From positions 84,998-148,997 of the forward strand of contig JACDNV010000008.1 in the NCBI GenBank assembly GCA_017656425.1: DNA of 64,000 nt. The letters are read 5' to 3'. The position numbers and the translations under genes were made by a program. Source of the stretch: Candidatus Neomarinimicrobiota bacterium (GTDB lineage Bacteria > Fidelibacterota > UBA2242 > B5-G15). The first letter of the stretch is position 1, and the number at the start of each line of letters is the position of its first letter. Positions 1 to 64,000 of this stretch are shown here, piece by piece. Below the pieces are notes generated by a model. The model did not search any database, was not told where the DNA came from, and saw nothing but the letters and a program-made list of their open reading frames with translations.

Positions 1-1
1 A

Positions 2-3000
2 AAAACTAAGTTTTTAGAAATTTGGATAAAAGGAGACCACGGAAGGCTTCATATCGATCTTGGTGAAATTAGTGAAGACGTAAACGGAAATGGTGTTTTA
101 GATAAAGAGGATAAACCTGATCCTGGCTCTGGTTATAAGTTTGGTAACGGAATTGTGGATCCGGGTGAAGACGTTGGACTGGATGGCGTACCCGATGAGG
201 AGGAATATATTGTCACCACAAGTGGTGATACACTCAGGTATGGCGATGAAAGATTAAAGAGATATGGACGTGATCCCGAAGACCCTCATGGAGATAACTG
301 GAAGTGGAAGGAAACATCAACCGATTATAGAAAAATCAATGGGACAGAGGGTAACTATAATAAGGATGTAGGGGGAAATTTCCCCGATACTGAAGATATG
401 GATAATAATTTGACGCTTGATAATAGGAATGATTATTTTACTGTATCATTTTACCTGGATGAAAGAGGTGACAAATACGTTGAGGGTAGGACATATTATG
501 ATAATGGTAGGCCAACAGGCTGGAAATTATATAGAATACCGATTAGTGAATTTACAAAGATTGATCCAGCTGGAAATATTTCATGGGATAACATACGGAT
601 GTGCAGGTTATGGGTTGATGAATTCTCTAGAAGCGATACAATTATGATTGCAAAGATGGAATTTGTATCAAATGAGTGGGAAGAACTTGGAGTTGCTAAT
701 GGTTTCGACCAGCCATTCACGCAAAATGAGGAAGCTTTCGCGATAAAGGTCATTAATACTGAGGATAATCCCGACATATATAAACCTCCAAAAGGGGTCG
801 AAGGGGAATATGATCGTGTGAATCAGATAAGATTAAAGGAACAGTCATTGGTGTTATGGTTTGATGGGGAGGAGGGGTTAAAACCCGGACAGATAGCCGC
901 AGCAAGAAAGGATCTCAGGGAAGCATTAAGTTTTATAAATTATAAGAAGTTAAAATTATTTGTCCATGGTAAAGATATTAAAACAGCTGATGGCTTACGA
1001 TTTACAAAGAATGATACAACGGGATTAGTATTTTTTATTAGGTTTGGAGAAGATATAGATTATTATGAGTACAGACAGCCAATATTTTCAGATGAACAAA
1101 TCTTTTGGGATAAAAGAAATTCTATAGTAATCGACTTTAATTTCATAACGGGATTAAAAACTTATATTAGAGAATCGGATTTCCCCGGTAATGATTCGGA
1201 GCCACAACAGTTTTTCTTATACAGAGATGAGGAGGGGAAAATTATAAGAAGAGTCTGGAAGGAAGTCAAAGGCGGCAAATATACAGGTAGGGAAATAATA
1301 ATAAACAGGGAACCAACTATAACAAAAGTGAAGACATTGACGGTGGGATTGATTAATACAAATGGGGCGAAGGTATATTACAATGTTAGAAGTGGTATTG
1401 AAGAGATAAAAATATTCAGGAAGAATTCCGTTAGAAATACTCTAAAAGGTGAAGTCTGGATTGATGAATTAAGATTATCTGATGTAAGGAAGGAACCGGC
1501 TATTGCATATAGAACCAGCATCAATTTTAAATTATCTGATCTGGGGTCAATGAATATTCAGTTGAGCAGAAAAGATGCAGATTATCACACCGTGGAGCGG
1601 GGACCGTCACAAAATGCAAATGCTCTTAATACCAATAAAGATTTCAGAATAAGTACAAGCTTGAATCTTCAAAAGTTTTTCCCGAGAAGCTGGGGTTTAA
1701 GATTACCCGTCTCAGCCAGTTACAACCAGAACACTGCTATTCCCATGTACTTTATTGGGAAGGATATTCTAACGGGAGATAGTCCACCCGACAGCTTGAT
1801 ATCTAGTAGAAAGAGTTACGGTTATACAGTACGGTATAGCAAGACTCGCTCAGATAATTGGTTTACGAAATACACAATTGACCAGATCACTCTCAGCTTT
1901 TCCGCTTCTTTTCAGGATTTTTCGGATATTTATACAAGGTTTAATAGATCAAAAAGTTATAGAGGGAATTTTTCTTATTCTATCCCCTTTGGAAGGAATA
2001 ATTATGTAAAATTATTTTCGTGGGCTGAGTCTATTCCTATAATAGGTGAAAAGATAAAAGATTTAAAGCTTTATTATACTCCTGAGAAATTTTCTGTAAA
2101 TCTTTCCAGTGGTGAGTCAATTTCTAAGAAGATTAGAAGAGATAACGGGGAAATTTATAATAATTATACGTTTGGATTGAATCGAACTTTTAATTTTTCA
2201 TACAAAATCTTTGATAATTTAAACTTTTCGATTAATAAAAGTATAGCTAGCGATATGCGGGAATTTGGAAATGACAAACTAAAAGCAATAAAAGAGCTAA
2301 AACCAGGGAAAGTAAATAATATTTCGGAAGGATATGATATTAATTTTAATCCAACCATTGCTTTTTTAAGGCCAAATTTTTCCTACAGCTCCAATTTTGC
2401 ATGGAGTGAACCTATTAATAGTACAACAAAAAGCATTGATCAGATTAGCAATCAAAATAGAATCATGACATCAGTAAGTATAAGTCTTAAAAGATTATTG
2501 GAAACATTTTATAAACCAGAAGGCAGTTCGTCGTCTGGGAGAACAAAGAGAGGCCGTCGTAGACCTAGTCTGCCCACACCAACGGTAGATAAAAATAAAA
2601 GGGGTGAAAAGGTGAAGAATATCCCGATACTGGATCACCTATACAAGATTCTGGATAAAGTAAAACCAATATCATTTAGTTATTCATTAAGTAATTCTAT
2701 TGCTAATTATGGTAGGTATGGAAGACCTGATCTTTCGTATAGGATAGGTTTTAAAAAAGATCCCGGTTTGCCAATTATTCAGGAGGAAATTGGTGCAAAC
2801 ATAGATAATATTGTGAATAATTTTGATCTTTCAGCTTCAACAGGTATTGATATTTCCAGAAATATAAAATTGAATTTTAATTACTCACAGAATTCCGCAA
2901 TAACCAGGACTCAGTTGCAAACAAACAAAAATTTGAATAGAAGCTTTTTACCACTTGGGAAAGATGGAAGCGACGGATTCCCTTTTCCCTCATGGCGTCT

Positions 3001-3589
3001 GAATATTTCTGGATTACAGAAATTACCGATTTTAAATAAGTATTTAACTTCTCTTTCTTTGAGCCATTCATTTCTTGGAAAGTCTACGAAAATTATTCAG
3101 AACGGGAGGATGATTAATACAATATATGTTTCAAACTTTCAGCCACTTGCTGGTTTAACCTTTAATCTTAAAAAAGGTATAAATGGTAACTTTAACCTTA
3201 GCAAAGGTAAAACGATTTCACTCAGGCAGGGAGATACAGAAATAACTGAAAAAATGAATATGGTTTCTACATTATCATATAGAAAAAGAGGTGGTTTGAA
3301 TATTCCATTGCCATTTTTAAATGATGTCCAGCTTGATAATGATATAACCTTCAATTTTAGTTTTGATTACAGCTATTCTGTTAAAAAGTCTAAAAGGAAG
3401 AATGGTACAAGATTCACAAAACAGGGAGAAAATAAAAGCTGGCGAGTGTCTCCTAAGATTAGTTACTCTTTTACGAATAAAGTGACCGGTGGTATATTTT
3501 TCGAATATGGTGAAAGCTATGACATTTATACAGGCAAGAGAATAACAAGAAATGGTGGCTTTGATATAAACATTGCAATAAGGGGATAA
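2..3589 (+). CDS. sprA: SprA-like T9SS outer-membrane translocon protein, C-terminal part (truncated by window edge)
   Basis: The frame is open from base 2 without a stop, so the gene begins outside the window; 1,195 residues are present, about half of a usual SprA. SprA is the giant beta-barrel forming the T9SS channel in the outer membrane. What I see: Asp/Gly-rich early segments, then a block reading GEVWIDELRLSD that is typical of SprA family proteins, followed by several hundred residues of alternating aromatic/polar strands with repeated 'NFSYS' and 'LSFSF' patterns, as in a large barrel. It ends 'DINIAIRG'. A Lys/Arg/Ser-rich linker lies at about nt 2520-2610. The downstream glutaminyl cyclase and the many sorting-domain proteins in the window fit a T9SS organism. 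Family assignment is confident; exact role (secretion versus gliding) cannot be told. Confidence 0.85.
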   Translation, partial: KTKFLEIWIKGDHGRLHIDLGEISEDVNGNGVLDKEDKPDPGSGYKFGNGIVDPGEDVGLDGVPDEEEYIVTTSGDTLRYGDERLKRYGRDPEDPHGDNWKWKETSTDYRKINGTEGNYNKDVGGNFPDTEDMDNNLTLDNRNDYFTVSFYLDERGDKYVEGRTYYDNGRPTGWKLYRIPISEFTKIDPAGNISWDNIRMCRLWVDEFSRSDTIMIAKMEFVSNEWEELGVANGFDQPFTQNEEAFAIKVINTEDNPDIYKPPKGVEGEYDRVNQIRLKEQSLVLWFDGEEGLKPGQIAAARKDLREALSFINYKKLKLFVHGKDIKTADGLRFTKNDTTGLVFFIRFGEDIDYYEYRQPIFSDEQIFWDKRNSIVIDFNFITGLKTYIRESDFPGNDSEPQQFFLYRDEEGKIIRRVWKEVKGGKYTGREIIINREPTITKVKTLTVGLINTNGAKVYYNVRSGIEEIKIFRKNSVRNTLKGEVWIDELRLSDVRKEPAIAYRTSINFKLSDLGSMNIQLSRKDADYHTVERGPSQNANALNTNKDFRISTSLNLQKFFPRSWGLRLPVSASYNQNTAIPMYFIGKDILTGDSPPDSLISSRKSYGYTVRYSKTRSDNWFTKYTIDQITLSFSASFQDFSDIYTRFNRSKSYRGNFSYSIPFGRNNYVKLFSWAESIPIIGEKIKDLKLYYTPEKFSVNLSSGESISKKIRRDNGEIYNNYTFGLNRTFNFSYKIFDNLNFSINKSIASDMREFGNDKLKAIKELKPGKVNNISEGYDINFNPTIAFLRPNFSYSSNFAWSEPINSTTKSIDQISNQNRIMTSVSISLKRLLETFYKPEGSSSSGRTKRGRRRPSLPTPTVDKNKRGEKVKNIPILDHLYKILDKVKPISFSYSLSNSIANYGRYGRPDLSYRIGFKKDPGLPIIQEEIGANIDNIVNNFDLSASTGIDISRNIKLNFNYSQNSAITRTQLQTNKNLNRSFLPLGKDGSDGFPFPSWRLNISGLQKLPILNKYLTSLSLSHSFLGKSTKIIQNGRMINTIYVSNFQPLAGLTFNLKKGINGNFNLSKGKTISLRQGDTEITEKMNMVSTLSYRKRGGLNIPLPFLNDVQLDNDITFNFSFDYSYSVKKSKRKNGTRFTKQGENKSWRVSPKISYSFTNKVTGGIFFEYGESYDIYTGKRITRNGGFDINIAIRG

Positions 3590-3610
3590 GATATTTTTAA
3601 ACATTTGAGA

Positions 3611-4513
3611 ATGTTAACACCTATCATTTTCATTTTTATTTTTATTATAAACTGCTCGAATGGGATGAAATTCGACGGAGAGAAAGCATATGAATATCTT
3701 AAAATGCAGTGTAACTTAGGTCCAAGATATCCGGGCTCTGATGGACATATGGCATTACGAGATACATTGATTAATCATATGATAAATCTTGCTGATACCA
3801 TATTAATACAGGATTTTGAGGTGTATGTAGAACCTGATAAGAAAAGTCTGGCACTTACCAATATTATCGGTGTTTTTGAAGGAAGAAATAATAATAGAAG
3901 TATTTTACTTGGTGCCCACTGGGACACAAGACCCAGGGCAGAGCTTCATCCCGATTCTGATAAGAGGTGCTATCCAATAATCGGAGCTAATGATGGAGCC
4001 AGTGGTGTGGCTGTGCTAATGCATATTGCTGAGATATTAAATATGTTTCAACCACCGTTGAATGTCATTGTTGCTTTCTTTGATGGAGAAGACTGGGGGT
4101 ATCAGGGTAGTCTCGAATATTTCTGTCTGGGATCTAAACATTTTGCTAAAAACCTACCGATTAGAAAGCCCGATGAAGCTATAATTATTGACATGATAGG
4201 GGATAATGACCTAAGGATTCCGATCGAAAGGTATTCCTATAGAATTGCTCCCGAACTTATAAAAGAAATCTGGAATATTGCTAACAAGAAAGGCTATAAA
4301 CAGTTTGATTTCAGTCTGGGAAGTTTCATTTATGATGATCATATGCCTCTATATGAGATTGCAAAAATAAAGGCAGTTGTTATAATAGATTTTGAATATC
4401 CTAATAGGTGGGTTAATTACTGGCATACTTTGTATGATACTATAGATAAATGCAGTGCCAATAGCCTTGCTATCGTGGGAGAAGTTTTACTGGAATACGT
4501 CTATTCTAAATGA
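3611..4513 (+). CDS. Glutaminyl-peptide cyclotransferase-like M28 lipoprotein
   Basis: About 300 residues. The N-terminus has a hydrophobic stretch ending in a lipobox (IINC), so it is probably a lipoprotein facing the periplasm. The body matches the M28/glutaminyl cyclase fold: GAHWDTRP, then GANDGASG (zinc-ligand Asp), FFDGEDWG (Glu), a GSKHFA motif, IIDMIGDND, DDHMPL and WHTLYDT (zinc-ligand His). The GSKHFA and WHT motifs favour glutaminyl cyclase over an aminopeptidase. The reaction would convert N-terminal Gln to pyroglutamate. It follows sprA by 21 bp and precedes prmA by 6 bp. A TTG at 3605 is an alternative start two codons upstream; no strong ribosome binding site decides between them. 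See the finding on N-terminal Gln of exported proteins. Confidence 0.78.
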   Translation: MLTPIIFIFIFIINCSNGMKFDGEKAYEYLKMQCNLGPRYPGSDGHMALRDTLINHMINLADTILIQDFEVYVEPDKKSLALTNIIGVFEGRNNNRSILLGAHWDTRPRAELHPDSDKRCYPIIGANDGASGVAVLMHIAEILNMFQPPLNVIVAFFDGEDWGYQGSLEYFCLGSKHFAKNLPIRKPDEAIIIDMIGDNDLRIPIERYSYRIAPELIKEIWNIANKKGYKQFDFSLGSFIYDDHMPLYEIAKIKAVVIIDFEYPNRWVNYWHTLYDTIDKCSANSLAIVGEVLLEYVYSK

Positions 4514-4519
4514 GAAATT

Positions 4520-5359
4520 ATGAATTTGAAAAAGCCCTTCTGGTTCAAAGTTAAATTGTCAGGCAATTTTGATAAGGAAATTGTTACATATATTTTATCG
4601 GAAGCTGGATCGTTGGGCTGTCAGGAGGTAGATGGTGCCCTGATAGCTTATTTCTCTCAAGAACTGAACATAAATAAAGTAAAGGAAAAAATTCACGAGA
4701 AGCTTACAGTGTTTAATATAAGTGATTATGAGATAAAAATTGATACTATCGTAGATGATGGGTGGTCTACCAGATGGAGAGATTATTATAAGCCAATTTT
4801 AATAAATAATTGTTTCTATATTAGACCACCTTGGTATCCGAAATTAAGTAATGAATACATTGATATAGTTATAAATCCTGGTAGTGCTTTTGGAACAGGT
4901 ACACATCCTACAACTCAGATGTCTTTATATTTTTTGAAAAAATATATTTTAAATGATTCAAGGGTTCTTGACGCTGGTTGTGGCTCAGGGATATTAACAA
5001 TTGCTGCCTTAAAGCTTGGTGCTGGATTTGTTATAAGTGTTGACAATGATAGCATGGTCAAGAATAATTACATAAAAAATTTAAAACTTAACAATATCAA
5101 AAAAGGTTATGAACTAATAATAAAAGATGTTACTTTATTAGAAGATTTTAATTTTGATGTAATTGTTTCAAATATTGATATAAAGAATAACATTAAACTT
5201 TTAAATTTACTACTTGAGGAGAGGTTAAGACCTAAAGTGATGATATTTTCTGGCTTTTTAAAAAGAGAAAATAGTAAAATTATGAAATTATTAAAGGAGT
5301 ATAAAATCGATGTAAAAGACTCTGGCGAATTAAGAGGGTGGTATGCAGTTGTTATATAG
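4520..5359 (+). CDS. prmA: Ribosomal protein L11 methyltransferase PrmA
   Basis: 279 residues, close to the usual PrmA length. PrmA is a cytoplasmic SAM-dependent enzyme that trimethylates ribosomal protein L11. The N-terminal substrate-recognition domain includes DDGWSTRWRDYYKP (residues 79-92). The linker/active-site motif NPGSAFGTGTHPTTQ lies at 119-133 and the SAM-binding motif DAGCGSG at 151-157; VSNID takes the place of the common VANI motif further on. The gene starts 6 bp after the upstream lipoprotein and its 3' end overlaps the next gene by 17 bp, so the three are probably co-transcribed. Nothing is odd apart from the low GC. Confidence 0.92.
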   Translation: MNLKKPFWFKVKLSGNFDKEIVTYILSEAGSLGCQEVDGALIAYFSQELNINKVKEKIHEKLTVFNISDYEIKIDTIVDDGWSTRWRDYYKPILINNCFYIRPPWYPKLSNEYIDIVINPGSAFGTGTHPTTQMSLYFLKKYILNDSRVLDAGCGSGILTIAALKLGAGFVISVDNDSMVKNNYIKNLKLNNIKKGYELIIKDVTLLEDFNFDVIVSNIDIKNNIKLLNLLLEERLRPKVMIFSGFLKRENSKIMKLLKEYKIDVKDSGELRGWYAVVI

Positions 5360-6413
5360 AAAACTTTTTGTTCTTATTTTGGTTATAATTATTTCGCTTC
5401 TAACCAATTGTTTTGACTCAAATGGCAATAAACAGGTCGAGGCTATTTTCGAGATTAGAGCTCTGGGATTTAACTACAGCTTTCAGGATACATCAATTTT
5501 TATCTGGGCTGAAGTGTTCGATCCCGAAGGAAATGAAAATATTGACTCCGTTAGATTTAGTATATATAAAATTGCCGATTATTCAGATGAGATCTTAATT
5601 GATAGCGGATTCCTCGATGACGATGGAACTGAAGGTGATATAATTTCAAATGATGGTATATATTCTAAAAAAATAATAGGTATTAATCTGGATGAAGGTT
5701 ATTACAAATTAATAGTGATTGCGGTGAATAAATCTGGCGAGGAAACTGAACCGGGTATATTTTCGGGTTATATTTCTATAAATAGTGCACCTGTAATCTA
5801 CCTTCTTGAGGCTCCAAAAAGTTTTGAGAAAGGTGATACTTTAATTTTTAAAATAAGAGCAAGTGATCCACAGGGGCTTGATGATATAGTATCAGTAAGG
5901 TATTTCATAAAACTACCCACAGGAGAGATAAAAACACACTATACATGGGCTTTGAGAGATGATGGACAGTTTGGCGATGAGGTTGCGGGTGATGGGATAT
6001 ATACGGTGTATCAACCGTCGAATAAGAACAGCAAATATCAGGGAACTTTTAGCTTTTACTTTTACGCTCAGGATTTAAGCGGGTTGTTTAGTGATACGCT
6101 CAGAGTAGATATTAGAAATCCAGGTGTTACATTGAAATCACCTAATGGCGGAGAATGTTATAATTTAGGTGATACGATAAAAATCTCCTGGGAAAGTGCT
6201 TTTATACTTCAGTTGAAGTTGGAAATTATAATAGTTGATAAAGATCAGACGATAAATATAGATACAGTATATGCAATGGTTGAAGAATATAACTGGGTGG
6301 TTGCTGCTGATTTCCCAATGCCCAGCAATTGTAAAATAAGAGTTTTTAATATAGAAAAGGACTCTCGATTTGATGAAAGTGATGGGGTTTTTAAAATAGG
6401 GGATTGTAATTAG
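5343..6413 (+). CDS. Lipoprotein with Ig-like/KNH-like domains, function unknown
   Basis: 356 residues. A signal peptide of about 22 residues ends in a lipobox (LLTNC), so this is a probable lipoprotein. Two similar Ig-like modules follow, each with Asp-rich turns (for example DDDGTEGDIISNDGIYS and DDGQFGDEVAGDGIYT), as in choice-of-anchor or cadherin-like surface proteins. The C-terminal part contains PNGGECYNLGDTIKISWES, a pattern found in the Ser-Thr-rich membrane-anchor (Kre9/KNH-like) domain. The start codon lies inside the end of prmA (17-bp overlap), suggesting coupled translation. No enzymatic motif is visible. It may be a surface or periplasmic adhesion or scaffold protein; the function is unknown. 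Confidence 0.7.
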   Translation: MQLLYRKLFVLILVIIISLLTNCFDSNGNKQVEAIFEIRALGFNYSFQDTSIFIWAEVFDPEGNENIDSVRFSIYKIADYSDEILIDSGFLDDDGTEGDIISNDGIYSKKIIGINLDEGYYKLIVIAVNKSGEETEPGIFSGYISINSAPVIYLLEAPKSFEKGDTLIFKIRASDPQGLDDIVSVRYFIKLPTGEIKTHYTWALRDDGQFGDEVAGDGIYTVYQPSNKNSKYQGTFSFYFYAQDLSGLFSDTLRVDIRNPGVTLKSPNGGECYNLGDTIKISWESAFILQLKLEIIIVDKDQTINIDTVYAMVEEYNWVVAADFPMPSNCKIRVFNIEKDSRFDESDGVFKIGDCN

Positions 6414-6417
6414 AATT

Positions 6418-7995
6418 ATGAAAAGGTTTATATTATTTATAATTATTTCGTTAATAGGGATTACTACAAATGTACAATTAAATGCTCAGCTTTTCAGGCT
6501 CATGAGTCCTGATATATCGGATACAACGATAACTTACCCTGGGCTTGCAAGTAATGGTGTAACGTCTATTCTGCCAATGGGAGAGGATAAAATATGGTTT
6601 GGTACTGGTAGGGGTTTGTCGGTTACTTACAATTTTGGCAATAGTTTCGAGAGCTTTTTGCCTGGTGCAGGTATAATGCCAAAAGGTGGTATATCTGCAA
6701 TGGATATAGAGGATTCAACAATCTGGATAGCTGGTGTATTTGATACCCTGATAATGGGAGCTTATCTACAAGCGGGGGGTGGTCTTTCATATTCTATTGA
6801 TGGTGGTAAGACATGGAGATGGATACCTCAGCCAGTTGATGATAAGTCGGATACAGTAGAAAATTGGTATGGGCATAAGGTGAAATTTTTACCTATTACG
6901 ACTAATGTTCAGAATACTACATGGGATATAGAAATAACAGATAAATATGTTTACATAGTAAGCTGGGCAGGAGGGCTCAGGCGAACGTCTGATTTTGGTA
7001 TGACCTGGGAAAGAGTCCCATTGCCTGATGATGATTATAATTTTCTTAAATGCGGTCCTATTGATTATCCCATTGACCCTCGGGATCCACCTAATGGAAA
7101 TCATAATCATAAAGGATTTAGTGTGCTCGCGTATAAAGATACGCTATGGGTTGGCACTGCAGGTGGAATAAATCTTGGGATAGTTAATGAGAATGGATGT
7201 ATTTCATGGAAAAGGTTTACTGCGCAGAATAGTGGGATATCGGGTAACTGGGTAGTTGATATAAAAAGACAGGTTTATAATGGTAAAAGCATAATCTGGG
7301 CTATAACCCTGAGGGCAGATGATGTATCAGAATTTAATGCATTAAGTAAATCAATTGATGGTGGTAGAACGTGGCAAACCACACTAAGAGGTGTCAGAGC
7401 ATATAGTATCTCATTTTATGATTCTGTTGTATTTGCATGTACTGAGCAGGGTTTATATAAATCTCTTGATGGTGAAAATTGGGCTAAGTATAAACCAATT
7501 GTGGATGAGGTGAAACGAGAACGTATTTATTCTAAAGAGGTATTCTGTGTATTTATAGATAAAAGATTAACACCAAACCAAATGTGGGTTGGGACAGGTG
7601 ATGGCGTAGCAAGGACAACGAATGATGGCCTGACCTGGGAAATATTTAGAGCATATCAATCTGCAAAGCAGGATGATAAAATGAAGGTCTATGCCTATCC
7701 GAATCCATTCGCTCCGAATTATCATAATAGACTAGCAAATGATGGATATGTAAGAATTCAATTTTACTTGGATAATCCTGCTGAGGTACAATTAGAGACT
7801 TATAATTTTGCTATGGAAAAGGTATATGAAAGTAATAAAAAGTATTTTCCATCTTCAGGTGATTATAGCATAGCGTGGACAGGGCGTGATAATGAGGGTA
7901 ACCTAGTTGCAAATGGAGTTTATTTTTGCAAATTAAATATTGAAAGTAATGGGAGGAAAAAATCATACTGGACAAAGCTAATTATTATAAAATAA
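6418..7995 (+). CDS. Secreted BNR/Asp-box propeller protein with T9SS sorting domain
   Basis: 525 residues. The signal peptide ends at LNA with Gln next (LNA|QLFRL). The body holds several Asp-box-like motifs (DGGKTWRW, FGMTWERV, DGGRTWQT, DGLTWEIF), typical of sialidase-like or photosystem-assembly-like beta-propellers. The last ~95 residues start YAYPNPFAPN and contain the FlgD-like WTGRDNEGNLVANGVYFCKL, ending TKLIIIK: a T9SS type A C-terminal sorting domain. So the protein is probably exported through T9SS and anchored on or released from the surface. It begins 4 bp after the preceding lipoprotein gene and its 3' end overlaps the next gene. The ligand is unknown. Confidence 0.8.
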   Translation: MKRFILFIIISLIGITTNVQLNAQLFRLMSPDISDTTITYPGLASNGVTSILPMGEDKIWFGTGRGLSVTYNFGNSFESFLPGAGIMPKGGISAMDIEDSTIWIAGVFDTLIMGAYLQAGGGLSYSIDGGKTWRWIPQPVDDKSDTVENWYGHKVKFLPITTNVQNTTWDIEITDKYVYIVSWAGGLRRTSDFGMTWERVPLPDDDYNFLKCGPIDYPIDPRDPPNGNHNHKGFSVLAYKDTLWVGTAGGINLGIVNENGCISWKRFTAQNSGISGNWVVDIKRQVYNGKSIIWAITLRADDVSEFNALSKSIDGGRTWQTTLRGVRAYSISFYDSVVFACTEQGLYKSLDGENWAKYKPIVDEVKRERIYSKEVFCVFIDKRLTPNQMWVGTGDGVARTTNDGLTWEIFRAYQSAKQDDKMKVYAYPNPFAPNYHNRLANDGYVRIQFYLDNPAEVQLETYNFAMEKVYESNKKYFPSSGDYSIAWTGRDNEGNLVANGVYFCKLNIESNGRKKSYWTKLIIIK

Positions 7996-8903
7996 TCTAT
8001 ATAGTATTAGCCATATTACTGATTTTTGTTCCTACAGCAGTATTTGCTGGTAATGGTGGATATGCAGGGTCTTTTTTAAGATTTGGTCTTGGTGTAGAAT
8101 CTCTGGCAATGGGGAATACGGGAATAGCATCTGATCCAGATGGTTTTTCGTTTTATTATAATCCAGCCTCTCTTCCATTATTGGAAAGGAAATATTTATC
8201 TTTAAATTATTACTTCTTGACTCTGGATAGATTTTTTCATAGTGCAGGTTTTTCAATGCCCTTGAAACCATCGGCGGGTTTGTCAATTTGCTGGATAAGT
8301 GCTGGCGTAAAAAATATTGAGGGAAGAACTCTCTCCGGGCTGATTGATGAGATATATAATACCAGTGAAAATGCTTTTTATGTATCTTTTGGAAATAAAT
8401 TTTTTAATAAAATTCTATTAGGTATCAATGTAAAAATTCTATATAATGATCTTGTTGAGGTGAAGGGTAAAGGTATGGGGGCAGACCTTGGGATTTTGTT
8501 TCTGGCTGGGGAAGATTTTAGAATCGGTTTAGTCGCAAAAGATCTGGGATCATCCTATTCTTATAATACCCAGAGTGTATTTGAAAGAGGTAGTAATTAT
8601 ATTGATAAATTCCCTGTAATTTATAAAGCTGGTGTATATAAAAAGTTTTTTGAAAAACTTGTATTTGCTATCGATGGTGGATACTCAGATAAAGAAGATT
8701 TTGTATATCATATTGGAACCTCTTATTTATTTAGTAAAATTCTTGAAATAAGAATGGGAGTAAATAATGGAAGCTTTACAGCAGGGTTTGGAACACAATA
8801 TAAAGCTGGAGAAAGGATTGATTTAAATCTTGGTTATGCAATAATTTTCGGAATTGCAGGGGAAGGAGAAACACATGTCCTTTCATGGCAGTTTTTATTC
8901 TAA
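7965..8903 (+). CDS. PorV/PorQ-like (UPF0164 type) outer-membrane protein with non-canonical start
   Basis: The recognisable family start MGNTGIASDPDGFSFYYNPASLP lies at 8109, but the same frame is open back to a stop at 7947-7949 and encodes a convincing signal peptide (Ile/Leu/Val-rich, then PTAVFA|GNGG). No ATG, GTG or TTG occurs in that stretch. A strong Shine-Dalgarno GGGAGG at 7951-7956 sits upstream of ATC 7962, ATA 7965 and CTG 7968; I chose ATA 7965 for spacing. PorV/PorQ-like proteins are 14-stranded barrels linked to T9SS shuttling or attachment. The gene overlaps the upstream propeller gene by about 30 bp, so translational coupling is possible. A point change ATG to ATA, or a base-calling error, would also explain it. 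Family confident, start not. Confidence 0.72.
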   Translation: MLDKANYYKIIYIVLAILLIFVPTAVFAGNGGYAGSFLRFGLGVESLAMGNTGIASDPDGFSFYYNPASLPLLERKYLSLNYYFLTLDRFFHSAGFSMPLKPSAGLSICWISAGVKNIEGRTLSGLIDEIYNTSENAFYVSFGNKFFNKILLGINVKILYNDLVEVKGKGMGADLGILFLAGEDFRIGLVAKDLGSSYSYNTQSVFERGSNYIDKFPVIYKAGVYKKFFEKLVFAIDGGYSDKEDFVYHIGTSYLFSKILEIRMGVNNGSFTAGFGTQYKAGERIDLNLGYAIIFGIAGEGETHVLSWQFLF

Positions 8904-9810
8904 AGCTGTAATTGTAATGATTTTAATAGTTTTGTGTTTAAGTAATTTATTTTCTGGTGGTTTTAAAAACTATGGTATGGTATTTTTAACTATCCCTGTC
9001 TCTTCATCTTCGATATCAACTATGTCAGTTTTCTCTCCTTATTCAGGTAATCCGGGTGCAGTTTTTGAGCATCCGGCTGGGCTAAAGACCGATATGAAAA
9101 ACTTCTCTTTTACACATTTATTCTGGTTTGCTGATGTTTCAGCAAATAATCTTTGTATTTCATTCCCATGGAACGAGAGCTCCTTTGGTTTAGGATTGGT
9201 AAGTTTTCGAATACCCGGAATAGAGATAAGACAAAAAGCTACCGATGATCCAGACGGGATTGTAGAAGCAAGTTATATTTCGGTGGCGGGTGGTTTTGCA
9301 AGGAAGATTTTAAATAGATTTACATTTGGTATCTCCATTAAATATATAGATGAGATAATGTACGATTATAGAAAGAATGGAATAAGTGGAGATGCAGGAA
9401 TAAGAACCGATATCCCCGGAGATATGATTTTGTCAGTTCTTTTGCAAAACATTACCTTTTATGCGAAAAATAGCTTCGACGCAACTTATTTACCACGACT
9501 TTTAAAAATCGGAATTATAAGACCTGAGCTATTTGTTGGTTATCCAATAGTGGTTTCAGGTGGGATAAATTTAATCACAGAATTAAACAGTCAGATTAGT
9601 GGTTTTCAAGCGGCAGTAAAGATAAATCTCTATGATAAATTTGTAGCATCAACAGGGATGGAACAATCTGGAAATAATTCGAAATATAGTTTCGGGTTGG
9701 GAATCAATTTGCGGAAGTTTGGTTTTTATTACAGTATAATCTTACTCCCCGAAGAGCTTGGCAATACAAAGGCATTAACAATAGATATTTATCCTGATCA
9801 AATTTTTTGA
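8875..9810 (+). CDS. PorV/PorQ-like outer-membrane protein
   Basis: 311 residues from ATG 8875, chosen because GGAAGGAG at 8861-8868 lies 6 bp upstream; a TTG at 8854 is the alternative. A hydrophobic signal segment ends near LSNLFSGG. The mature part follows the same plan as the preceding gene: a Gly/Asn/Pro turn (SGNPGAVFEHPAG), then regularly alternating beta strands such as FSFGLGINLRKFGFYYSIIL. It overlaps the preceding PorV-like gene by 29 bp, so the two barrels are co-translated. They may form a pair serving the propeller protein encoded upstream; that is inference. It is the last + strand gene before the accessory region. Confidence 0.68.
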   Translation: MSFHGSFYSKAVIVMILIVLCLSNLFSGGFKNYGMVFLTIPVSSSSISTMSVFSPYSGNPGAVFEHPAGLKTDMKNFSFTHLFWFADVSANNLCISFPWNESSFGLGLVSFRIPGIEIRQKATDDPDGIVEASYISVAGGFARKILNRFTFGISIKYIDEIMYDYRKNGISGDAGIRTDIPGDMILSVLLQNITFYAKNSFDATYLPRLLKIGIIRPELFVGYPIVVSGGINLITELNSQISGFQAAVKINLYDKFVASTGMEQSGNNSKYSFGLGINLRKFGFYYSIILLPEELGNTKALTIDIYPDQIF

Positions 9811-10073
9811 GGCATTTTCTATTTTCAATTACAGCAAATAGCTAATTTATAAATATAGTGAAGAATAAGAGTAAATTTATCTTTATGCATTTTTAACCTC
9901 AGAGTCCAGCTTTTGGGTAAAAATCTCTTAGCGTTATATATTTGGGCATTATTGGAATTTATAAAAATAAATTGATGTTCTTTTTGGTGAGGCTCTATCA
10001 TTTTGTTTCTATTAGACCTAACTTCAATCGAAGCAATGATTAATTTTTTTACCATTAGTTGTACTTAAAGGTT

Positions 10074-11447
10074 TTACTTTAATAGCAAAAGCTTCTTTGT
10101 GTCGTAGTAAGTTCCTGCGTGGAATCTACAGAAGTAAACTCCGCTTGGCAGATTAGAACAATTGAAGGAAACGGAATAGGTACCGGCATTCTCGCGCTTA
10201 TTTACCAGTGTTTTAACCTTCCTTCCGAGTATGTTGTAGATCTCTATTGTTACTTTTGTAGTAATTGGAAGTTGATAGGAAATCGTGGTAGACGAATTAA
10301 ATGGGTTAGGGTAAATCTGTAAGAGAGAAAAATCCCTTGTAATTGCATATTTATCTTCTACAACATCAAATACCACACCTCCCTCACGGTACACAGCAAG
10401 TCCTCCACTCTCAGCTCCGATCCATTTGTTTCCCTCTTCATCTATCGCTATTGCATTGACCCAATTATTAGGCAATCCTGAATTACTTGTGTTGTAAACA
10501 GTCCAACTTACTCCATCGAATTTTGCAAGTCCTCCACCATCTGTTCCGATCCATTTGTTTCCCTCTCCATCTACTGTTATTACATTGACATCATTATCGG
10601 GTAATCCTGAGTTACTTGTGTTATAAACTGTCCAGTTTACTCCATCGAATTTTGCAAGTCCATCGCCTGTTCCGATCCATTTGTTTCCCTCTTCATCTAT
10701 TGCTATTGCTATGACATAATTATCAGGTAATCCTGAGTTACTTGTGTTGTAAACAGTCCAATTTACTCCATCGAATTTCACAAGTCCATAACCTGTTCCG
10801 ATCCATTTGATTCCCTCTCCATCTATTGCTATTGCCAAGACATCATTATCATGCAATCCTGAGTTACTTGTGTTGTAAACAGTCCAATTTACTCCATCGA
10901 ATTTTGCAAGTCCTCCACCCCATGTTCCGATCCATTTGTTTCCCTCTTTATCTATTGCTATTGCTCTGACATGGTCAGTGGGTAATCCTGAGTTACTTTT
11001 GTTATAAGCAGCCCAATTTACTCCATCGAATTTTGCAAGACCTCCACCCCATGTTCCGATCCATTTGTTTCCCTCTCCATCTACTGTTATTACATTGACA
11101 TCATTATAGGGTAATCCTGAGTTACTTGTGTTGTAAACAGTCCAATTTACTCCATCGAATTTTGCAAGTCCATAACCTGTTCCGATCCATTTGTTACCCT
11201 CTTTATCTATTGCTATTGCTCTGACATAATTATCAGGTAATCCTGAATTACTTTTGTTGAAAAATTCTGTTTGTCCTGTCTGTTTATGTAGCTTTACAAT
11301 GCCACCAGTTGTCCCAATCCAAAGATAATTTCCTTCTTCAATTATTTCAGTTATTATTTTGCCTGAAGTATAATTAATCCACTCAGGATTTTGTGAAAAT
11401 GCAAAAGTGAAAAATAAAATAAAAAGTATAATGCTTAAATTTTTCAT
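10074..11447 (-). CDS. Two-component-regulator-type beta-propeller protein with T9SS sorting domain
   Basis: 457 residues. Signal peptide of 18 residues (FAFS|QNPEW, with Gln after the cleavage site). Residues 63-357 are seven near-identical repeats of about 42 residues with the core [16 protein letters not shown], the half-blade repeat of two-component regulator propellers, here not fused to a kinase. The C-terminal ~85 residues contain [23 protein letters not shown] and SGVYFCRF and end KKLLLLK: a T9SS type A sorting domain. A good ribosome binding site (AGAGGGG) precedes ATG 11447. It is on the same strand as the adjacent cassette genes and could be the terminal cassette, but I see no attC-like site downstream of it. 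Probably a surface binding protein; ligand unknown. Confidence 0.8.
10377..11261 (-). repeat. Seven in-frame tandem repeats (~126-129 bp) encoding propeller half-blades
   Basis: Each unit encodes about 42-43 residues of the form [39 protein letters not shown] identity between units is very high (for example 'ccgatccatttgtttccctct' like stretches recur in nearly every unit). Differences cluster at the positions after SGLP and in the Gly loop (GTGYG, GTWGGG, GTDGGG). This indicates recent expansion or gene conversion and possible copy-number variation between strains. Confidence 0.85.
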
Positions 11448-11597
11448 TTTTCCCCTCTAATGTTTCACTTTAAATAAAATTTATTTTTTTAATTTAAAAA
11501 TACAATATTCTTAATTTGAACGAAGGTTACTGTTGAATCTTATGGTGTTGCAGGCATGGTAGTAACTCTCAATTAATCTTGAAAAGGCAAATGTTCT

Positions 11598-11676
11598 GCT
11601 TAACGTTGTGGGGATAAAAAGTTGCTGGAGACAATTTGGACCGAGCGTAGCGAAGCTACATATCCACATGTTAAGT
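11598..11676 (-). other. attC-like site A (end of cassette 4)
   Basis: Read on the minus strand: R'' ACTTAAC, then TGTGGATA, an internal hairpin GTAGCTTCGCTAC, then TATCCCCACA and R' GTTAAGC. Both outer boxes match the integron consensus (RYYYAAC and GTTRRRY), and the inner boxes pair with two extra bases on one side. It lies about 56 bp downstream of the Cys-rich gene, where a cassette attC should be. Confidence 0.68.
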
Positions 11677-11731
11677 GACCTGAAGGGCAGGGTGCAAGGC
11701 GCTGCGGAGCCTGAGACAAGGTGCACTAAAA

Positions 11732-12934
11732 TCATTTAAGCCCACCTCTACATATTTCCCTACTAATCCCTTCTTTAATGATACAATTTTTCTCTTTACA
11801 TCTGGCAATATAACCACAGCTTAATAAAGCTACAGGACAATATTTATCTTTTGTCGGAATGCAAATAAAATCAACACCATTTTCCCCGAAAAGACAAACA
11901 TCGCATAATTTTTTATTGCACATTCTGGGAACAAAATCAAAAGTTATATCAAATTGTTCGGGATAAAAATCCTTAACATCTTTCTCATTTTTCAATTGAT
12001 TATAAATCTCCCTAACTATTCTTGGCATATTCCAAGTTTTAGGAATGTTACTAAGATCTAACACATCCACAAACAAATTATCCCTGAATAGAGGACTGTT
12101 ATTCCAGACATCACCTGGTAATTCTATTTGATTCATGGGCAAATTATTCCAGACATTCAATAGTTCGTTTGCATGGTCATCGGGTACTACTTCTTTTATA
12201 GCATCATTGAATATTTTGTTGTATAATCCTTTTTTATAGTCTCTAACACAACACCACAATCTCTTTTTTCCGCTCGTAGAGGTTCTTTTGAATTCATTAA
12301 GTCTTTCTTCAAATTTCTTATCATCGTTCAAAGTTTCTAGAATTTTGTAAGGTGTTGCCTTTTTTCCATCAAGATTATAAGTCAGTAAATGTAAGGCACA
12401 TGCCACTCTTATAAGAAGGTCATCTTTCCCTCTAAATCGTTTAATAAAATATGATATAAAGGCGACAATATTCCTTTTATATTTATTTCCACCAATAGTT
12501 ACTTCATATTTGTCTAGACATTCTAAGGTTTGGAGTATGTTTTGATAATCATCGGTGATATATCTGGATGCGAAGATAACATTATCAGTTTTAGATTTAA
12601 ATCTGAATCGTTCTTTACCTTTATTATCACTATATTTTTCATAATATTCATTTAAAATCTCTTCCGGAGGTCCGTTTTGCTCTCTCGAATATTCATATAT
12701 AAGTTCAGAAAAGACATATCCACCCTTATTCCATACGATTTCAAATGGCATCTGTCTGTCAGTAATATAACAAATCCAGTGTGTGAGTATTTTTTCACAG
12801 TTAGTTAAATCTTTTCTAAAGAAATTTACAAAGTTATAATTCTCTTTGGTACTCCATCTACGTGTATCTAACCAAGAAATTGTTTTGAAAATTCTAACAA
12901 GTAGTTCTTTGTTTATTATTTTTATTTTTCCCAT
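11732..12934 (-). CDS. Uncharacterised protein with Cys-rich C-terminus (cassette 4)
   Basis: 400 residues; I do not recognise the family. The N-terminal part is alpha-helical and aromatic with a striking block HWICYITDRQMPFEIVW followed by NKGGYVFSEL (residues about 52-77). The last 62 residues hold nine cysteines: C339, C344, C347, C358, C366, C373, C379, C384 and C395, spaced like a metal-binding or iron-sulphur module (C-x4-C-x2-C, later C-x6-C-x5-C-x4-C). No signal peptide or membrane segment, so cytoplasmic. The gene sits alone between two attC-like sites (A and B) and reads toward site A, as a cassette gene should. Composition is AT-rich like its surroundings. By context a defence or DNA-related role is possible but not shown. 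Confidence 0.65.
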   Translation of the reverse strand: MGKIKIINKELLVRIFKTISWLDTRRWSTKENYNFVNFFRKDLTNCEKILTHWICYITDRQMPFEIVWNKGGYVFSELIYEYSREQNGPPEEILNEYYEKYSDNKGKERFRFKSKTDNVIFASRYITDDYQNILQTLECLDKYEVTIGGNKYKRNIVAFISYFIKRFRGKDDLLIRVACALHLLTYNLDGKKATPYKILETLNDDKKFEERLNEFKRTSTSGKKRLWCCVRDYKKGLYNKIFNDAIKEVVPDDHANELLNVWNNLPMNQIELPGDVWNNSPLFRDNLFVDVLDLSNIPKTWNMPRIVREIYNQLKNEKDVKDFYPEQFDITFDFVPRMCNKKLCDVCLFGENGVDFICIPTKDKYCPVALLSCGYIARCKEKNCIIKEGISREICRGGLK

Positions 12935-12957
12935 TACAATACATTGACAGTGATTTC

Positions 12958-13040
12958 ACTTAACGGTTGGTGGATATATATGTAGTCACATTTTACGGGA
13001 TTTGGGTGAGCGCAAGCAAGTACTTATCCATCTGTTAAGT
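12958..13040 (-). other. attC-like site B (end of cassette 3)
   Basis: The ends are a perfect 8-bp inverted repeat, CACTTAAC at 12957-12964 and GTTAAGTG at 13034-13041. On the minus strand R'' is ACTTAAC and R' is GTTAAGT, both matching consensus. The inner parts GATGGATA and TATCCACC pair with one mismatch. The centre contains a short imperfect hairpin (CTTGCTTGCG). It separates the Cys-rich gene from the decayed region. Confidence 0.7.
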
Positions 13041-13129
13041 GATTCTACCTGGAGGCGTGTAGATCAAAGCATTGCAAAGGGCTGGATAGTTAAATGGTTT
13101 GGTAATTATATGACTACCTTCCATCATAC

Positions 13130-13953
13130 TTGCGTAGAAAATTTTTACTATTTAGTCTTTTAAATATTTTCCTTATTTGTTTATTATATTCATCGTATGT
13201 TTTATTCTCTTTTATTAATATCAACAATTACTAAATCATGATTCAAAGCGGATATATCAACCTGACTTCTTCATTAACTTTCTCATGGTTTACTTCATAT
13301 CTTTATTATATTTGCATTTGATTCGCCTAGCGTTCGAGGGTTCTGAAACAAGCTCTATCTTTGCTTTACTTTCCTCTTTCTATATACCTTACCCGCTACT
13401 GATTCAACATGTTTTAACTCTGTGCTAGTTTGGGTCGAGGGGGCATAGGACAACCAGCCCACAGCCCTTTAATTATGGTAAGCGTCGTCTTTAGATGAGT
13501 GTGAAAAATAGCCACTTGTGGAGTCTGTAATAGAATTTCAAGAACATTCTTGAGGATGTTGTCTCCTCAAAATCAATAGCTGCGAGGGTAAGGGATGAAG
13601 GTACCACGGTGATATAAGCTGTTTCTAATTCTTGTTTAGTGGCACTGTAAAGTTCTATCACAATATCAAATCTGAATTGTTTTGATATTTGAATCTCATT
13701 TCCTGAACCAAATGTAACCCATTAACTTTTATCCCAACTTAGACAGTCAAAAATTGTTCCTACAGCCACTCTACTCTATTATGAATAATGTGTCTAATCT
13801 CTTTCATTTTAAAGATTGTCAACCAACTTATCAACTTGCCTTAGAGTAAACCCAAACTTTTTCTCGGAAGAATCTTACATCCATTGGAGGTCCTTTACGC
13901 CGATGATCTTTATAATGAGGATAGTCGTAGCCACACCCTAATCGTCTGGTTAC
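13130..13953 (-). pseudogene. Decayed coding region inside cassette 3
   Basis: No long ORF exists from 13041 to 14280, but the minus strand shows protein-like fragments in shifting frames. 13953-13831 reads VTRRLGCGYDYPHYKDHR and continues to SKAS then a stop. 13807-13491 starts MKEIRHIIHNRVEWL, shifts frame, meets one in-frame TAA after LSWDKS, and continues with GSGNEIQISKQFRFDIVIEL to LFFTLI. Around 13270-13130 fragments such as VDISALNHDLVIVDIN and YDEYNKQIRKIFKRLN appear in different frames. This looks like one or more genes broken by several frameshifts and stops. I recognise no family. The remaining bases 13954-14280 show nothing I can support. Confidence 0.5.
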
Positions 13954-14280
13954 ACATTAGACTCAAGAGTCCCTAATTCCAGTATCCAGAAGTAGCATCC
14001 TACAAGGTTCAGACTGATATAGCATTACGTCGTTAAACAAAGTCGCATAGAAGTTGTTGCTCTACTCCTTTTGAAATGTGTGCACAATGCTGATTGGCTA
14101 CTCTCAACCCTTTTCTCTAATTCCTAAACATCTAAATTCTCACAGTTGAAAGACAAGTTCCGAACTGTAATATAGTATATCGGCGAAAGGAATCGTGTGC
14201 CTCAACGATGATACAACTCATTTAAGCGTCCCATGATCTTTCCTATGGGCATTGCCACACATGTTGTCCTCTACGCTTTG

Positions 14281-14928
14281 CTATGAGCGATCCCAGATTC
14301 TGAGAAGCTGATTGATCACCGGCACTATGACTTTCTCCAAGTCATGTCCGATGCTCATGACCACTCTTAAGTTGAGAAAAACATGCGCATCAACGTTGCG
14401 GCGAATATCAGCAAGCGTTGTTAGATGGTGAGTAAGGTCTTCTTCCTCTTGCTTTGTTATGACACCGCTGGACGTTAACTTAGAGACAAACTTCTGGATG
14501 AGGGTGCCTAATGTGTGTGAGTTAATGTTCCATAGTGATTCAATCCCTGCAGAAATCAATTGCTTCTGAAGCCACGGGTTCGACTTTGCTACCACTTTAG
14601 TGCTCAGTGCAGCCTTATATACGGTATTATACGGTGCAACAGCTGATTCGAGACGGGTCTCGAGTGCTCTGTTCTTGAGATAGAGGCACCGATGCTTTAG
14701 TAAAACTGCTTTAAGGAGGCATTCGATTCCGATGCTTATGCCAATCCATTGAAGATGTGCCATTACTGGGTCATTCATTAGCTTGCGTGCCCATTCCCTG
14801 GAGTTTTTAGCTATGAATACCTCGACAGGATTTTCTCTCATAGAAAAGGGCCCAGATCGCATCAAAAGCGCTAGACTATGTGATCTAAGAGTTTTATCCC
14901 AATTACTTATGTCTAGATATACTGTCAT
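14281..14928 (-). CDS. HEPN-domain-like protein (cassette 3)
   Basis: 215 residues, predicted cytoplasmic and helical. Features of the HEPN superfamily: GIECLLKAVLL (residues 68-78), SHTLGTLI (137-144) and RNVDAH (177-182), the last fitting the R-x4-6-H ribonuclease motif. HEPN proteins are often RNases in toxin-antitoxin, CRISPR-associated or abortive infection systems, or inactive ligand binders. No MNT nucleotidyltransferase partner is visible next to it. The gene lies 34 bp after attC-like site C, as the first gene of cassette 3, on the same strand as the other cassette genes. Its base composition is richer in GC than the flanking cassettes, consistent with a different source. Confidence 0.62.
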   Translation of the reverse strand: MTVYLDISNWDKTLRSHSLALLMRSGPFSMRENPVEVFIAKNSREWARKLMNDPVMAHLQWIGISIGIECLLKAVLLKHRCLYLKNRALETRLESAVAPYNTVYKAALSTKVVAKSNPWLQKQLISAGIESLWNINSHTLGTLIQKFVSKLTSSGVITKQEEEDLTHHLTTLADIRRNVDAHVFLNLRVVMSIGHDLEKVIVPVINQLLRIWDRS

Positions 14929-14961
14929 ATAATGCCACTCGAACAGTTATTTTGACGTATC

Positions 14962-15049
14962 TCATAACGTTTTGGGACATTTGAAGTTTCGCGAAGCCGA
15001 ATTTTGGCGGAGGTACGAAGCACCGTGGACAGATACCCGCTTGTTAGGC
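14962..15049 (-). other. attC-like site C (end of cassette 2)
   Basis: Minus strand: R'' GCCTAAC (perfect consensus) followed by AAGCGGGTATCTG, a central hairpin region, and CAAAACGTTATGAG, where R' is GTTATGA (imperfect). The R'' flank is identical over 13 bases to that of site D (AACAAGCGGGTAT). Inner pairing on the far side is weak, so this is the most degenerate of the four sites. It lies 34 bp downstream of the OLD-family gene. Confidence 0.58.
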
Positions 15050-15083
15050 GACAGCACCTTAAAGGTGTGTGTTTTGACAGTGC

Positions 15084-17060
15084 TCATTTTATCCCCTCAT
15101 TAATTTCTAAGATTTTGTACACAATCTCTTTTAATCTTCTTCTTTCTACAGCATTCTCTTCAAACCAATTTTTAAAATTATCAGACTTAGTAAATTCAAT
15201 TACACCATTCGAGTTTTTATACCCATCAGGCAAAAAATCTTCTATTTCGCCATACTCAAATTTGTCTCCACCATATAGTATAAAAATATTTTTCTCCTCT
15301 TTTTGGTTTATATACTCTCTCAATTCATTAATATCTTTTTCTGTTAATCCATCTTTTAATTTCAAATGTCTATCTTTCATGTAATTCCATAAACTTTTTA
15401 GTTCTTCAGTTATTTTATTCACCTTTATTGCATCTTCAATTATTTCCGACAATCTTTTTCCATTAAGAGATTTTTTATATTTTATTGCTTTGTCGATAGA
15501 TGAATAATCAATGTTAAATAATGCTTTTATTTTATGATTTTCATCTTTTTCTGCTAATTCTTTAACATAGTCAAGATCAGCAATTATGTAATATTCACAA
15601 TTTATTTCTTCCAGAAGTTGCTCATATTTATCAAAATTATGTTTCCCACCAACATCTAATACTTCCACAACTTGAGGTTTGTCACTTTCTGATTGGTAAA
15701 AGCTTATCAATTTTTTAAAAATTAGTCTATCTATAACACCTTCTACTAACACGACTTTATCAGCAAAAAATAACTTTTCATTATTGTAGCTGTTCACTAT
15801 ATGAAGGATATCTCTTACTTGAGGTAAATATTCTTCTCTTATTTTTATGCTTTTGCTCGTCCCTGTATCATCCCTGTATATTCTTATTACGTTGGAGATC
15901 GTCTTTTCATCTATAAAAATAGCTGAATGTGTAGATACAATAAATTGATTGCTAGTCTTGATACTTAGTTCTACAAAAAGCTCTATTAGTAACTTCTGCC
16001 ACTGCGGATGCAAATGTAGGTCTGGCTCATCAATAATAATTAATCCATTACTAATATTAAGGGCAAAAATACCTAGTAAGAAATTCATTATTTCTTTTTC
16101 ACCAGAACTCGCTTGTGAGAGTGAGAATTCTTTTCCATCCTTTTTTAGAGTGATTTTATAAATATTTATATCAGGATTTTCAGGATTTATATCCCAATCA
16201 TAGTTCAACTTTTTCAAATATCCAGTAATTAACTTGACTTCTTCATCATTTATCCAGTGATTATGGTAGCCATTATTTTTTGCACTTATTTCCATTCTTC
16301 TTCTTTTTTGAGAAAAATAGAAACACGCTAATTCTATCGCTGAAGATATAGACTTTGAAGTGGATTTTGCATAACTCTGATATAACTGATAAAAATTTCG
16401 GGCTGAAAGATTGGTCTGTAAATTGCTTACATCCATTGCTCTATACGGGGAAAAATAAAGATAAATTGGTTTTAAATTTATTTCTTCTTCGGAAAGAATC
16501 AGGAAAAGTTCAAAGTTATTTAGATAGCTTAAATAAGCTTTTTCATTATTTCCAGCTGGATTGGGTGGTTGATACTTTTGTATGATATATCTCAACTCCA
16601 TTCCTTCTCTTAAATCGCTATTTTCAAAATTTTGGCAAACAGATTCTATGTTTCCAATAAAATTATATCCATTTCTGTATTTCCTTAAATTCCCTTTTAA
16701 AATTTCTTTCTTGAGTTTTATCTCATTTATATTCTTAACGTCTTCCATAGTTAACTCGAAAACAATTTCTATTGATGAGATATTACTCTCATTGCCAATA
16801 AATTTATCTAAGTAATTTTGTATTGGATTAAAAAGCGGGGATTTTTGAATGTTCCTAAAAAATCCTGTTTGATCACTCTGATCAATAACAGTGAATACTT
16901 CCACAAAATAATGTCTAATTACTATTGTTATAATATCAAGTAAGTTACTTTTACCTCCAGCATTAGGCCCTATCAAAATATTGAAGCCTTTATCAAATTC
17001 AATAGTAGTTCTTTCTCTAAAGCTTCTTATATTTTCAATTGTAATACTTTTTAACTTCAT
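15084..17060 (-). CDS. OLD-family ATPase/TOPRIM nuclease (cassette 2)
   Basis: 658 residues from ATG 17060, preferred to ATG 17081 because AAGGAGGTG at 17067-17075 lies 6 bp upstream. Domains: an ABC-type ATPase with Walker A GPNAGGKS (31-38), signature-like SSGEKE (about 319-324), Walker B LIIIDEPDLHLHP (about 341-353) and the switch STHS (about 377); then a C-terminal TOPRIM domain with VVLVEGVIDR (about 436-445), DVGGKHN, and IADLD (about 493-497). This is the OLD/overcoming-lysogenization-defect architecture, related to the GajA nuclease. No UvrD-like GajB partner adjoins it, so it resembles stand-alone class 1 OLD proteins. It is flanked by attC-like sites D and C and reads toward C. Anti-phage nuclease activity is inference from the family. 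Confidence 0.82.
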   Translation of the reverse strand: MKLKSITIENIRSFRERTTIEFDKGFNILIGPNAGGKSNLLDIITIVIRHYFVEVFTVIDQSDQTGFFRNIQKSPLFNPIQNYLDKFIGNESNISSIEIVFELTMEDVKNINEIKLKKEILKGNLRKYRNGYNFIGNIESVCQNFENSDLREGMELRYIIQKYQPPNPAGNNEKAYLSYLNNFELFLILSEEEINLKPIYLYFSPYRAMDVSNLQTNLSARNFYQLYQSYAKSTSKSISSAIELACFYFSQKRRRMEISAKNNGYHNHWINDEEVKLITGYLKKLNYDWDINPENPDINIYKITLKKDGKEFSLSQASSGEKEIMNFLLGIFALNISNGLIIIDEPDLHLHPQWQKLLIELFVELSIKTSNQFIVSTHSAIFIDEKTISNVIRIYRDDTGTSKSIKIREEYLPQVRDILHIVNSYNNEKLFFADKVVLVEGVIDRLIFKKLISFYQSESDKPQVVEVLDVGGKHNFDKYEQLLEEINCEYYIIADLDYVKELAEKDENHKIKALFNIDYSSIDKAIKYKKSLNGKRLSEIIEDAIKVNKITEELKSLWNYMKDRHLKLKDGLTEKDINELREYINQKEEKNIFILYGGDKFEYGEIEDFLPDGYKNSNGVIEFTKSDNFKNWFEENAVERRRLKEIVYKILEINEGIK

Positions 17061-17100
17061 TTTATACACCTCCTTGCTCATAGAGCACGGTCAAAATGTC

Positions 17101-17192
17101 GTCTAACGGTGCGGCGGGTATCTGAAGTCTGAGCGTAGTGAGGATTTGGGCTAAGATACGAAGCATCGTAGCCAGATACCCGCTTGTTATCT
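17101..17192 (-). other. attC-like site D (end of cassette 1)
   Basis: Minus strand: R'' AGATAAC (looser than consensus), AAGCGGGTATCTG, a central arm containing GCTACGATGC, then CAGATACCCGCCGCAC and R' GTTAGAC (perfect GTTRRRY). The inner arms GCGGGTATCTG and CAGATACCCGC pair over 11 bp without mismatch, making this the best structured of the four sites. It lies 24 bp downstream of the broken restriction-like gene. Confidence 0.7.
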
Positions 17193-17215
17193 GATGTTGC
17201 AGGCTTCTATGTTTT

Positions 17216-18248
17216 TTAGGGATACCACTTCCTCTTAGTTCGATAATGAACGTAGTAATGCCAAAGGAAATTATGAACCGCTGCCAATCCAAATCCAAAA
17301 CCGTGTTTCTGTAATCTATCTTTCAATTTTTCCTCGTATAATCTCTTGCAAATTTCATTAATATATACATAACCATTTGCGGTATCGTTCTTGATCAAAA
17401 TATCTGTGATCTTCAAATGCCTGAGTGCTTTAGAAACGTTTTTTTCAAGAACAACATATTCATTTGGATGCGCGCCTGCAAGAAGCTGAGTGATAAAGAA
17501 AATACCACCCCCCCCTTAAGTAGAGATCTCCTTTTCTGTCCAACATCTGATTAATATTAATAACGGGTTCACCCTTGAAATCACGGATAAATTTAAGAAC
17601 TTTTTTGAATTTATTAAAATCATTATCAATTTGTTTGAACAGCTTATTCCTATTTGGGGGTTTCATCATTACGTTATCTCTCAAAGCATTCTTTAACTTA
17701 TGTGGGGAGATAGAATCTATCTGTTTGAACACTTTATTAAATAACTGTTTGGATGCATCATCGTGCCATTTTGTGTCCTCCAAAAATTTACTTTCATTTT
17801 TAAGTCCAATAAAAAACAAATCAATCAAATTATCGATTTGAGGGGGAAAAGAAATGTATTCTACACCCGTTTTCAAATATTCGGAAGAAGGCTTTGGTGG
17901 AAAGTTTTGAAGAGGAATACTTTTTCCTTGCGAATTCCCCGTGCTATAAAACTGAAACGAACTCCCATCTGTAACACAAAAGAAAGGTACATTAAGTATA
18001 AGGCTGTATGACTCTGCCTGTGGAATAGCCTCATGGTCTAGACTGGCACCCTTTTTTTTAACTTCGATAAGCAACCATGGAACTGCTCTTTGACCTTGTT
18101 AAATATAGCAAACATAATCTGCCCAAACCGTAGACATACCAATTTGGATAGGAACACGACCATAAGAACTTATTAGCTTTTCAGGCCAACCATATTTGTC
18201 TCGAAAATAAGGCAAGACCTTTTTGATAGCGATTTCATATTCGTTCAT
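17216..18248 (-). pseudogene. Broken gene with type I restriction HsdR N-terminal-like domain (cassette 1)
   Basis: Reading from ATG 18248: MNEYEIAIKKVLPYFRDKYG and on through ADYVCYI, then an in-frame TAA at 18099-18101, then LLIEVKKKGASLDHEAIPQA, the PD-(D/E)XK-like core (E-V-K) of HsdR N-terminal-type domains. The frame runs to a run of eight C (G on the coding strand) at 17508-17515, where removing one base restores GGIFFITQLLAG and continues to HYRTKRKWYP and TAA at 17216. Without the two lesions it would be about 343 residues. The domain commonly recognises or cuts DNA in restriction systems; no HsdM/HsdS is here. The homopolymer could be an assembly error, but the TAA is a second, independent lesion. 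Confidence 0.68.
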
Positions 18249-18272
18249 TATCGTTCACCTTCTTGATTTCTC

Positions 18273-18293
18273 GAGCCTGCAATTTCTGATAAC
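18273..18293 (-). other. Left boundary of cassette 1 (GTT crossover-like end)
   Basis: Minus strand begins GTTATCAGAAATTGCAGGCT. At the other end of the same cassette, + strand 17186-17205 reads GTTATCTGATGTTGCAGGCT. The two ends are therefore 20-bp inverted repeats with 17 matches. GTTATCA approximates the GTTRRRY crossover box, so this is the likely recombination point (attI/attC junction) nearest the recombinase relic. Confidence 0.5.
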
Positions 18294-18298
18294 TCGTT

Positions 18299-18362
18299 CA
18301 TATCCGAACTTTTCGAATATGTTCCCGAATGATAAGTATATGCGAATAGTTCGCATATACTT
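18299..18362. promoter_or_regulatory. Two related dyad symmetries (four ATATnCGAA half-sites)
   Basis: Dyad 1: CATATCCGAA (18299-18308), spacer CTT, TTCGAATATG (18312-18321), one mismatch. Dyad 2: AAGTATATGCGAA (18334-18346), spacer TAG, TTCGCATATACTT (18350-18362), perfect over 13 bp. All four arms share ATATnCGAA, and the two centres are 38 bp apart. No T-run follows, so they are not terminators. They lie between the recombinase relic and the first cassette: either recombinase-binding (attI-type) sites or an operator. Confidence 0.6.
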
Positions 18363-18403
18363 CCTTCTAGATGATCATTTCTCTTTGTTTTTATCCTCAT
18401 ATT

Positions 18404-18853
18404 TCACACCTTTTTTAAAAGATTATCAAGAGGGTTTTTTATCGTAGAAAGATTTTTTGTGCTCACATGGGTATAAATCTCAGTTGTTTTATTATGCCTG
18501 TGACGAACATATCTCGGATCTGTTCTGCTATATAATAAATGAGTGGCAAAACTTTTTCTTAAAGCATGAATTTTAACATCACTAAATGAATTAGATTGCT
18601 TCTTGGCTTTGTCCTTCGCAATGACGGGGTAGGTTGCAGCTTGCAGTGTGGGATCTACGCAAATTTCTTTGTCTTCAAAGGTTTTAGAGTCATACTCTAA
18701 TGTATTATCACTATTTGGGGAGCTAAGGTATTTACCAGAAGGGTGTAAACAAGAGTCTTGAATAGTTTTTGTTTTTTCAATAGTATAAGCATCATACAAA
18801 AAGTAATCCCTGATTTCACTCGAATTAATTTTATGAACATGAATCAGATGCAT
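18404..18853 (-). pseudogene. Truncated tyrosine recombinase/integrase relic
   Basis: 149 residues. Only the catalytic C-terminal part is recognisable: IHALRKSFATHLL (box with the HxLR arginine; the usual second His is Lys), TDPRYV, and KTTEIYTHVSTKNLSTIKNPLDNLL with the nucleophile Tyr. Between RYV and KTTEIYT the usual stretch containing the LLGH motif is replaced by RHRHN, so about six to eight residues including the catalytic His are lost. The first ~85 residues do not resemble the core-binding domain. It is therefore probably dead. It points toward the cassette array, whereas classic intI genes point away. The YTHVS-K-L end resembles Xer-type recombinases more than classic IntI, so calling it the integron integrase is inference. 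Confidence 0.7.
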
Positions 18854-19158
18854 TTATTTCTATTTTATCTTATCAAATTATAATAATAAAAAACTTTCCA
18901 AAAATCAAACTGTTTTTTTATCCTTTTTCTGGAGTTGAGTAATCTAAGGGTATTTTTGTATCCGGTACAAGGCGTCACAGGAGTGATTAACAAATTTATC
19001 CTGAAGATTTCAGTCTATGATATTTGAGATGCGATATATGTTCTTTGTTCGAATTTCATCGGCAAATGAGCTTGTAAGAGATAACCAATGGCAGTAAATT
19101 ATTGCGTTTTTATAACAGATGGACGAAAAAAGCTTTCACAAAAATAAGGAGAGACGCA
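18854..19158. other. Intergenic region between recombinase relic and sugar kinase
   Basis: 305 bases. It begins with an A/T-rich stretch upstream of the relic and ends with the kinase ribosome binding site (AAGGAGAG, 19146-19153). I see no gene, attC-like site or clear promoter here. Confidence 0.5.
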
Positions 19159-20235
19159 ATGATAGAACTAAAAAAAGACGCTGAATTTGCTTTGCTGGTG
19201 CCAACGAGTATGGGAGTGAGAATTACTCCGCTATTTAACCAGCCTGTGCATACGAGTCCGCTTTATTATATGCAGGCTACCAGTGCAGAATCCAATGTGG
19301 CCAGTATTTCTTCTTTTCTGGGAATGAAGGTTAAGGTTTTGACTGCTTTTGTGCAGGGTAGCCCAATTGCGCGGTTCATCAAAGATGACCTGAAGAAGAG
19401 AGGAATTGAGGTCGAGGCCAAAGAGGTACCGCAGGGTGGACCCTGGGGCTATCGGCATCAGTTCAATATTGCAGATACAGGATACGGTACACGTGGACCA
19501 CGTGTGCACAACGATCGTGCGGGGGAAGTCGGTCGTACGCTAAGTGCGAAAGATTTTGATCTGGATCGAATTTTTGGAAAAGAAGGAGTCCAAATAATTC
19601 ATATGTCTGGTCTGATTGCTGCGCTTTCTCCAGAGACTGGAGAATTTTGTCTACAACTAGGAGAAACTGCGAAAAAATATGGCACTCGAATTTCTTTTGA
19701 TTTGAACTACAGAGCTTCTTTCTGGAAAGGGCGTGAAAAAGAACTTCGAAAAATATTTACTCGCATTGCCAGTATTGCTGATATTCTGGTTGGTAATGAA
19801 GAAGATTTCCAACTTGCATTAGGAATACCCGGGCCAGAAACAGGGGGGAAAGATCTTTTGAGCAAAATTGATAGTTTTAAAGAAATGATCGGCAAGGTGC
19901 AAAAGGAATATCCTTCTGCATCGGTTTTTGGAACAACACTTCGAGAAGTATTGAGTGTAGAAAGCCACCTTTGGGGAGCAATACTTTCTGTAGATGATTC
20001 CTGGTATGAGGTTAGACCACGTGAAATTACTGTTCTTGACAGGATTGGTGGAGGGGATGGCTTTGTTGGAGGACTTCTCTACGCGATTCTCAAAGGTTGG
20101 GAACCTGAAAAATGGATACAATTTGGATGGGCTTGCGGAGCATTGGCGACCACATTGCTTACGGATTATGCACAACCCCTCAATGAAGAAGAGGTCTGGA
20201 GTATTTGGGAAGGTAACCCGAGGGTAAAGCGATAA
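19159..20235 (+). CDS. kdgK: PfkB-family sugar kinase, probably 2-keto-3-deoxygluconate kinase
   Basis: 358 residues from ATG 19159; AAGGAGAG lies 5 bp upstream, which is better than the TTG at 19102. PfkB motifs: N-terminal substrate-binding region with SAESNVASISSFLG, central FDLNYRASFWKG and ILVGNEEDFQLALG, and the C-terminal anion hole/catalytic motif GGGDGFVGG with Asp near residue 300. The DLNYRASxW and NEEDF motifs are characteristic of 2-keto-3-deoxygluconate kinases; other sugar kinases of the family cannot be excluded. It would make KDG-6-phosphate in the cytoplasm. It is a single-gene unit with its own terminator, is more GC-rich than its neighbours, and has no sugar-acid pathway genes nearby, so it may have been acquired with the adjacent accessory region. 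Confidence 0.8.
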   Translation: MIELKKDAEFALLVPTSMGVRITPLFNQPVHTSPLYYMQATSAESNVASISSFLGMKVKVLTAFVQGSPIARFIKDDLKKRGIEVEAKEVPQGGPWGYRHQFNIADTGYGTRGPRVHNDRAGEVGRTLSAKDFDLDRIFGKEGVQIIHMSGLIAALSPETGEFCLQLGETAKKYGTRISFDLNYRASFWKGREKELRKIFTRIASIADILVGNEEDFQLALGIPGPETGGKDLLSKIDSFKEMIGKVQKEYPSASVFGTTLREVLSVESHLWGAILSVDDSWYEVRPREITVLDRIGGGDGFVGGLLYAILKGWEPEKWIQFGWACGALATTLLTDYAQPLNEEEVWSIWEGNPRVKR

Positions 20236-20244
20236 GCAATAGTT

Positions 20245-20309
20245 ATAAATGAAGTTCGGCATAGTAAATAGGTTTAATATCTATTAAATCTCCACGAACT
20301 TCGATTTAT
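20245..20309 (+). other. Long inverted repeat in the kinase 3' untranslated region
   Basis: Left arm ATAAATGAAGTTCG (20245-20258) pairs with CGAACTTCGATTTAT (20295-20309) with one bulged C. The 36-base loop contains a second palindrome, TTTAATA-TC-TATTAAA (20273-20288). It lies between the stop codon and the terminator, so it would be transcribed as a structured 3' tail. Confidence 0.6.
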
Positions 20310-20326
20310 TCCGGGGAAAACATATT

Positions 20327-20361
20327 ACGCAATGAGGAAAGTGCCTCATTGCGTTTTTTTC
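20327..20361 (+). terminator. Rho-independent terminator after the sugar kinase
   Basis: Perfect 11-bp stem ACGCAATGAGG / CCTCATTGCGT with a 6-base loop, followed directly by a run of seven T. Confidence 0.93.
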
Positions 20362-20777
20362 TTTCTTCAATCATGCCGTGAAAATACTTGGAATCATCGA
20401 ATGGGAAAGAATCGATTATGCCCACTGGATTGCAACTAGGAGACAAGAAAAATTTTGGCGATCAAAAAAACATGGTATTTAATTTCAGCGGTAAAAAACG
20501 AAACTAATTATTAGTCCGCTTCATTTAGATGAGAAAATCATAGATAAGCCCAAAACATTTCATTCGGAATATATACACAAATGTTTCTTCACTTTGGAGT
20601 TAATTTGGCATTCTTTTGCTTTTCAATTTGAATATTGGTTTTACAATCTGCAGCACAGGATTTCAGATCACTCAGCAAAAAATCAAATTTTGTATTGTCA
20701 AAAAGAAACGTCTATACAAAAGGTACAATAGGGAGGAGAGGTATTTTATTTATTTTTTGTCTTTTGTTAATAATGTG
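20362..20777. other. Gene-free stretch between terminator and tRNA-Thr
   Basis: 416 bases with no supported gene. A 34-codon frame at 20378-20482 (GTG start) is too short to call. No attC-like site and no copy of the tRNA 3' end is seen. Confidence 0.5.
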
Positions 20778-20850
20778 AGCCACCCGTCGGATTCGAACCG
20801 ACGACCTGCTCATTACGAGTGAGCTGCTCTACCAGCTGAGCTAGGGTGGC
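20778..20850 (-). tRNA. tRNA-Thr (anticodon CGT)
   Basis: Minus strand folds as a cloverleaf: acceptor GCCACCC/GGGTGGC, D arm GCTC/GAGC, anticodon stem GCTCA/TGAGC with loop CTCGTAA (anticodon CGT, reading ACG), T arm GTCGG-TTCGAAT-CCGAC. CCA is not encoded. Its 3' end faces the accessory region. Confidence 0.95.
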
Positions 20851-20918
20851 AAATAACATTTTAAATTTATTATATAGCAAGAAGTGTTGCAAAGGAAATA
20901 AAGGCTATATCAAGTTGT

Positions 20919-21206
20919 TTATTCTTCAATTTTACCTAATTCGACAATAGTAGCTCCGATCCCGGATGGATCTCCATACGCCATGTGGAAAAGTTTTACC
21001 CTGGGATTTTTTCTTAAAATACTATGAATTTTCTTCCTGAGAATTCCAGTACCTTTTCCATGTATGATGCGAATAGAATAAATTTCTTTTTTCAAACATT
21101 CTTCTATATAATCGCTTATAAGTTCTTTCACTTCCCTGGGATTAAATGTGTGTAAATCTAAAGTTCCATTTATTGGTAATTTATATATAGGTTTTTCGTT
21201 TTTCAC
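20919..21206 (-). CDS. Small Smr-domain protein
   Basis: 95 residues, consisting of an Smr domain alone. Motifs: LDLHTF near the N-terminus and RIIHGKGTGILRKKIH in the middle, the hallmark of the Smr fold that in MutS2 gives DNA nicking or RNA-binding/cleaving activity. There is no MutS part, so this is a stand-alone Smr. The start overlaps the end of the OPT transporter gene by 4 bp (ATGA type), so they share a transcript. Its substrate is not known; a role in ribosome or nucleic acid quality control is inference from recent work on Smr proteins. Confidence 0.85.
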   Translation of the reverse strand: MKNEKPIYKLPINGTLDLHTFNPREVKELISDYIEECLKKEIYSIRIIHGKGTGILRKKIHSILRKNPRVKLFHMAYGDPSGIGATIVELGKIEE

Positions 21207-23212
21207 TTTTTGATTCTTTTAGAATCAATATACATATATATACTCAGAAGTATAAACATGACAAATCCCAGTATCTCTGCACCTGAAGACTCTGCCCAAT
21301 GCTCAGTCCCTATTGCTTTCATTAGTGACCAACTCTCCCCGGCGATCTGTTTACCAAAAAATATTATAAACGCGGAAATAACCCCCATAATTGCACCACC
21401 TGCTATAAACCCCGATGCTATTAATGTGCCTTTATCTTTCCTTTTAGCAGAAATATTGGGGTCTTTAGAACTTTTAGCAACAAAATGTGATATTAATCCA
21501 CCGATAAGAACCGGTGTATTAAGGTATATAGGTAAGTACATTCCCAGTGCAAATGCCAAAGGAGGTACTCCTATTATTTCCAGTATAATAGCAAGGAAAA
21601 TACCTGCAAGGTAAGCAAGCCAGGGAGCTGGTTGATTGCTCATTAGTGGTTTCAATACAGCAGCCATTGCTGATGCTTGTGGCGCTTCGAGTCCACCTGG
21701 GCCAAATCCATAAGTTTTATATAGTATCAGTATAACCAATCCTACTGATGCTGCGGCAAATAATGTACCCAGAAATTTAAATCGTTCCTGAGTCCTGGGA
21801 GTAGTCCCAAGCCAGTATCCAATTTTAAGATCGGTTATGAATCCACCAGCCATTGACAACGCTGTGCATACGACACTCCCGATTAATAGAGCTGCAAGCA
21901 TACCCATGGGTCCTGACAGACCTATATTTACAAGTATGACAGATGATATAATCAAAGTCATAAGAGTCATGCCAGAAACGGGATTAGTACCAACAATTGC
22001 AATAGCACGTGCTGCAACCGTGGTAAAAAGGAATGCTATAATTGTTACAATTAATACACCCGCTGTTGCATGCTTTATATTAAAATCTACTGCCCCTACA
22101 TAGAAAAATAAAAAAGTGGATACTATAATAAGTATTAGTAATGTTACAACCCATTTAATTTTTATATCTTTTTGTGTCCTTCTTTCATTTTCTTCTGCAC
22201 TCAGGTGTTTACTTGTGAATTCTGAAAAGGCGAGTTTCAAAGCACCCCATATTATTTTCGATGATTTAATTATCCCTATTATACCGGCAGCTGCAATACC
22301 TCCTATACCAACATGTCTGACATAGTAAGTGAAGATTTCCTGAGGATTCATTTCACTAATAGGTTTTACTGCATTTAGAATAGGATGAGGTATATATTGT
22401 CCTATGAAATAGACGATTGGAATTAGTACCCACCAGGCAAGAAATGAACCGGCTGCTATTATTGATGCATACCTGAGTCCAACTATATATCCGAGCCCCA
22501 TAACGGCAGCACCTATGTTCAGTTTGAATACCAGTTTCAGTTTATCAGAAAGCAGTTGACCAATTTTAAATACTTCAGTTGAAACTACTTCTTTCCAGAA
22601 TCCAAATCCAGAAACAAAAAAGTCGTATAACCCACCGACAATTGCTGCTTTCACGAGAGTTTTAGCCTGCTCTCCTCCAGACTCTCCAGCGATTAGTACC
22701 TCTGTAGTTGCAGTAGCTTCAGGAAATGGGAATTCACCATGCATGTCTTTGACAAAATATTTTCTAAAGGGAATCAAGAATAATATTCCCAGTGCCCCTC
22801 CGAGGAACGATGCAATAAATATTTGCAGAAAATTGGCATTAAGTCCAAGGATATATAGGCCAGGTATTGTGAATATGGCGCCCGCAACTATTACACCTGA
22901 GGCAGCGCCTATTGATTGAATTATTACGTTTTCTTGTAAAGCATTTTTTCTTTTTAATAATACTGATGTTCCCACAGCAAGAATAGCAATTGGTATAGCG
23001 GCTTCAAAGACCTGTCCTATTTTAAGTCCAAGGTAGGCAGCAGCCATAGAGAAGAGAACAGCATAAAAAATTCCCCAAAGCAATGAATATGGGGTAACCT
23101 CTGGCATTATGACATCATCTGGTACTACTGGTATATACTCTTCTCCTGGTTTTAATTTTCTATAAGCATTTTCTGGTAGTTTTACACTACCAGAAATGTT
23201 TTTCTTTTTCAT
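21203..23212 (-). CDS. OPT family oligopeptide/metal-chelate transporter
   Basis: 669 residues, almost entirely membrane-spanning, about 15-16 segments. The N-terminal ELTPYS-type motif is present as PEVTPYSLLWGIFYA, followed by AAYLGLKIGQVFEAAIPIA, typical of bacterial OPT proteins. Other signature stretches are GEFPFPEATATTEVL (residues about 160-174) and LKIGYWLGTTPRTQERFKFLG (approximately the middle-late region). OPT proteins import oligopeptides or, in some cases, metal-siderophore complexes by ion coupling; the substrate here cannot be told. A Gly/Ser-rich first cytoplasmic segment precedes the first helix. It is followed by the overlapping Smr gene and preceded by the V-ATPase operon 75 bp away; a Na+ or H+ gradient from that ATPase could drive it. 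Confidence 0.88.
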   Translation of the reverse strand: MKKKNISGSVKLPENAYRKLKPGEEYIPVVPDDVIMPEVTPYSLLWGIFYAVLFSMAAAYLGLKIGQVFEAAIPIAILAVGTSVLLKRKNALQENVIIQSIGAASGVIVAGAIFTIPGLYILGLNANFLQIFIASFLGGALGILFLIPFRKYFVKDMHGEFPFPEATATTEVLIAGESGGEQAKTLVKAAIVGGLYDFFVSGFGFWKEVVSTEVFKIGQLLSDKLKLVFKLNIGAAVMGLGYIVGLRYASIIAAGSFLAWWVLIPIVYFIGQYIPHPILNAVKPISEMNPQEIFTYYVRHVGIGGIAAAGIIGIIKSSKIIWGALKLAFSEFTSKHLSAEENERRTQKDIKIKWVVTLLILIIVSTFLFFYVGAVDFNIKHATAGVLIVTIIAFLFTTVAARAIAIVGTNPVSGMTLMTLIISSVILVNIGLSGPMGMLAALLIGSVVCTALSMAGGFITDLKIGYWLGTTPRTQERFKFLGTLFAAASVGLVILILYKTYGFGPGGLEAPQASAMAAVLKPLMSNQPAPWLAYLAGIFLAIILEIIGVPPLAFALGMYLPIYLNTPVLIGGLISHFVAKSSKDPNISAKRKDKGTLIASGFIAGGAIMGVISAFIIFFGKQIAGESWSLMKAIGTEHWAESSGAEILGFVMFILLSIYMYIDSKRIKK

Positions 23213-23286
23213 TTATGATTACCTGGTTATTTTTTACCAACTGTAATAACGACAATATAGTATTTATTTGCTTTATTCCCCTATAA

Positions 23287-23727
23287 TTATATTCTTGGGA
23301 TAGCAGTCATACAGAAAACCATTACGAACAGAGCTACTGTCTCAATAACACCAAGAACCATTATGTAGTTACCAAAACCCTTGCCTGTCTCTGCAAGTGC
23401 ATCGGCAGCTCTTGCACCTGCCTTACCCTGCATAAAAGCTGATAATCCCATAGCAAGACCCGCAGCGATACCTATTATCATCTGATATAAGTAAGATTCT
23501 GGTGGTAGATTTGCGGACTGAATAGCATTTCTTAATATCATACCATAGATAGTTTGTGAAAGGGGTGCTCCTACGAACGCAATAAGAATAAAAGGAGCTG
23601 CTTTATTCTGCGCAAAAGCTTTTTTCCAGGCGCCTATAGCTGCCATTCCTGCTACACCTGTACCCAGAGCTGAACCAATTGCAGCCAATGCCAGAGATAA
23701 ATTCATATCACCTAATCCTTGTACCAT
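23287..23727 (-). CDS. ntpK: V-type ATPase subunit K (membrane rotor ring)
   Basis: 146 residues: two hairpins of two membrane helices, the double-hairpin form of the rotor subunit. The ion-binding residues of Na+-type K subunits are all visible: S57-Q58-xx-Y61 in PLSQTIYG (helix 2), Q100 in AFMQGK (helix 3) and E129 in GVIETVAL (helix 4); these correspond to Thr64, Gln65, Tyr68, Gln110 and Glu139 of Enterococcus hirae NtpK, with Ser replacing Thr. Helix 2 has no carboxylate, so one ion per subunit, as in NtpK. A ribosome binding site (GAGAGGTGA) precedes the ATG. Last gene of the operon. Confidence 0.94.
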   Translation of the reverse strand: MVQGLGDMNLSLALAAIGSALGTGVAGMAAIGAWKKAFAQNKAAPFILIAFVGAPLSQTIYGMILRNAIQSANLPPESYLYQMIIGIAAGLAMGLSAFMQGKAGARAADALAETGKGFGNYIMVLGVIETVALFVMVFCMTAIPRI

Positions 23728-23764
23728 TTTTCACCTCTCCCTATTTAAATTTTTTCAACCTATA

Positions 23765-25534
23765 CTACTCTTTAAAGGGTTTATAAGGTTTACCTGACCA
23801 CTCCATATTTAAGTGTCCAGAGAATTCAAGCATATTGAGTCTGATGCCATGTACTATTACAGCCATTAAACCAAGCAGTATGTTTAATCCGTGTCCAAAT
23901 ACCAGTATAAGGGCGGAGATAAGTCCCGCTATTGGATTGCTTATCCCTGCTCCTAAAGCCATGTCATTAAAGCTTGAGGCTACGATTACAGTTGCAAGAC
24001 CTACTGCGAATAAACGAATATAAGATACAATATCAGAGAATGCGCTTATTATGCTGAGGGGAAGATTTCCTATTCCTGAAAGTATACCCTTTAATATATT
24101 TTTCTGGGGATTTGCGAAACAGCCAGCTAGAATAAATCCAATTAGAAATAAATACACTGTGAATCCTGGCATAGGATTATTAAGAACAAGACCACCGGCA
24201 ACAAAAAACAGTCCCCACATTATAAATATCCAGCCAATTTCTGATATTGCTTTTAAAGTATTAATGATCCTAAGTGCATTTATTAGATGTGCGAGTGATA
24301 GCTGAATAACCCCAATAAGAAAAGTTATGAACATCATGTTATTGTTATCTCTAATATATGAATTAACTTTGCCGATAAACTTAGGAATAAAAACTGCTTT
24401 ATTGACATCAATAACGTAGCCAAAGAATGTTAGGGAAAGACTACCCCATAAAATGGTTGTTGCACTGAGTAGATAAAAAAGGGTAAATGGTTCTGATGGG
24501 GCAGATTTATATTTTTTCCTTAATAAAAATGTAGCGAGAAGAAAAGTAAGTCCATATCCGGCATCACCTATCAAAAGTGCAAAAAATATACTGAAGAAAA
24601 TGAGGAACCAGAAACTTATATCGGTTTCGTGATAGCCGGGTAGTGTGCCCATAAATTTGAAAACAGGATCAATTATTCTTATCCACTTGGGATTTCTGAT
24701 TAAGGTGGGTACTTCACTGGGATCATCCGGTTCTTCCACAATAAATCCCCAGCCATTTTTGTCAGCATTCTTTGATATGTCAGGGACATTATCTGTTGGA
24801 CAAAATCCCTGAAGGAAGGCAATTCTTTCTTCACTCCCCATACCATATCGTACTAAGTTAAATTCGTGATTTTTTAAAAGTTCTGCATGATATTTTTCAA
24901 GGATTTCTTTATATGCCGTAAAATCAGCAAGTTCTTTATTTATTTTTTGGAGTTCCAATTCCAGCTGATTATAACGATTGTATATATCATCGGGATTCAC
25001 CTGTGGTATTATTTCTTCCTTTAGTTCCAGCCTGTCTTCTGGGTTTTGTCCAATCAATGCTAGATATACATAGAATTTGTCCTGATTAACAATAAAAATA
25101 TTTTTATCCGCTGGTATTTTTTTTAGATAGCTCTTATCTACAGTATAAAGGTGGATATAGATTCCATATTTTTCTAATTCCTTAATACTGTCAAGGGATA
25201 CTTTCCCCCACTTTTCAAACCATTGAATATAGGTTCTTAACTCTTCAAGCTCATTTAGCAGGCTATCTCTTTTCTGTGTTAATTCAACAAATTTATCAAC
25301 TATTTCTTCTGGATTTTTTGCTTCTTTTTGTGGTTTTAGTTGCTCAAAAGTATTTATATAGGTAATCAATTTTTCGGTATTGGATATTTTTTGTTCGATC
25401 ACAGAAATATCTTCTGCAACAGGTGGTTTTATGTTTTTTATGTGTAAAGCACCGAGTTGTCTCAGTTTACGTAATGCTTCATCCTTTTCCTTTTCATAAA
25501 CAAATATAGTGACTTTTTTCATCGGAACTATCAT
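23765..25534 (-). CDS. ntpI: V-type ATPase subunit I (a-subunit, stator/ion path)
   Basis: 589 residues. The N-terminal cytoplasmic half (about 1-300) begins MIVPMKKVTIFVYEKEKDEAL and is rich in coiled coil, as in the peripheral-stalk-binding domain. The C-terminal half has about seven membrane helices, including the conserved GDAGYG region and the later SYIRLFAVGLATVIVASSFN, which carries the essential Arg of the ion half-channels, followed by VFGHGLNILLGLMAVIVHGIRLNMLEF. The protein anchors the stalk and conducts ions to ring K. It starts 2 bp after subunit D ends. Length is normal for bacterial I subunits. Confidence 0.94.
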   Translation of the reverse strand: MIVPMKKVTIFVYEKEKDEALRKLRQLGALHIKNIKPPVAEDISVIEQKISNTEKLITYINTFEQLKPQKEAKNPEEIVDKFVELTQKRDSLLNELEELRTYIQWFEKWGKVSLDSIKELEKYGIYIHLYTVDKSYLKKIPADKNIFIVNQDKFYVYLALIGQNPEDRLELKEEIIPQVNPDDIYNRYNQLELELQKINKELADFTAYKEILEKYHAELLKNHEFNLVRYGMGSEERIAFLQGFCPTDNVPDISKNADKNGWGFIVEEPDDPSEVPTLIRNPKWIRIIDPVFKFMGTLPGYHETDISFWFLIFFSIFFALLIGDAGYGLTFLLATFLLRKKYKSAPSEPFTLFYLLSATTILWGSLSLTFFGYVIDVNKAVFIPKFIGKVNSYIRDNNNMMFITFLIGVIQLSLAHLINALRIINTLKAISEIGWIFIMWGLFFVAGGLVLNNPMPGFTVYLFLIGFILAGCFANPQKNILKGILSGIGNLPLSIISAFSDIVSYIRLFAVGLATVIVASSFNDMALGAGISNPIAGLISALILVFGHGLNILLGLMAVIVHGIRLNMLEFSGHLNMEWSGKPYKPFKE

Positions 25535-25536
25535 GT

Positions 25537-26142
25537 TCAGGAAACCTCTCTCCTCTTTTCCAGCTTAGCCTTTGCTATCTTACCTCTTACAACTTCAGCT
25601 GTTTGTAAATCACCAAGGAATATCTGGATTTTTCTGATATTTTCATTTGTTTGTGGAATCATTACCTTTTCAAATAGATTTATACGTTGTATTGTTGTTC
25701 GTAATTCCACTCTTAGAATTTTGATTTGATCTTCAAATATTTTAATTCTGATAAGCCTCTCTATTTGTTCTTTGACTGCCTCGATGGCAAAGTCAACCCA
25801 GACAGGCATTTCCATAAGGTCATAATCTTCAATTTTAAATATTACTTCCTTAAAGATTGGAATATCAATTCCTGCTACATTTCCCTCTTCAGTTTCGATT
25901 TTTTCTACACTTATTAGTTCTTTAAGATCAATATCTTCGGCAAAGACATCTACCCATTTCATTATTCTTTTTTCAGCCTGTTCGATCTCTGCTTTTATCT
26001 GGTCAATCTGTCTCGTAATAGTCCTGATTTCATTTATCAATTGCTGCTTTTTTAACTCCAGCGTGGGTAGATATCTAGTAAGGCGAGCAAGTATTTCTTT
26101 CTGTCTTTTAAGCTCGTTTTTTGTTAATCGAATTTTTGCCAT
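25537..26142 (-). CDS. ntpD: V-type ATPase subunit D (central shaft)
   Basis: 201 residues, almost entirely coiled-coil as expected for the rotating shaft inside the A3B3 head. The start MAKIRLTKNELKRQKEILAR is characteristic (LTKxELxxQKxxL motif). Long heptad stretches occupy residues about 10-75 and 125-195, with a less helical middle (ISVEKIETEEGNVAGIDIP). It lies 9 bp after subunit B and 2 bp before subunit I. No subunit F gene follows, as in other operons of this type. Confidence 0.93.
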   Translation of the reverse strand: MAKIRLTKNELKRQKEILARLTRYLPTLELKKQQLINEIRTITRQIDQIKAEIEQAEKRIMKWVDVFAEDIDLKELISVEKIETEEGNVAGIDIPIFKEVIFKIEDYDLMEMPVWVDFAIEAVKEQIERLIRIKIFEDQIKILRVELRTTIQRINLFEKVMIPQTNENIRKIQIFLGDLQTAEVVRGKIAKAKLEKRREVS

Positions 26143-26151
26143 TTTCTATTT

Positions 26152-27495
26152 TTATTTGACAGTTGCTTCTTTTATCTCTTCCTTTTCTTTTTCTACTTCT
26201 TTCAGGTCAGGCCAGAATTTTTTAATCAGTTCAGTTCTGAGTCCTGTCTCTTCGGGTTTGAAACATTCTGCCAGTATTTTCCATCCAAGATCGAGTGCTT
26301 CCTCAAGAGGTATATTTACTGATAAGTCCATCATTTTTTGTTCGAACAGCTTACCATATTTTAAGAGTTTTTTATCCCAATCAGTCATTCGGAATCCCAT
26401 TGCTCTTTTTTCTTCTGTTTCTAAGTACTGAGCATAGAGCTGGATCATTCCGTCCATTATAGCTCTATGGTCTTCACGAGTTGCTGCATTGACGTTTTGC
26501 TTTAGTCGACTTAATGAACCAAATGGTTCGATTCTCCCATTCCTTAGATAAAACTGTCCTTCTGTAATATAACCTGTATTGTCAGGCACAGGATGAGTTA
26601 CATCATCGCCGGGCATCGTGGTAACTGCAAGGATTGTTACTGAGCCCGCTCCCTCAAAGTCAACGGCTTTTTCATATCTGGCTGCAAGCTGGCTATAAAG
26701 ATCGCCAGGATATCCCCTATTTGAAGGTACCTGCTCCATTGTAATTGCAATTTCTTTTAGCGCATCTGCAAAGTTTGTCATATCAGTGAGTAGGACAAGT
26801 ACATCTTTTCCTTTTAGAGCAAACTTTTCAGCAACAGCGAGGCAGAGATCCGGAACCATTAAACCTTCAACTATTGGGTCAGAAGCTGTGTGTATGAAAA
26901 ATATTGACCTGAAGAGTGCACCACCTTCCTCAAGTGTATTTCTAAAGTACATATATTCATCGTACTTTAATCCAATACCGCCGAGTATGATCATGTCCAC
27001 TTCTGCCTGGAGTGCTATTCTCGCTAAAAGTTGGTTATATGGTTCACCTGATACAGAGAATATAGGGAGCTTTTGAGATACTACAAGAGAATTGAAAACA
27101 TCAATCATGGGTATATTTGTCCTGATCATCCTGCGTGGAATTATTCTTTTTGCCGGGTTGACTGGTGGACCTGCTACCGGGATGAGCAAATCAGTTAAAG
27201 CAGGACCATTATCCCTGGGCATACCGCTTCCGTCGAAGATTCTACCCAGCATATTGTCGGAGAAAGTAACCAGCATAGGATGTCCAAGAAATCTTACTTC
27301 ATCGTTTGTTGTGATACCCTGACTTCCAGCAAATACCTGTAAGTAGACAATGTCACCGTCAATTTTAATAACCTGTGCAAGCGACTTCCCTCGCTGAGTT
27401 GTTATTTCAGCCAGCTCCTCATAGGCTACACCTGTAGCCTTCAATGATATGACGTTACCTGTTATGCTTAATATTTTGTTATATACTCTCTTCAT
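26152..27495 (-). CDS. ntpB: V-type ATPase subunit B
   Basis: 447 residues, the non-catalytic nucleotide-site subunit of the A3B3 head. The beta-barrel start is [20 protein letters not shown]. The degenerate P-loop region reads [18 protein letters not shown], where a functional Walker A is absent, as expected for B. Further family stretches are [35 protein letters not shown] (in part) and the [18 protein letters not shown] region. The start codon lies 17 bp inside the 3' end of the A-subunit gene, which suggests coupled 1:1 synthesis. C-terminal 20 residues are Lys/Glu-rich. Confidence 0.94.
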
Positions 27496-29227
27496 TTTTA
27501 GTATATTCCTCTACAAGTTGTTTAATAGATTTCTCCTGTTTATTGAATTCATCAGTGTCCATCTTAATATAGTTCCAGTCAATAAATGACTGGCGAAGTT
27601 TATAGAAGAAATCACGTGCTTGATTCTTATCTTTGAAATTGTAATCTCTTTTTAAAATATCATATACTACATCGAATACATATTTTTGTCTTTCAGGGGA
27701 AGATGCAGCGTCCACTTCATCAAATGCATTTTGTTGTAAATAGACAGCGTCAAGGAATTCAGATTTTAAATAAATTACAAAGTCCTCAAGGGATGTACCT
27801 TCCTCCCCAACTACAAGCATCATTTGATGGATTTCATTACCTTTGAATAAAATGCCTCTTGCATATTCAATTTTTTCTTTTTCTATAAAACTTCTATACT
27901 TTGACCAGCTTTCAAGAGGGTGTATCGATGGGAAACGTCGAGCATTTGCTCTCTCCCTTGAGAGCCCGTGGAATGCACCAACTACTTTTAGCGTTGCCTG
28001 TGTCACAGGTTCTTCAAAATTACCTCCAGCAGGGCTTACTGTGCCTCCGATGGTTAAGCTCCCGAGTCTTCCATCATAGAGTCTAACAAGCCCGGCTCTT
28101 TCATAGAATTGTGCTATTCTTGATTCCAGATATGCTGGAAACGCCTCTTCGCCGGGGATTTCCTCCAATCGACCTGATACCTCTCGCATTGCCTGAGCCC
28201 AGCGAGATGTCGAGTCCGCAAGAAGGAGCACATTTAATCCCATCTGCCTGTAATATTCACCAATTGTGGTTGCTGTATAAACAGAGGCTTCTCTTGCAGC
28301 AACGGGCATAGAACTGGTGTTGCATATTATTACCGTTCTTTCCATCAGAGATCTACCAGTACGAGGGTCATTAAGCTCGGGGTATTCTCTTAAAATTTCT
28401 ACAACTTCCCCAGCGCGTTCTCCGCATGCAGCAATTATGACTACATCAGCTTCTGCATGTCTTGATGTGATATGTTGTAATACTGTCTTGCCGGCACCAA
28501 ATGGACCTGGAATACAATATGTTCCCCCTCTTGCAATAGGGAAAAAGGTGTCAATAATTCTTACTTTTGTAACCAATGGTTCAGTAGGGACTAATTTCTC
28601 TTTATAGGCTTTTATCGGTATCTTAACAGGCCAAGAGAAATGCATGGTAATTTCAATTTCTCTTCCCCTTTCATCCTCAATTATAGCTACAATATCTTTA
28701 ACTTTATATATGCCCTTTTTAACAATATGTTTTATCTTGTATTCCTTATGTAGATAAAAGGGGACAAATATGTAATGTTTGAAAATACCTTCAGGTACCC
28801 AGCCTACAGCGATACCGCCTGTTACTGTATCACCGACTTTTACGGTAGGAGTAAATTCCCATTCACTTTGGTAATCAAGGGGATTTTCCATAGCACCACG
28901 AACCAGAAAAAATCCATGTTTATCCGCAAGAGCATTTAGAGGGTTTTGCAAACCATCGTAAACCTTTGTTAGGATTCCCGGACCCAAATCCACAGATAGC
29001 ATTTCTCCTGTGAATTCAACGGTATCTCCAATTCTTAACCCCTTTGTGCTTTCGAAAACCTGCATAAAGGCTCTATTGCCAGCTACTCGAATCACTTCAG
29101 ATTTTAGGCTTTCTTTTTCTGTAGTGATGGCATAACCAACTTCATTTTGCATTATCTCGCCATCTACTTCCACGGCAATCATATTGCCTGTTATACCCGC
29201 TATTTTTCCAATTTTTACTTTACTCAT
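27479..29227 (-). CDS. ntpA: V-type ATPase subunit A (catalytic)
   Basis: 582 residues, the ATP-hydrolysing or ATP-making subunit. The Walker A motif is GPFGAGKT, preceded by [11 protein letters not shown]; the catalytic glutamate region reads [18 protein letters not shown], and Walker [24 protein letters not shown] bulge (non-homologous) region of V/A-type A subunits is present around residues 110-200 ([12 protein letters not shown] and following). It overlaps the DUF2764 gene upstream by 8 bp and subunit B downstream by 17 bp. The Cys within the [11 protein letters not shown] region is usual in eukaryotic V-ATPase too. Length is typical of bacterial A subunits. Confidence 0.95.
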
Positions 29228-29720
29228 AGTTCACTTCACATGTTTGTTTGAATTTTTCAAAACCTTTCTCTTTGTTAAAGGTGAACAATCGTTCAAGTAT
29301 TTGAAGCTTTAGTAAATAAGTTATTAGCTTTTCCAGATCAAAATGATGATCTATCTCAAGCTCATCAATAAAATCCCATCTTGCTTTCATTAGTGCTTTT
29401 TCTATTTCAAGTGGAGTTGATTCTCTCAGAATTCCAGAAGGGACATACTTGGTCTTGTATTCTTGTGACATCTTCTTCGCTCTTCGATAATTTGCCATAT
29501 CCAGGCGTAGTTCATATTCAAATTGTTTGTACTTTTTTACTATTTCAGGATCATACGGTTTTATCTGGTACTCATTGATATTTATGCTTTTTAAAACGTT
29601 ATAATCCTTATTTGATAGCCATTTTAAACCTTCGTTGAAGAACAATTCAATATTCATATATGTTTCTTTATCGAAATGTAAATAAGGTAATTGTGCTACA
29701 AAATAGTAGTATTTATCCAT
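29220..29720 (-). CDS. DUF2764-type protein of V-ATPase operon
   Basis: 166 residues, helical, with no membrane segment. It begins MDKYYYFVAQLPYLHF, the usual start of DUF2764 proteins found between subunits E and A in V-ATPase operons of Chlamydiae, spirochaetes and some FCB bacteria. Further on KARWDFIDELEIDHHFDLE is a recognisable stretch. Its position where subunit C would be encoded in other bacteria suggests it replaces C as the link between shaft and ring; that is inference. It starts one base after subunit E ends and overlaps subunit A by 8 bp, so it is strictly co-transcribed. Confidence 0.8.
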   Translation of the reverse strand: MDKYYYFVAQLPYLHFDKETYMNIELFFNEGLKWLSNKDYNVLKSININEYQIKPYDPEIVKKYKQFEYELRLDMANYRRAKKMSQEYKTKYVPSGILRESTPLEIEKALMKARWDFIDELEIDHHFDLEKLITYLLKLQILERLFTFNKEKGFEKFKQTCEVNYE

Positions 29721-30314
29721 TTATTTCTCAAGCAATTCTCTAACGGTTGGTGTCAAATAGTTTTTTAGTATTTCTGCCAATGTCTCATCGGTAAAGTCAT
29801 AATATAGGTTTTCACCTTTGATCCCGATCTTGAATCCAGCAGTGATTGTTGGATCTGGCTTTATTGTCACGGTATTTTTCAGGTCCTTTTTTATTTTTAA
29901 TGTTACCATGTCCCGAATTTTTTTTGCTTCATCCTGGCTGACAATTACATCAATGCTTTGATCTTTTACCCAGCTCTCTACTATTTTTATAATGATAGAA
30001 GAGATCAAGTCCGGTTTCAGACTGCTGGAAATTTCGCGTTGTAACGTTTTTCCAAATAATTCCATTATTTTTTCTCTGGTGGAGAGTATGGTATCTCTGG
30101 CTGCCTGCTTGATTGAGGATTCAGCATTTTTGTATAACTTCTCAGATTCAGTATTAGCATTTTCTATGATCTTTTCAGCTTCTTTTTTTGCTTTTTCAAT
30201 AATTGAATTGGCGTTAGCTTTTGCTTCAGCTATTATTTTTTCTTTTTCTCTTTCAGCTTCCTCAATACCATCCTTCTTTATTTTCTCTAATAGTGAATCT
30301 AGTTTTACTTCCAT
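29721..30314 (-). CDS. ntpE: V-type ATPase subunit E (peripheral stalk)
   Basis: 197 residues. The N-terminal ~100 residues are a long Lys/Glu/Ala coiled coil (EEAEREKEKIIAEAKANAN and on), which forms the stalk with a partner helix; the C-terminal globular part contains TVTIKPDPTITAGFKIG, typical of E subunits. First gene of the operon. The divergent gap up to 30558 probably holds its promoter, although I cannot pick one. No separate G/H stalk subunit gene is visible in this window. Confidence 0.88.
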   Translation of the reverse strand: MEVKLDSLLEKIKKDGIEEAEREKEKIIAEAKANANSIIEKAKKEAEKIIENANTESEKLYKNAESSIKQAARDTILSTREKIMELFGKTLQREISSSLKPDLISSIIIKIVESWVKDQSIDVIVSQDEAKKIRDMVTLKIKKDLKNTVTIKPDPTITAGFKIGIKGENLYYDFTDETLAEILKNYLTPTVRELLEK

Positions 30315-30558
30315 TTATTTTCTCCTGCTAGGTTTTCAAGGACAGCGTGAAATATACTTTTTTTTAATTGGTTAGTCAAGATAAAGTAATTGAATGAGCA
30401 TTTTATTCTTTAAAATGAAATTTAATAATTTCAATTATCTTAATTGAATATAACAACTACATATATCTGATATGAATTTTGTTGCTTTAAAATTATTTTT
30501 TTTAAATTAAAAATAAATTGAATGATGTAATGAATATCAAATAATCGAAGGGTTTTAT

Positions 30559-31458
30559 ATGAAAAAGAAGAAATGTATACTTTTGGTTTTATTTTCGACT
30601 ATTTTGCTTTTTAGTTGTGCTAACTATGTGCCTCTTAAATATGTGCCTATTAGAAGGGAATCTTATACATATTCGGCAACATCAATACCATTGAATGTCG
30701 TTGATAATGGAATTATACTCAGGAAGGGAGATGTTTATATTAGTGGTGGAGTTCAGAAGAAGTTTGGTAATACAAAAGTCACAAGAATGGATTCTGGGAT
30801 TATATATACAGACACCACTTCGATTTATAATGTAAGTCACTTCTATATATACAACCTTCTATGGTTGGCAAATTTGGAAATGGGAGCTGGATTAAATGAT
30901 TATATATCAGTTGGAATGAATATCACCGGCGCCTTTGGTAAATATGTGATACCCAAAAGAGTATATAGATATCATTTGAAGGAGAATTTGATATGGTCTG
31001 ATGGTTTTGTAAGGGTAAATTTACCGTTAGGAAAATTTAATATGGTTATGAGATATGATAGGATAGGAAGTATGGCTTCCGGTTATAATGAAATAGTGAC
31101 AGAATATAAAGTAATTAATGATGAGGATTCCAGTGAAGTTTTTGTTGAGGAATCGGAAGCTTATGGATTTAGAACTTTTGATGTTGGTGAAAATGCTACT
31201 TTTGTGATAATGTACAGAAAATATATTAATTTGTCTTATTTTGTAGGTTTTCAAATAAGAAAAGTGACAGTGGAAAAAAATTTGCTGTTTGAAAATAAAA
31301 AAATTAGTAACGCTTTTAATATTTATTTGGGTTCAAATATAGGGCTAAAGAATGGCATTGTATTATCGCCTTATATAACATACTCAATAATGGAAATGGA
31401 CTTATTCCCTAAGATATATTATAATGTTGGTTTTAAATTTACTTTTTTAAATAAATAA
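30559..31458 (+). CDS. Lipoprotein with beta-barrel-like body, function unknown
   Basis: 299 residues. Basic start MKKKKC, hydrophobic stretch and lipobox LLFSC give a probable lipoprotein. The rest alternates short amphipathic strands (for example LWLANLEMGAGLNDYISVGM, KIYYNVGFKFTFLNK) ending in Phe, the pattern of outer-membrane barrels. I recognise no family. It is divergent from the V-ATPase operon and 13 bp upstream of another envelope gene on the same strand, so the two probably form an operon. Conceivably the pair assemble together in the outer membrane, but nothing shows this directly. Confidence 0.6.
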   Translation: MKKKKCILLVLFSTILLFSCANYVPLKYVPIRRESYTYSATSIPLNVVDNGIILRKGDVYISGGVQKKFGNTKVTRMDSGIIYTDTTSIYNVSHFYIYNLLWLANLEMGAGLNDYISVGMNITGAFGKYVIPKRVYRYHLKENLIWSDGFVRVNLPLGKFNMVMRYDRIGSMASGYNEIVTEYKVINDEDSSEVFVEESEAYGFRTFDVGENATFVIMYRKYINLSYFVGFQIRKVTVEKNLLFENKKISNAFNIYLGSNIGLKNGIVLSPYITYSIMEMDLFPKIYYNVGFKFTFLNK

Positions 31459-31471
31459 GAAAGAGTAAAAA

Positions 31472-33283
31472 ATGAAAAGATGCAACATATTGCTCACGTT
31501 ATTTTTGCTATATGTATTCATTTTTCAACTTAATGCGCAAGATTGGTTGAATATTTCCATATCACCCACATTTAATGGAATGGGGGAAGTGGGTTGTTCT
31601 CTGCCATCGAGTGATATATTTTCATATGTGTTTAATCCGGCGAATGGTTTGTACGATATGGAGGGATTGTCCATTGGGTTCAATTCTATGAATTCCCTAG
31701 AGATAGAAAATGTTCATTTAAGAAATAATTTTATAAGTTTTTCCTTTAATAATCCCGGGAAAAGTCGAACTTTAAGCTTGAATGTTGGGAAAAATGTATT
31801 TGATTTTGATGAAGTTCAATTAAGACAGTATTATAAAGATAATGAATCCGGGTACGAAACAGATAGTTTTAATGATTATTCCTTACATTCAAATACTATT
31901 AATGCGAGTTATCTGACTGCAATTAAAAAGAATTACTTACATCTTCTGCTAAGTATCAGTGTAACTGGAAAATTTGTTGATGAAAGTCTGAAGAATTACC
32001 GAACAATAAAATCAAAACTCATGGATTTAGGACTTATAGTAACTCTGCCCTTTGGTTTTTCTAGTGAGCAAAGTTATTTTAAATATGATTTTTGGATTTC
32101 GTTTGGTTACAGCTTGTGCAATATTGGTTTAGATAGAAAATCCTTAAGTCCTTCATATAGTTTAGAAAAAGTTCCCTACCCTTTAATTGGAAGATTGGGT
32201 ACATCGTTCACATTTGATATTTTAACAAGGGATAACTGGAAAATCTTTGAGTTAAAAGGAGCAAGGGAAGGTAAAGACAGTTTTGTTGAATTCTTTGGCA
32301 ATGATGGGGAGGATAACTACGAATATCAGTTGGTTTTTGGTGATATTGACTTTCTTAGAAATGTTATAAGATCAAAGCCAGATTATTTAGTTACTGTCAT
32401 GAGGGGATACGAGATAGGATTTTTTGAAACCTTTTATTTTCGGGCGGGGAGAAGAATTGACTTATATAATGGATATGATATAAATGAAACAGGATATGGA
32501 ATAAACAGTAAAGGTATTTTTTATTTAATGAATATATTGACTGGTTATGGTCTTTTTAAAAAAGTTGCAGAGAATATAGAATTGAGGTATAACGAATCAT
32601 GGTGGGCAAATGTTGGTAATTCTGAATCCATGGAATATGATGGTATCAGATTTAAATCTTATACACTTAATTTAAAAAATTTGAATAGAATCGGGTTTAA
32701 AAATACCGGCTTAAAAAAATATGCGGAAGGAAAAGTTGTTAATAATGATTTACGGCTATTTGTTGGTTTGAATAGATATCTACATCGTTTTGGTGAGTAT
32801 ATGTTCCGTTTATCTGAATTGATTTACTTTTACAAACAAAATGCAAAATACATTTCATCCTTTAGTCTTGGAATCGAAAAAACCGTTAACTTTTTAAATC
32901 TCGGGTTAGCTTTCCATAATAGCGGTTTTATTTTAGAGCATGATCCTGACGAATTAAAGGTATCAATCTTTATGCCTGAAGTGGAGTTTTATACGTTGTT
33001 GAGAATAAATCTGTTTGAAAATTATTATTTATCTGCAGGAGCAGGGTGTTTTAAAGAACTGGTTTTATGGATAAAAGGAAAAAGAGTAGGAGAAAAGAAA
33101 AAGTATTGTTTGCTTCAGGATTATGAATTCTGGGGTTCGAGTTTTATCTTTGGATTAAATTATGAATTGAACGATAAATGCACTATAAGATTAAGCTGGA
33201 GAGAAAGTAAAAGGCGTTTACATCAATTAGAGAGTCTTAAGGGGAAAGGGGGCGTGTCTATTATTTTATTGATGAAATTTTAG
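31472..33283 (+). CDS. Outer-membrane protein of PorV-like type, function unknown
   Basis: 603 residues, larger than usual PorV/PorQ proteins (about 350). Signal peptide ends FQLNA|QDWLN, with Gln after the cleavage site. The N-terminal motif FNGMGEVGCSLPSSDIFSYVFNPANGLYDME matches the 'gain of Asn-Pro-Ala' feature of the PorV/UPF0164 group. The remainder consists of strands and loops; an insert around residues 250-330 is rich in charged residues. The last strand reads GGVSIILLMKF, ending in Phe as expected for BAM substrates. Located 13 bp downstream of the lipoprotein above. What it transports or holds is unknown. Confidence 0.55.
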   Translation: MKRCNILLTLFLLYVFIFQLNAQDWLNISISPTFNGMGEVGCSLPSSDIFSYVFNPANGLYDMEGLSIGFNSMNSLEIENVHLRNNFISFSFNNPGKSRTLSLNVGKNVFDFDEVQLRQYYKDNESGYETDSFNDYSLHSNTINASYLTAIKKNYLHLLLSISVTGKFVDESLKNYRTIKSKLMDLGLIVTLPFGFSSEQSYFKYDFWISFGYSLCNIGLDRKSLSPSYSLEKVPYPLIGRLGTSFTFDILTRDNWKIFELKGAREGKDSFVEFFGNDGEDNYEYQLVFGDIDFLRNVIRSKPDYLVTVMRGYEIGFFETFYFRAGRRIDLYNGYDINETGYGINSKGIFYLMNILTGYGLFKKVAENIELRYNESWWANVGNSESMEYDGIRFKSYTLNLKNLNRIGFKNTGLKKYAEGKVVNNDLRLFVGLNRYLHRFGEYMFRLSELIYFYKQNAKYISSFSLGIEKTVNFLNLGLAFHNSGFILEHDPDELKVSIFMPEVEFYTLLRINLFENYYLSAGAGCFKELVLWIKGKRVGEKKKYCLLQDYEFWGSSFIFGLNYELNDKCTIRLSWRESKRRLHQLESLKGKGGVSIILLMKF

Positions 33284-33408
33284 TTTCACCTCGATATGAA
33301 TTTTCTCCGGAGGCTTTAAATCGTAGTTCTACTATAAAAAATACCTTAATTATTTTAAAATAAGTTTTAAATTTGTGTGCGTCTTTGAAAGATTAAGGTA
33401 ATTGAAAA

Positions 33409-33837
33409 ATGAGAGAAAGAAGAGCGGCAAGAGAATTAGTATTACAATCTTTGTATGCTCAGGAATTATCGGAAGATCCGGTGCAGACAGTTGAAGAATA
33501 TATAATAAATCAGTCTGATCTTTCGGAAGAGCTCAAGGAGTTTGCACGTGAGCTTTTCAAGAAAGCGGCAACTAATAAAGAAGAGTTAGATAAGTATATT
33601 AAAGAGAAGTCATTGAATTGGGAATTTGATAGGATAGCGGTTGTAGATAGATTAATCATGCGAATGGCTATTTGTGAATTTTTATATTTTGATGATATAC
33701 CCCCGAAAGTCTCAATAGCAGAGGCAATAGAAATAGCAAAAAAATATTCTACGGATAATAGTAGTGCTTTTGTAAATGGTATCCTTGATGCTATACTGCG
33801 AACTTTAATCGAGCATGGCTTAATAGAAAAGGTATAG
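33409..33837 (+). CDS. nusB: Transcription antitermination factor NusB
   Basis: 142 residues, all-helical. It begins MRERRAARELVLQSLYAQEL, the standard NusB opening with the Arg-rich RNA-binding motif, and has LNWEFDRIAVVDRLIMRMAICEF and IPPKVSIAEAIEIAKKYS, TDNSSAFVNGILD typical of the family. NusB binds boxA RNA with S10 and is needed for rRNA antitermination. It precedes secA by about 80 bp; ribosomal RNA begins at the far end of the window, too far to be an operon partner. No unusual features. Confidence 0.96.
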   Translation: MRERRAARELVLQSLYAQELSEDPVQTVEEYIINQSDLSEELKEFARELFKKAATNKEELDKYIKEKSLNWEFDRIAVVDRLIMRMAICEFLYFDDIPPKVSIAEAIEIAKKYSTDNSSAFVNGILDAILRTLIEHGLIEKV

Positions 33838-33923
33838 CTCTTGTCGTGATTTTATTATAAGTGTAGAACATTATATTCTAAGATAAGTTTAATCCAACTG
33901 AGGATTAAGTAAAGGTATTGATT

Positions 33924-36900
33924 ATGGGGTTTTTAAGTCTATTAACAAAAATTTTTGGTACCTCCAATGAGAGGGAGTTAAAAAAGCTGTATCCAATTGT
34001 AGAAAAAATAAACGAAATATATAAGTCCTTGTCAAATGTACCAATTGAGAAGCTTCGTCAGAGAACTGAAGAATTTAAACAGATGATAAAGAATGCAAGA
34101 GAAGAAGCTGAAAAATCAATTGAAAAAGATGATATTACAGAAGAGGAAAGAAAGAAGATAATTTTCAAAGCAGAACAAAGTGTACTTGATGAGATCTTGC
34201 CTGAAGCTTTTGCAATGGTCAAAGAGGTATGCAGGAGGCTGGTTGGTCAAGAGTGGACTGTTGTCGGACAGAAAACAACCTGGAATATGATCCCTTTTGA
34301 TGTGCAGTTGATGGGTGCCATAGTTTTGCATCAGGGTAAAATAGCAGAGATGAAGACAGGCGAAGGTAAGACGTTGGTAGCTACAATGCCAGCTTATCTG
34401 AATGCTCTGACTGGGAGGGGTGTCCATATTGTTACAGTTAATGATTATCTAGCCCAGCGAGATAGTGAATGGATGGGTATGATTTATAAAGAGCTGGGTT
34501 TAACAGTGGGTTGTATTTTAAATAGTATGAATACTGAGGAAAGAAAGGCAGCGTATAATTGCGATATTACCTATGGTACCAATAATGAATTTGGATTCGA
34601 TTATTTGAGAGATAATATGGCTTTATCTCCTGATGATCAGGTTCAGCGGGGGCATTATTATGCAATAGTTGATGAGGTTGATAGTGTCCTGATTGATGAA
34701 GCAAGGACACCTCTTATTATATCAGGGCCTGTTTCAAGCACCAGGAACCAGGTCTTTAAGGAACTTAATCCAGCTGTTTCTAGACTTGTCAGATTACAGA
34801 TGGAAACCATCACAAAGATGCTGTCAACAGTTCCTGATGATCCAGGAAAAGTAACAGATGAAAAAGAAATAGCGAGAACTCTTTTTATTGCATCCCAAGG
34901 TATGCCGAAGCATAGAAGACTTAGAAGACTTCTTGAGGAGCCTTATTATCAGAAGGCGCTTCAGGAGGGAGAAAAAGAGTATCTACTACTTACAAGTTCG
35001 AAAACCGGATCATCGATAAGCCAGGATGAATATTTCAAAGATCTTTATTATTTTATAGAGGAGAAACAAAATACAATAACTTTGACCAGCAAAGGCGAAG
35101 AAAAGCTTGCTTCATTTCTTGGTATATCTGTAGATGAGCTTGTAATCCCGGATATAGGTGAGGAGTTTGCGAAAATTGATAATGATGAATCTCTATCTCC
35201 GAAAGAAATAGAGATGAGGAAGCTAGAGATTGACAGAAGGCATTCAGAAATATCAGAGAGATATCATAATATTTCCCAGCTTCTCCGTGCCTACACACTT
35301 TTTGAAAAGGATGTAGAGTATGTTGTCCAAGATGGAAAAGTTTTAATTGTAGATGAGTTTACAGGCAGAATTTTACCTGGTAGAAGATATAGTGATGGAT
35401 TGCATCAGGCAATTGAGGCTAAAGAGGGTGTCAAGATTGAGGAAGAAACACAAACATTTGCTACTATTACTTTGCAAAATTATTTCAGAATGTACGAAAA
35501 GCTTGCTGGTATGACAGGAACAGCTGAAACGGAGGCGCAGGAATTTCATGATATTTATAAGCTGGATGTCGTTGTTATACCAACGAATAAACCATGCATC
35601 AGGATAGATTACGATGATCAAGTTTATAAGACAAAGCGCGAAAAATACAACGCAATCATAAAAGAGATAGAGGAGTGCCATAGAAAAGGACGGCCTGTTC
35701 TCGTTGGGACTATCAGTGTTGAAGTTTCGGAGACACTCTCAAGGATGTTAAAACGTAGAGGAATACCCCATAATGTACTAAACGCGAAGCATCACAAAAG
35801 GGAGGCAGAGATTGTTGCCAGGGCTGGTGAGCGTGGTGCTGTAACTATTGCTACAAATATGGCGGGTAGAGGAACTGATATAAAGCTTGGTAAGGGAGTA
35901 AAGGAACTCGGAGGATTACATATAGTCGGTACAGAAAGGCACGAGGCAAGAAGAATAGATTTACAATTGAGAGGTCGAGCCGGGAGACAGGGTGACCCTG
36001 GTTCATCAAGGTTCTTTTTATCTCTTGAAGATGATTTAATGAGATTATTTGGAAGTGAAAGAATAGCCTCGATAATGGACAGATTGGGTGTAGAAGAAGG
36101 TCAGGTTATAACTCACCCTATGATAACTCGATCTATTGAAAGGGCACAGAAAAGAGTTGAGGCAAGAAATTATTATATAAGAAAACGGCTGCTGGAATTT
36201 GATGATGTTTTAAATCAACAAAGAGAGGTTATTTATAAGAGAAGAAATTTTGTACTCAGGAATGATAACTTAAAAGAATTGCTTTTCGAAATGTTGGAAG
36301 ATTGGATTGATGCAATTATAGAGAAATATACCCATAAGAGGGAGCACCCTGAAGATTGGGATTGGATTGGTTTAAAGGGTGAGGTATTCAACATCCTTGG
36401 TATAAACATAGAGATGGAAGAATTACAGGAATATTCTATATCTGAGTTGAAGCGTTTAATTATTGAGAAAGCGGTAAAATATTATGATCACCGAGAGCAG
36501 TTAATTGGCAATGAAAATATGAGATTACTTGAAAAATTCGTGATATTACGAACCATTGATGATAAATGGAAGGATCATTTATACTTTATGGATCAATTGA
36601 GGGAAGGGATTAATTGGCGGGCCTATGCTCAGAAAGACCCTCTCCTGGAATACAAAGCGGAGGGTTTTAACGCCTTTGTTGAAATGCTGGATGAGATTAA
36701 TAGAGAGTCACTGAGATTGTGCTTTAGGGTGCAGATTGCTGTACCGGAGGAGGAGCGAAGGGTAAGGAGGCCGGCTCCTTACCGTACTGTGCATGAGGAT
36801 TCAATAGGGCTTGGCTTCATGGTGCCTGCGCGTGAAGTGCCTTCTCCTCCTTCAAATGCAGAATTCCGTCCGGGCGGTCCAACGGAGTCTCCGAGGGGAG

Positions 36901-36995
36901 TTCCCGTAAGGGTTACCCGAAAGGTTGGGCGTAATGATCCCTGCCCATGTGGAAGTGGGAAAAAGTATAAGAAATGCTGTGGGAGAAATTTGTAG
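33924..36995 (+). CDS. secA: Preprotein translocase ATPase SecA
   Basis: 1,023 residues from ATG 33924 (AAAGG 9 bases upstream); TTG 33918 is an alternative. SecA drives Sec export, which T9SS cargo needs first. Motor motifs: MKTGEGKTLVA (Walker A), VDEVDSVLIDEARTPLIISGP, GTERHEARRIDLQLRGRAGRQGDPGSS (in part), and KWKDHLYFMDQLR in the helical scaffold. About 100 extra residues lie between ISGP and the LRAYTLFEKDVEYVV region, an insertion commonly seen in FCB-group SecA. The C-terminus has a Pro/Arg-rich linker then DPCPCGSGKKYKKCCG, the zinc-binding SecB/ribosome-contact motif. Confidence 0.97.
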   Translation: MGFLSLLTKIFGTSNERELKKLYPIVEKINEIYKSLSNVPIEKLRQRTEEFKQMIKNAREEAEKSIEKDDITEEERKKIIFKAEQSVLDEILPEAFAMVKEVCRRLVGQEWTVVGQKTTWNMIPFDVQLMGAIVLHQGKIAEMKTGEGKTLVATMPAYLNALTGRGVHIVTVNDYLAQRDSEWMGMIYKELGLTVGCILNSMNTEERKAAYNCDITYGTNNEFGFDYLRDNMALSPDDQVQRGHYYAIVDEVDSVLIDEARTPLIISGPVSSTRNQVFKELNPAVSRLVRLQMETITKMLSTVPDDPGKVTDEKEIARTLFIASQGMPKHRRLRRLLEEPYYQKALQEGEKEYLLLTSSKTGSSISQDEYFKDLYYFIEEKQNTITLTSKGEEKLASFLGISVDELVIPDIGEEFAKIDNDESLSPKEIEMRKLEIDRRHSEISERYHNISQLLRAYTLFEKDVEYVVQDGKVLIVDEFTGRILPGRRYSDGLHQAIEAKEGVKIEEETQTFATITLQNYFRMYEKLAGMTGTAETEAQEFHDIYKLDVVVIPTNKPCIRIDYDDQVYKTKREKYNAIIKEIEECHRKGRPVLVGTISVEVSETLSRMLKRRGIPHNVLNAKHHKREAEIVARAGERGAVTIATNMAGRGTDIKLGKGVKELGGLHIVGTERHEARRIDLQLRGRAGRQGDPGSSRFFLSLEDDLMRLFGSERIASIMDRLGVEEGQVITHPMITRSIERAQKRVEARNYYIRKRLLEFDDVLNQQREVIYKRRNFVLRNDNLKELLFEMLEDWIDAIIEKYTHKREHPEDWDWIGLKGEVFNILGINIEMEELQEYSISELKRLIIEKAVKYYDHREQLIGNENMRLLEKFVILRTIDDKWKDHLYFMDQLREGINWRAYAQKDPLLEYKAEGFNAFVEMLDEINRESLRLCFRVQIAVPEEERRVRRPAPYRTVHEDSIGLGFMVPAREVPSPPSNAEFRPGGPTESPRGVPVRVTRKVGRNDPCPCGSGKKYKKCCGRNL

Positions 36996-37216
36996 ATTAC
37001 TTCAGTAGCTGGGCAAAGACTGGTTTCTTTCCATCTGTCATTGGGGATAATCCGAGATATTCTTTAAATGTTTCTTTTTAAGCGGTCTATCTCTTGGTGT
37101 TTTGGTAATGTTTTTTGGCTTTCCCTTGTTGAGGGGTTGGTCTAGTTTGCCCTTCTTGGTTATTTAAACAGGTTTGTCTAAACTTTTTAATGGTTGTTGA
37201 AAAGAGTGGAAATGGA

Positions 37217-39028
37217 ATGAGTAAGACCTTTCAACAGTTGTTTTTTGTTTTAGCTACCATTTTTGTTAGCACAGTTCTTGGATGGCAGGATATACGGAAA
37301 GCTCCCTATCTTATTTATAACGGTAATCCGGGTGAGATGGTGGTATTGTGGCAGATGAATAAAACGTTAACCTGTACTATTAGGTGGGGAGAGGATACTA
37401 CTTTTTCCGATGGAGTGGCTCAGACGTCGGAATACAATAACGATCATCAACATAAGTACGTGATTTCGAATCTGGTTCCTGGAAATCTATATCACTATGA
37501 GGTGATAGCTGGAGTTGATACTTTCAGAGGTTCTTTTAGAGCTGCTCCTGAGGAGGATGTCTCCTCTGTAAAGTTTTTTGTCTATGGCGATACTCGTTCT
37601 TATCCAGAGACGCATAATAGAGTCGCGAGGGGTATTAATGAGCTATATGAAGCTGATTCTTCTTTCCATACGCTGGTTATATCGGTTGGGGACCTTGTGA
37701 GTAACGGAGACTCTGAAGATTACTGGGATGAACAGTTTTTTAATCCGTCCTATCCGGATATAATAAAGATGCTTGGTCACCTTCCGTATCAGGCCTGTAT
37801 GGGTAATCATGAAAAAAACGGGGTGCTTTTTGAGAAATATTTTCCGTATCCATTTGTAGGAGGGAGATATTGGTCTTTTGATTATGGACCAGCTCATTTC
37901 GTTATCCTCGACCAGTATACGGGCTATGATCCTGGTTCTGTTCAATATGAGTGGCTTGTTAATGACCTGGCTAGTACAGGAAAGAAGTGGAAATTTATTG
38001 TCCTTCATGAGCCGGGGTATACTGCAGGAGGTAAACATCCCAACAACGTTATGGTGCAAAATTATATACATCCGCTGTGCACCGAGTATGGTGTGTCTAT
38101 AGTTTTTGCGGGACACAATCACTTTTATTCGAGGGCGGAAGTAGGAGATGTTGTTCACATTACAACGGGAGGAGGTGGAGCACCGCTTTACTCTCCAGTT
38201 AAACAAGGAAATGTTGTTGTTGCTGCGATGGAGAACCATTTTTGTACTGTTGAGATTAGCGATAAGCTTTTGCATTTCCGGAGTATCAGTGACAAAGGAG
38301 AGGAGATAGATAGATTTAGTCTGAATGTTTACAAATTAAGACCTTATGATGTTTCAGTTTCACAGTTCTTTGCTAAGAAGGGGAAAGACTCTTTGATTGT
38401 GCTCTCACGCCTTAGAAATCCTTTTAATCGTAAAGTGGGTGTTTATACGGTTTTGTGTCCTTTTTATTCCGCGAAGCAGGATTCGTTTGCTATGTTTGAT
38501 GATGGTTCTCATGGTGATGATGGCGTAGGCGATGGTTTGTGGGGGTGCGGTATGCCTGTGCCCGATTTCGAGGATGAGTTTGAAATAGCCATTGCCGTAA
38601 TCGATTCGGAGGCGGATTTTTCTTTTTTGTCATATGATCAATCGCGTTTTACAACCATAGGTCCCGTGGTGCTTGAAAAATTTGAAATTACTTCTTCTGA
38701 TACGGTACCAAATCATGGTGATCGTTTGAAATTCCAATTCGTGTTGAAGAATACGAGTGAGGAAGCTACTGCTCGTGATGTGACGGCGAAGGTTTCATGT
38801 CTGGACACTTTTGCGACTTTGCCTGTAGTTGTGACCTCTTCTTATGGTGATATACCTCCTGGGACAGCAGCAGTTGGGGATAGAAAGCAGTATATAAAGT
38901 TTAGTAATACTGCTCCTGATAGTGCATATGCGAGGTTTAGAGTTGATATTATGAGCGGCGGTTCTGTGTTCTGGGTTGACTCTTTTTCAGTACTTATTAC
39001 CAGGAGCTCGGCTGGTATTGGAGAATGA
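37217..39028 (+). CDS. Secreted purple-acid-phosphatase-like metallophosphoesterase, cut short by TGA
   Basis: 603 residues from ATG 37217, where a signal peptide starts (MSKTFQQLFFVLATIF); ATG 37190 is nine codons upstream. An N-terminal fibronectin-type domain of purple acid phosphatases (residues about 25-110) includes APYLIYNGNPGEMVVLWQ. The dinuclear-metal phosphoesterase motifs follow: YGDTR, GDLVSNGD, GNHE, LHEPGY, and GHNHFYSR. The rest is Ig-like. The frame stops at TGA 39026-39028 after ITRSSAGIGE, but the next codons in the same frame encode a full T9SS sorting domain, so this looks like a nonsense mutation, read-through or base-calling error. Codon use (many tct, ctt, gtt) is richer in GC than its neighbours. 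Confidence 0.8.
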   Translation: MSKTFQQLFFVLATIFVSTVLGWQDIRKAPYLIYNGNPGEMVVLWQMNKTLTCTIRWGEDTTFSDGVAQTSEYNNDHQHKYVISNLVPGNLYHYEVIAGVDTFRGSFRAAPEEDVSSVKFFVYGDTRSYPETHNRVARGINELYEADSSFHTLVISVGDLVSNGDSEDYWDEQFFNPSYPDIIKMLGHLPYQACMGNHEKNGVLFEKYFPYPFVGGRYWSFDYGPAHFVILDQYTGYDPGSVQYEWLVNDLASTGKKWKFIVLHEPGYTAGGKHPNNVMVQNYIHPLCTEYGVSIVFAGHNHFYSRAEVGDVVHITTGGGGAPLYSPVKQGNVVVAAMENHFCTVEISDKLLHFRSISDKGEEIDRFSLNVYKLRPYDVSVSQFFAKKGKDSLIVLSRLRNPFNRKVGVYTVLCPFYSAKQDSFAMFDDGSHGDDGVGDGLWGCGMPVPDFEDEFEIAIAVIDSEADFSFLSYDQSRFTTIGPVVLEKFEITSSDTVPNHGDRLKFQFVLKNTSEEATARDVTAKVSCLDTFATLPVVVTSSYGDIPPGTAAVGDRKQYIKFSNTAPDSAYARFRVDIMSGGSVFWVDSFSVLITRSSAGIGE

Positions 39029-39313
39029 GAGGAGAGGGTGTTAAGTTCGTGCGTTTTATCTCAGAATTATCCTAATCCTTTTAACAGAGTTACTGTAATA
39101 GAGTTTATAGTGACCAGGGATGAGAGGGTATCGTTGAAGATTCTTGATACGATGGAAAGAGAGGCTGCTGTTCCTCTGGAGAAAAAGAAGTATTCTCCCG
39201 GGAAGTATCTGGTCCGGCTGGATGGTATGCGGTTGTATGGTGGAGTGTATTTTTATGCGCTTGAAACTTCTACCGGGTTTGGGGAGGTCAGGAAATTTGT
39301 GTTATTGAAGTGA
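39029..39313 (+). pseudogene. T9SS sorting domain detached from the phosphoesterase
   Basis: About 94 residues in the same frame as the phosphoesterase, directly after its TGA. It contains LSQNYPNPFNRVTVIEF, YGGVYFYALETSTGF and ends RKFVLLK, a normal T9SS type A C-terminal domain. No ribosome binding site or signal peptide supports separate translation, so it is either a fragment left by a nonsense mutation or reached by read-through of TGA. Confidence 0.7.
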
Positions 39314-39454
39314 AGAGATTTTTCTTTGGTCTGGCAGTTAGTGCGGATTGGATGGAGCATTTCTTCGAAAAGGGGGTAAGTGTTTCCCTTTTTGCTTTTG
39401 GATATTTATCGATTTTCGGGTTAAATTTATTGGTTTTTTATGGGAACCTGATAT

Positions 39455-39538
39455 GCCGCGGTGGCGGAACTGGTAGACGCGCTGGACTTAGGATCCAGTG
39501 GTCTTGTGACCATGCGAGTTCGACTCTCGCCCGCGGCA
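39455..39538 (+). tRNA. tRNA-Leu (anticodon TAG)
   Basis: Acceptor GCCGCGG/CCGCGGC, anticodon stem CTGGA/TCCAG with loop CTTAGGA (anticodon TAG, reading CTN leucine codons), long class II variable arm TGGTCTTGTGACCA, T arm GCGAG-TTCGACT-CTCGC. Discriminator A; CCA not encoded. Confidence 0.95.
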
Positions 39539-39575
39539 CACGTTAAATTACTTGAACTTAAGAGGAAGGAATCTA

Positions 39576-40856
39576 ATGAAAGTTAGTGTTAAAGATATCG
39601 ACCAGACAAAGAAAAAACTAACAGTAGAATTTGACTGGGAAGAAATCAGGGATCAATATGACAAAATTTTTGAGAAGCTAAGGGAAAACCTGTCTATAAA
39701 AGGTTTCAGGCCGGGTAAAGTACCCGTTAATATTGCTAAAAATATTTTGAGAGAAGATGTAGAAAGGGAATTATCAAGCAACATTATTTCAGAATCAATG
39801 GAGAAAATAATTAAGGATGAAAAACTTGAGGATTATGTAGATATAGCTATCGGCGATGTTACTTTAAAAGAAGATGAAGGATTTTTATTTACAACAGAGA
39901 TTGAATTTGACCCTGAATTTGAGCTACCTGCATATAAAAAAGGATTTACGGTTGTGAAAAACAATTATATTATTTCAGACAAGGAGGTAGAAGCTTATCT
40001 TGATGAATTAAAGGAGAACTATGCGCAATCCAGGGAAAAACTCGATGGGGCAGCAAACGGAGATTTTATAATCTGTGATATACAGGAATTGGGAGAAGGG
40101 GGTATCCCGATATTAGGCAGGAAAATTGAGGATAGAATGATAAAAGTAGGTGAAGGTATTTTTGGTCAGCCAGGAGCTGAGGGACTCATCGGAGCGAAGA
40201 AAGGAGAAAAAGTTAAAATACGCTTGTCCGATGAAAAAGGAAATGAAAAAAGTTATGAAATTTCTGTAAAAAAGATCGAAGAAAAAATATATCCTGAATT
40301 AAACGATGAGTTTGTAGAGAAAAATTTCGAGGGAGTAAAAAACCTTGAAGATTTGAAGAAAAAAGTATTTGAATATTTAAACTCGGAGTGGGATAGGAAG
40401 GCTGAAGAAGAGTTTGAAAGAGAGATAGTAAATTATTTTGTTTTGAATACTGAAATGAAAGTTCCTGAGTCAAGAATAAATGCCTACTTAGAAAAACTTA
40501 TTGAAAATATAAGGGCAAGATCAAAAGAAGAAATAAATGAAGATAAAGTCCGAGAAGAATACCGCTCCATTGCAATACACGATATAAAATGGTTTTTGAT
40601 AGAGAAAAAGATTGCCGAGGAAGAAAATATAACCGTAGATGCAATTGAGGTTGAAGACACAATCAAAGAGATTGCTAATAATTATCCAGAAGACCAGAGA
40701 ATTAATATCATTAATTATTATCGAAGGAAGGATATCAGAAATAGATTGGAAATGGACCTGTTATCACAGAAGGTAATGGATCATATAAAACAATTTGCAA
40801 AGGTTAAAATAAATAAAATAAAAGTTAGTGACTTAATGAAGAGGAATATACAATGA
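39576..40856 (+). CDS. tig: Trigger factor (ribosome-associated chaperone, peptidyl-prolyl isomerase)
   Basis: 426 residues from ATG 39576, with GAGGAAGGA just upstream; TTG 39552 is less likely. The ribosome-binding domain contains the signature-like GFRPGKVP (family motif GFRxGKxP) near residue 45. The PPIase domain follows at about 150-240 ([13 protein letters not shown] region), though it is less typical than E. coli's, and the C-terminal domain is Lys/Glu-rich helix (about 260-425). It starts 38 bp after tRNA-Leu. The stop overlaps the start of clpP (ATGA), the usual tig-clpP order, so they are co-translated. Confidence 0.93.
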
Positions 40857-41458
40857 AGAGAAATAAGAACGAAATCAATCAGGCATACGTTCCAATAGTT
40901 ATAGAGAAAACCGGGGTTGTAGAACGTGCTTATGATATATATTCTAGACTCCTGAAAGACAGAATAATATTTCTTGGTCAGGCGATAGATGATCATGTTG
41001 CAAGTTTGGTAATAGCTCAACTATTGTTTCTTGAAGCAGAAGATCCTGATAGAGATATTTATTTGTACATTAATTGTCCTGGAGGTATTGTTACAGCAGG
41101 TCTTGCAATATATGATACATTGAGATATGTAAAACCTGATGTAGCCACAATCTGTATGGGTCAAGCTGCAAGCATGGCAGCGATCTTACTTGCAGCAGGT
41201 GCTAAAGGGAAGAGGTCTGCTTTACCAAACTCAAGGATTATGATTCATCAACCATGGGGTGGTGTGGAAGGTCAGGCAGCTGATATTGAAATTCATGCAA
41301 GAGAAATTGTTAGTCTGCGAGATAGAATAAATAATATTTTAGCAGAACTGACAGGTCAGCCGGTTGAAAAGATTGCCAAAGATACCGACAGAAACTTTTT
41401 TATGTCGTCTGAAGAAGCAAAGAAGTATGGGTTAATAGATAAAGTTTTAGGGAAATAA
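40853..41458 (+). CDS. clpP: ATP-dependent Clp protease proteolytic subunit
   Basis: 201 residues, typical length. Catalytic triad: Ser107 in GQAASMAA, His132 in MIHQP, Asp179 in KDTDRNFF. Other family stretches are [14 protein letters not shown] and the glycine-rich INCPGG (residues 73-78), which is INSPGG in most ClpP: Cys replaces Ser, followed by Ile where Ser is usual. It overlaps tig by 4 bp. ClpX or another partner ATPase is not in the window. The 180-bp gap after it is AT-rich and leads to the first receptor gene. Confidence 0.96.
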
Positions 41459-41637
41459 ATATAAATAATTAACAATAAATAATATTATTTTTTAAAAAAG
41501 AAAGCAAAAATTTTCCTATTACGTCAGATAATAAATTTATCATTTAATAAAAAAAAATATTTGACAATAATAATTTTAGGATTTAAAATAACACTTGTGT
41601 GGGGGAAGTTTAATTATAAAAATAAATGGAGGTTGAA

Positions 41638-44600
41638 ATGGATAAGAGAATTCTATGGGTGTTTATTATTCTATTGATTCCTCTGTTTTTGTACCCTGCG
41701 GGTTCAGTTGGAAAAATTTCCGGTAGGGTAATAGATAAAGAAACAGGGGAGCCTCTACCAGGGGTAAATATTATCATTGAGGGTTACAATCTTGGTGCAG
41801 CTACTGATGAAAATGGATACTACATCATTCTGGATGTTCCAGCAGGAGTCTACTCACTTAGGGCAAGTTTTATTGGTTATGAAACAATGATTGTGAAGGA
41901 TGTGAGAGTGATAACTAATCTGACAACAGAAATTAATTTTAAGCTTTCTAGAACAACCCTTGAATTTAAGGAAGTTGTTGTCACTGCACAAAGACCATTA
42001 GTACAAAAAAGCGCAACCTACAGTATGTCAATTGCAACGGGGGAGGAGCTAGAGAATATACCAATTAGAAATATAGCAAATATTATAGGAACCATGGCTG
42101 GTGTAGTATATCAGGATGGTCAGATCCATATTAGAGGCGGTAGAGAAGATGAAGTAAAATTTTTCTTAAATGGTGTTCCTATTGTTGATCCTAATACAAA
42201 TCAGCAGGTTGTATATGTAATACCAGAGGCATTGGAGGAACTACAAGTATTAACTGGAGGATATACTGCGGATGTTGGAGGAGCTAATTCTGGTGTTGTA
42301 TCAATGCAGTTGAGAAGTGGCCCACAAAAATTTCAGGCTATGGTTGATCTGAGAACAGATGGTTTTAGTGATCCTGAAGAAGGGAAGAAATTATTAAATA
42401 CATATACTTATGGACATAAGCGAGGGATTTTTACTGTAGGTGGTCCCCTTCTTTCTAATAATATCAAGTTTTTCTTGGGTGGTGAGTATGTAGACCTTGC
42501 AGACAGGGCAGTAAGATTTTCAAAAGGATTTAAATTCGAAAATTTAGTGGATATGAATCCACAGACACCTAAAGACCAGAGAGATACTGTTACCGTTGAG
42601 TATCCCAATGGTTTTACACCACATCAGAAAGATAAAAGGTTGACATTAAACGGTACTTTAACTTTTGATTTACCTATAAAGTTGAATCTTGGTTTTGCAT
42701 ATACAGATAGAAGGTATGATGTAGAAGATGGTAATAGAGTTATGTTAGATGTTTTAAATGACCGTGTTCCTTATAATGATTTAAATTCTTTACTATTAAC
42801 TTTAAAGGCTACTAAGGTTTTAAAGAAAAATTCCTATATAGAATTTAGAGCTTCCAGGTTCAGTCATTCCAGAGAAAGAGGCGATAGCTGGTTTGACCAT
42901 GATTGGAAGAAATGGTATGATAGCACGGCAGTAGCTGAATACACTGATGGTGAGGTTATATACAGAAATGCATGGAGACCTAAATACGATTATGTTTTAC
43001 ATGGTTTCCCATTTGAAAGAAATGGCACGCCAAATGACTTCTATTTCAAAAGGAATGAGCAATATATTGGATTTGCGGGAGATTTAGTAACGCAGATAGG
43101 TCTACATCATGAAATAAAGATGGGTGTAGATTCTCGATTATGGACTGTAAGGTATTTCGACATTGCCCCATCTGTTATGATATATACTGCTGAACCTGGA
43201 ACTTATAGTTTCGAGACTTATGGAAGTATTGAAAAAGTCCCTGTAAATGTATGGATCCAAAGTGGATATGTGGATGCATATGGATATGATATTTATGGAA
43301 ATGAAATAAATGATAAAAAGTATTATTATACGTCTGGTGGAGATACCTTACTTGGTTACGTGGATGGTCCGAGAAAACCTGTCGAACTTGCTTTCTATGT
43401 AAATGATAAAATGGAGTATGATGATATTATAATAAATGCAGGTGTCCGAATGGATTATTTTGATACTGATGATAAGGAACTAATAGATCCTGCAAGTCCA
43501 GCAGTCATAAAAACAGCAGTTATGCTGGCTGATACAGCGTGGAAAAAGAAAGATCCTGTGGTGTTGATAAGCCCTAGAATTGGTGTATCTTTCCCAGTTA
43601 CTGAAGCAACTGTTTTCTATGCCCAATATGGTAAATTCTATCAGATGCCAAGTTTTCAAAATATGTATTTTAGCACCTATACTTTTGGTCGTCAAATAGT
43701 TCAAGGTGGTTATTATTATATTAATCCAATAGGATTTGGTCTTGATCCAATAAAAACTACATCTTATGAGATTGGTTTCAGACAGGCACTTGGTGGAGTT
43801 GCAAGCATTGATATCACAGGTTTTTACAAAAATGTAAAAGGTTTAGTGCAGGTAGTAAAGCAACTTCCATCAACTCCGGTATCGACTTTGACAACATATT
43901 ACGACCGACTCGTAAATGGTGATTTTGCAACACATAAAGGTCTAGAAGTAAGATTTAACCTCAGAAGATGGAATCATATACTAGCTCAAATACATTATAC
44001 TTATACTGATGCTGAGGGAACTCAATCTACCAGTACATCGGCTCATGGTGCCTTGTATTTTAACTCACAGATGCCCACTATAGTAAGACCATTAGAATAT
44101 TCTCAAAGACATACAGGTTCAATTAACCTAGATTACAGATTCAAAGTTGGCGAAGGAGGACCACTACTTTCAGGTTTAGGAATAAATTTACTATTCCAGT
44201 TTTCAAGTGGTCATCCATATACATTTGTAACAGTTCCCGCTGGCGGACAGGTTGACCCATACGTTGCAGGTGTTGACTACATGCTTGATACAAGAGATAG
44301 GTGGCCATTGGAGCCAATTAATTCATCAGTTACTCCATGGACATTTTTTACTGACTTAAGAATTGATAAAACGGTTAGATTAGGGGGAATCGAAGCAACA
44401 TTCTATGTAATAGTCAATAACTTAACAAATAGAAAAAATGTGATAAATGTATTTTGGAATACAGGTACGCCTGATGATGATGGTTTCTTAAGTGATCCAG
44501 TCAGGTCTCAGGCAACTATAAATGCCTATGGTGGCGATAGATATGTAGAGATGTATAGAATAATTAATCTGGGAAATGGACAGGCATATTGGGATAGGGT

Positions 44601-44661
44601 AGGAGCACAGTTATATGGTTCACCAAGACAAATTCATTTTGGTGTTAAGATAACTTTATAA
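41638..44661 (+). CDS. TonB-dependent receptor with carboxypeptidase-regulatory-like N-domain (module copy 1)
   Basis: 1,007 residues from ATG 41638: GGAGG at 41628-41632 is the ribosome binding site, so ATG 41626 is not the start. Signal peptide, then a carboxypeptidase-regulatory-like domain (KISGRVIDKETGEPLPGVNI, residues about 25-100), the TonB plug (about 110-230) with IHIRGGREDEVKFFLNGVP, and a 22-strand barrel ending VKITL. The receptor takes up a large ligand across the outer membrane. No SusD homologue follows; the next genes are a giant T9SS protein and a PorV-like barrel, the same order as in copy 2 downstream. Strong ribosome binding sites throughout suggest high expression. Confidence 0.85.
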   Translation: MDKRILWVFIILLIPLFLYPAGSVGKISGRVIDKETGEPLPGVNIIIEGYNLGAATDENGYYIILDVPAGVYSLRASFIGYETMIVKDVRVITNLTTEINFKLSRTTLEFKEVVVTAQRPLVQKSATYSMSIATGEELENIPIRNIANIIGTMAGVVYQDGQIHIRGGREDEVKFFLNGVPIVDPNTNQQVVYVIPEALEELQVLTGGYTADVGGANSGVVSMQLRSGPQKFQAMVDLRTDGFSDPEEGKKLLNTYTYGHKRGIFTVGGPLLSNNIKFFLGGEYVDLADRAVRFSKGFKFENLVDMNPQTPKDQRDTVTVEYPNGFTPHQKDKRLTLNGTLTFDLPIKLNLGFAYTDRRYDVEDGNRVMLDVLNDRVPYNDLNSLLLTLKATKVLKKNSYIEFRASRFSHSRERGDSWFDHDWKKWYDSTAVAEYTDGEVIYRNAWRPKYDYVLHGFPFERNGTPNDFYFKRNEQYIGFAGDLVTQIGLHHEIKMGVDSRLWTVRYFDIAPSVMIYTAEPGTYSFETYGSIEKVPVNVWIQSGYVDAYGYDIYGNEINDKKYYYTSGGDTLLGYVDGPRKPVELAFYVNDKMEYDDIIINAGVRMDYFDTDDKELIDPASPAVIKTAVMLADTAWKKKDPVVLISPRIGVSFPVTEATVFYAQYGKFYQMPSFQNMYFSTYTFGRQIVQGGYYYINPIGFGLDPIKTTSYEIGFRQALGGVASIDITGFYKNVKGLVQVVKQLPSTPVSTLTTYYDRLVNGDFATHKGLEVRFNLRRWNHILAQIHYTYTDAEGTQSTSTSAHGALYFNSQMPTIVRPLEYSQRHTGSINLDYRFKVGEGGPLLSGLGINLLFQFSSGHPYTFVTVPAGGQVDPYVAGVDYMLDTRDRWPLEPINSSVTPWTFFTDLRIDKTVRLGGIEATFYVIVNNLTNRKNVINVFWNTGTPDDDGFLSDPVRSQATINAYGGDRYVEMYRIINLGNGQAYWDRVGAQLYGSPRQIHFGVKITL

Positions 44662-44690
44662 TTTTATTATAAAATATAGGAGGTAGTGAT

Positions 44691-47600
44691 ATGAAAAAAA
44701 TGGGCAAAATATTTACAATATTGTTGATAATATCGATATTGACAGTAGCGATATATGCAAAGCCCGCAAATAAGAATACCAATTTGTATGAGAACTATTT
44801 ATCAAAAATACTATTGACAAAGGTAACAAGGACATTGTCAAATATTAGTAACTGGAGCTACTGGATGTATTATGATGGTAAGTCCGGCATTAAGCCAGAT
44901 GGGACGTCTGGAGGAATTTATCCTCGGGGTACTGCAGGTGTGATTTTTGAAGATGGATTTATAATCGGTGGCCTTGTTGATGGTTCTCCCAGAGTGGTAG
45001 GTCAGACATACGTTACAGGAACAGTGGCAGGTTGGATTACTGAATCTGGGCCAGTAAGTAGGGATGATGAAAGAGTAAAAATATGGAGAATTCGACCTGA
45101 TTATAAGACGTTAACCCATAGTCAGTTAGTTCAGGATGCAGCAGAATTAAATATGATAGATCCTAAAGATGTAACAGAGGATATGACAAAAGCCATAATG
45201 GAGCAGTATGCTGAAGATTGGGAAAATTGGCCTGGTGATCTCGGGGCACCGTTCATTGATAAAAATGGCAATGGTGTATGGGATGGCTCGGATGTTGACG
45301 AACCCGGGATTGCTAATGCAGATCAGGTTGTATGGTTTGTATGTAATGATATGGATAAATCAGCTGCTAATGCTCTATATGGGTCAGATCCAATAGGACT
45401 GGAAATACAGGTTACTGCATGGGCATATGCACAACCCGGGGCAAGATTGGGACAAATAATTTTTAAAAGGTACAGAGTAATTAATAAGTCTGGAGAGACG
45501 ATAGAAAACTGTTATGTAGCCCAGTGGTGCGATCCAGATGTAGGTGATGCTGGTGATGACCTTTTGGGGTGCGATACTGTACTTGGGCTTGGTTTTGCAT
45601 ACAATGGATATGAAACAGACAATCAATTTGCAGCCTTTGGTCTTGCTCCATCCGCGATCGGGTATGATTTTTTCCAGGGACCGCTGGTAGAAGGCATTTC
45701 TGGTCAGGATTTAAATAGAAATGGTGTAGATGATGCCCAAGATTATGGGTTATTTGATTTTAAGAAAAGACCCGGTTATATAAACATTCCAATGACTACT
45801 TTTGCATGGTTCTCTGCTGGTTCTGATATTAATGATCCTGAACTTGGTGATTATACTGGAACCTTACAATGGTATAATATGTTAAGAGGTTATAAACCTT
45901 TTGAGGATATAGACAAACCGGAGCCGTGGTATGTTGGGAATGACCCAAATCAGGGTACGACCAAATTTCCGTTGGCTGGAGACCCTGTGACAGGAGAAGG
46001 TGATGTCGATGGTACAGGTAAAAATTTCCCTCCTGGCGATAGAAGAATGGCATTGTGTTCTGGACCTTTTACATTTGCGCCTGATGATACACAGGATATT
46101 GTTGTTGCTATTATTGGAGGAAGTGGAGATTCGAGACTATCTTCAGTTACAGATATGAAGCAAACGGATCTTATCGCCCAAAAATTATATGATGAGGCTT
46201 TTGAAGGTATTCCGAAAGCACCATCTCCACCAAATGTTAATGTCATTACCTTTGAAAATGAGATTGTGCTCGATTGGGGTTTTGATCATGATGCCGTTAA
46301 AGCAACTGAAGAAACTGTAATTGCTGGTTATGAATTTGAAGGATACAATGTTTATCAATTGCCAAGTAGGAGCGCCACTAAAGATGAGGCTGTACGCATT
46401 GCTACTTTTGATAAGGTTAACGGCGTCAAAACAATAATGGGGATACGTTTTCTACCCGAATTTGGTCAGGAAGTTGAGGTCCCTGTGCAATACGGTACAG
46501 ATCGTGGTGTTCAGAGACATATCGTTATTGATAAAGATTACATAAATTCAATTCCGCTTTATGAAGGAAATACATATTATTTTGCAGTAACTGCATACAA
46601 TTACAATCCAGAACCTGAATTGATACAGGATAAGGCTATTGAGTCACCTTTGACTGTTTTGGCTGTAACAGTTCAAGAACCAAAGCCAGGAGATGTTCCA
46701 CAAGATAAATATGGGAACTCCTATGAAATAGAACATGTTCAGGGAACTGCTGACATGAGTGCTGAATATATTGTAGTGGACCCATATAAATTGACAGGTC
46801 ATAATTACGAGATTTACTTCCATCAGGCTGCATTCTTTTTAGATGTTGATGGACAGTGGAAAAAAGTACAAACTACCGGGAAGAGATTAGCAAAAGATGT
46901 TTCTCCATCGACTATTACTGGATATGCATTATATGGTGAAAGAGGTGGAACTTATGATTTAAAATTTATTCTGGATTTGGTATCACCTGATTATAATTAT
47001 GCAGAAGGTGTGAAATTACGCTTTCCAGAAGGCATTGAAATTAATAGTGCAAGCTGTGAGGGTGATATTACTGCAATAATAGATTCTGATTCTAACATTG
47101 TTTTATTTGGAAGGGAAATAAAGAGTCCAGATGATTTATCAGGAGCAGGAGTTTTTTCAGGTGGTGAAGTTATGACTGTAAATATAGATGCTACTGCTCT
47201 ACCAATAAGTGTAGACTATGTTGTTTATGACGATGGATGGGCAACTTTGTTCTGTTCTGATCCAGAAAATCATGATATATGTGAGCAATACGGCATACTG
47301 GATGCGGTTGTTAGGAATGCAGAGGGTACATGTATAATAGATTCATTAACCTATGCCCTTAAAACTGCCAATGTTTGGAGTGTAAAAGATTTAACAACAA
47401 ATGAGATTGTTCTGTCTGATCAAAGAGTTGTTAATGGCATTGATTGGTTAACAGATGAAGAGGTTGGTTTTGGAGAAGTAGCTCAGGTAGATGGAATACA
47501 GATTAAAATTTATGGTAGCTATAAAGCTCCAATAGACTTTACAAAGTATGCTCATATAAATCCTGAGGGAGAGGAAGATGTGTTTTCAATGGATAGAGCT

Positions 47601-48620
47601 GTGGCGTGGCTTAATTATGACCAACATGGGAAGCCGTTTATAATTACAAGTTACTTACACCCCTATGGCTGGGCATCTACGGCTTATGCTGCTGATCCTG
47701 ATGTATGGGGGTGTGGAACTACGGATATGGATATTTTACAAAAGGATATTGAGTTGAGATTTACTGGTGTATATGATGAACCATATACAGTAAAAGTAAA
47801 TGGAGTTGATGTTACCATTCATCCTATTAAGGATGGAACTGGTTCACTTGCTACGATTGTTGGAGCGAGAAATTACAGCCTTGTAGATCATCCGTTGAAT
47901 CCAAATCCAGGGAGTGATGAGCCATTTCTTATTAGAATACCTTTTGAAGTATGGAATGTAGATGATAATCGCCAGATATCCATTGTTATTTATGATCGTA
48001 TCCAAAATCCAGCCAATGGCGGTGACTTTTATGCTTTTAATCCCAGTGACAGAATGTATTGTTTTATCCTTGATAAACCATATGATCAGACTATTTCCGC
48101 ACCAGCCGATGTTGATCCAGATGCTGGAGGTAGTGATTGTCAGTATCTTACATGGAATCTTGTCTTCTGGAATTGCGACTGGAATGAAGGGGATAGAGTG
48201 GTAATTCAATACGATAATCCAATACAGATAGGTAAAGATGTATTGAGATTTAGCACAACAGCGCCGGTTCTTAGTAACATAGATTCTGCAAAGAAAGCTG
48301 TTGAGAAGATTAATGTATTCCCGAACCCATATTATGCATATAATGCCCTGTCTGATAATATGTACGATAATTATGTGACCTTTACCCATCTACCTGCAAA
48401 AGCGACTATTAGGATATTTACGTTATCAGGAATTGAAGTCAGGAAATTGGAAAAGAATGATCCAAGCAGCCAATTCTTAAGATGGGATCTTAAGAATGAA
48501 AAGGGTCTACCAGTAGCAAGCGGATTATATATTGCTTATATTGATTTACCTGATCTCAATAAACACAAGATTCTGAAATTCTTTATAATACAGAGTGAGC
48601 AAATTCTGGAATATTATTAA
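44691..48620 (+). CDS. ~1,309-residue T9SS-type surface protein (module copy 1 cargo)
   Basis: Signal peptide followed by a very long extracellular protein. I see EF-hand-like calcium loops (DKNGNGVWDGSD and DLNRNGVDDAQD), a fibronectin-like stretch around VNVITFENEIVLDWGFD with YYFAVTAYN, and a C-terminal ~95-residue domain KINVFPNPYYAYNALSDNM ... GIEVRKLEK ... ASGLYIAYI of the T9SS/FlgD type. It ends HKILKFFIIQSEQILEYY, about 10 residues beyond the usual basic end, so sorting may differ. An AGGAGG site precedes ATG 44691. Together with the paralogue at 53047 it defines a cargo family I cannot name. No catalytic motif is seen. Confidence 0.7.
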   Translation: MKKMGKIFTILLIISILTVAIYAKPANKNTNLYENYLSKILLTKVTRTLSNISNWSYWMYYDGKSGIKPDGTSGGIYPRGTAGVIFEDGFIIGGLVDGSPRVVGQTYVTGTVAGWITESGPVSRDDERVKIWRIRPDYKTLTHSQLVQDAAELNMIDPKDVTEDMTKAIMEQYAEDWENWPGDLGAPFIDKNGNGVWDGSDVDEPGIANADQVVWFVCNDMDKSAANALYGSDPIGLEIQVTAWAYAQPGARLGQIIFKRYRVINKSGETIENCYVAQWCDPDVGDAGDDLLGCDTVLGLGFAYNGYETDNQFAAFGLAPSAIGYDFFQGPLVEGISGQDLNRNGVDDAQDYGLFDFKKRPGYINIPMTTFAWFSAGSDINDPELGDYTGTLQWYNMLRGYKPFEDIDKPEPWYVGNDPNQGTTKFPLAGDPVTGEGDVDGTGKNFPPGDRRMALCSGPFTFAPDDTQDIVVAIIGGSGDSRLSSVTDMKQTDLIAQKLYDEAFEGIPKAPSPPNVNVITFENEIVLDWGFDHDAVKATEETVIAGYEFEGYNVYQLPSRSATKDEAVRIATFDKVNGVKTIMGIRFLPEFGQEVEVPVQYGTDRGVQRHIVIDKDYINSIPLYEGNTYYFAVTAYNYNPEPELIQDKAIESPLTVLAVTVQEPKPGDVPQDKYGNSYEIEHVQGTADMSAEYIVVDPYKLTGHNYEIYFHQAAFFLDVDGQWKKVQTTGKRLAKDVSPSTITGYALYGERGGTYDLKFILDLVSPDYNYAEGVKLRFPEGIEINSASCEGDITAIIDSDSNIVLFGREIKSPDDLSGAGVFSGGEVMTVNIDATALPISVDYVVYDDGWATLFCSDPENHDICEQYGILDAVVRNAEGTCIIDSLTYALKTANVWSVKDLTTNEIVLSDQRVVNGIDWLTDEEVGFGEVAQVDGIQIKIYGSYKAPIDFTKYAHINPEGEEDVFSMDRAVAWLNYDQHGKPFIITSYLHPYGWASTAYAADPDVWGCGTTDMDILQKDIELRFTGVYDEPYTVKVNGVDVTIHPIKDGTGSLATIVGARNYSLVDHPLNPNPGSDEPFLIRIPFEVWNVDDNRQISIVIYDRIQNPANGGDFYAFNPSDRMYCFILDKPYDQTISAPADVDPDAGGSDCQYLTWNLVFWNCDWNEGDRVVIQYDNPIQIGKDVLRFSTTAPVLSNIDSAKKAVEKINVFPNPYYAYNALSDNMYDNYVTFTHLPAKATIRIFTLSGIEVRKLEKNDPSSQFLRWDLKNEKGLPVASGLYIAYIDLPDLNKHKILKFFIIQSEQILEYY

Positions 48621-48644
48621 TTGGATAATGTAGGAGGTGATAAA

Positions 48645-49691
48645 ATGAATAAAAAAACAATTAACATATTTTTAACCATAACCACGTTAATATTAATTGT
48701 AAACATTCTATATGCTGGAGATGCATCTCGTGTTGGAACAGCTGGTGCGACACAATTGCAGGTTCCGATAGGAGGAAGGAACATCGGTTTTGCTGGAGCA
48801 GATATAGTATATACTCAACCTCTGGATGCTGTATATTGGAATCCAGCAGGACTTGGTGATTTGGATATGAGAGCTTCTGGTTTGTTTTCAATGCAGAATT
48901 TAATAGCGGATATAAAAGTTAGCTATTTCGCTGTTGGTGTAAAAATGGGGACAAAAGGTGTCTTGGGTGTAAGTGTAAAAACCTTTGATTTTGGTGAAAT
49001 TTTGGTAACTACTGAAAAAAATATGGATGGTACCGGTGCGACATATTCTCCAAACTTTTCAACCGTAAGTTTGACATATGGAAGAAAGTTTACGGATAGA
49101 ATTAATTTTGGTATATCCGGAAAGATTGTTTCAGAAAGTATCCCAAGGGCGAGTGCCTCTGTTACAGCTTTTGATGCTGGATTGCAGTATAAAGATTTAT
49201 TGAGAATAAAAGGGCTCGGTTTTGGAATCGCAATGAAAAATATCAGCATAAGAAATTTGAAATATGAAGGAGCTGGCTTATTGAAAAAAGCCAGGCAGGA
49301 GAGTGAATCATATACCCAATATTTAAATATTCCAACAATGGAAGCTCACCTTCCAGCCAGTGTTGACATTGGTTTAAGTTATTTAATGAAAATGGGAACT
49401 TCCAGTTTACTTGTTAGTGGTGTTTTTCAGCAGAATAATTTTCAGAATGACGAGTTGAGATATGGTGCTGAAATTAGTTTATTTGACATGTTAAGTATCA
49501 GATGTGGATATGATATGATACTGTATGATCCTGATAATCCAGATATAGGAAAAAGTATATATGAAGGTATTTCATATGGTGGTAGTCTAACGTATAGTAT
49601 TCAAGGAGTTAATTTCTCAATAGATTATGCTTATCGTTCGACAAAGTATTTTAATGGAAATAGTTCGTTTTGCATAACAATTGAATTGTAA
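48645..49691 (+). CDS. PorV/PorQ-like outer-membrane barrel (module copy 1)
   Basis: 348 residues from ATG 48645 (AGGAGGTGA directly upstream); TTG 48621 is unlikely. Signal peptide ends near LYAGDAS. The PorV/PorQ family opening is GGRNIGFAGADIVYTQPLDAVYWNPAGLGDLD. Repeated barrel strands follow (for example STVSLTYGRKFTDRINFGISGKIV) to the C-terminal SSFCITIEL. PorV is the shuttle in T9SS that hands cargo to the attachment complex. It lies 24 bp after the cargo gene and is followed by a terminator, so the three-gene module ends here. A near relative with the same place is at 57002. Confidence 0.78.
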   Translation: MNKKTINIFLTITTLILIVNILYAGDASRVGTAGATQLQVPIGGRNIGFAGADIVYTQPLDAVYWNPAGLGDLDMRASGLFSMQNLIADIKVSYFAVGVKMGTKGVLGVSVKTFDFGEILVTTEKNMDGTGATYSPNFSTVSLTYGRKFTDRINFGISGKIVSESIPRASASVTAFDAGLQYKDLLRIKGLGFGIAMKNISIRNLKYEGAGLLKKARQESESYTQYLNIPTMEAHLPASVDIGLSYLMKMGTSSLLVSGVFQQNNFQNDELRYGAEISLFDMLSIRCGYDMILYDPDNPDIGKSIYEGISYGGSLTYSIQGVNFSIDYAYRSTKYFNGNSSFCITIEL

Positions 49692-49714
49692 ATATTGAAT
49701 TTTTACAGTTGATT

Positions 49715-49748
49715 AAAAAAGGGGGGGCGATAATGTCCCCCTTTTTTT
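49715..49748 (+). terminator. Rho-independent terminator closing module copy 1
   Basis: An A6-G7 arm pairs with C5-T7: AAAAAAGGGGG and CCCCCTTTTTTT, with a loop of about ten bases (GGCGATAATGT). The T run follows the stem directly. Confidence 0.9.
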
Positions 49749-49795
49749 ATATTATTTCTTTATAAATTACAGTTGTTATAATAACTTTTGAATGT

Positions 49796-52700
49796 ATGAT
49801 CAGATTCTGTTTTAGATATCTTTTCATATTTATTCTATCGAGTATTTGCCTGTATCCACAATCCGATAAGATATCCGGTAAAATCCGAGGATTTGTGAGA
49901 GATAGCGAAAGCGGTAAACCGCTCATTGGTGCTGATGTAATTATCTTACCAGTAACTCTGGGGAAAGGTGCTGCTACAAATGAGAATGGTGAATTTTTAG
50001 TACCTAATGTGCCAGCAGGGACATATGATATTAAAGTATCTTATATAGGATATAGTTCTGAAGTTTTAAAGGGTGTGACGGTATTCCCAGGAGAGACAAA
50101 AGTCATTAATTTCTATCTGAAGATGTCTCCCATTGAGGGGAAAGTAGTTGAGGTTGTTGCAGAGGCAAGAAGAAGTATTGTTTCAGTCAGGTTGCCCAAA
50201 ATACAAACTGAGATAGAGGGGGAAAAGATAAAAAGAATGCCAGTTACTGATTTTACGGAAGTTATAGCAAATTCTGCAGGTGCTATTGAGATAGAAGCTG
50301 GTAGATCGAGAGGATTACATATAAGAGGTGGCAGAACAGGGGAGGTTGCTGTATATGTTGACGGAATTAATACAAATGATCCAGTTGATAGAAGTATAGG
50401 TATTAATCTGGATAATTCGGCAATAGAACAGATTGTGATTAGTTCAGGTGGTTTTTCTGCCGAATATGGTGAGGCTATGTCTGGTGCTGTAAGCATTATA
50501 ACTAAGGAAGGAGAAAGAGATAGGATTTCAGGTTTACTTGAAATTGAGTCCGACAGACCGTCTACAGGTATTAATGAAGATCTGGATTATGGTTATAACA
50601 AATACAGGTTCAATATCAGTGGACCTATACCATTTACAAAAGAAATTTTAACTTATTTTATTTCATCTTCTTACGAAAATACAAGAGAACGAATCCCTCG
50701 CCCCATACATCAAAAGCACAGCAGTATAAAATCACCATCTGCTACAATAAAATTAGTCTATAAGAAAAAGAATTCGCCTGATAAGATAACTATAGGAGGT
50801 AGTTTTAACGATGATGAGTACTATTACTATAATCATAGTATTTCAGAGGGAGATTGGTTGAGGGATTATTACAAAGGAGAAAGGGGTCACAGAAGACTCA
50901 GCTTTAAATATCAAAGTAATATATCAAAGAATACTGCATGGGAGTTTTTTGCATTCTATTATAATACATACCGCAGGTGGTCATCTGGTGAGGGAAAAGA
51001 TTATAATGATTTTAAATACATATCCACTCGTCTTGATTGGGTGAATTATGCATACGAGAATAGATGGTATGACCCGAGGAGTAGAAAATGGGAACCTTTA
51101 ATTGGTGCGGATGGGAATTTATTAATATATGACTCCTCTCTGGTTTCTCCAGATGGCACTCCTCTAATAAGCTTAAGCTTTGAAGATCAGGCCTTTTACT
51201 ATTACTATGCCCAAAAAAATTACTATGACCCATTTACAGGGAAATGGATAAGCCCGGAAGCTGAGGCTGAAGCAATGAACCAGAGATGGCATGATACATC
51301 TTATTGGTATATACCAAAGGATTTAAATCCCAGTTCAATGTGGTATGATCCTGCAGATTCTACAGTAAAGGTAAAGTTTTTCGACAGGAATGAATATTCT
51401 GCATACCTATTTCTATCACCAGATTCTCAGGAGGTTTATGATTTATGGGGTTATAATGGGGATCTGCATAATGGGTGGTATTGGGATAAAGACATATTCA
51501 ATCTTTTTACTTATGGACCTGGTCGGCCCTGGTTTCATAATCAAAATACCAGCCATATAGCATGTGAGTTTCACTTAATGTCACAGGTTAATATTTACAA
51601 TGAGGTCAAATTCGGGTGGAAATTTCAGCAGAGCTACCTGAACTATTATGATATCCAATTTGCAAATCCGAAGCCATACTTTGATTCCTATCATTATGAG
51701 CCAACAGTAGCGGCGGGTTGGATTGAAAATAAATTTGAATATGAAGATTTGATTATACATCTGGGTTTTAGATATGATTATTTTCATTCCCATGCGAAGG
51801 CATTATGGAATCCTGATAATTTTGATCCGGGGAAGGATGGCCTTGAGGATGAAAATGAGCCTGGGTATGATCCTTTATTAAATCCTGATCCAAACAATGA
51901 TAATTATGATCCTAGTAATAATCCATCGGGGACTGAGGGTGACGGAATAGTCGATTATAGAAAGGCACGACCAAAGCATCAATTGAGCCCGAGATTTGGA
52001 GTAAGTTTTGCCGTTTCGGATAAATCTGCCATGTATGCAAATTACGGACACTTTTTTATGATACCAGAATATGGAGAGATATACCAGAATATTTATACTG
52101 ATCTTACCAGTGGGTATCCTCTGGTAGGCAATCCTGATATTGAACCAGAGCATACAATAGCTTATGAGATAGGACTGAAGCACGGATTTTCTCAGATGCT
52201 GGGCTTTGAAATTTCTGCCTATTATAAAGACGTTGAGAATCTTTTAGCAACCCGTACTTACAATACAATTTTTAATGGACAGGTTGCAACTGTTACCTTT
52301 CAGGAGTCTGAAGATTTTGCTAAGATCAAAGGAGTTGATTTTAGATTGAAGATTGGATTGCCCTTGATAAATGGTGAGATTACCTACTCATATCTGGATG
52401 CTAAGGGTACAGGTTCCTCAAATCGTGAATTTTACTACCTTTATATTGATCAGCCTGAAAGACCTCTTCCTGTAAAAGAGTATCCACTTGAATTTGATGT
52501 CACGCACTCTTTCAAAACAAATTTAAATTTTTATATTCCTATGATTAAAAAAACAAAAAATATTCTTATCAATATGTTCCAGGATGTTAATATTAACACC
52601 CAGATAAATATCAATTCGGGAGCACCATATACGCCTGAGGATATTCACAGTAAACCGATGGAACCGGGATCAAAAAGAATGCCTTCAATTATGAGAATAG

Positions 52701-53029
52701 ATTTGCGAGCTGAAAAATATATAAGAATAAATAATAGGTTGTTTTTGAGCGTATACGTTGATATAAGGAATCTTTTTAATAAAAGAAATATTGTAATGGT
52801 TTATCCATATAGTGGACTTCCGGATGATCCTGGTAGATCACCTGTATTTGAAAAGACAAGATATTCAAGATATATCGGTGAAGTTGATCCGACAAATCCC
52901 GATAATATTGTAGACTCGGCGGAAGAAGCCTATGAAATACATATGAAACTGCGGAAACAGTACTATAATGTACCAGGCAATTATGGTATACCAAGAATTG
53001 TAAGATTTGGGATTTCTTTTCAATTTTAA
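49796..53029 (+). CDS. TonB-dependent receptor with carboxypeptidase-regulatory-like N-domain (module copy 2)
   Basis: 1,077 residues. Signal peptide ends LYP|QSDK (Gln after the likely cleavage site). The regulatory-like domain opens KIRGFVRDSESGKPLIGADV, and the plug has LHIRGGRTGEVAVYVDGINTND (in part) and ISSGGFSAEYGEAMSGAVSI, parallel to copy 1. A large Asp/Asn/Pro-rich segment (DPLLNPDPNNDNYDPSNNPSG) lies near residue 705, in a surface loop, possibly calcium-binding. The last strand ends RIVRFGISFQF. No clear ribosome binding site is visible before ATG 49796. No SusD partner follows. Confidence 0.85.
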   Translation: MIRFCFRYLFIFILSSICLYPQSDKISGKIRGFVRDSESGKPLIGADVIILPVTLGKGAATNENGEFLVPNVPAGTYDIKVSYIGYSSEVLKGVTVFPGETKVINFYLKMSPIEGKVVEVVAEARRSIVSVRLPKIQTEIEGEKIKRMPVTDFTEVIANSAGAIEIEAGRSRGLHIRGGRTGEVAVYVDGINTNDPVDRSIGINLDNSAIEQIVISSGGFSAEYGEAMSGAVSIITKEGERDRISGLLEIESDRPSTGINEDLDYGYNKYRFNISGPIPFTKEILTYFISSSYENTRERIPRPIHQKHSSIKSPSATIKLVYKKKNSPDKITIGGSFNDDEYYYYNHSISEGDWLRDYYKGERGHRRLSFKYQSNISKNTAWEFFAFYYNTYRRWSSGEGKDYNDFKYISTRLDWVNYAYENRWYDPRSRKWEPLIGADGNLLIYDSSLVSPDGTPLISLSFEDQAFYYYYAQKNYYDPFTGKWISPEAEAEAMNQRWHDTSYWYIPKDLNPSSMWYDPADSTVKVKFFDRNEYSAYLFLSPDSQEVYDLWGYNGDLHNGWYWDKDIFNLFTYGPGRPWFHNQNTSHIACEFHLMSQVNIYNEVKFGWKFQQSYLNYYDIQFANPKPYFDSYHYEPTVAAGWIENKFEYEDLIIHLGFRYDYFHSHAKALWNPDNFDPGKDGLEDENEPGYDPLLNPDPNNDNYDPSNNPSGTEGDGIVDYRKARPKHQLSPRFGVSFAVSDKSAMYANYGHFFMIPEYGEIYQNIYTDLTSGYPLVGNPDIEPEHTIAYEIGLKHGFSQMLGFEISAYYKDVENLLATRTYNTIFNGQVATVTFQESEDFAKIKGVDFRLKIGLPLINGEITYSYLDAKGTGSSNREFYYLYIDQPERPLPVKEYPLEFDVTHSFKTNLNFYIPMIKKTKNILINMFQDVNINTQININSGAPYTPEDIHSKPMEPGSKRMPSIMRIDLRAEKYIRINNRLFLSVYVDIRNLFNKRNIVMVYPYSGLPDDPGRSPVFEKTRYSRYIGEVDPTNPDNIVDSAEEAYEIHMKLRKQYYNVPGNYGIPRIVRFGISFQF

Positions 53030-53046
53030 ATTTTAAAGTGGTCTGA

Positions 53047-56000
53047 ATGAGAAGATTATTTTTCTATATTATATTTTTTTCAATAATTTGTTATGTAAAT
53101 GGTCTATTCGGTAGACTGAAGGATATTAATAATTTCCCCAAAAATAATATATTATTAAAATCCTTTTTACTTAAAGCTCCTGATGTTATGATATCATGGA
53201 TTGGGGCTGGATATTTAACTAAATATACCATAAGCAATGCCGGACAAAGTGGACTTTTTGAACCGCCCCCAGGCTGGAGCTTCTATAATGGTTTGTGGCC
53301 TACTGGATATGGACTTGGAAACGGGAGAACCGGTGAGTTTCCAAGAGGAACAAACCAGTTTTATGTCTGGGCAGCAGGTCTCTGGGTTGGTGCAAAATCC
53401 GAACACTTTAATACAGCTGATGATAAAAGCGTAACGGTATTAATTAATGGTAAAAGACGAACATTTTCAAATGTCAGAGTGGCAGCATGTGCCTATTATT
53501 CTGATTTAAGCGCAATTTCTCGCCTCTGGCAGTCAAACCAGTTGATTAATGGAGAGACTGACGGTAAAAATGCTGTATATAAAGGGAAGTATCTTTTTGG
53601 CCAAAAAAATAAAAATATTGAGGATTATCAAGATGTCTGGGCTTTTTTTATCCCAAAAGAAGGTGATTATTATGGTATGGAAGAGAAAGATACTATATTC
53701 AGACTAGATTATGTAGAAATAAATAAAAAAAGAATAAAGGTTCTTGAAAGTAATCCAAGTCTCGATCCAGATTTGATCTTACTTGATCCTTTCAGGTTTG
53801 ATAGAAATGGAAATATTATCGGGGATATTGTTTCTGATGAGGATACATATACAGTTTTTGGTGATTATATAAATGAGAAATACGGATCTTTTCTCTGGAC
53901 GATGGGTTACGATTTACGTCCAGTTGGAATCCAAGTCGTACAACGAACTTATTCATGGAATATGGATGATTTTATATACATAAATTATAAAATAAAAAAC
54001 ATGAATCCATTCCCACTTGATTCTGTTTTCGTAGGATATTTTATGGACAATGATATTGGATATGCTGACGATGATATGATAGGCTTTGATAAAAACCTGA
54101 ACATTGGTTATTCTTACGACTATGATTTGATTGAATCAGGATGGCAGAGCTCTGCCGGATATATCGGAACTATTTTTGTTGAAACACCAACGGATACCAT
54201 TAATGGAGAAGAAAAAGAAATTGGGTTAACGGGTTTTCATACATGGATACGGTCTGATCTGGGTGTGAGTGAGGGATTTCCTGGTGATGTGGACGATGAA
54301 GGGACTGATCATCTAAAATATGTGGAACTTGCAATGGTAGATAGTTTTGAGACATATGAAAATCCGCAGGATGTGAGACAGCTTGCCTGCTCAGGTCCCA
54401 TTAAAAGGCTCGAACCAGGGGAAGAGGTAAGCGTAACTATTGCAATTGTAGCTGGAGCCTCTCTATCGGAATTGAAATCTAATGCAGAATTAGCTGTGAG
54501 AAAATACAAGACAGGCTTTATTGGTCCAGAGCCGCCACCATCTCCATCACTAACGGCAATTCCAGGTCACCATAAGGTATATTTATCCTGGGGTAAAGAA
54601 CCTTTGAACGCTATCGATCCGTATACAGGTGAGGCAGATTTTGAAGGTTTCAGAGTTAATCGGAGTAAGACAGGTTTGCAGGATGATTGGGAACTTTTAA
54701 AAGAATATGATATTGCTGGGGATAGTACAGAAAATATGGCAACAATTGAATATACAAAAGGTAGTTCAAACGTTATAGCAACATATGAGGGATTAATTGG
54801 CAGAAAGGATTTGCAGAGTCTGGAGCCGGGAGAGCAGAGTGATGAAGAGTTACAAAGTCTTCTTTATAAAAGATTTAAAGAAGCAATTTATACAATAGAA
54901 TTTGTTAAAACTCAGATTATTGTTGATGGTGTGAATAAAGACACATTGAAAATGATTATATATGACGTTACAAATAGACAACTTGTACCTTTTAATTATA
55001 ATGCTTTGAGTAATGGATATGGCTTTTGTATATATAGTAATTACAATGGGAATAAGGTAACCGGTAAACAACCAGACGATATATATAGGTCGTGTTATTA
55101 TATCTATTTTGACGGTATATTTATAAAAATTTCGAATGGCTTTTATACCGATAGAGATGGTGATAATGCTGGAAACGGGAAATGGGATAATGGAGAATAT
55201 TTTGAAGATTTAAACGGTAATGGAAAATATGACACAGGCGAACCATTCATCGATGTCGAAGAAGATGAAAAGCAACTACAGTATCTATCACCTCGAGAGG
55301 GTGATATTTTTACTGTTAGAACTTTCAGAGCAAAAGATATAGGTTCCCAGACTGACCTTGAATTTACCTATGTTGATGAGGGATTAGTTAATGGTATGAC
55401 ATATTATTATTGTGTGACAAGTTTTGACAGGGGGTATCCGCATTTAAATATTCCGTCCATTGAAAGCAGTTATTATCAGAATATGATTGCCGTAGTTCCA
55501 CAGCATCAACCGCTAAACTATGTAGGAGAGCCTGGTATATCAGAAGTTACCCATATAGGTAAGTCGACCGGGAGGCTAATTGTTAACGTTACTGATTCAA
55601 GGAAATTGAAAGGACACAGGTACAGGGTATTATTTTTTAGAAATAATCCTGAATCAAATTCCGTATCAGCTGATTATGGTATTATTATTGATGATGACCT
55701 GCCTTATTATATGGTATCAAATGAAATTGTTGGTAAAGGTGGTAATTCAAATATTTGTACAGGTAAAATATCAAATACTGCGATTGTTCCAGGAAGTGTT
55801 GTAATCAAATATGCCGGTAGTGAAATAAGAGATGACTCATCAGGATTCTTATATGGTATTGTAGGAAATGACACGGTTACAGGTAGTGTTCATTATGGAA
55901 ATGGTTCCTTAAAGTTAGTATGTAAAAATAGTATTTTTTCAAGTGACTCAGATTTTAAAGTAACATACGCTTATACTACTCTTAGACTTAAAGAGTGGCA

Positions 56001-57000
56001 AGCTGATTCTTTAACCAGTTTGATAAAATATAATACTCCGGTATATATTGTAGGTGAATTAAAGGAAGACAGTACCTTTGACGAACACGGTTTTATATTT
56101 AAAGTTGAATCTCCAAAGCTTTCTATAGATTCATTGACATGGAGTCTGTCCACAGATCAATCTGATATCTATCGAATTAAAGTTGGTTCTATCTCAAAAA
56201 TTGAGCCGTACGATTATATAGTAACTTTTCCCGATACCGGCACACGATCCGCAATTGCTACTCTGGAAAATTCTCCTGTTCCGGATCAACGTGTTCCATG
56301 GAAAGTGTACAATGTAACTTTGGGGCTTGAAAGCCGCAGTTTCAATCCTAATGGAGCATTTATTTATAATGAATTGATAAAATGGAGATATGACCATACA
56401 CCCCCTTATGATAGTTTAAATATTAATACTATTAGAGTTTTACCAGAGTACTTAAGAGGTGAGAATCGGGTGGATCCTTTTGCCTTTGAACTTATTTTAG
56501 TTCCAGTAGATACGAATCTCGCGGGAGCAATTTACCTTGATCCACCGTCTGAAAATGATACGCTATATGTTTTTACTTCAAAACCGATAACATCTGACGA
56601 TATATTTTTATTCAGTACTTATAACATGTTTACTGAAGTGGAAGATATCGATATGAATAAGATCAAAGTGGTGCCAAATCCCTATTACATCAGAGCAGCA
56701 TGGGATAGAGACAGATACAATCAGCATATAGATTTCAGGCATCTCCCGGAAGGTACATTAGATAATCCAGTCCACGTCAGGATTTTTAACTTAGCTGGAG
56801 CACTGGTTGCCCATCTTAAGAAGAATGGTGTAATTGATAAAAATGAAGTCAGAGATGAATATGGTACCCTTTCATGGGATTTGAGAGACTTTAATGGATT
56901 GAAAATAGCAAGTGGTTTGTATATCTATCAGGTAGAAGCCAGAATTAATGGAAAAGATTATGCCAAAGTAGGGAAAATAGCTATAGTTATGGGACCATAG
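53047..57000 (+). CDS. ~1,317-residue T9SS-type surface protein (module copy 2 cargo)
   Basis: Same architecture and length as the protein at 44691. Signal peptide, then a stretch with EF-hand-like loops (DRDGDNAGNGKWDNGEYFEDLNG in part; DTGEPFIDVEED), a fibronectin-like section around LTAIPGHHKVYLSWGKE, and the C-terminal domain VVPNPYYIRAAWDRD ... ASGLYIYQVEARIN, T9SS/FlgD type, ending KVGKIAIVMGP. It begins 17 bp after the receptor gene. The segment near residues 165-300 contains repeated Tyr/Asp motifs without a recognised family. Probably a surface protein working with the receptor upstream; no enzyme motif is seen. Confidence 0.7.
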   Translation: MRRLFFYIIFFSIICYVNGLFGRLKDINNFPKNNILLKSFLLKAPDVMISWIGAGYLTKYTISNAGQSGLFEPPPGWSFYNGLWPTGYGLGNGRTGEFPRGTNQFYVWAAGLWVGAKSEHFNTADDKSVTVLINGKRRTFSNVRVAACAYYSDLSAISRLWQSNQLINGETDGKNAVYKGKYLFGQKNKNIEDYQDVWAFFIPKEGDYYGMEEKDTIFRLDYVEINKKRIKVLESNPSLDPDLILLDPFRFDRNGNIIGDIVSDEDTYTVFGDYINEKYGSFLWTMGYDLRPVGIQVVQRTYSWNMDDFIYINYKIKNMNPFPLDSVFVGYFMDNDIGYADDDMIGFDKNLNIGYSYDYDLIESGWQSSAGYIGTIFVETPTDTINGEEKEIGLTGFHTWIRSDLGVSEGFPGDVDDEGTDHLKYVELAMVDSFETYENPQDVRQLACSGPIKRLEPGEEVSVTIAIVAGASLSELKSNAELAVRKYKTGFIGPEPPPSPSLTAIPGHHKVYLSWGKEPLNAIDPYTGEADFEGFRVNRSKTGLQDDWELLKEYDIAGDSTENMATIEYTKGSSNVIATYEGLIGRKDLQSLEPGEQSDEELQSLLYKRFKEAIYTIEFVKTQIIVDGVNKDTLKMIIYDVTNRQLVPFNYNALSNGYGFCIYSNYNGNKVTGKQPDDIYRSCYYIYFDGIFIKISNGFYTDRDGDNAGNGKWDNGEYFEDLNGNGKYDTGEPFIDVEEDEKQLQYLSPREGDIFTVRTFRAKDIGSQTDLEFTYVDEGLVNGMTYYYCVTSFDRGYPHLNIPSIESSYYQNMIAVVPQHQPLNYVGEPGISEVTHIGKSTGRLIVNVTDSRKLKGHRYRVLFFRNNPESNSVSADYGIIIDDDLPYYMVSNEIVGKGGNSNICTGKISNTAIVPGSVVIKYAGSEIRDDSSGFLYGIVGNDTVTGSVHYGNGSLKLVCKNSIFSSDSDFKVTYAYTTLRLKEWQADSLTSLIKYNTPVYIVGELKEDSTFDEHGFIFKVESPKLSIDSLTWSLSTDQSDIYRIKVGSISKIEPYDYIVTFPDTGTRSAIATLENSPVPDQRVPWKVYNVTLGLESRSFNPNGAFIYNELIKWRYDHTPPYDSLNINTIRVLPEYLRGENRVDPFAFELILVPVDTNLAGAIYLDPPSENDTLYVFTSKPITSDDIFLFSTYNMFTEVEDIDMNKIKVVPNPYYIRAAWDRDRYNQHIDFRHLPEGTLDNPVHVRIFNLAGALVAHLKKNGVIDKNEVRDEYGTLSWDLRDFNGLKIASGLYIYQVEARINGKDYAKVGKIAIVMGP

Positions 57001-57001
57001 G

Positions 57002-58054
57002 ATGATTTTAAGGAATCTATTTCAATGTAAAAGAGTTTTGTCAATATTTCTCATATTAGGATTTTGTAGTATCAGTTTTGTTAACGCGGGTGCGGGTGCC
57101 CAGTTCTTACAGATATTTCCCGCTGTACATATAGCAGGTCTCGGTGGGGCTTTTACAGCATACGATGGAAACATTGAATCCATTTTCTGGAATCCATCCT
57201 CTATAATGTCGGTTGGATACCGAATGGCGATGTTTAATAACGCCAATTATTTTGCAGGGGTAAGGCATGCAAGTTTCGCATTCCTTCAGCCTTTCGAGAA
57301 TAATACACTGGGGATATCTTTTATTGCCCTCCTGAGTGGAGAAATTGAGGAAACAACAGAAATTGAAGATGAAGGTACAGGTCATACTTTCACTGCTAAT
57401 GATTATGCCTTTGGTTTGACCTACTCCAGAGCCATGACCGATAAGTTTAATGCCGGAATCACAATAAAGTTATTAAATCTCAATCTTGCTAAAGTATCGG
57501 CAACAACTATTAGCTTTGATTTCGGAGCATTATATAAAATGAAAATTTTAGGTAATCTTAGAATTGGATTTGCAATCAGGAATTATGGACCAGATTTTCG
57601 ATATAAGGGTGAAGGATTGATCGGTTATACTAAAAAGTCTGATAATCCCTTTGCGGAGGAGGATGTCAAATATGAACTGGTATCAGCCTCTACTCCACTA
57701 CCTATGAGTTTTCACCTTGGAATTGCGTCTGATATATACAATTCCGGGTTTAGCAAAATATCTTTATGCTTTGATATAACTAATGGTATTGATCAGAAGG
57801 AGAATTTTTTGTTTGGAATTGAATATTGTATTTCGGATTTTTTATATATTGATATTTCCCATTCAAATTTGAAAGCTTTGTCTTGTGGTTGGCGGAATTA
57901 TTCCTCCCTTGGAGGCAATATGCGGGGAGCCAATTGGGGAGCTGGAATTAATCTTGGTAAATTTTTTGATAAAATATTCTGGTTTGGCTATTCTTTTGAA
58001 TCACATAGATATCTCCCCCCAGTTCAAAGATATGGTGTAAAGTTGAAATTTTAA
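57002..58054 (+). CDS. PorV/PorQ-like outer-membrane barrel (module copy 2)
   Basis: 350 residues. The ATG lies one base after the stop of the cargo gene, so translation is coupled. Signal peptide ends SFVNAGAGA, with the mature start AQFLQIFPAVHIAGLGGAFTAYDG and the family motif IESIFWNPSSI. Barrel strands follow (NNTLGISFIALLSGEIEE, MTDKFNAGITIKLLNLN). It ends YGVKLKF. Same role and place as 48645: likely shuttle or anchor for the large cargo. The two barrels differ enough in sequence for the duplication to be old. Confidence 0.78.
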   Translation: MILRNLFQCKRVLSIFLILGFCSISFVNAGAGAQFLQIFPAVHIAGLGGAFTAYDGNIESIFWNPSSIMSVGYRMAMFNNANYFAGVRHASFAFLQPFENNTLGISFIALLSGEIEETTEIEDEGTGHTFTANDYAFGLTYSRAMTDKFNAGITIKLLNLNLAKVSATTISFDFGALYKMKILGNLRIGFAIRNYGPDFRYKGEGLIGYTKKSDNPFAEEDVKYELVSASTPLPMSFHLGIASDIYNSGFSKISLCFDITNGIDQKENFLFGIEYCISDFLYIDISHSNLKALSCGWRNYSSLGGNMRGANWGAGINLGKFFDKIFWFGYSFESHRYLPPVQRYGVKLKF

Positions 58055-58078
58055 AAGTATTTTTAGGAGGCTAAGATC

Positions 58079-60199
58079 ATGAAGAAGTATTTGCTTATTT
58101 TTATTACAACATGCTTTCTTTTTCATTTTTCCCTTTTTGCACGAGAATGGCATGATGTGAAAATAATCTCTTACTCTAATAATAGAGTGATTTTAAAATA
58201 TAATGAGATGTATCATAAGCTGGCACCTAGGTTGAATAAATCCTCAGAACAGGTAATAGTGGATACTATTTACTATTACAACCCACCGATATCTCCTGAT
58301 GTTTATGATGAATATTTAGCCGGTTATCAAGGAACAGGAAGTGATCCTGCTGATACCTGCATAAATTGGTTTTCTCTTCTCGCACCTGGGACAGTAACAA
58401 AAATAATGATGCAAAATGTTTCATCAGGAACGGCAAATTTTAATATGTTTGCTCCTGCGATAGATTGGGATGAAGGAAGATATGTGTTCCCGGATGATCC
58501 TGAATCAAATTCTTTGCTTCCATATTCAGTACCATTTTTTTGTGAAGCTAAAAACCCTGATGAACAATTTACAAATGGAGAGTGGACACCGATATGGAAT
58601 GTTTTTGATATCAAGGCGAATTTTGGAAGTGGTATTTATCTTGAAGGGGATAGTCTGGATTTCTGGGTTGGATATTCTTTGGATAAAACAGGGAATCCGA
58701 AAATCTGGCAGGATGGCTATTATCATGATTCCGATTTTGAAGGAGCATGTAGGAGTTTTTCCACTTTACATGCATTTTGCCCTAATAACTACGGCTGCTG
58801 GTATAGTATCGTAAATGCAAATGACAATAACCTGTGGCTTTCTCATATAATGCAGATTGAGGTGGAATATGAGCATCTTCCTCCGATAATTTCTGATGTG
58901 TCAAGGTTTTCCGACACCTTTGCGAGCCAGAAAAAAGTGAAAGCAAAAATTGTTGAAATTGAGGGAGAGACATTTACAGCAGAACTTGTGTATAAGACAG
59001 GAATTAATGGTCAGTATCAATCTGTTACAATGAAAGATGTTGGGAATAATAATTTTGAAGCAACACTTAATATAGAGGAGGGTGATACCGTATATTACTA
59101 CGTTGAGGCGACTGACGAGTCAGATTACACTGGATATTCAAATATTATGTCAATTGTAAATGTAGTACCACCTGAGAATGCCCCACTTTTGGTAGTTAAT
59201 AATAATGGTGGTGAAACGTACTGGGAATTTCTTAGAGGTATAGTGAATATTGGACAGGCATATTTTTTCTGGGATATGAACCAACATAACGGTATTGACA
59301 GTACAGTTATAAATTATTCCGGGTTTAAAGCTTTGATGGTCTTTGGATGGGGAACCGATATAATTCCGATAACTGATGTGGAAACCCAGGATGTCTATGG
59401 AATAAAAAAATTCCTTGATAATGGAGGTAGTTTATTGCTTTCTGATATGGATTATCTATTCGCATGGGGTCTGGAGGGACAGGAATATTTTCAACAGGGT
59501 GATTTTGCTTATGATTATCTTGGTATAGATAGGTATGAGAGTGATCCTGATGATGATAACAATGTTGAAAATGGTGGATCTGCTGATAATAGAATGAAAG
59601 GTGTGAACGATGATGTAATTTCTGGCGATTTCTCTGGTTCAAACTATTACGGACCGATTGATTATGAAATGCCAGATCCAGATTGGGCTAACTGGGGCGA
59701 TTTTATAGTAGCGAATTCTGAAGCTTTTGATATTTTTCACGGAGTATCTTCAAATAAAAGCATGGCTGTTAGAAAAGAAGGTGAAAATTTTAAAACCGTT
59801 ACTTTTGCTTTCCCAATTCATCTCTGTTCAGATCCGGAAAAGTATTCTACTCTTCTCTATAATACCCTTCTCTGGTTTGGTGCATATCAACAGGATATAG
59901 ATAATGAGTATAGGAATGTCAAAGATTACAAACTGAATCAAAATCATCCGAATCCGTTTAACCCTTCAACAAAGATTTCATATTATATTCCCAGTAATAG
60001 TCATGTTCTGTTAAATGTTTATGATATTAATGGAAGATTGGTAAGAAATCTGGTTAATTCGTATAAAGAATCCGGTTGTTATATAGTAGTCTGGAATGGT
60101 AAGGATAATATGGATAAACCAATGTCATCAGGTGTATATATTTACACTATGAAAATTGGTAATAATGTGTATTCAAGGAAAATGTTATTGATAAGATAA
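58079..60199 (+). CDS. Secreted protein with T9SS type A sorting domain, function unknown
   Basis: 706 residues. A signal peptide ends FSLFA|REWHD; an AGGAGG site precedes ATG 58079. The middle has a surface Ig-like region (PPIISDVSRFSDTFASQKKV in part) and a possible GATase-like/ThuA-type stretch around LDNGGSLLLSDMDYLF (residues about 450-465). The C-terminal ~90 residues read LNQNHPNPFNPSTKISYYIP ... GRLVRNLVNS ... SSGVYIYTMKIG, ending RKMLLIR, a canonical T9SS sorting domain. It sits directly after the second receptor module, perhaps in the same transcript. Its target is unknown. Confidence 0.72.
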   Translation: MKKYLLIFITTCFLFHFSLFAREWHDVKIISYSNNRVILKYNEMYHKLAPRLNKSSEQVIVDTIYYYNPPISPDVYDEYLAGYQGTGSDPADTCINWFSLLAPGTVTKIMMQNVSSGTANFNMFAPAIDWDEGRYVFPDDPESNSLLPYSVPFFCEAKNPDEQFTNGEWTPIWNVFDIKANFGSGIYLEGDSLDFWVGYSLDKTGNPKIWQDGYYHDSDFEGACRSFSTLHAFCPNNYGCWYSIVNANDNNLWLSHIMQIEVEYEHLPPIISDVSRFSDTFASQKKVKAKIVEIEGETFTAELVYKTGINGQYQSVTMKDVGNNNFEATLNIEEGDTVYYYVEATDESDYTGYSNIMSIVNVVPPENAPLLVVNNNGGETYWEFLRGIVNIGQAYFFWDMNQHNGIDSTVINYSGFKALMVFGWGTDIIPITDVETQDVYGIKKFLDNGGSLLLSDMDYLFAWGLEGQEYFQQGDFAYDYLGIDRYESDPDDDNNVENGGSADNRMKGVNDDVISGDFSGSNYYGPIDYEMPDPDWANWGDFIVANSEAFDIFHGVSSNKSMAVRKEGENFKTVTFAFPIHLCSDPEKYSTLLYNTLLWFGAYQQDIDNEYRNVKDYKLNQNHPNPFNPSTKISYYIPSNSHVLLNVYDINGRLVRNLVNSYKESGCYIVVWNGKDNMDKPMSSGVYIYTMKIGNNVYSRKMLLIR

Positions 60200-60269
60200 A
60201 AGTAATTATAAAAACCTGTCTTGTGATTTTTACCAAATAAAAGAATAGGCAATTAGAATAAATTTAAAC

Positions 60270-63200
60270 ATGAGATATAGAAGCTTCAGTAAAGAAATAA
60301 TAATTATCTCGTTTCTGAGTTTGGTCCTTTTTAGCGATGTTGCTTCCTCAAAACAGGTTAAAGAAACCACAATAGATAGGATTGAAAAAGCGTACAGAGC
60401 AGGTCATATTGATTATCAAAGTTATTTGGTAAATCTCGCGTATTTAGTATTTAATAAAAAGAAATTGACTAAGAAATTACTAGTTGAAGGTGAATTACCA
60501 CTGAAATGTGGAAACCCCATTATTGAGGTAATAAAGAATAATTGGGATTTGCTTCCTGAGGAGACCAGAAATTTTATTTTGAAAAAAGTGACTATGCCAT
60601 CTGGTTATTCCTGGGATGATTCATTTGAAAGTCCTGGCGGTAAGTTTTTAATTCATTATTATACTTCGGGACCTGACACAACACCCATGACTGATGAGAA
60701 TGAAAATAGTGTGCCTGATTATATAGAAAAAATGGCTGAGTACTTTGATCATGTCTGGAAAGTTGAAATTGATACCCTCAATTATATAGAACCTGATCTT
60801 GGAAGTAATGGTAAACTTGATGTTTACGTTGAGAACTTATCAGGGGTATATGGCTATGTGTGGGGACCGGATAGCCTTCATATGGACAATGATTATAATC
60901 CCGCGCCAAAAACGACCGATCCGGAAGGAGATCAGGCTGGAATCATGAAGGTTACAGCAGCACATGAGTTTCATCACGAGTGTCAGCTAATGTATAAAAT
61001 AACAAAGAGCTGGTATAAAGAGGCTACATCAACATGGATTGAAGATGTTGTCTATGATATAGTAAATGACTATGTGCATTATCTTGGTAGGTTCTTACAG
61101 TATCCGTATTTATCATTAGACGTATTCGAGAAAGATAACATTCATCAATATGGAGCGTGTATTTTTAACAAATTTTTATCTGAGAAATATGATTCGATAG
61201 ATATAATCAGGCAAATATGGGAAGTGGACGAAACCTCTGCACTTCATGCAATAGATAATGTTTTGAAGGAGTATGGATCGAGTCTTGAACAGGCATTTTC
61301 AGAGTTTGTAGTATGGAACTGGTTTACGGGGATCAGACATGAAACTAATCTGCCTCATTATGAAGAAGCCTCCATGTATCCTATCGCATCAACTCAGAAT
61401 AGGCATTATATTACATCTGATTTCGTTAGCGTAGACAATTTTTCACCAGAGGAATACTTACCTGATCATCTTGGCTGTAATTATATTCGCATTGATAATT
61501 CTGATAATGATAGGAAATTGATTGTGAATTTCCATGGTGACAATACTGTTAGATGGTCGATATCGACTATAAAAAGTTATGACGATTCATATTTCCAGTC
61601 CGATATTATAGAGCTTGATGATGGTGCTGGTTCGATTTTTATTCATGATTGGAAAGATCTGAATTATATCATGGTTATACCCTCAGTCATAGCACGTAGT
61701 GGTGTGGACTTCGAATATAATTACTCACTTATATTGGCGGATTATGGTCTGTTTGTGGAGAAGTACTTCTATTTTGATGTTGGGAATGAATCGGATGGAT
61801 ATATATCACCGGGAGAGGATGGGGCTATTATTGTAAAGATTATTAACTATGATAGGGATTATGCAAACCTGCAGTTGATCTTACGTACAAACGAGAATGG
61901 AATTGAAATATCCGATAGTGTATTATTAATTCGTGACTTTTCTTCTAATGCTTCATTAATAAATGACAATCAACCTTTTACATTTCATATTGAAGAGAGT
62001 TACAATAAACCAACTGCTCAGTTTACACTTCATGTAGTTGAGAATGGTAACGATGTTGCAGATTTTAATTTAATTATAAAAATAGGTTGTCCGGAGATAT
62101 TGCTTGTCGATAATAGTATGAACTCAGAGGGTTCTGGTTTAAAAGGAATACTTTATTCTCTTGGCTTTATTTATGATTACAAAGATTTAAGATGTATTGG
62201 TATAGATAGTCTATTTTTCTATAAAAGAAAACTTATAATCTGGTTTTCCGGTGACAATCATATACCTATGAGTAAAGTACAGTTTGATTCAATTGCAAAT
62301 TTTCTGAATAATGGTGGTAGATTATTCATTACAGGGAATAATTTTCTAAAAGGAATTAAAGATTCAATACCTTATTATCCAGATGTATTTCATTGTAGAT
62401 ATATAGATACCTTAAATTCAAGCAGGTTAATAGGAGTAGATTATGATCCTGTAGGTCAATCACATAATGATCAGTTGTGGATTTTAAACAAAAGTCAGTA
62501 TAATGATCGTTTTTCTGTGGATAGTGATCCTGCCTCTCAGATATGCTTTAGGTTTCCCGGGACAGATTACGGTGGTATTATGAGATATATCGGAGATTAT
62601 CGATTTGTTCTAGCCGATTTTTCAATAATGGATCTGTATCAACCATCGATTGATTATTTGAGTGCCGAAGATTTAATGAAAAGAATAATGAACTTTCTAC
62701 TAAGTCAAAATGGTCCTCCGTCAGTACCTATCCTGCGCCTGCCCAGTGAGGATACTATATTTGTTAATAGTGTAAATGATAGACTTCTATTTAGCTGGTC
62801 ACGGGTTATTGATACTGATAGTGATACTGTAAAATATATTATAAGTTTTAAATCTTCGAATAATATATCACATAATACCGTAGTAGCTGATACATTTTAT
62901 ATTTTGACTACATCTAAAATAATTGAACTGTTTAATGCAGATTGGGATACATTAATTTTAAAATGGAGAGTGATAGCAACGGATGATTTCAACGCATCAT
63001 TTTCATCTGAACAAAATTGTGTGCTTGTGAAGAATGTTAATTTACCACCTACCGCTTTTTCTTTAATTGAGCCTGATGATGGGCAATTGATTTATCTAAA
63101 TAGTGAGGATACTACACTAACTTTTAGTTGGCAGAAATCATTAGATCCAGAAGGTAAAACGATCGGGTATGAATTTTTTATTACCGATACCTCTTATAGG

Positions 63201-63683
63201 GATACAATATTTCAAAGCATTCTGGATACAAATTTTATTGAAGTGGATAAAAATTTATTTAATGAATTCTTATTTGTTAATGATAGCTTATTTGTAAAAT
63301 GGTTTGTTATTTCCACAGAAGGATATAGTATAACAGAAAGCAGCTGTAGAAATGCACTAATTATTGTAAAAAGCACCGAAAATTTGGAGGAGAGAAGTAT
63401 TCCATTGGAATTCAGGCTATTAGGTAATTATCCAAATCCCTTTAATAGTGTGACCACAATTGTTTTCAGCATTGGTGAAGAACGTTTTTGTAGTCTGGAT
63501 ATTTATAACATCAGAGGGCAAATTGTAAGAAACCTTGTTAGAGAAAAATTATTTCCTGGCGAGTACCGTGTAATATGGGATGGTAGAGATAACAATAATG
63601 CTGTTTTGCATTCGGGTATTTATATTTATGTTCTAAGGTCTGGTGGTAGAAAAAAGATTGGACGAATGCTTTTGCTAAAATAA
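60270..63683 (+). CDS. Large secreted putative zinc metalloprotease with T9SS sorting domain
   Basis: 1,137 residues. Signal peptide near residues 10-27. A HExxH zinc motif is present as HEFHH (His232, Glu233, His236), with a likely third ligand Glu251 in KEATSTWIED, as in the MXAN_6640-type metalloproteases of gliding bacteria. The domain before it holds DENENSVPDYIEKMAEYFDHVW, a Ca-loop-like stretch typical of the same family. After about residue 480 come Ig-like or fibronectin-like domains, and the C-terminal ~90 residues LLGNYPNPFNSVTTIVFSIG ... GIYIYVLRSGGRKK end MLLLK, a T9SS sorting signal. Probably degrades proteins outside the cell. Confidence 0.78.
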   Translation: MRYRSFSKEIIIISFLSLVLFSDVASSKQVKETTIDRIEKAYRAGHIDYQSYLVNLAYLVFNKKKLTKKLLVEGELPLKCGNPIIEVIKNNWDLLPEETRNFILKKVTMPSGYSWDDSFESPGGKFLIHYYTSGPDTTPMTDENENSVPDYIEKMAEYFDHVWKVEIDTLNYIEPDLGSNGKLDVYVENLSGVYGYVWGPDSLHMDNDYNPAPKTTDPEGDQAGIMKVTAAHEFHHECQLMYKITKSWYKEATSTWIEDVVYDIVNDYVHYLGRFLQYPYLSLDVFEKDNIHQYGACIFNKFLSEKYDSIDIIRQIWEVDETSALHAIDNVLKEYGSSLEQAFSEFVVWNWFTGIRHETNLPHYEEASMYPIASTQNRHYITSDFVSVDNFSPEEYLPDHLGCNYIRIDNSDNDRKLIVNFHGDNTVRWSISTIKSYDDSYFQSDIIELDDGAGSIFIHDWKDLNYIMVIPSVIARSGVDFEYNYSLILADYGLFVEKYFYFDVGNESDGYISPGEDGAIIVKIINYDRDYANLQLILRTNENGIEISDSVLLIRDFSSNASLINDNQPFTFHIEESYNKPTAQFTLHVVENGNDVADFNLIIKIGCPEILLVDNSMNSEGSGLKGILYSLGFIYDYKDLRCIGIDSLFFYKRKLIIWFSGDNHIPMSKVQFDSIANFLNNGGRLFITGNNFLKGIKDSIPYYPDVFHCRYIDTLNSSRLIGVDYDPVGQSHNDQLWILNKSQYNDRFSVDSDPASQICFRFPGTDYGGIMRYIGDYRFVLADFSIMDLYQPSIDYLSAEDLMKRIMNFLLSQNGPPSVPILRLPSEDTIFVNSVNDRLLFSWSRVIDTDSDTVKYIISFKSSNNISHNTVVADTFYILTTSKIIELFNADWDTLILKWRVIATDDFNASFSSEQNCVLVKNVNLPPTAFSLIEPDDGQLIYLNSEDTTLTFSWQKSLDPEGKTIGYEFFITDTSYRDTIFQSILDTNFIEVDKNLFNEFLFVNDSLFVKWFVISTEGYSITESSCRNALIIVKSTENLEERSIPLEFRLLGNYPNPFNSVTTIVFSIGEERFCSLDIYNIRGQIVRNLVREKLFPGEYRVIWDGRDNNNAVLHSGIYIYVLRSGGRKKIGRMLLLK

Positions 63684-63943
63684 TAGAGTTTATTTCTTGT
63701 ATTGATTAGAAAAAAAAATTCAATTATATTTGGGATTGTTATTTGAGGTTATTATAAAAAGATTATATAAATTGTTCTAAAAGGTCTTGAAATAGATTAA
63801 AATTTAAGTTAAATTTATTTGCTATTTATGAATAGAATATTGGATGCAGAGTCGATATAATTGGCTTTGCAAAAGGGGCTTTTTGACAAGTGAGAGACAC
63901 ATAACAAGAGGCTGAGTGTGGGTTTCGCTCGACAATTTTATAT

Positions 63944-64000
63944 ACAATGGAGAGTTTGATCCTGGCTCAGGACGAACGCTGGCGGCGTGCCTAACACATG
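63944..64000 (+). rRNA. 16S ribosomal RNA, 5' end (truncated by window edge)
   Basis: The sequence GAGAGTTTGATCCTGGCTCA is the universal 16S start, followed by GACGAACGCTGGCGGCGTGC. Only about 57 bases are inside the window; the exact 5' end could be a few bases off. The 260 bases before it hold a TTGACA at 63883-63888 but no convincing -10 box. Confidence 0.97.

Follow-up and report, generated by a model that had tools for sequence, protein, structure and literature searches.

The question raised by this locus is whether the four palindromic sites that punctuate a run of minus-strand genes are the attC sites of an integron, and what state such an integron would be in. The window, i.e. the whole 64-kb stretch of DNA analysed here (G000:C8:84998-148997), belongs to a genome of 2.8 Mb in 50 contigs with an estimated completeness of 99.7%.

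All attC scoring was carried out with covariance models built in this analysis. The first model (R1) was built from the four window sites aligned on the minus strand and was searched against the whole genome, and the second (R2) was built from 19 sites. As both were built partly from the window's own four sites, a leave-window-out model (R3) was built without them, from 24 sites lying elsewhere in this genome or in two relatives, in order to avoid this circularity. Exactly four R3 matches were found in the whole 64 kb, all on the minus strand, with no further match at E <= 5. These are 11598-11677 (attC of cassette D at the distal end of the array; 54.2 bits, E 5.9e-11), 12958-13041 (attC of cassette C; 39.8 bits, E 2.6e-7), 14962-15050 (attC of cassette B, degenerate on the L' and R' side; 54.0 bits, E 6.6e-11) and 17101-17193 (attC of cassette A; 52.0 bits, E 2.2e-10). 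The original prediction had placed four attC-type sites within 1-2 bases of these coordinates.

Some 20 other places in the genome carry the same attC family. Besides the window's four sites, the R1 search gave site clusters on contigs C1 (two places), C6, C18, C19 and C20. The R2 search raised the genome's total to 24 sites at E below 0.05. The sites of this lineage are 79-92 bases long. A search of relatives, which had been proposed as a check, found the family in 12 of the 22 relatives belonging to the same family or order, and it is absent from 129 of the 149 genomes searched. In a synteny comparison aimed at an empty site, relatives were observed to retain PfkB but not the neighbours of PfkB.

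The arms of these sites vary together. On the R3 alignment, which was fitted with R2 and therefore leans towards the structure, 88% of the cells are paired, a share that drops to 20-37% once the partners are slid. Both sides have changed in 17 out of 22 base pairs, and covariation scores 0.495 compared to 0.186 in shuffles. The same picture of covariation was observed on a first, simpler alignment. Simple patterns cannot decide the matter, since a motif-plus-stem scan of the window recovered only the symmetric site 12958-13041 and shuffles give 0-2 matches. No Rfam family was found for the attC sites; the only Rfam match that passed in the scan is a tRNA at 20778-20850.

The outer boxes R''/R', read on the minus strand, are ACTTAAC/GTTAAGC (11598-11677), ACTTAAC/GTTAAGT (12958-13041), GCCTAAC/GTTATGA (14962-15050) and AGATAAC/GTTAGAC (17101-17193). 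The boxes were first described as being of the RYYYAAC/GTTRRRY type; in its strict form this pattern therefore holds at two sites but is broken at the other two, in the R' of 14962-15050 and in the R'' of 17101-17193. Folding of the bottom strands had also been suggested at the outset. In single-strand DNA folding the bottom strand is more stable than the top at all four sites, although the fold z falls below -2 at only two of them (-2.3 for 11598-11677, -1.1 for 12958-13041, +1.4 for 14962-15050 and -3.75 for 17101-17193) and the canonical hairpin is not obtained for 14962-15050; folding of single sites is weak evidence when taken alone. The gene-to-attC spacing, measured from the ORF ends, is about 55, 34 and 22-24 bases, and the site 12958-13041 is separated from the last ORF by 1.24 kb of non-coding DNA. 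With four sites in one orientation, R3 E values of at most 2.6e-7 and covariation of the arms, we regard all four, on the strength of their sequences, as real attC sites.

The cassettes were found to follow one another on the minus strand from the relic side, as claimed. Cassette A (17107-18292, minus strand) carries a broken HSDR_N_2 gene resembling the N-terminus of a type I restriction R subunit (Pfam match 1.7e-6), of which the ORF 17460-18074 and parts in other frames are left. The reading frame is interrupted by a stop codon near 18099 and shifted within a C run near 17510. No intact type I restriction R-like gene is thus left in this cassette, which bears out its earlier description as a restriction-like relic. 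Cassette B (14968-17106, minus strand) contains an intact OLD-family ATPase/TOPRIM nuclease of 665 aa (15084-17081). Both the ABC-type ATPase and the OLD TOPRIM domain lie in this one frame (Pfam AAA_15 2e-26 and OLD-like_TOPRIM 1.9e-15), and PADLOC likewise assigns the protein to Old (2.2e-40), with additional matches to GajA and PtuA, so that the OLD-family label is confirmed. No homologue of this protein was found in 148 relatives at E 1e-40, and it is 32% identical to Legionella proteins; this distribution fits a sporadic horizontal gain.

Cassette C (12964-14967, minus strand) consists of a gene for a protein of 215 aa, predicted to be all-helical (14281-14928), and of roughly 1.2 kb that is non-coding or decayed. 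The HEPN-like label given to this protein was not borne out, as no family in Pfam, PADLOC or NCBIfam matches it and it shows only an RX4H motif (RNVDAH) and helices in a low-confidence model (unaligned AlphaFold model, mean pLDDT 39, too low for a fold search). Among 148 genomes from the phylum, none was found to encode a relative of it. Cassette D (11604-12963, minus strand) codes for a Cys-rich protein of 400 aa (11732-12934), whose AlphaFold model (mean pLDDT 42) is likewise too low for a fold search. Relatives of the 215-aa and 400-aa proteins were not found among viral contigs and plasmids.

An integron cassette enters as a circle that is cut at G^TT of R'. The entry of a circle predicts that the R' at the upstream end of a cassette matches the R'' of the cassette's own attC, whereas the R'' and R' of the same attC need not match. 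We compared the three variable box positions in 30 pairs of consecutive sites, taken from this genome and from two relatives. The own R'' and the upstream R' match at 57 out of 90 positions, against a permutation mean of 33.4 (sd 4.6), and none of 20,000 permutations was as high, whereas the own R'' and the R' of the same site match at only 39 out of 90 (p 0.13). In one relative (G004), four consecutive junctions match 7/7, and one of these junction pairs still does so while leaving the GTT consensus entirely (GATAGCC/GGCTATC). We read this agreement as the footprint predicted by integron recombination.

A swapped cassette, which the original prediction had proposed to look for, was found in G018, a genome from another family of the same order. 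A homologue of the cassette D protein with 72% aa identity lies at G018:C157:223-1386 and is followed by an attC of the same family, the G018 cassette being a lone one without intI beside it. Read from the alignment, the two copies are recognisably homologous from the R' box onwards (GTTAAGT GAAATC in the window, GTTATAT GAAATC in G018), their flanks are unrelated to each other, and in G018 the boxes GTTATAT/ATATAAC match 7/7. Both this cassette and the circle-closure test indicate that the cassette units were inserted as circles at the G^TT of R'. The two copies differ at 79, 46 and 183 sites in codon positions 1, 2 and 3 respectively (390 codons; dN 0.16), and as the third positions differ most, the cassette D protein has been under constraint.

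The original prediction also took the array for a store of defence genes. This is a fair description of the arrays of the genome taken together, although the array in the window has only one intact recognisable defence gene. The C19 array carries bSEFIR (PADLOC E 6e-130), a UvrD-like helicase and a DUF4062-TPR protein, as well as a BglII-like restriction enzyme with its methyltransferase in a 4.3-kb stretch within which no internal attC was detectable. The remaining arrays contain methyltransferases together with unidentified or non-defence genes. The arrays of this genome thus hold several defence genes, though not solely defence genes, and their cargo may have an anti-phage role.

These contents bear on a reading in which the array is a working defence island, with genes gathered for their function, idle attC sites and cargo selection alone keeping the array. 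The intact OLD nuclease, the constraint on the Cys-rich gene and the bSEFIR and restriction-modification genes of the C19 array speak for it; the decay of half of the array (cassettes A and C) and the many non-defence genes of the other arrays argue against it. We consider it possible but rather doubtful; it is compatible with the decayed-integron explanation and not opposed to it.

Upstream of cassette A lies a relic of an integron integrase (18404-18853, minus strand; 149 aa; homologous stretch about 18419-18610), located as originally described, of which only the C-terminal catalytic part is left. Its best NCBIfam match is TIGR02249, the integron integrase, with 43.2 bits against a cut-off of 265, followed by XerD with 40.7 bits. 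The relic is 33-44% identical to the intact IntI of relatives, with which its SFATHLL, IYTHV and KNPLDNL stretches align, apart from a gap of 4 residues before IYTHV. As the N-terminal two thirds of the integrase are missing, the relic should be unable to work, judging from the anatomy of the family. Its 3' end faces the array, i.e. it is in reverse orientation. A candidate attI or first-cassette R' junction, GTTATCA (18287-18293, minus strand), agrees at 6/7 positions with GTTATCT, the box expected from cassette A's own attC (R'' AGATAAC), and may mark the location of attI.

Further integron-integrase fragments were found on C18, C19 and C20. The C18 array has the same layout as the array in the window, whereas C19 and C20 differ; in these two of the four relic-bearing arrays the relic lies away from the expected attI end. 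No full-length integron integrase over the TIGR02249 cut-off was found anywhere in the 99.7% complete genome. The two intact recombinases of the genome, on C5 and C10, fall far short of this cut-off and are probably Xer-like. With no intact integron integrase detected in the genome, the integron platform is dead rather than working. In the phylum, intact integron integrases are common: of 149 genomes, the present one included, 39 carry integron integrases that pass the cut-off. Attempts to see this attC family beside an intact intI were limited to the short stretches before contig ends, where none was found; because the contigs break there, no relative shows an R2-type attC beside a full-length intI. 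The intI 3' side is nearer the contig end in 21 out of 30 relatives (p 0.04), a pattern that is only suggestive of arrays on that side.

The position of the relic also bears on whether the four cassettes were instead inserted off-target, one at a time, by an integrase acting in trans from another array, with the adjacent relic being coincidental or a fragment of an unrelated tyrosine recombinase. Off-target insertion in trans is one of the published routes to CALINs (PMC8618304), and it would agree with the presence of several arrays and several relics in the genome, the C20 relic that is not at the attI end and the lone G018 cassette. On the other hand, the relic is directly upstream of the first cassette in an orientation also seen on C18, it aligns to the C-terminal tail of IntI, and the candidate attI lies between it and the first cassette. 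Weighing these points, we find insertion in trans unlikely. That the palindromes are genome-specific repeats (REP or MITE-like, or transcription terminators) standing behind genes by chance is hardly credible and was ruled out by the circle-closure pattern, which it leaves unexplained, and by the clustering of the sites in arrays, several of them with IntI relics, for although there are more than 20 copies just downstream of genes, the copies are diverse yet keep their arms paired through compensatory changes, and the boundaries of the swapped cassette coincide with R' and attC.

The stretch is therefore very probably a decayed chromosomal integron, a CALIN whose intI relic is reverse-oriented. 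The integron reading of the original prediction is supported by the attC model, covariation, circle closure, the integron-integrase relic and the swapped cassette. Points that weigh against this explanation are the nearly equal XerD and IntI scores of the relic, the failure to find an R2-type attC beside a full-length intI in the short stretches before contig ends, and the placement of the C19 and C20 relics. On this explanation, a once active IntI of the lineage would have captured four circular cassettes, each a gene with its attC, by recombining the folded bottom-strand attC with attI or a neighbouring attC at G^TT, and this capture would have lined up the genes on the minus strand, head to tail. 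The array would have been frozen later, when the integrase lost its N-terminal two thirds, after which some of the cargo (the OLD-type nuclease and the Cys-rich protein) stayed intact and some (the HSDR-like gene and most of cassette C) decayed. It was presumably the integrase now left as this relic that built this array.

With the circle-closure test, past capture of cassettes can be recognised simply and from sequence alone, even in decayed arrays. Two products suggest themselves directly for phage-defence assays, namely the OLD nuclease and the Cys-rich 400-aa protein that has moved between families. We also put forward, as a tentative and rather improbable generalisation, that the whole order shares one attC family, repeatedly loses its integrases and keeps and exchanges cassettes in trans, in which case arrays without integrases would store large defence cassettes durably, among them multi-gene restriction-modification units that exceed the size at which cassettes are usually considered mobile.

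By the IntegronFinder definition, CALINs are attC clusters that have no integron integrase, and they have been proposed to be degraded integrons (PMC9024848); loss of a recognisable intI is one of the three published routes to them (PMC8618304). The present array is like the CALINs of PMC9024848 in that it has two or more attC sites, its gene-attC units all point the same way and no functional intI lies nearby; it differs in that a recognisable intI relic is still at its head, so that the route of decay is visible. Reverse orientation is typical of the IntIs of Spirochaetota (PMC9668308). Integrons of the Treponema type share with this array an intI that reads with the cassettes and has its 3' end adjoining them. 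The likeness is one of orientation; the lineage studied here carries T9SS sorting tails, which would point away from Spirochaetota and towards a lineage of the FCB group. In Xanthomonas CALINs (PMC12444791), as here, the array was frozen after the loss of intI and cassettes are kept at several loci, but the phylum is probably a different one, and in our genome every intI copy found is broken.

Anti-phage cassettes in integrons are known from Darracq 2025, Kieffer 2025 and Getz et al., as far as these are summarised in PMC12409362. The sedentary chromosomal integrons of Vibrio cholerae and V. parahaemolyticus and the defence cassettes of mobile integrons likewise have anti-phage genes in cassettes (PMC12409362); here the cassettes are few, the integrase is dead and the cargo is large (the 2.0-kb OLD gene and the 4.3-kb restriction-modification stretch on C19), whereas that review emphasises streamlined small defence systems. 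Defence cassettes in integrons are thus already established, and the element belongs to a known kind, of which it is a well-made example. It contributes an attC family that spans the lineage, a genome in which several integrases are dead, a cassette shared by two families and comparatively large defence cassettes. It also adds a well-documented multi-array integron family from a poorly sampled lineage, with integrons caught in the course of turning into CALINs while intI relics still lie beside some of the arrays.

The sister array on contig C19 of the same genome (L038; G000:C19:5469-19727) extends over approximately 14 kb and exceeds the window array in size. Its cargo, found amid attC sites, comprises a bSEFIR gene, a BglII-like R-M system, a UvrD-like helicase and a DUF4062-TPR gene. 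Near the contig start, a stop-bearing IntI relic was observed together with an ISL3-type transposase. Five or six genes, among them those for the BglII-like restriction enzyme and methyltransferase, are bounded by two attC sites at G000:C19:11134-15381, and no attC was detectable inside this segment. It would be either a single cassette of exceptional size or an array with decayed inner attC sites. Another IntI relic (L039; G000:C20:32617-34459) is positioned at the distal end of an attC array rather than at its attI end, a placement that may reflect two fused arrays or a rearrangement.

Within the window, the 215-aa gene of cassette C is separated from its attC by 1.2 kb without long open frames (13041-14280), where the GC content is about 0.40-0.43 on the gene side compared to about 0.30 in the adjacent cassettes. 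A tRNA gene was also found on the minus strand at window positions 20778-20850, with PfkB on one side and the Smr/OPT genes on the other; it scores 69 bits against the Rfam tRNA family and has ACUCGUAAU in its anticodon region.

Cassette D, together with its attC, recurs as a lone copy in a related genome (L152; G018:C157:52-1400), where no intI adjoins it and the translated end of the upstream gene seems to resemble that of glycyl-tRNA synthetase. This copy looks like a secondary-site insertion. A relative of the Cys-rich protein (42%, one internal stop) was observed at G141:C45:20168-21382 (L153), preceded by GTTAGGC and ending with GCCTAAC, which form a matching box pair; no attC of the window's family was detected.

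In the G004 array (L124; G004:C11:202623-208595), the R'' and R' boxes agree 7/7 at four successive junctions, and the match is kept even in the GATAGCC/GGCTATC pair, which departs from the GTT consensus.
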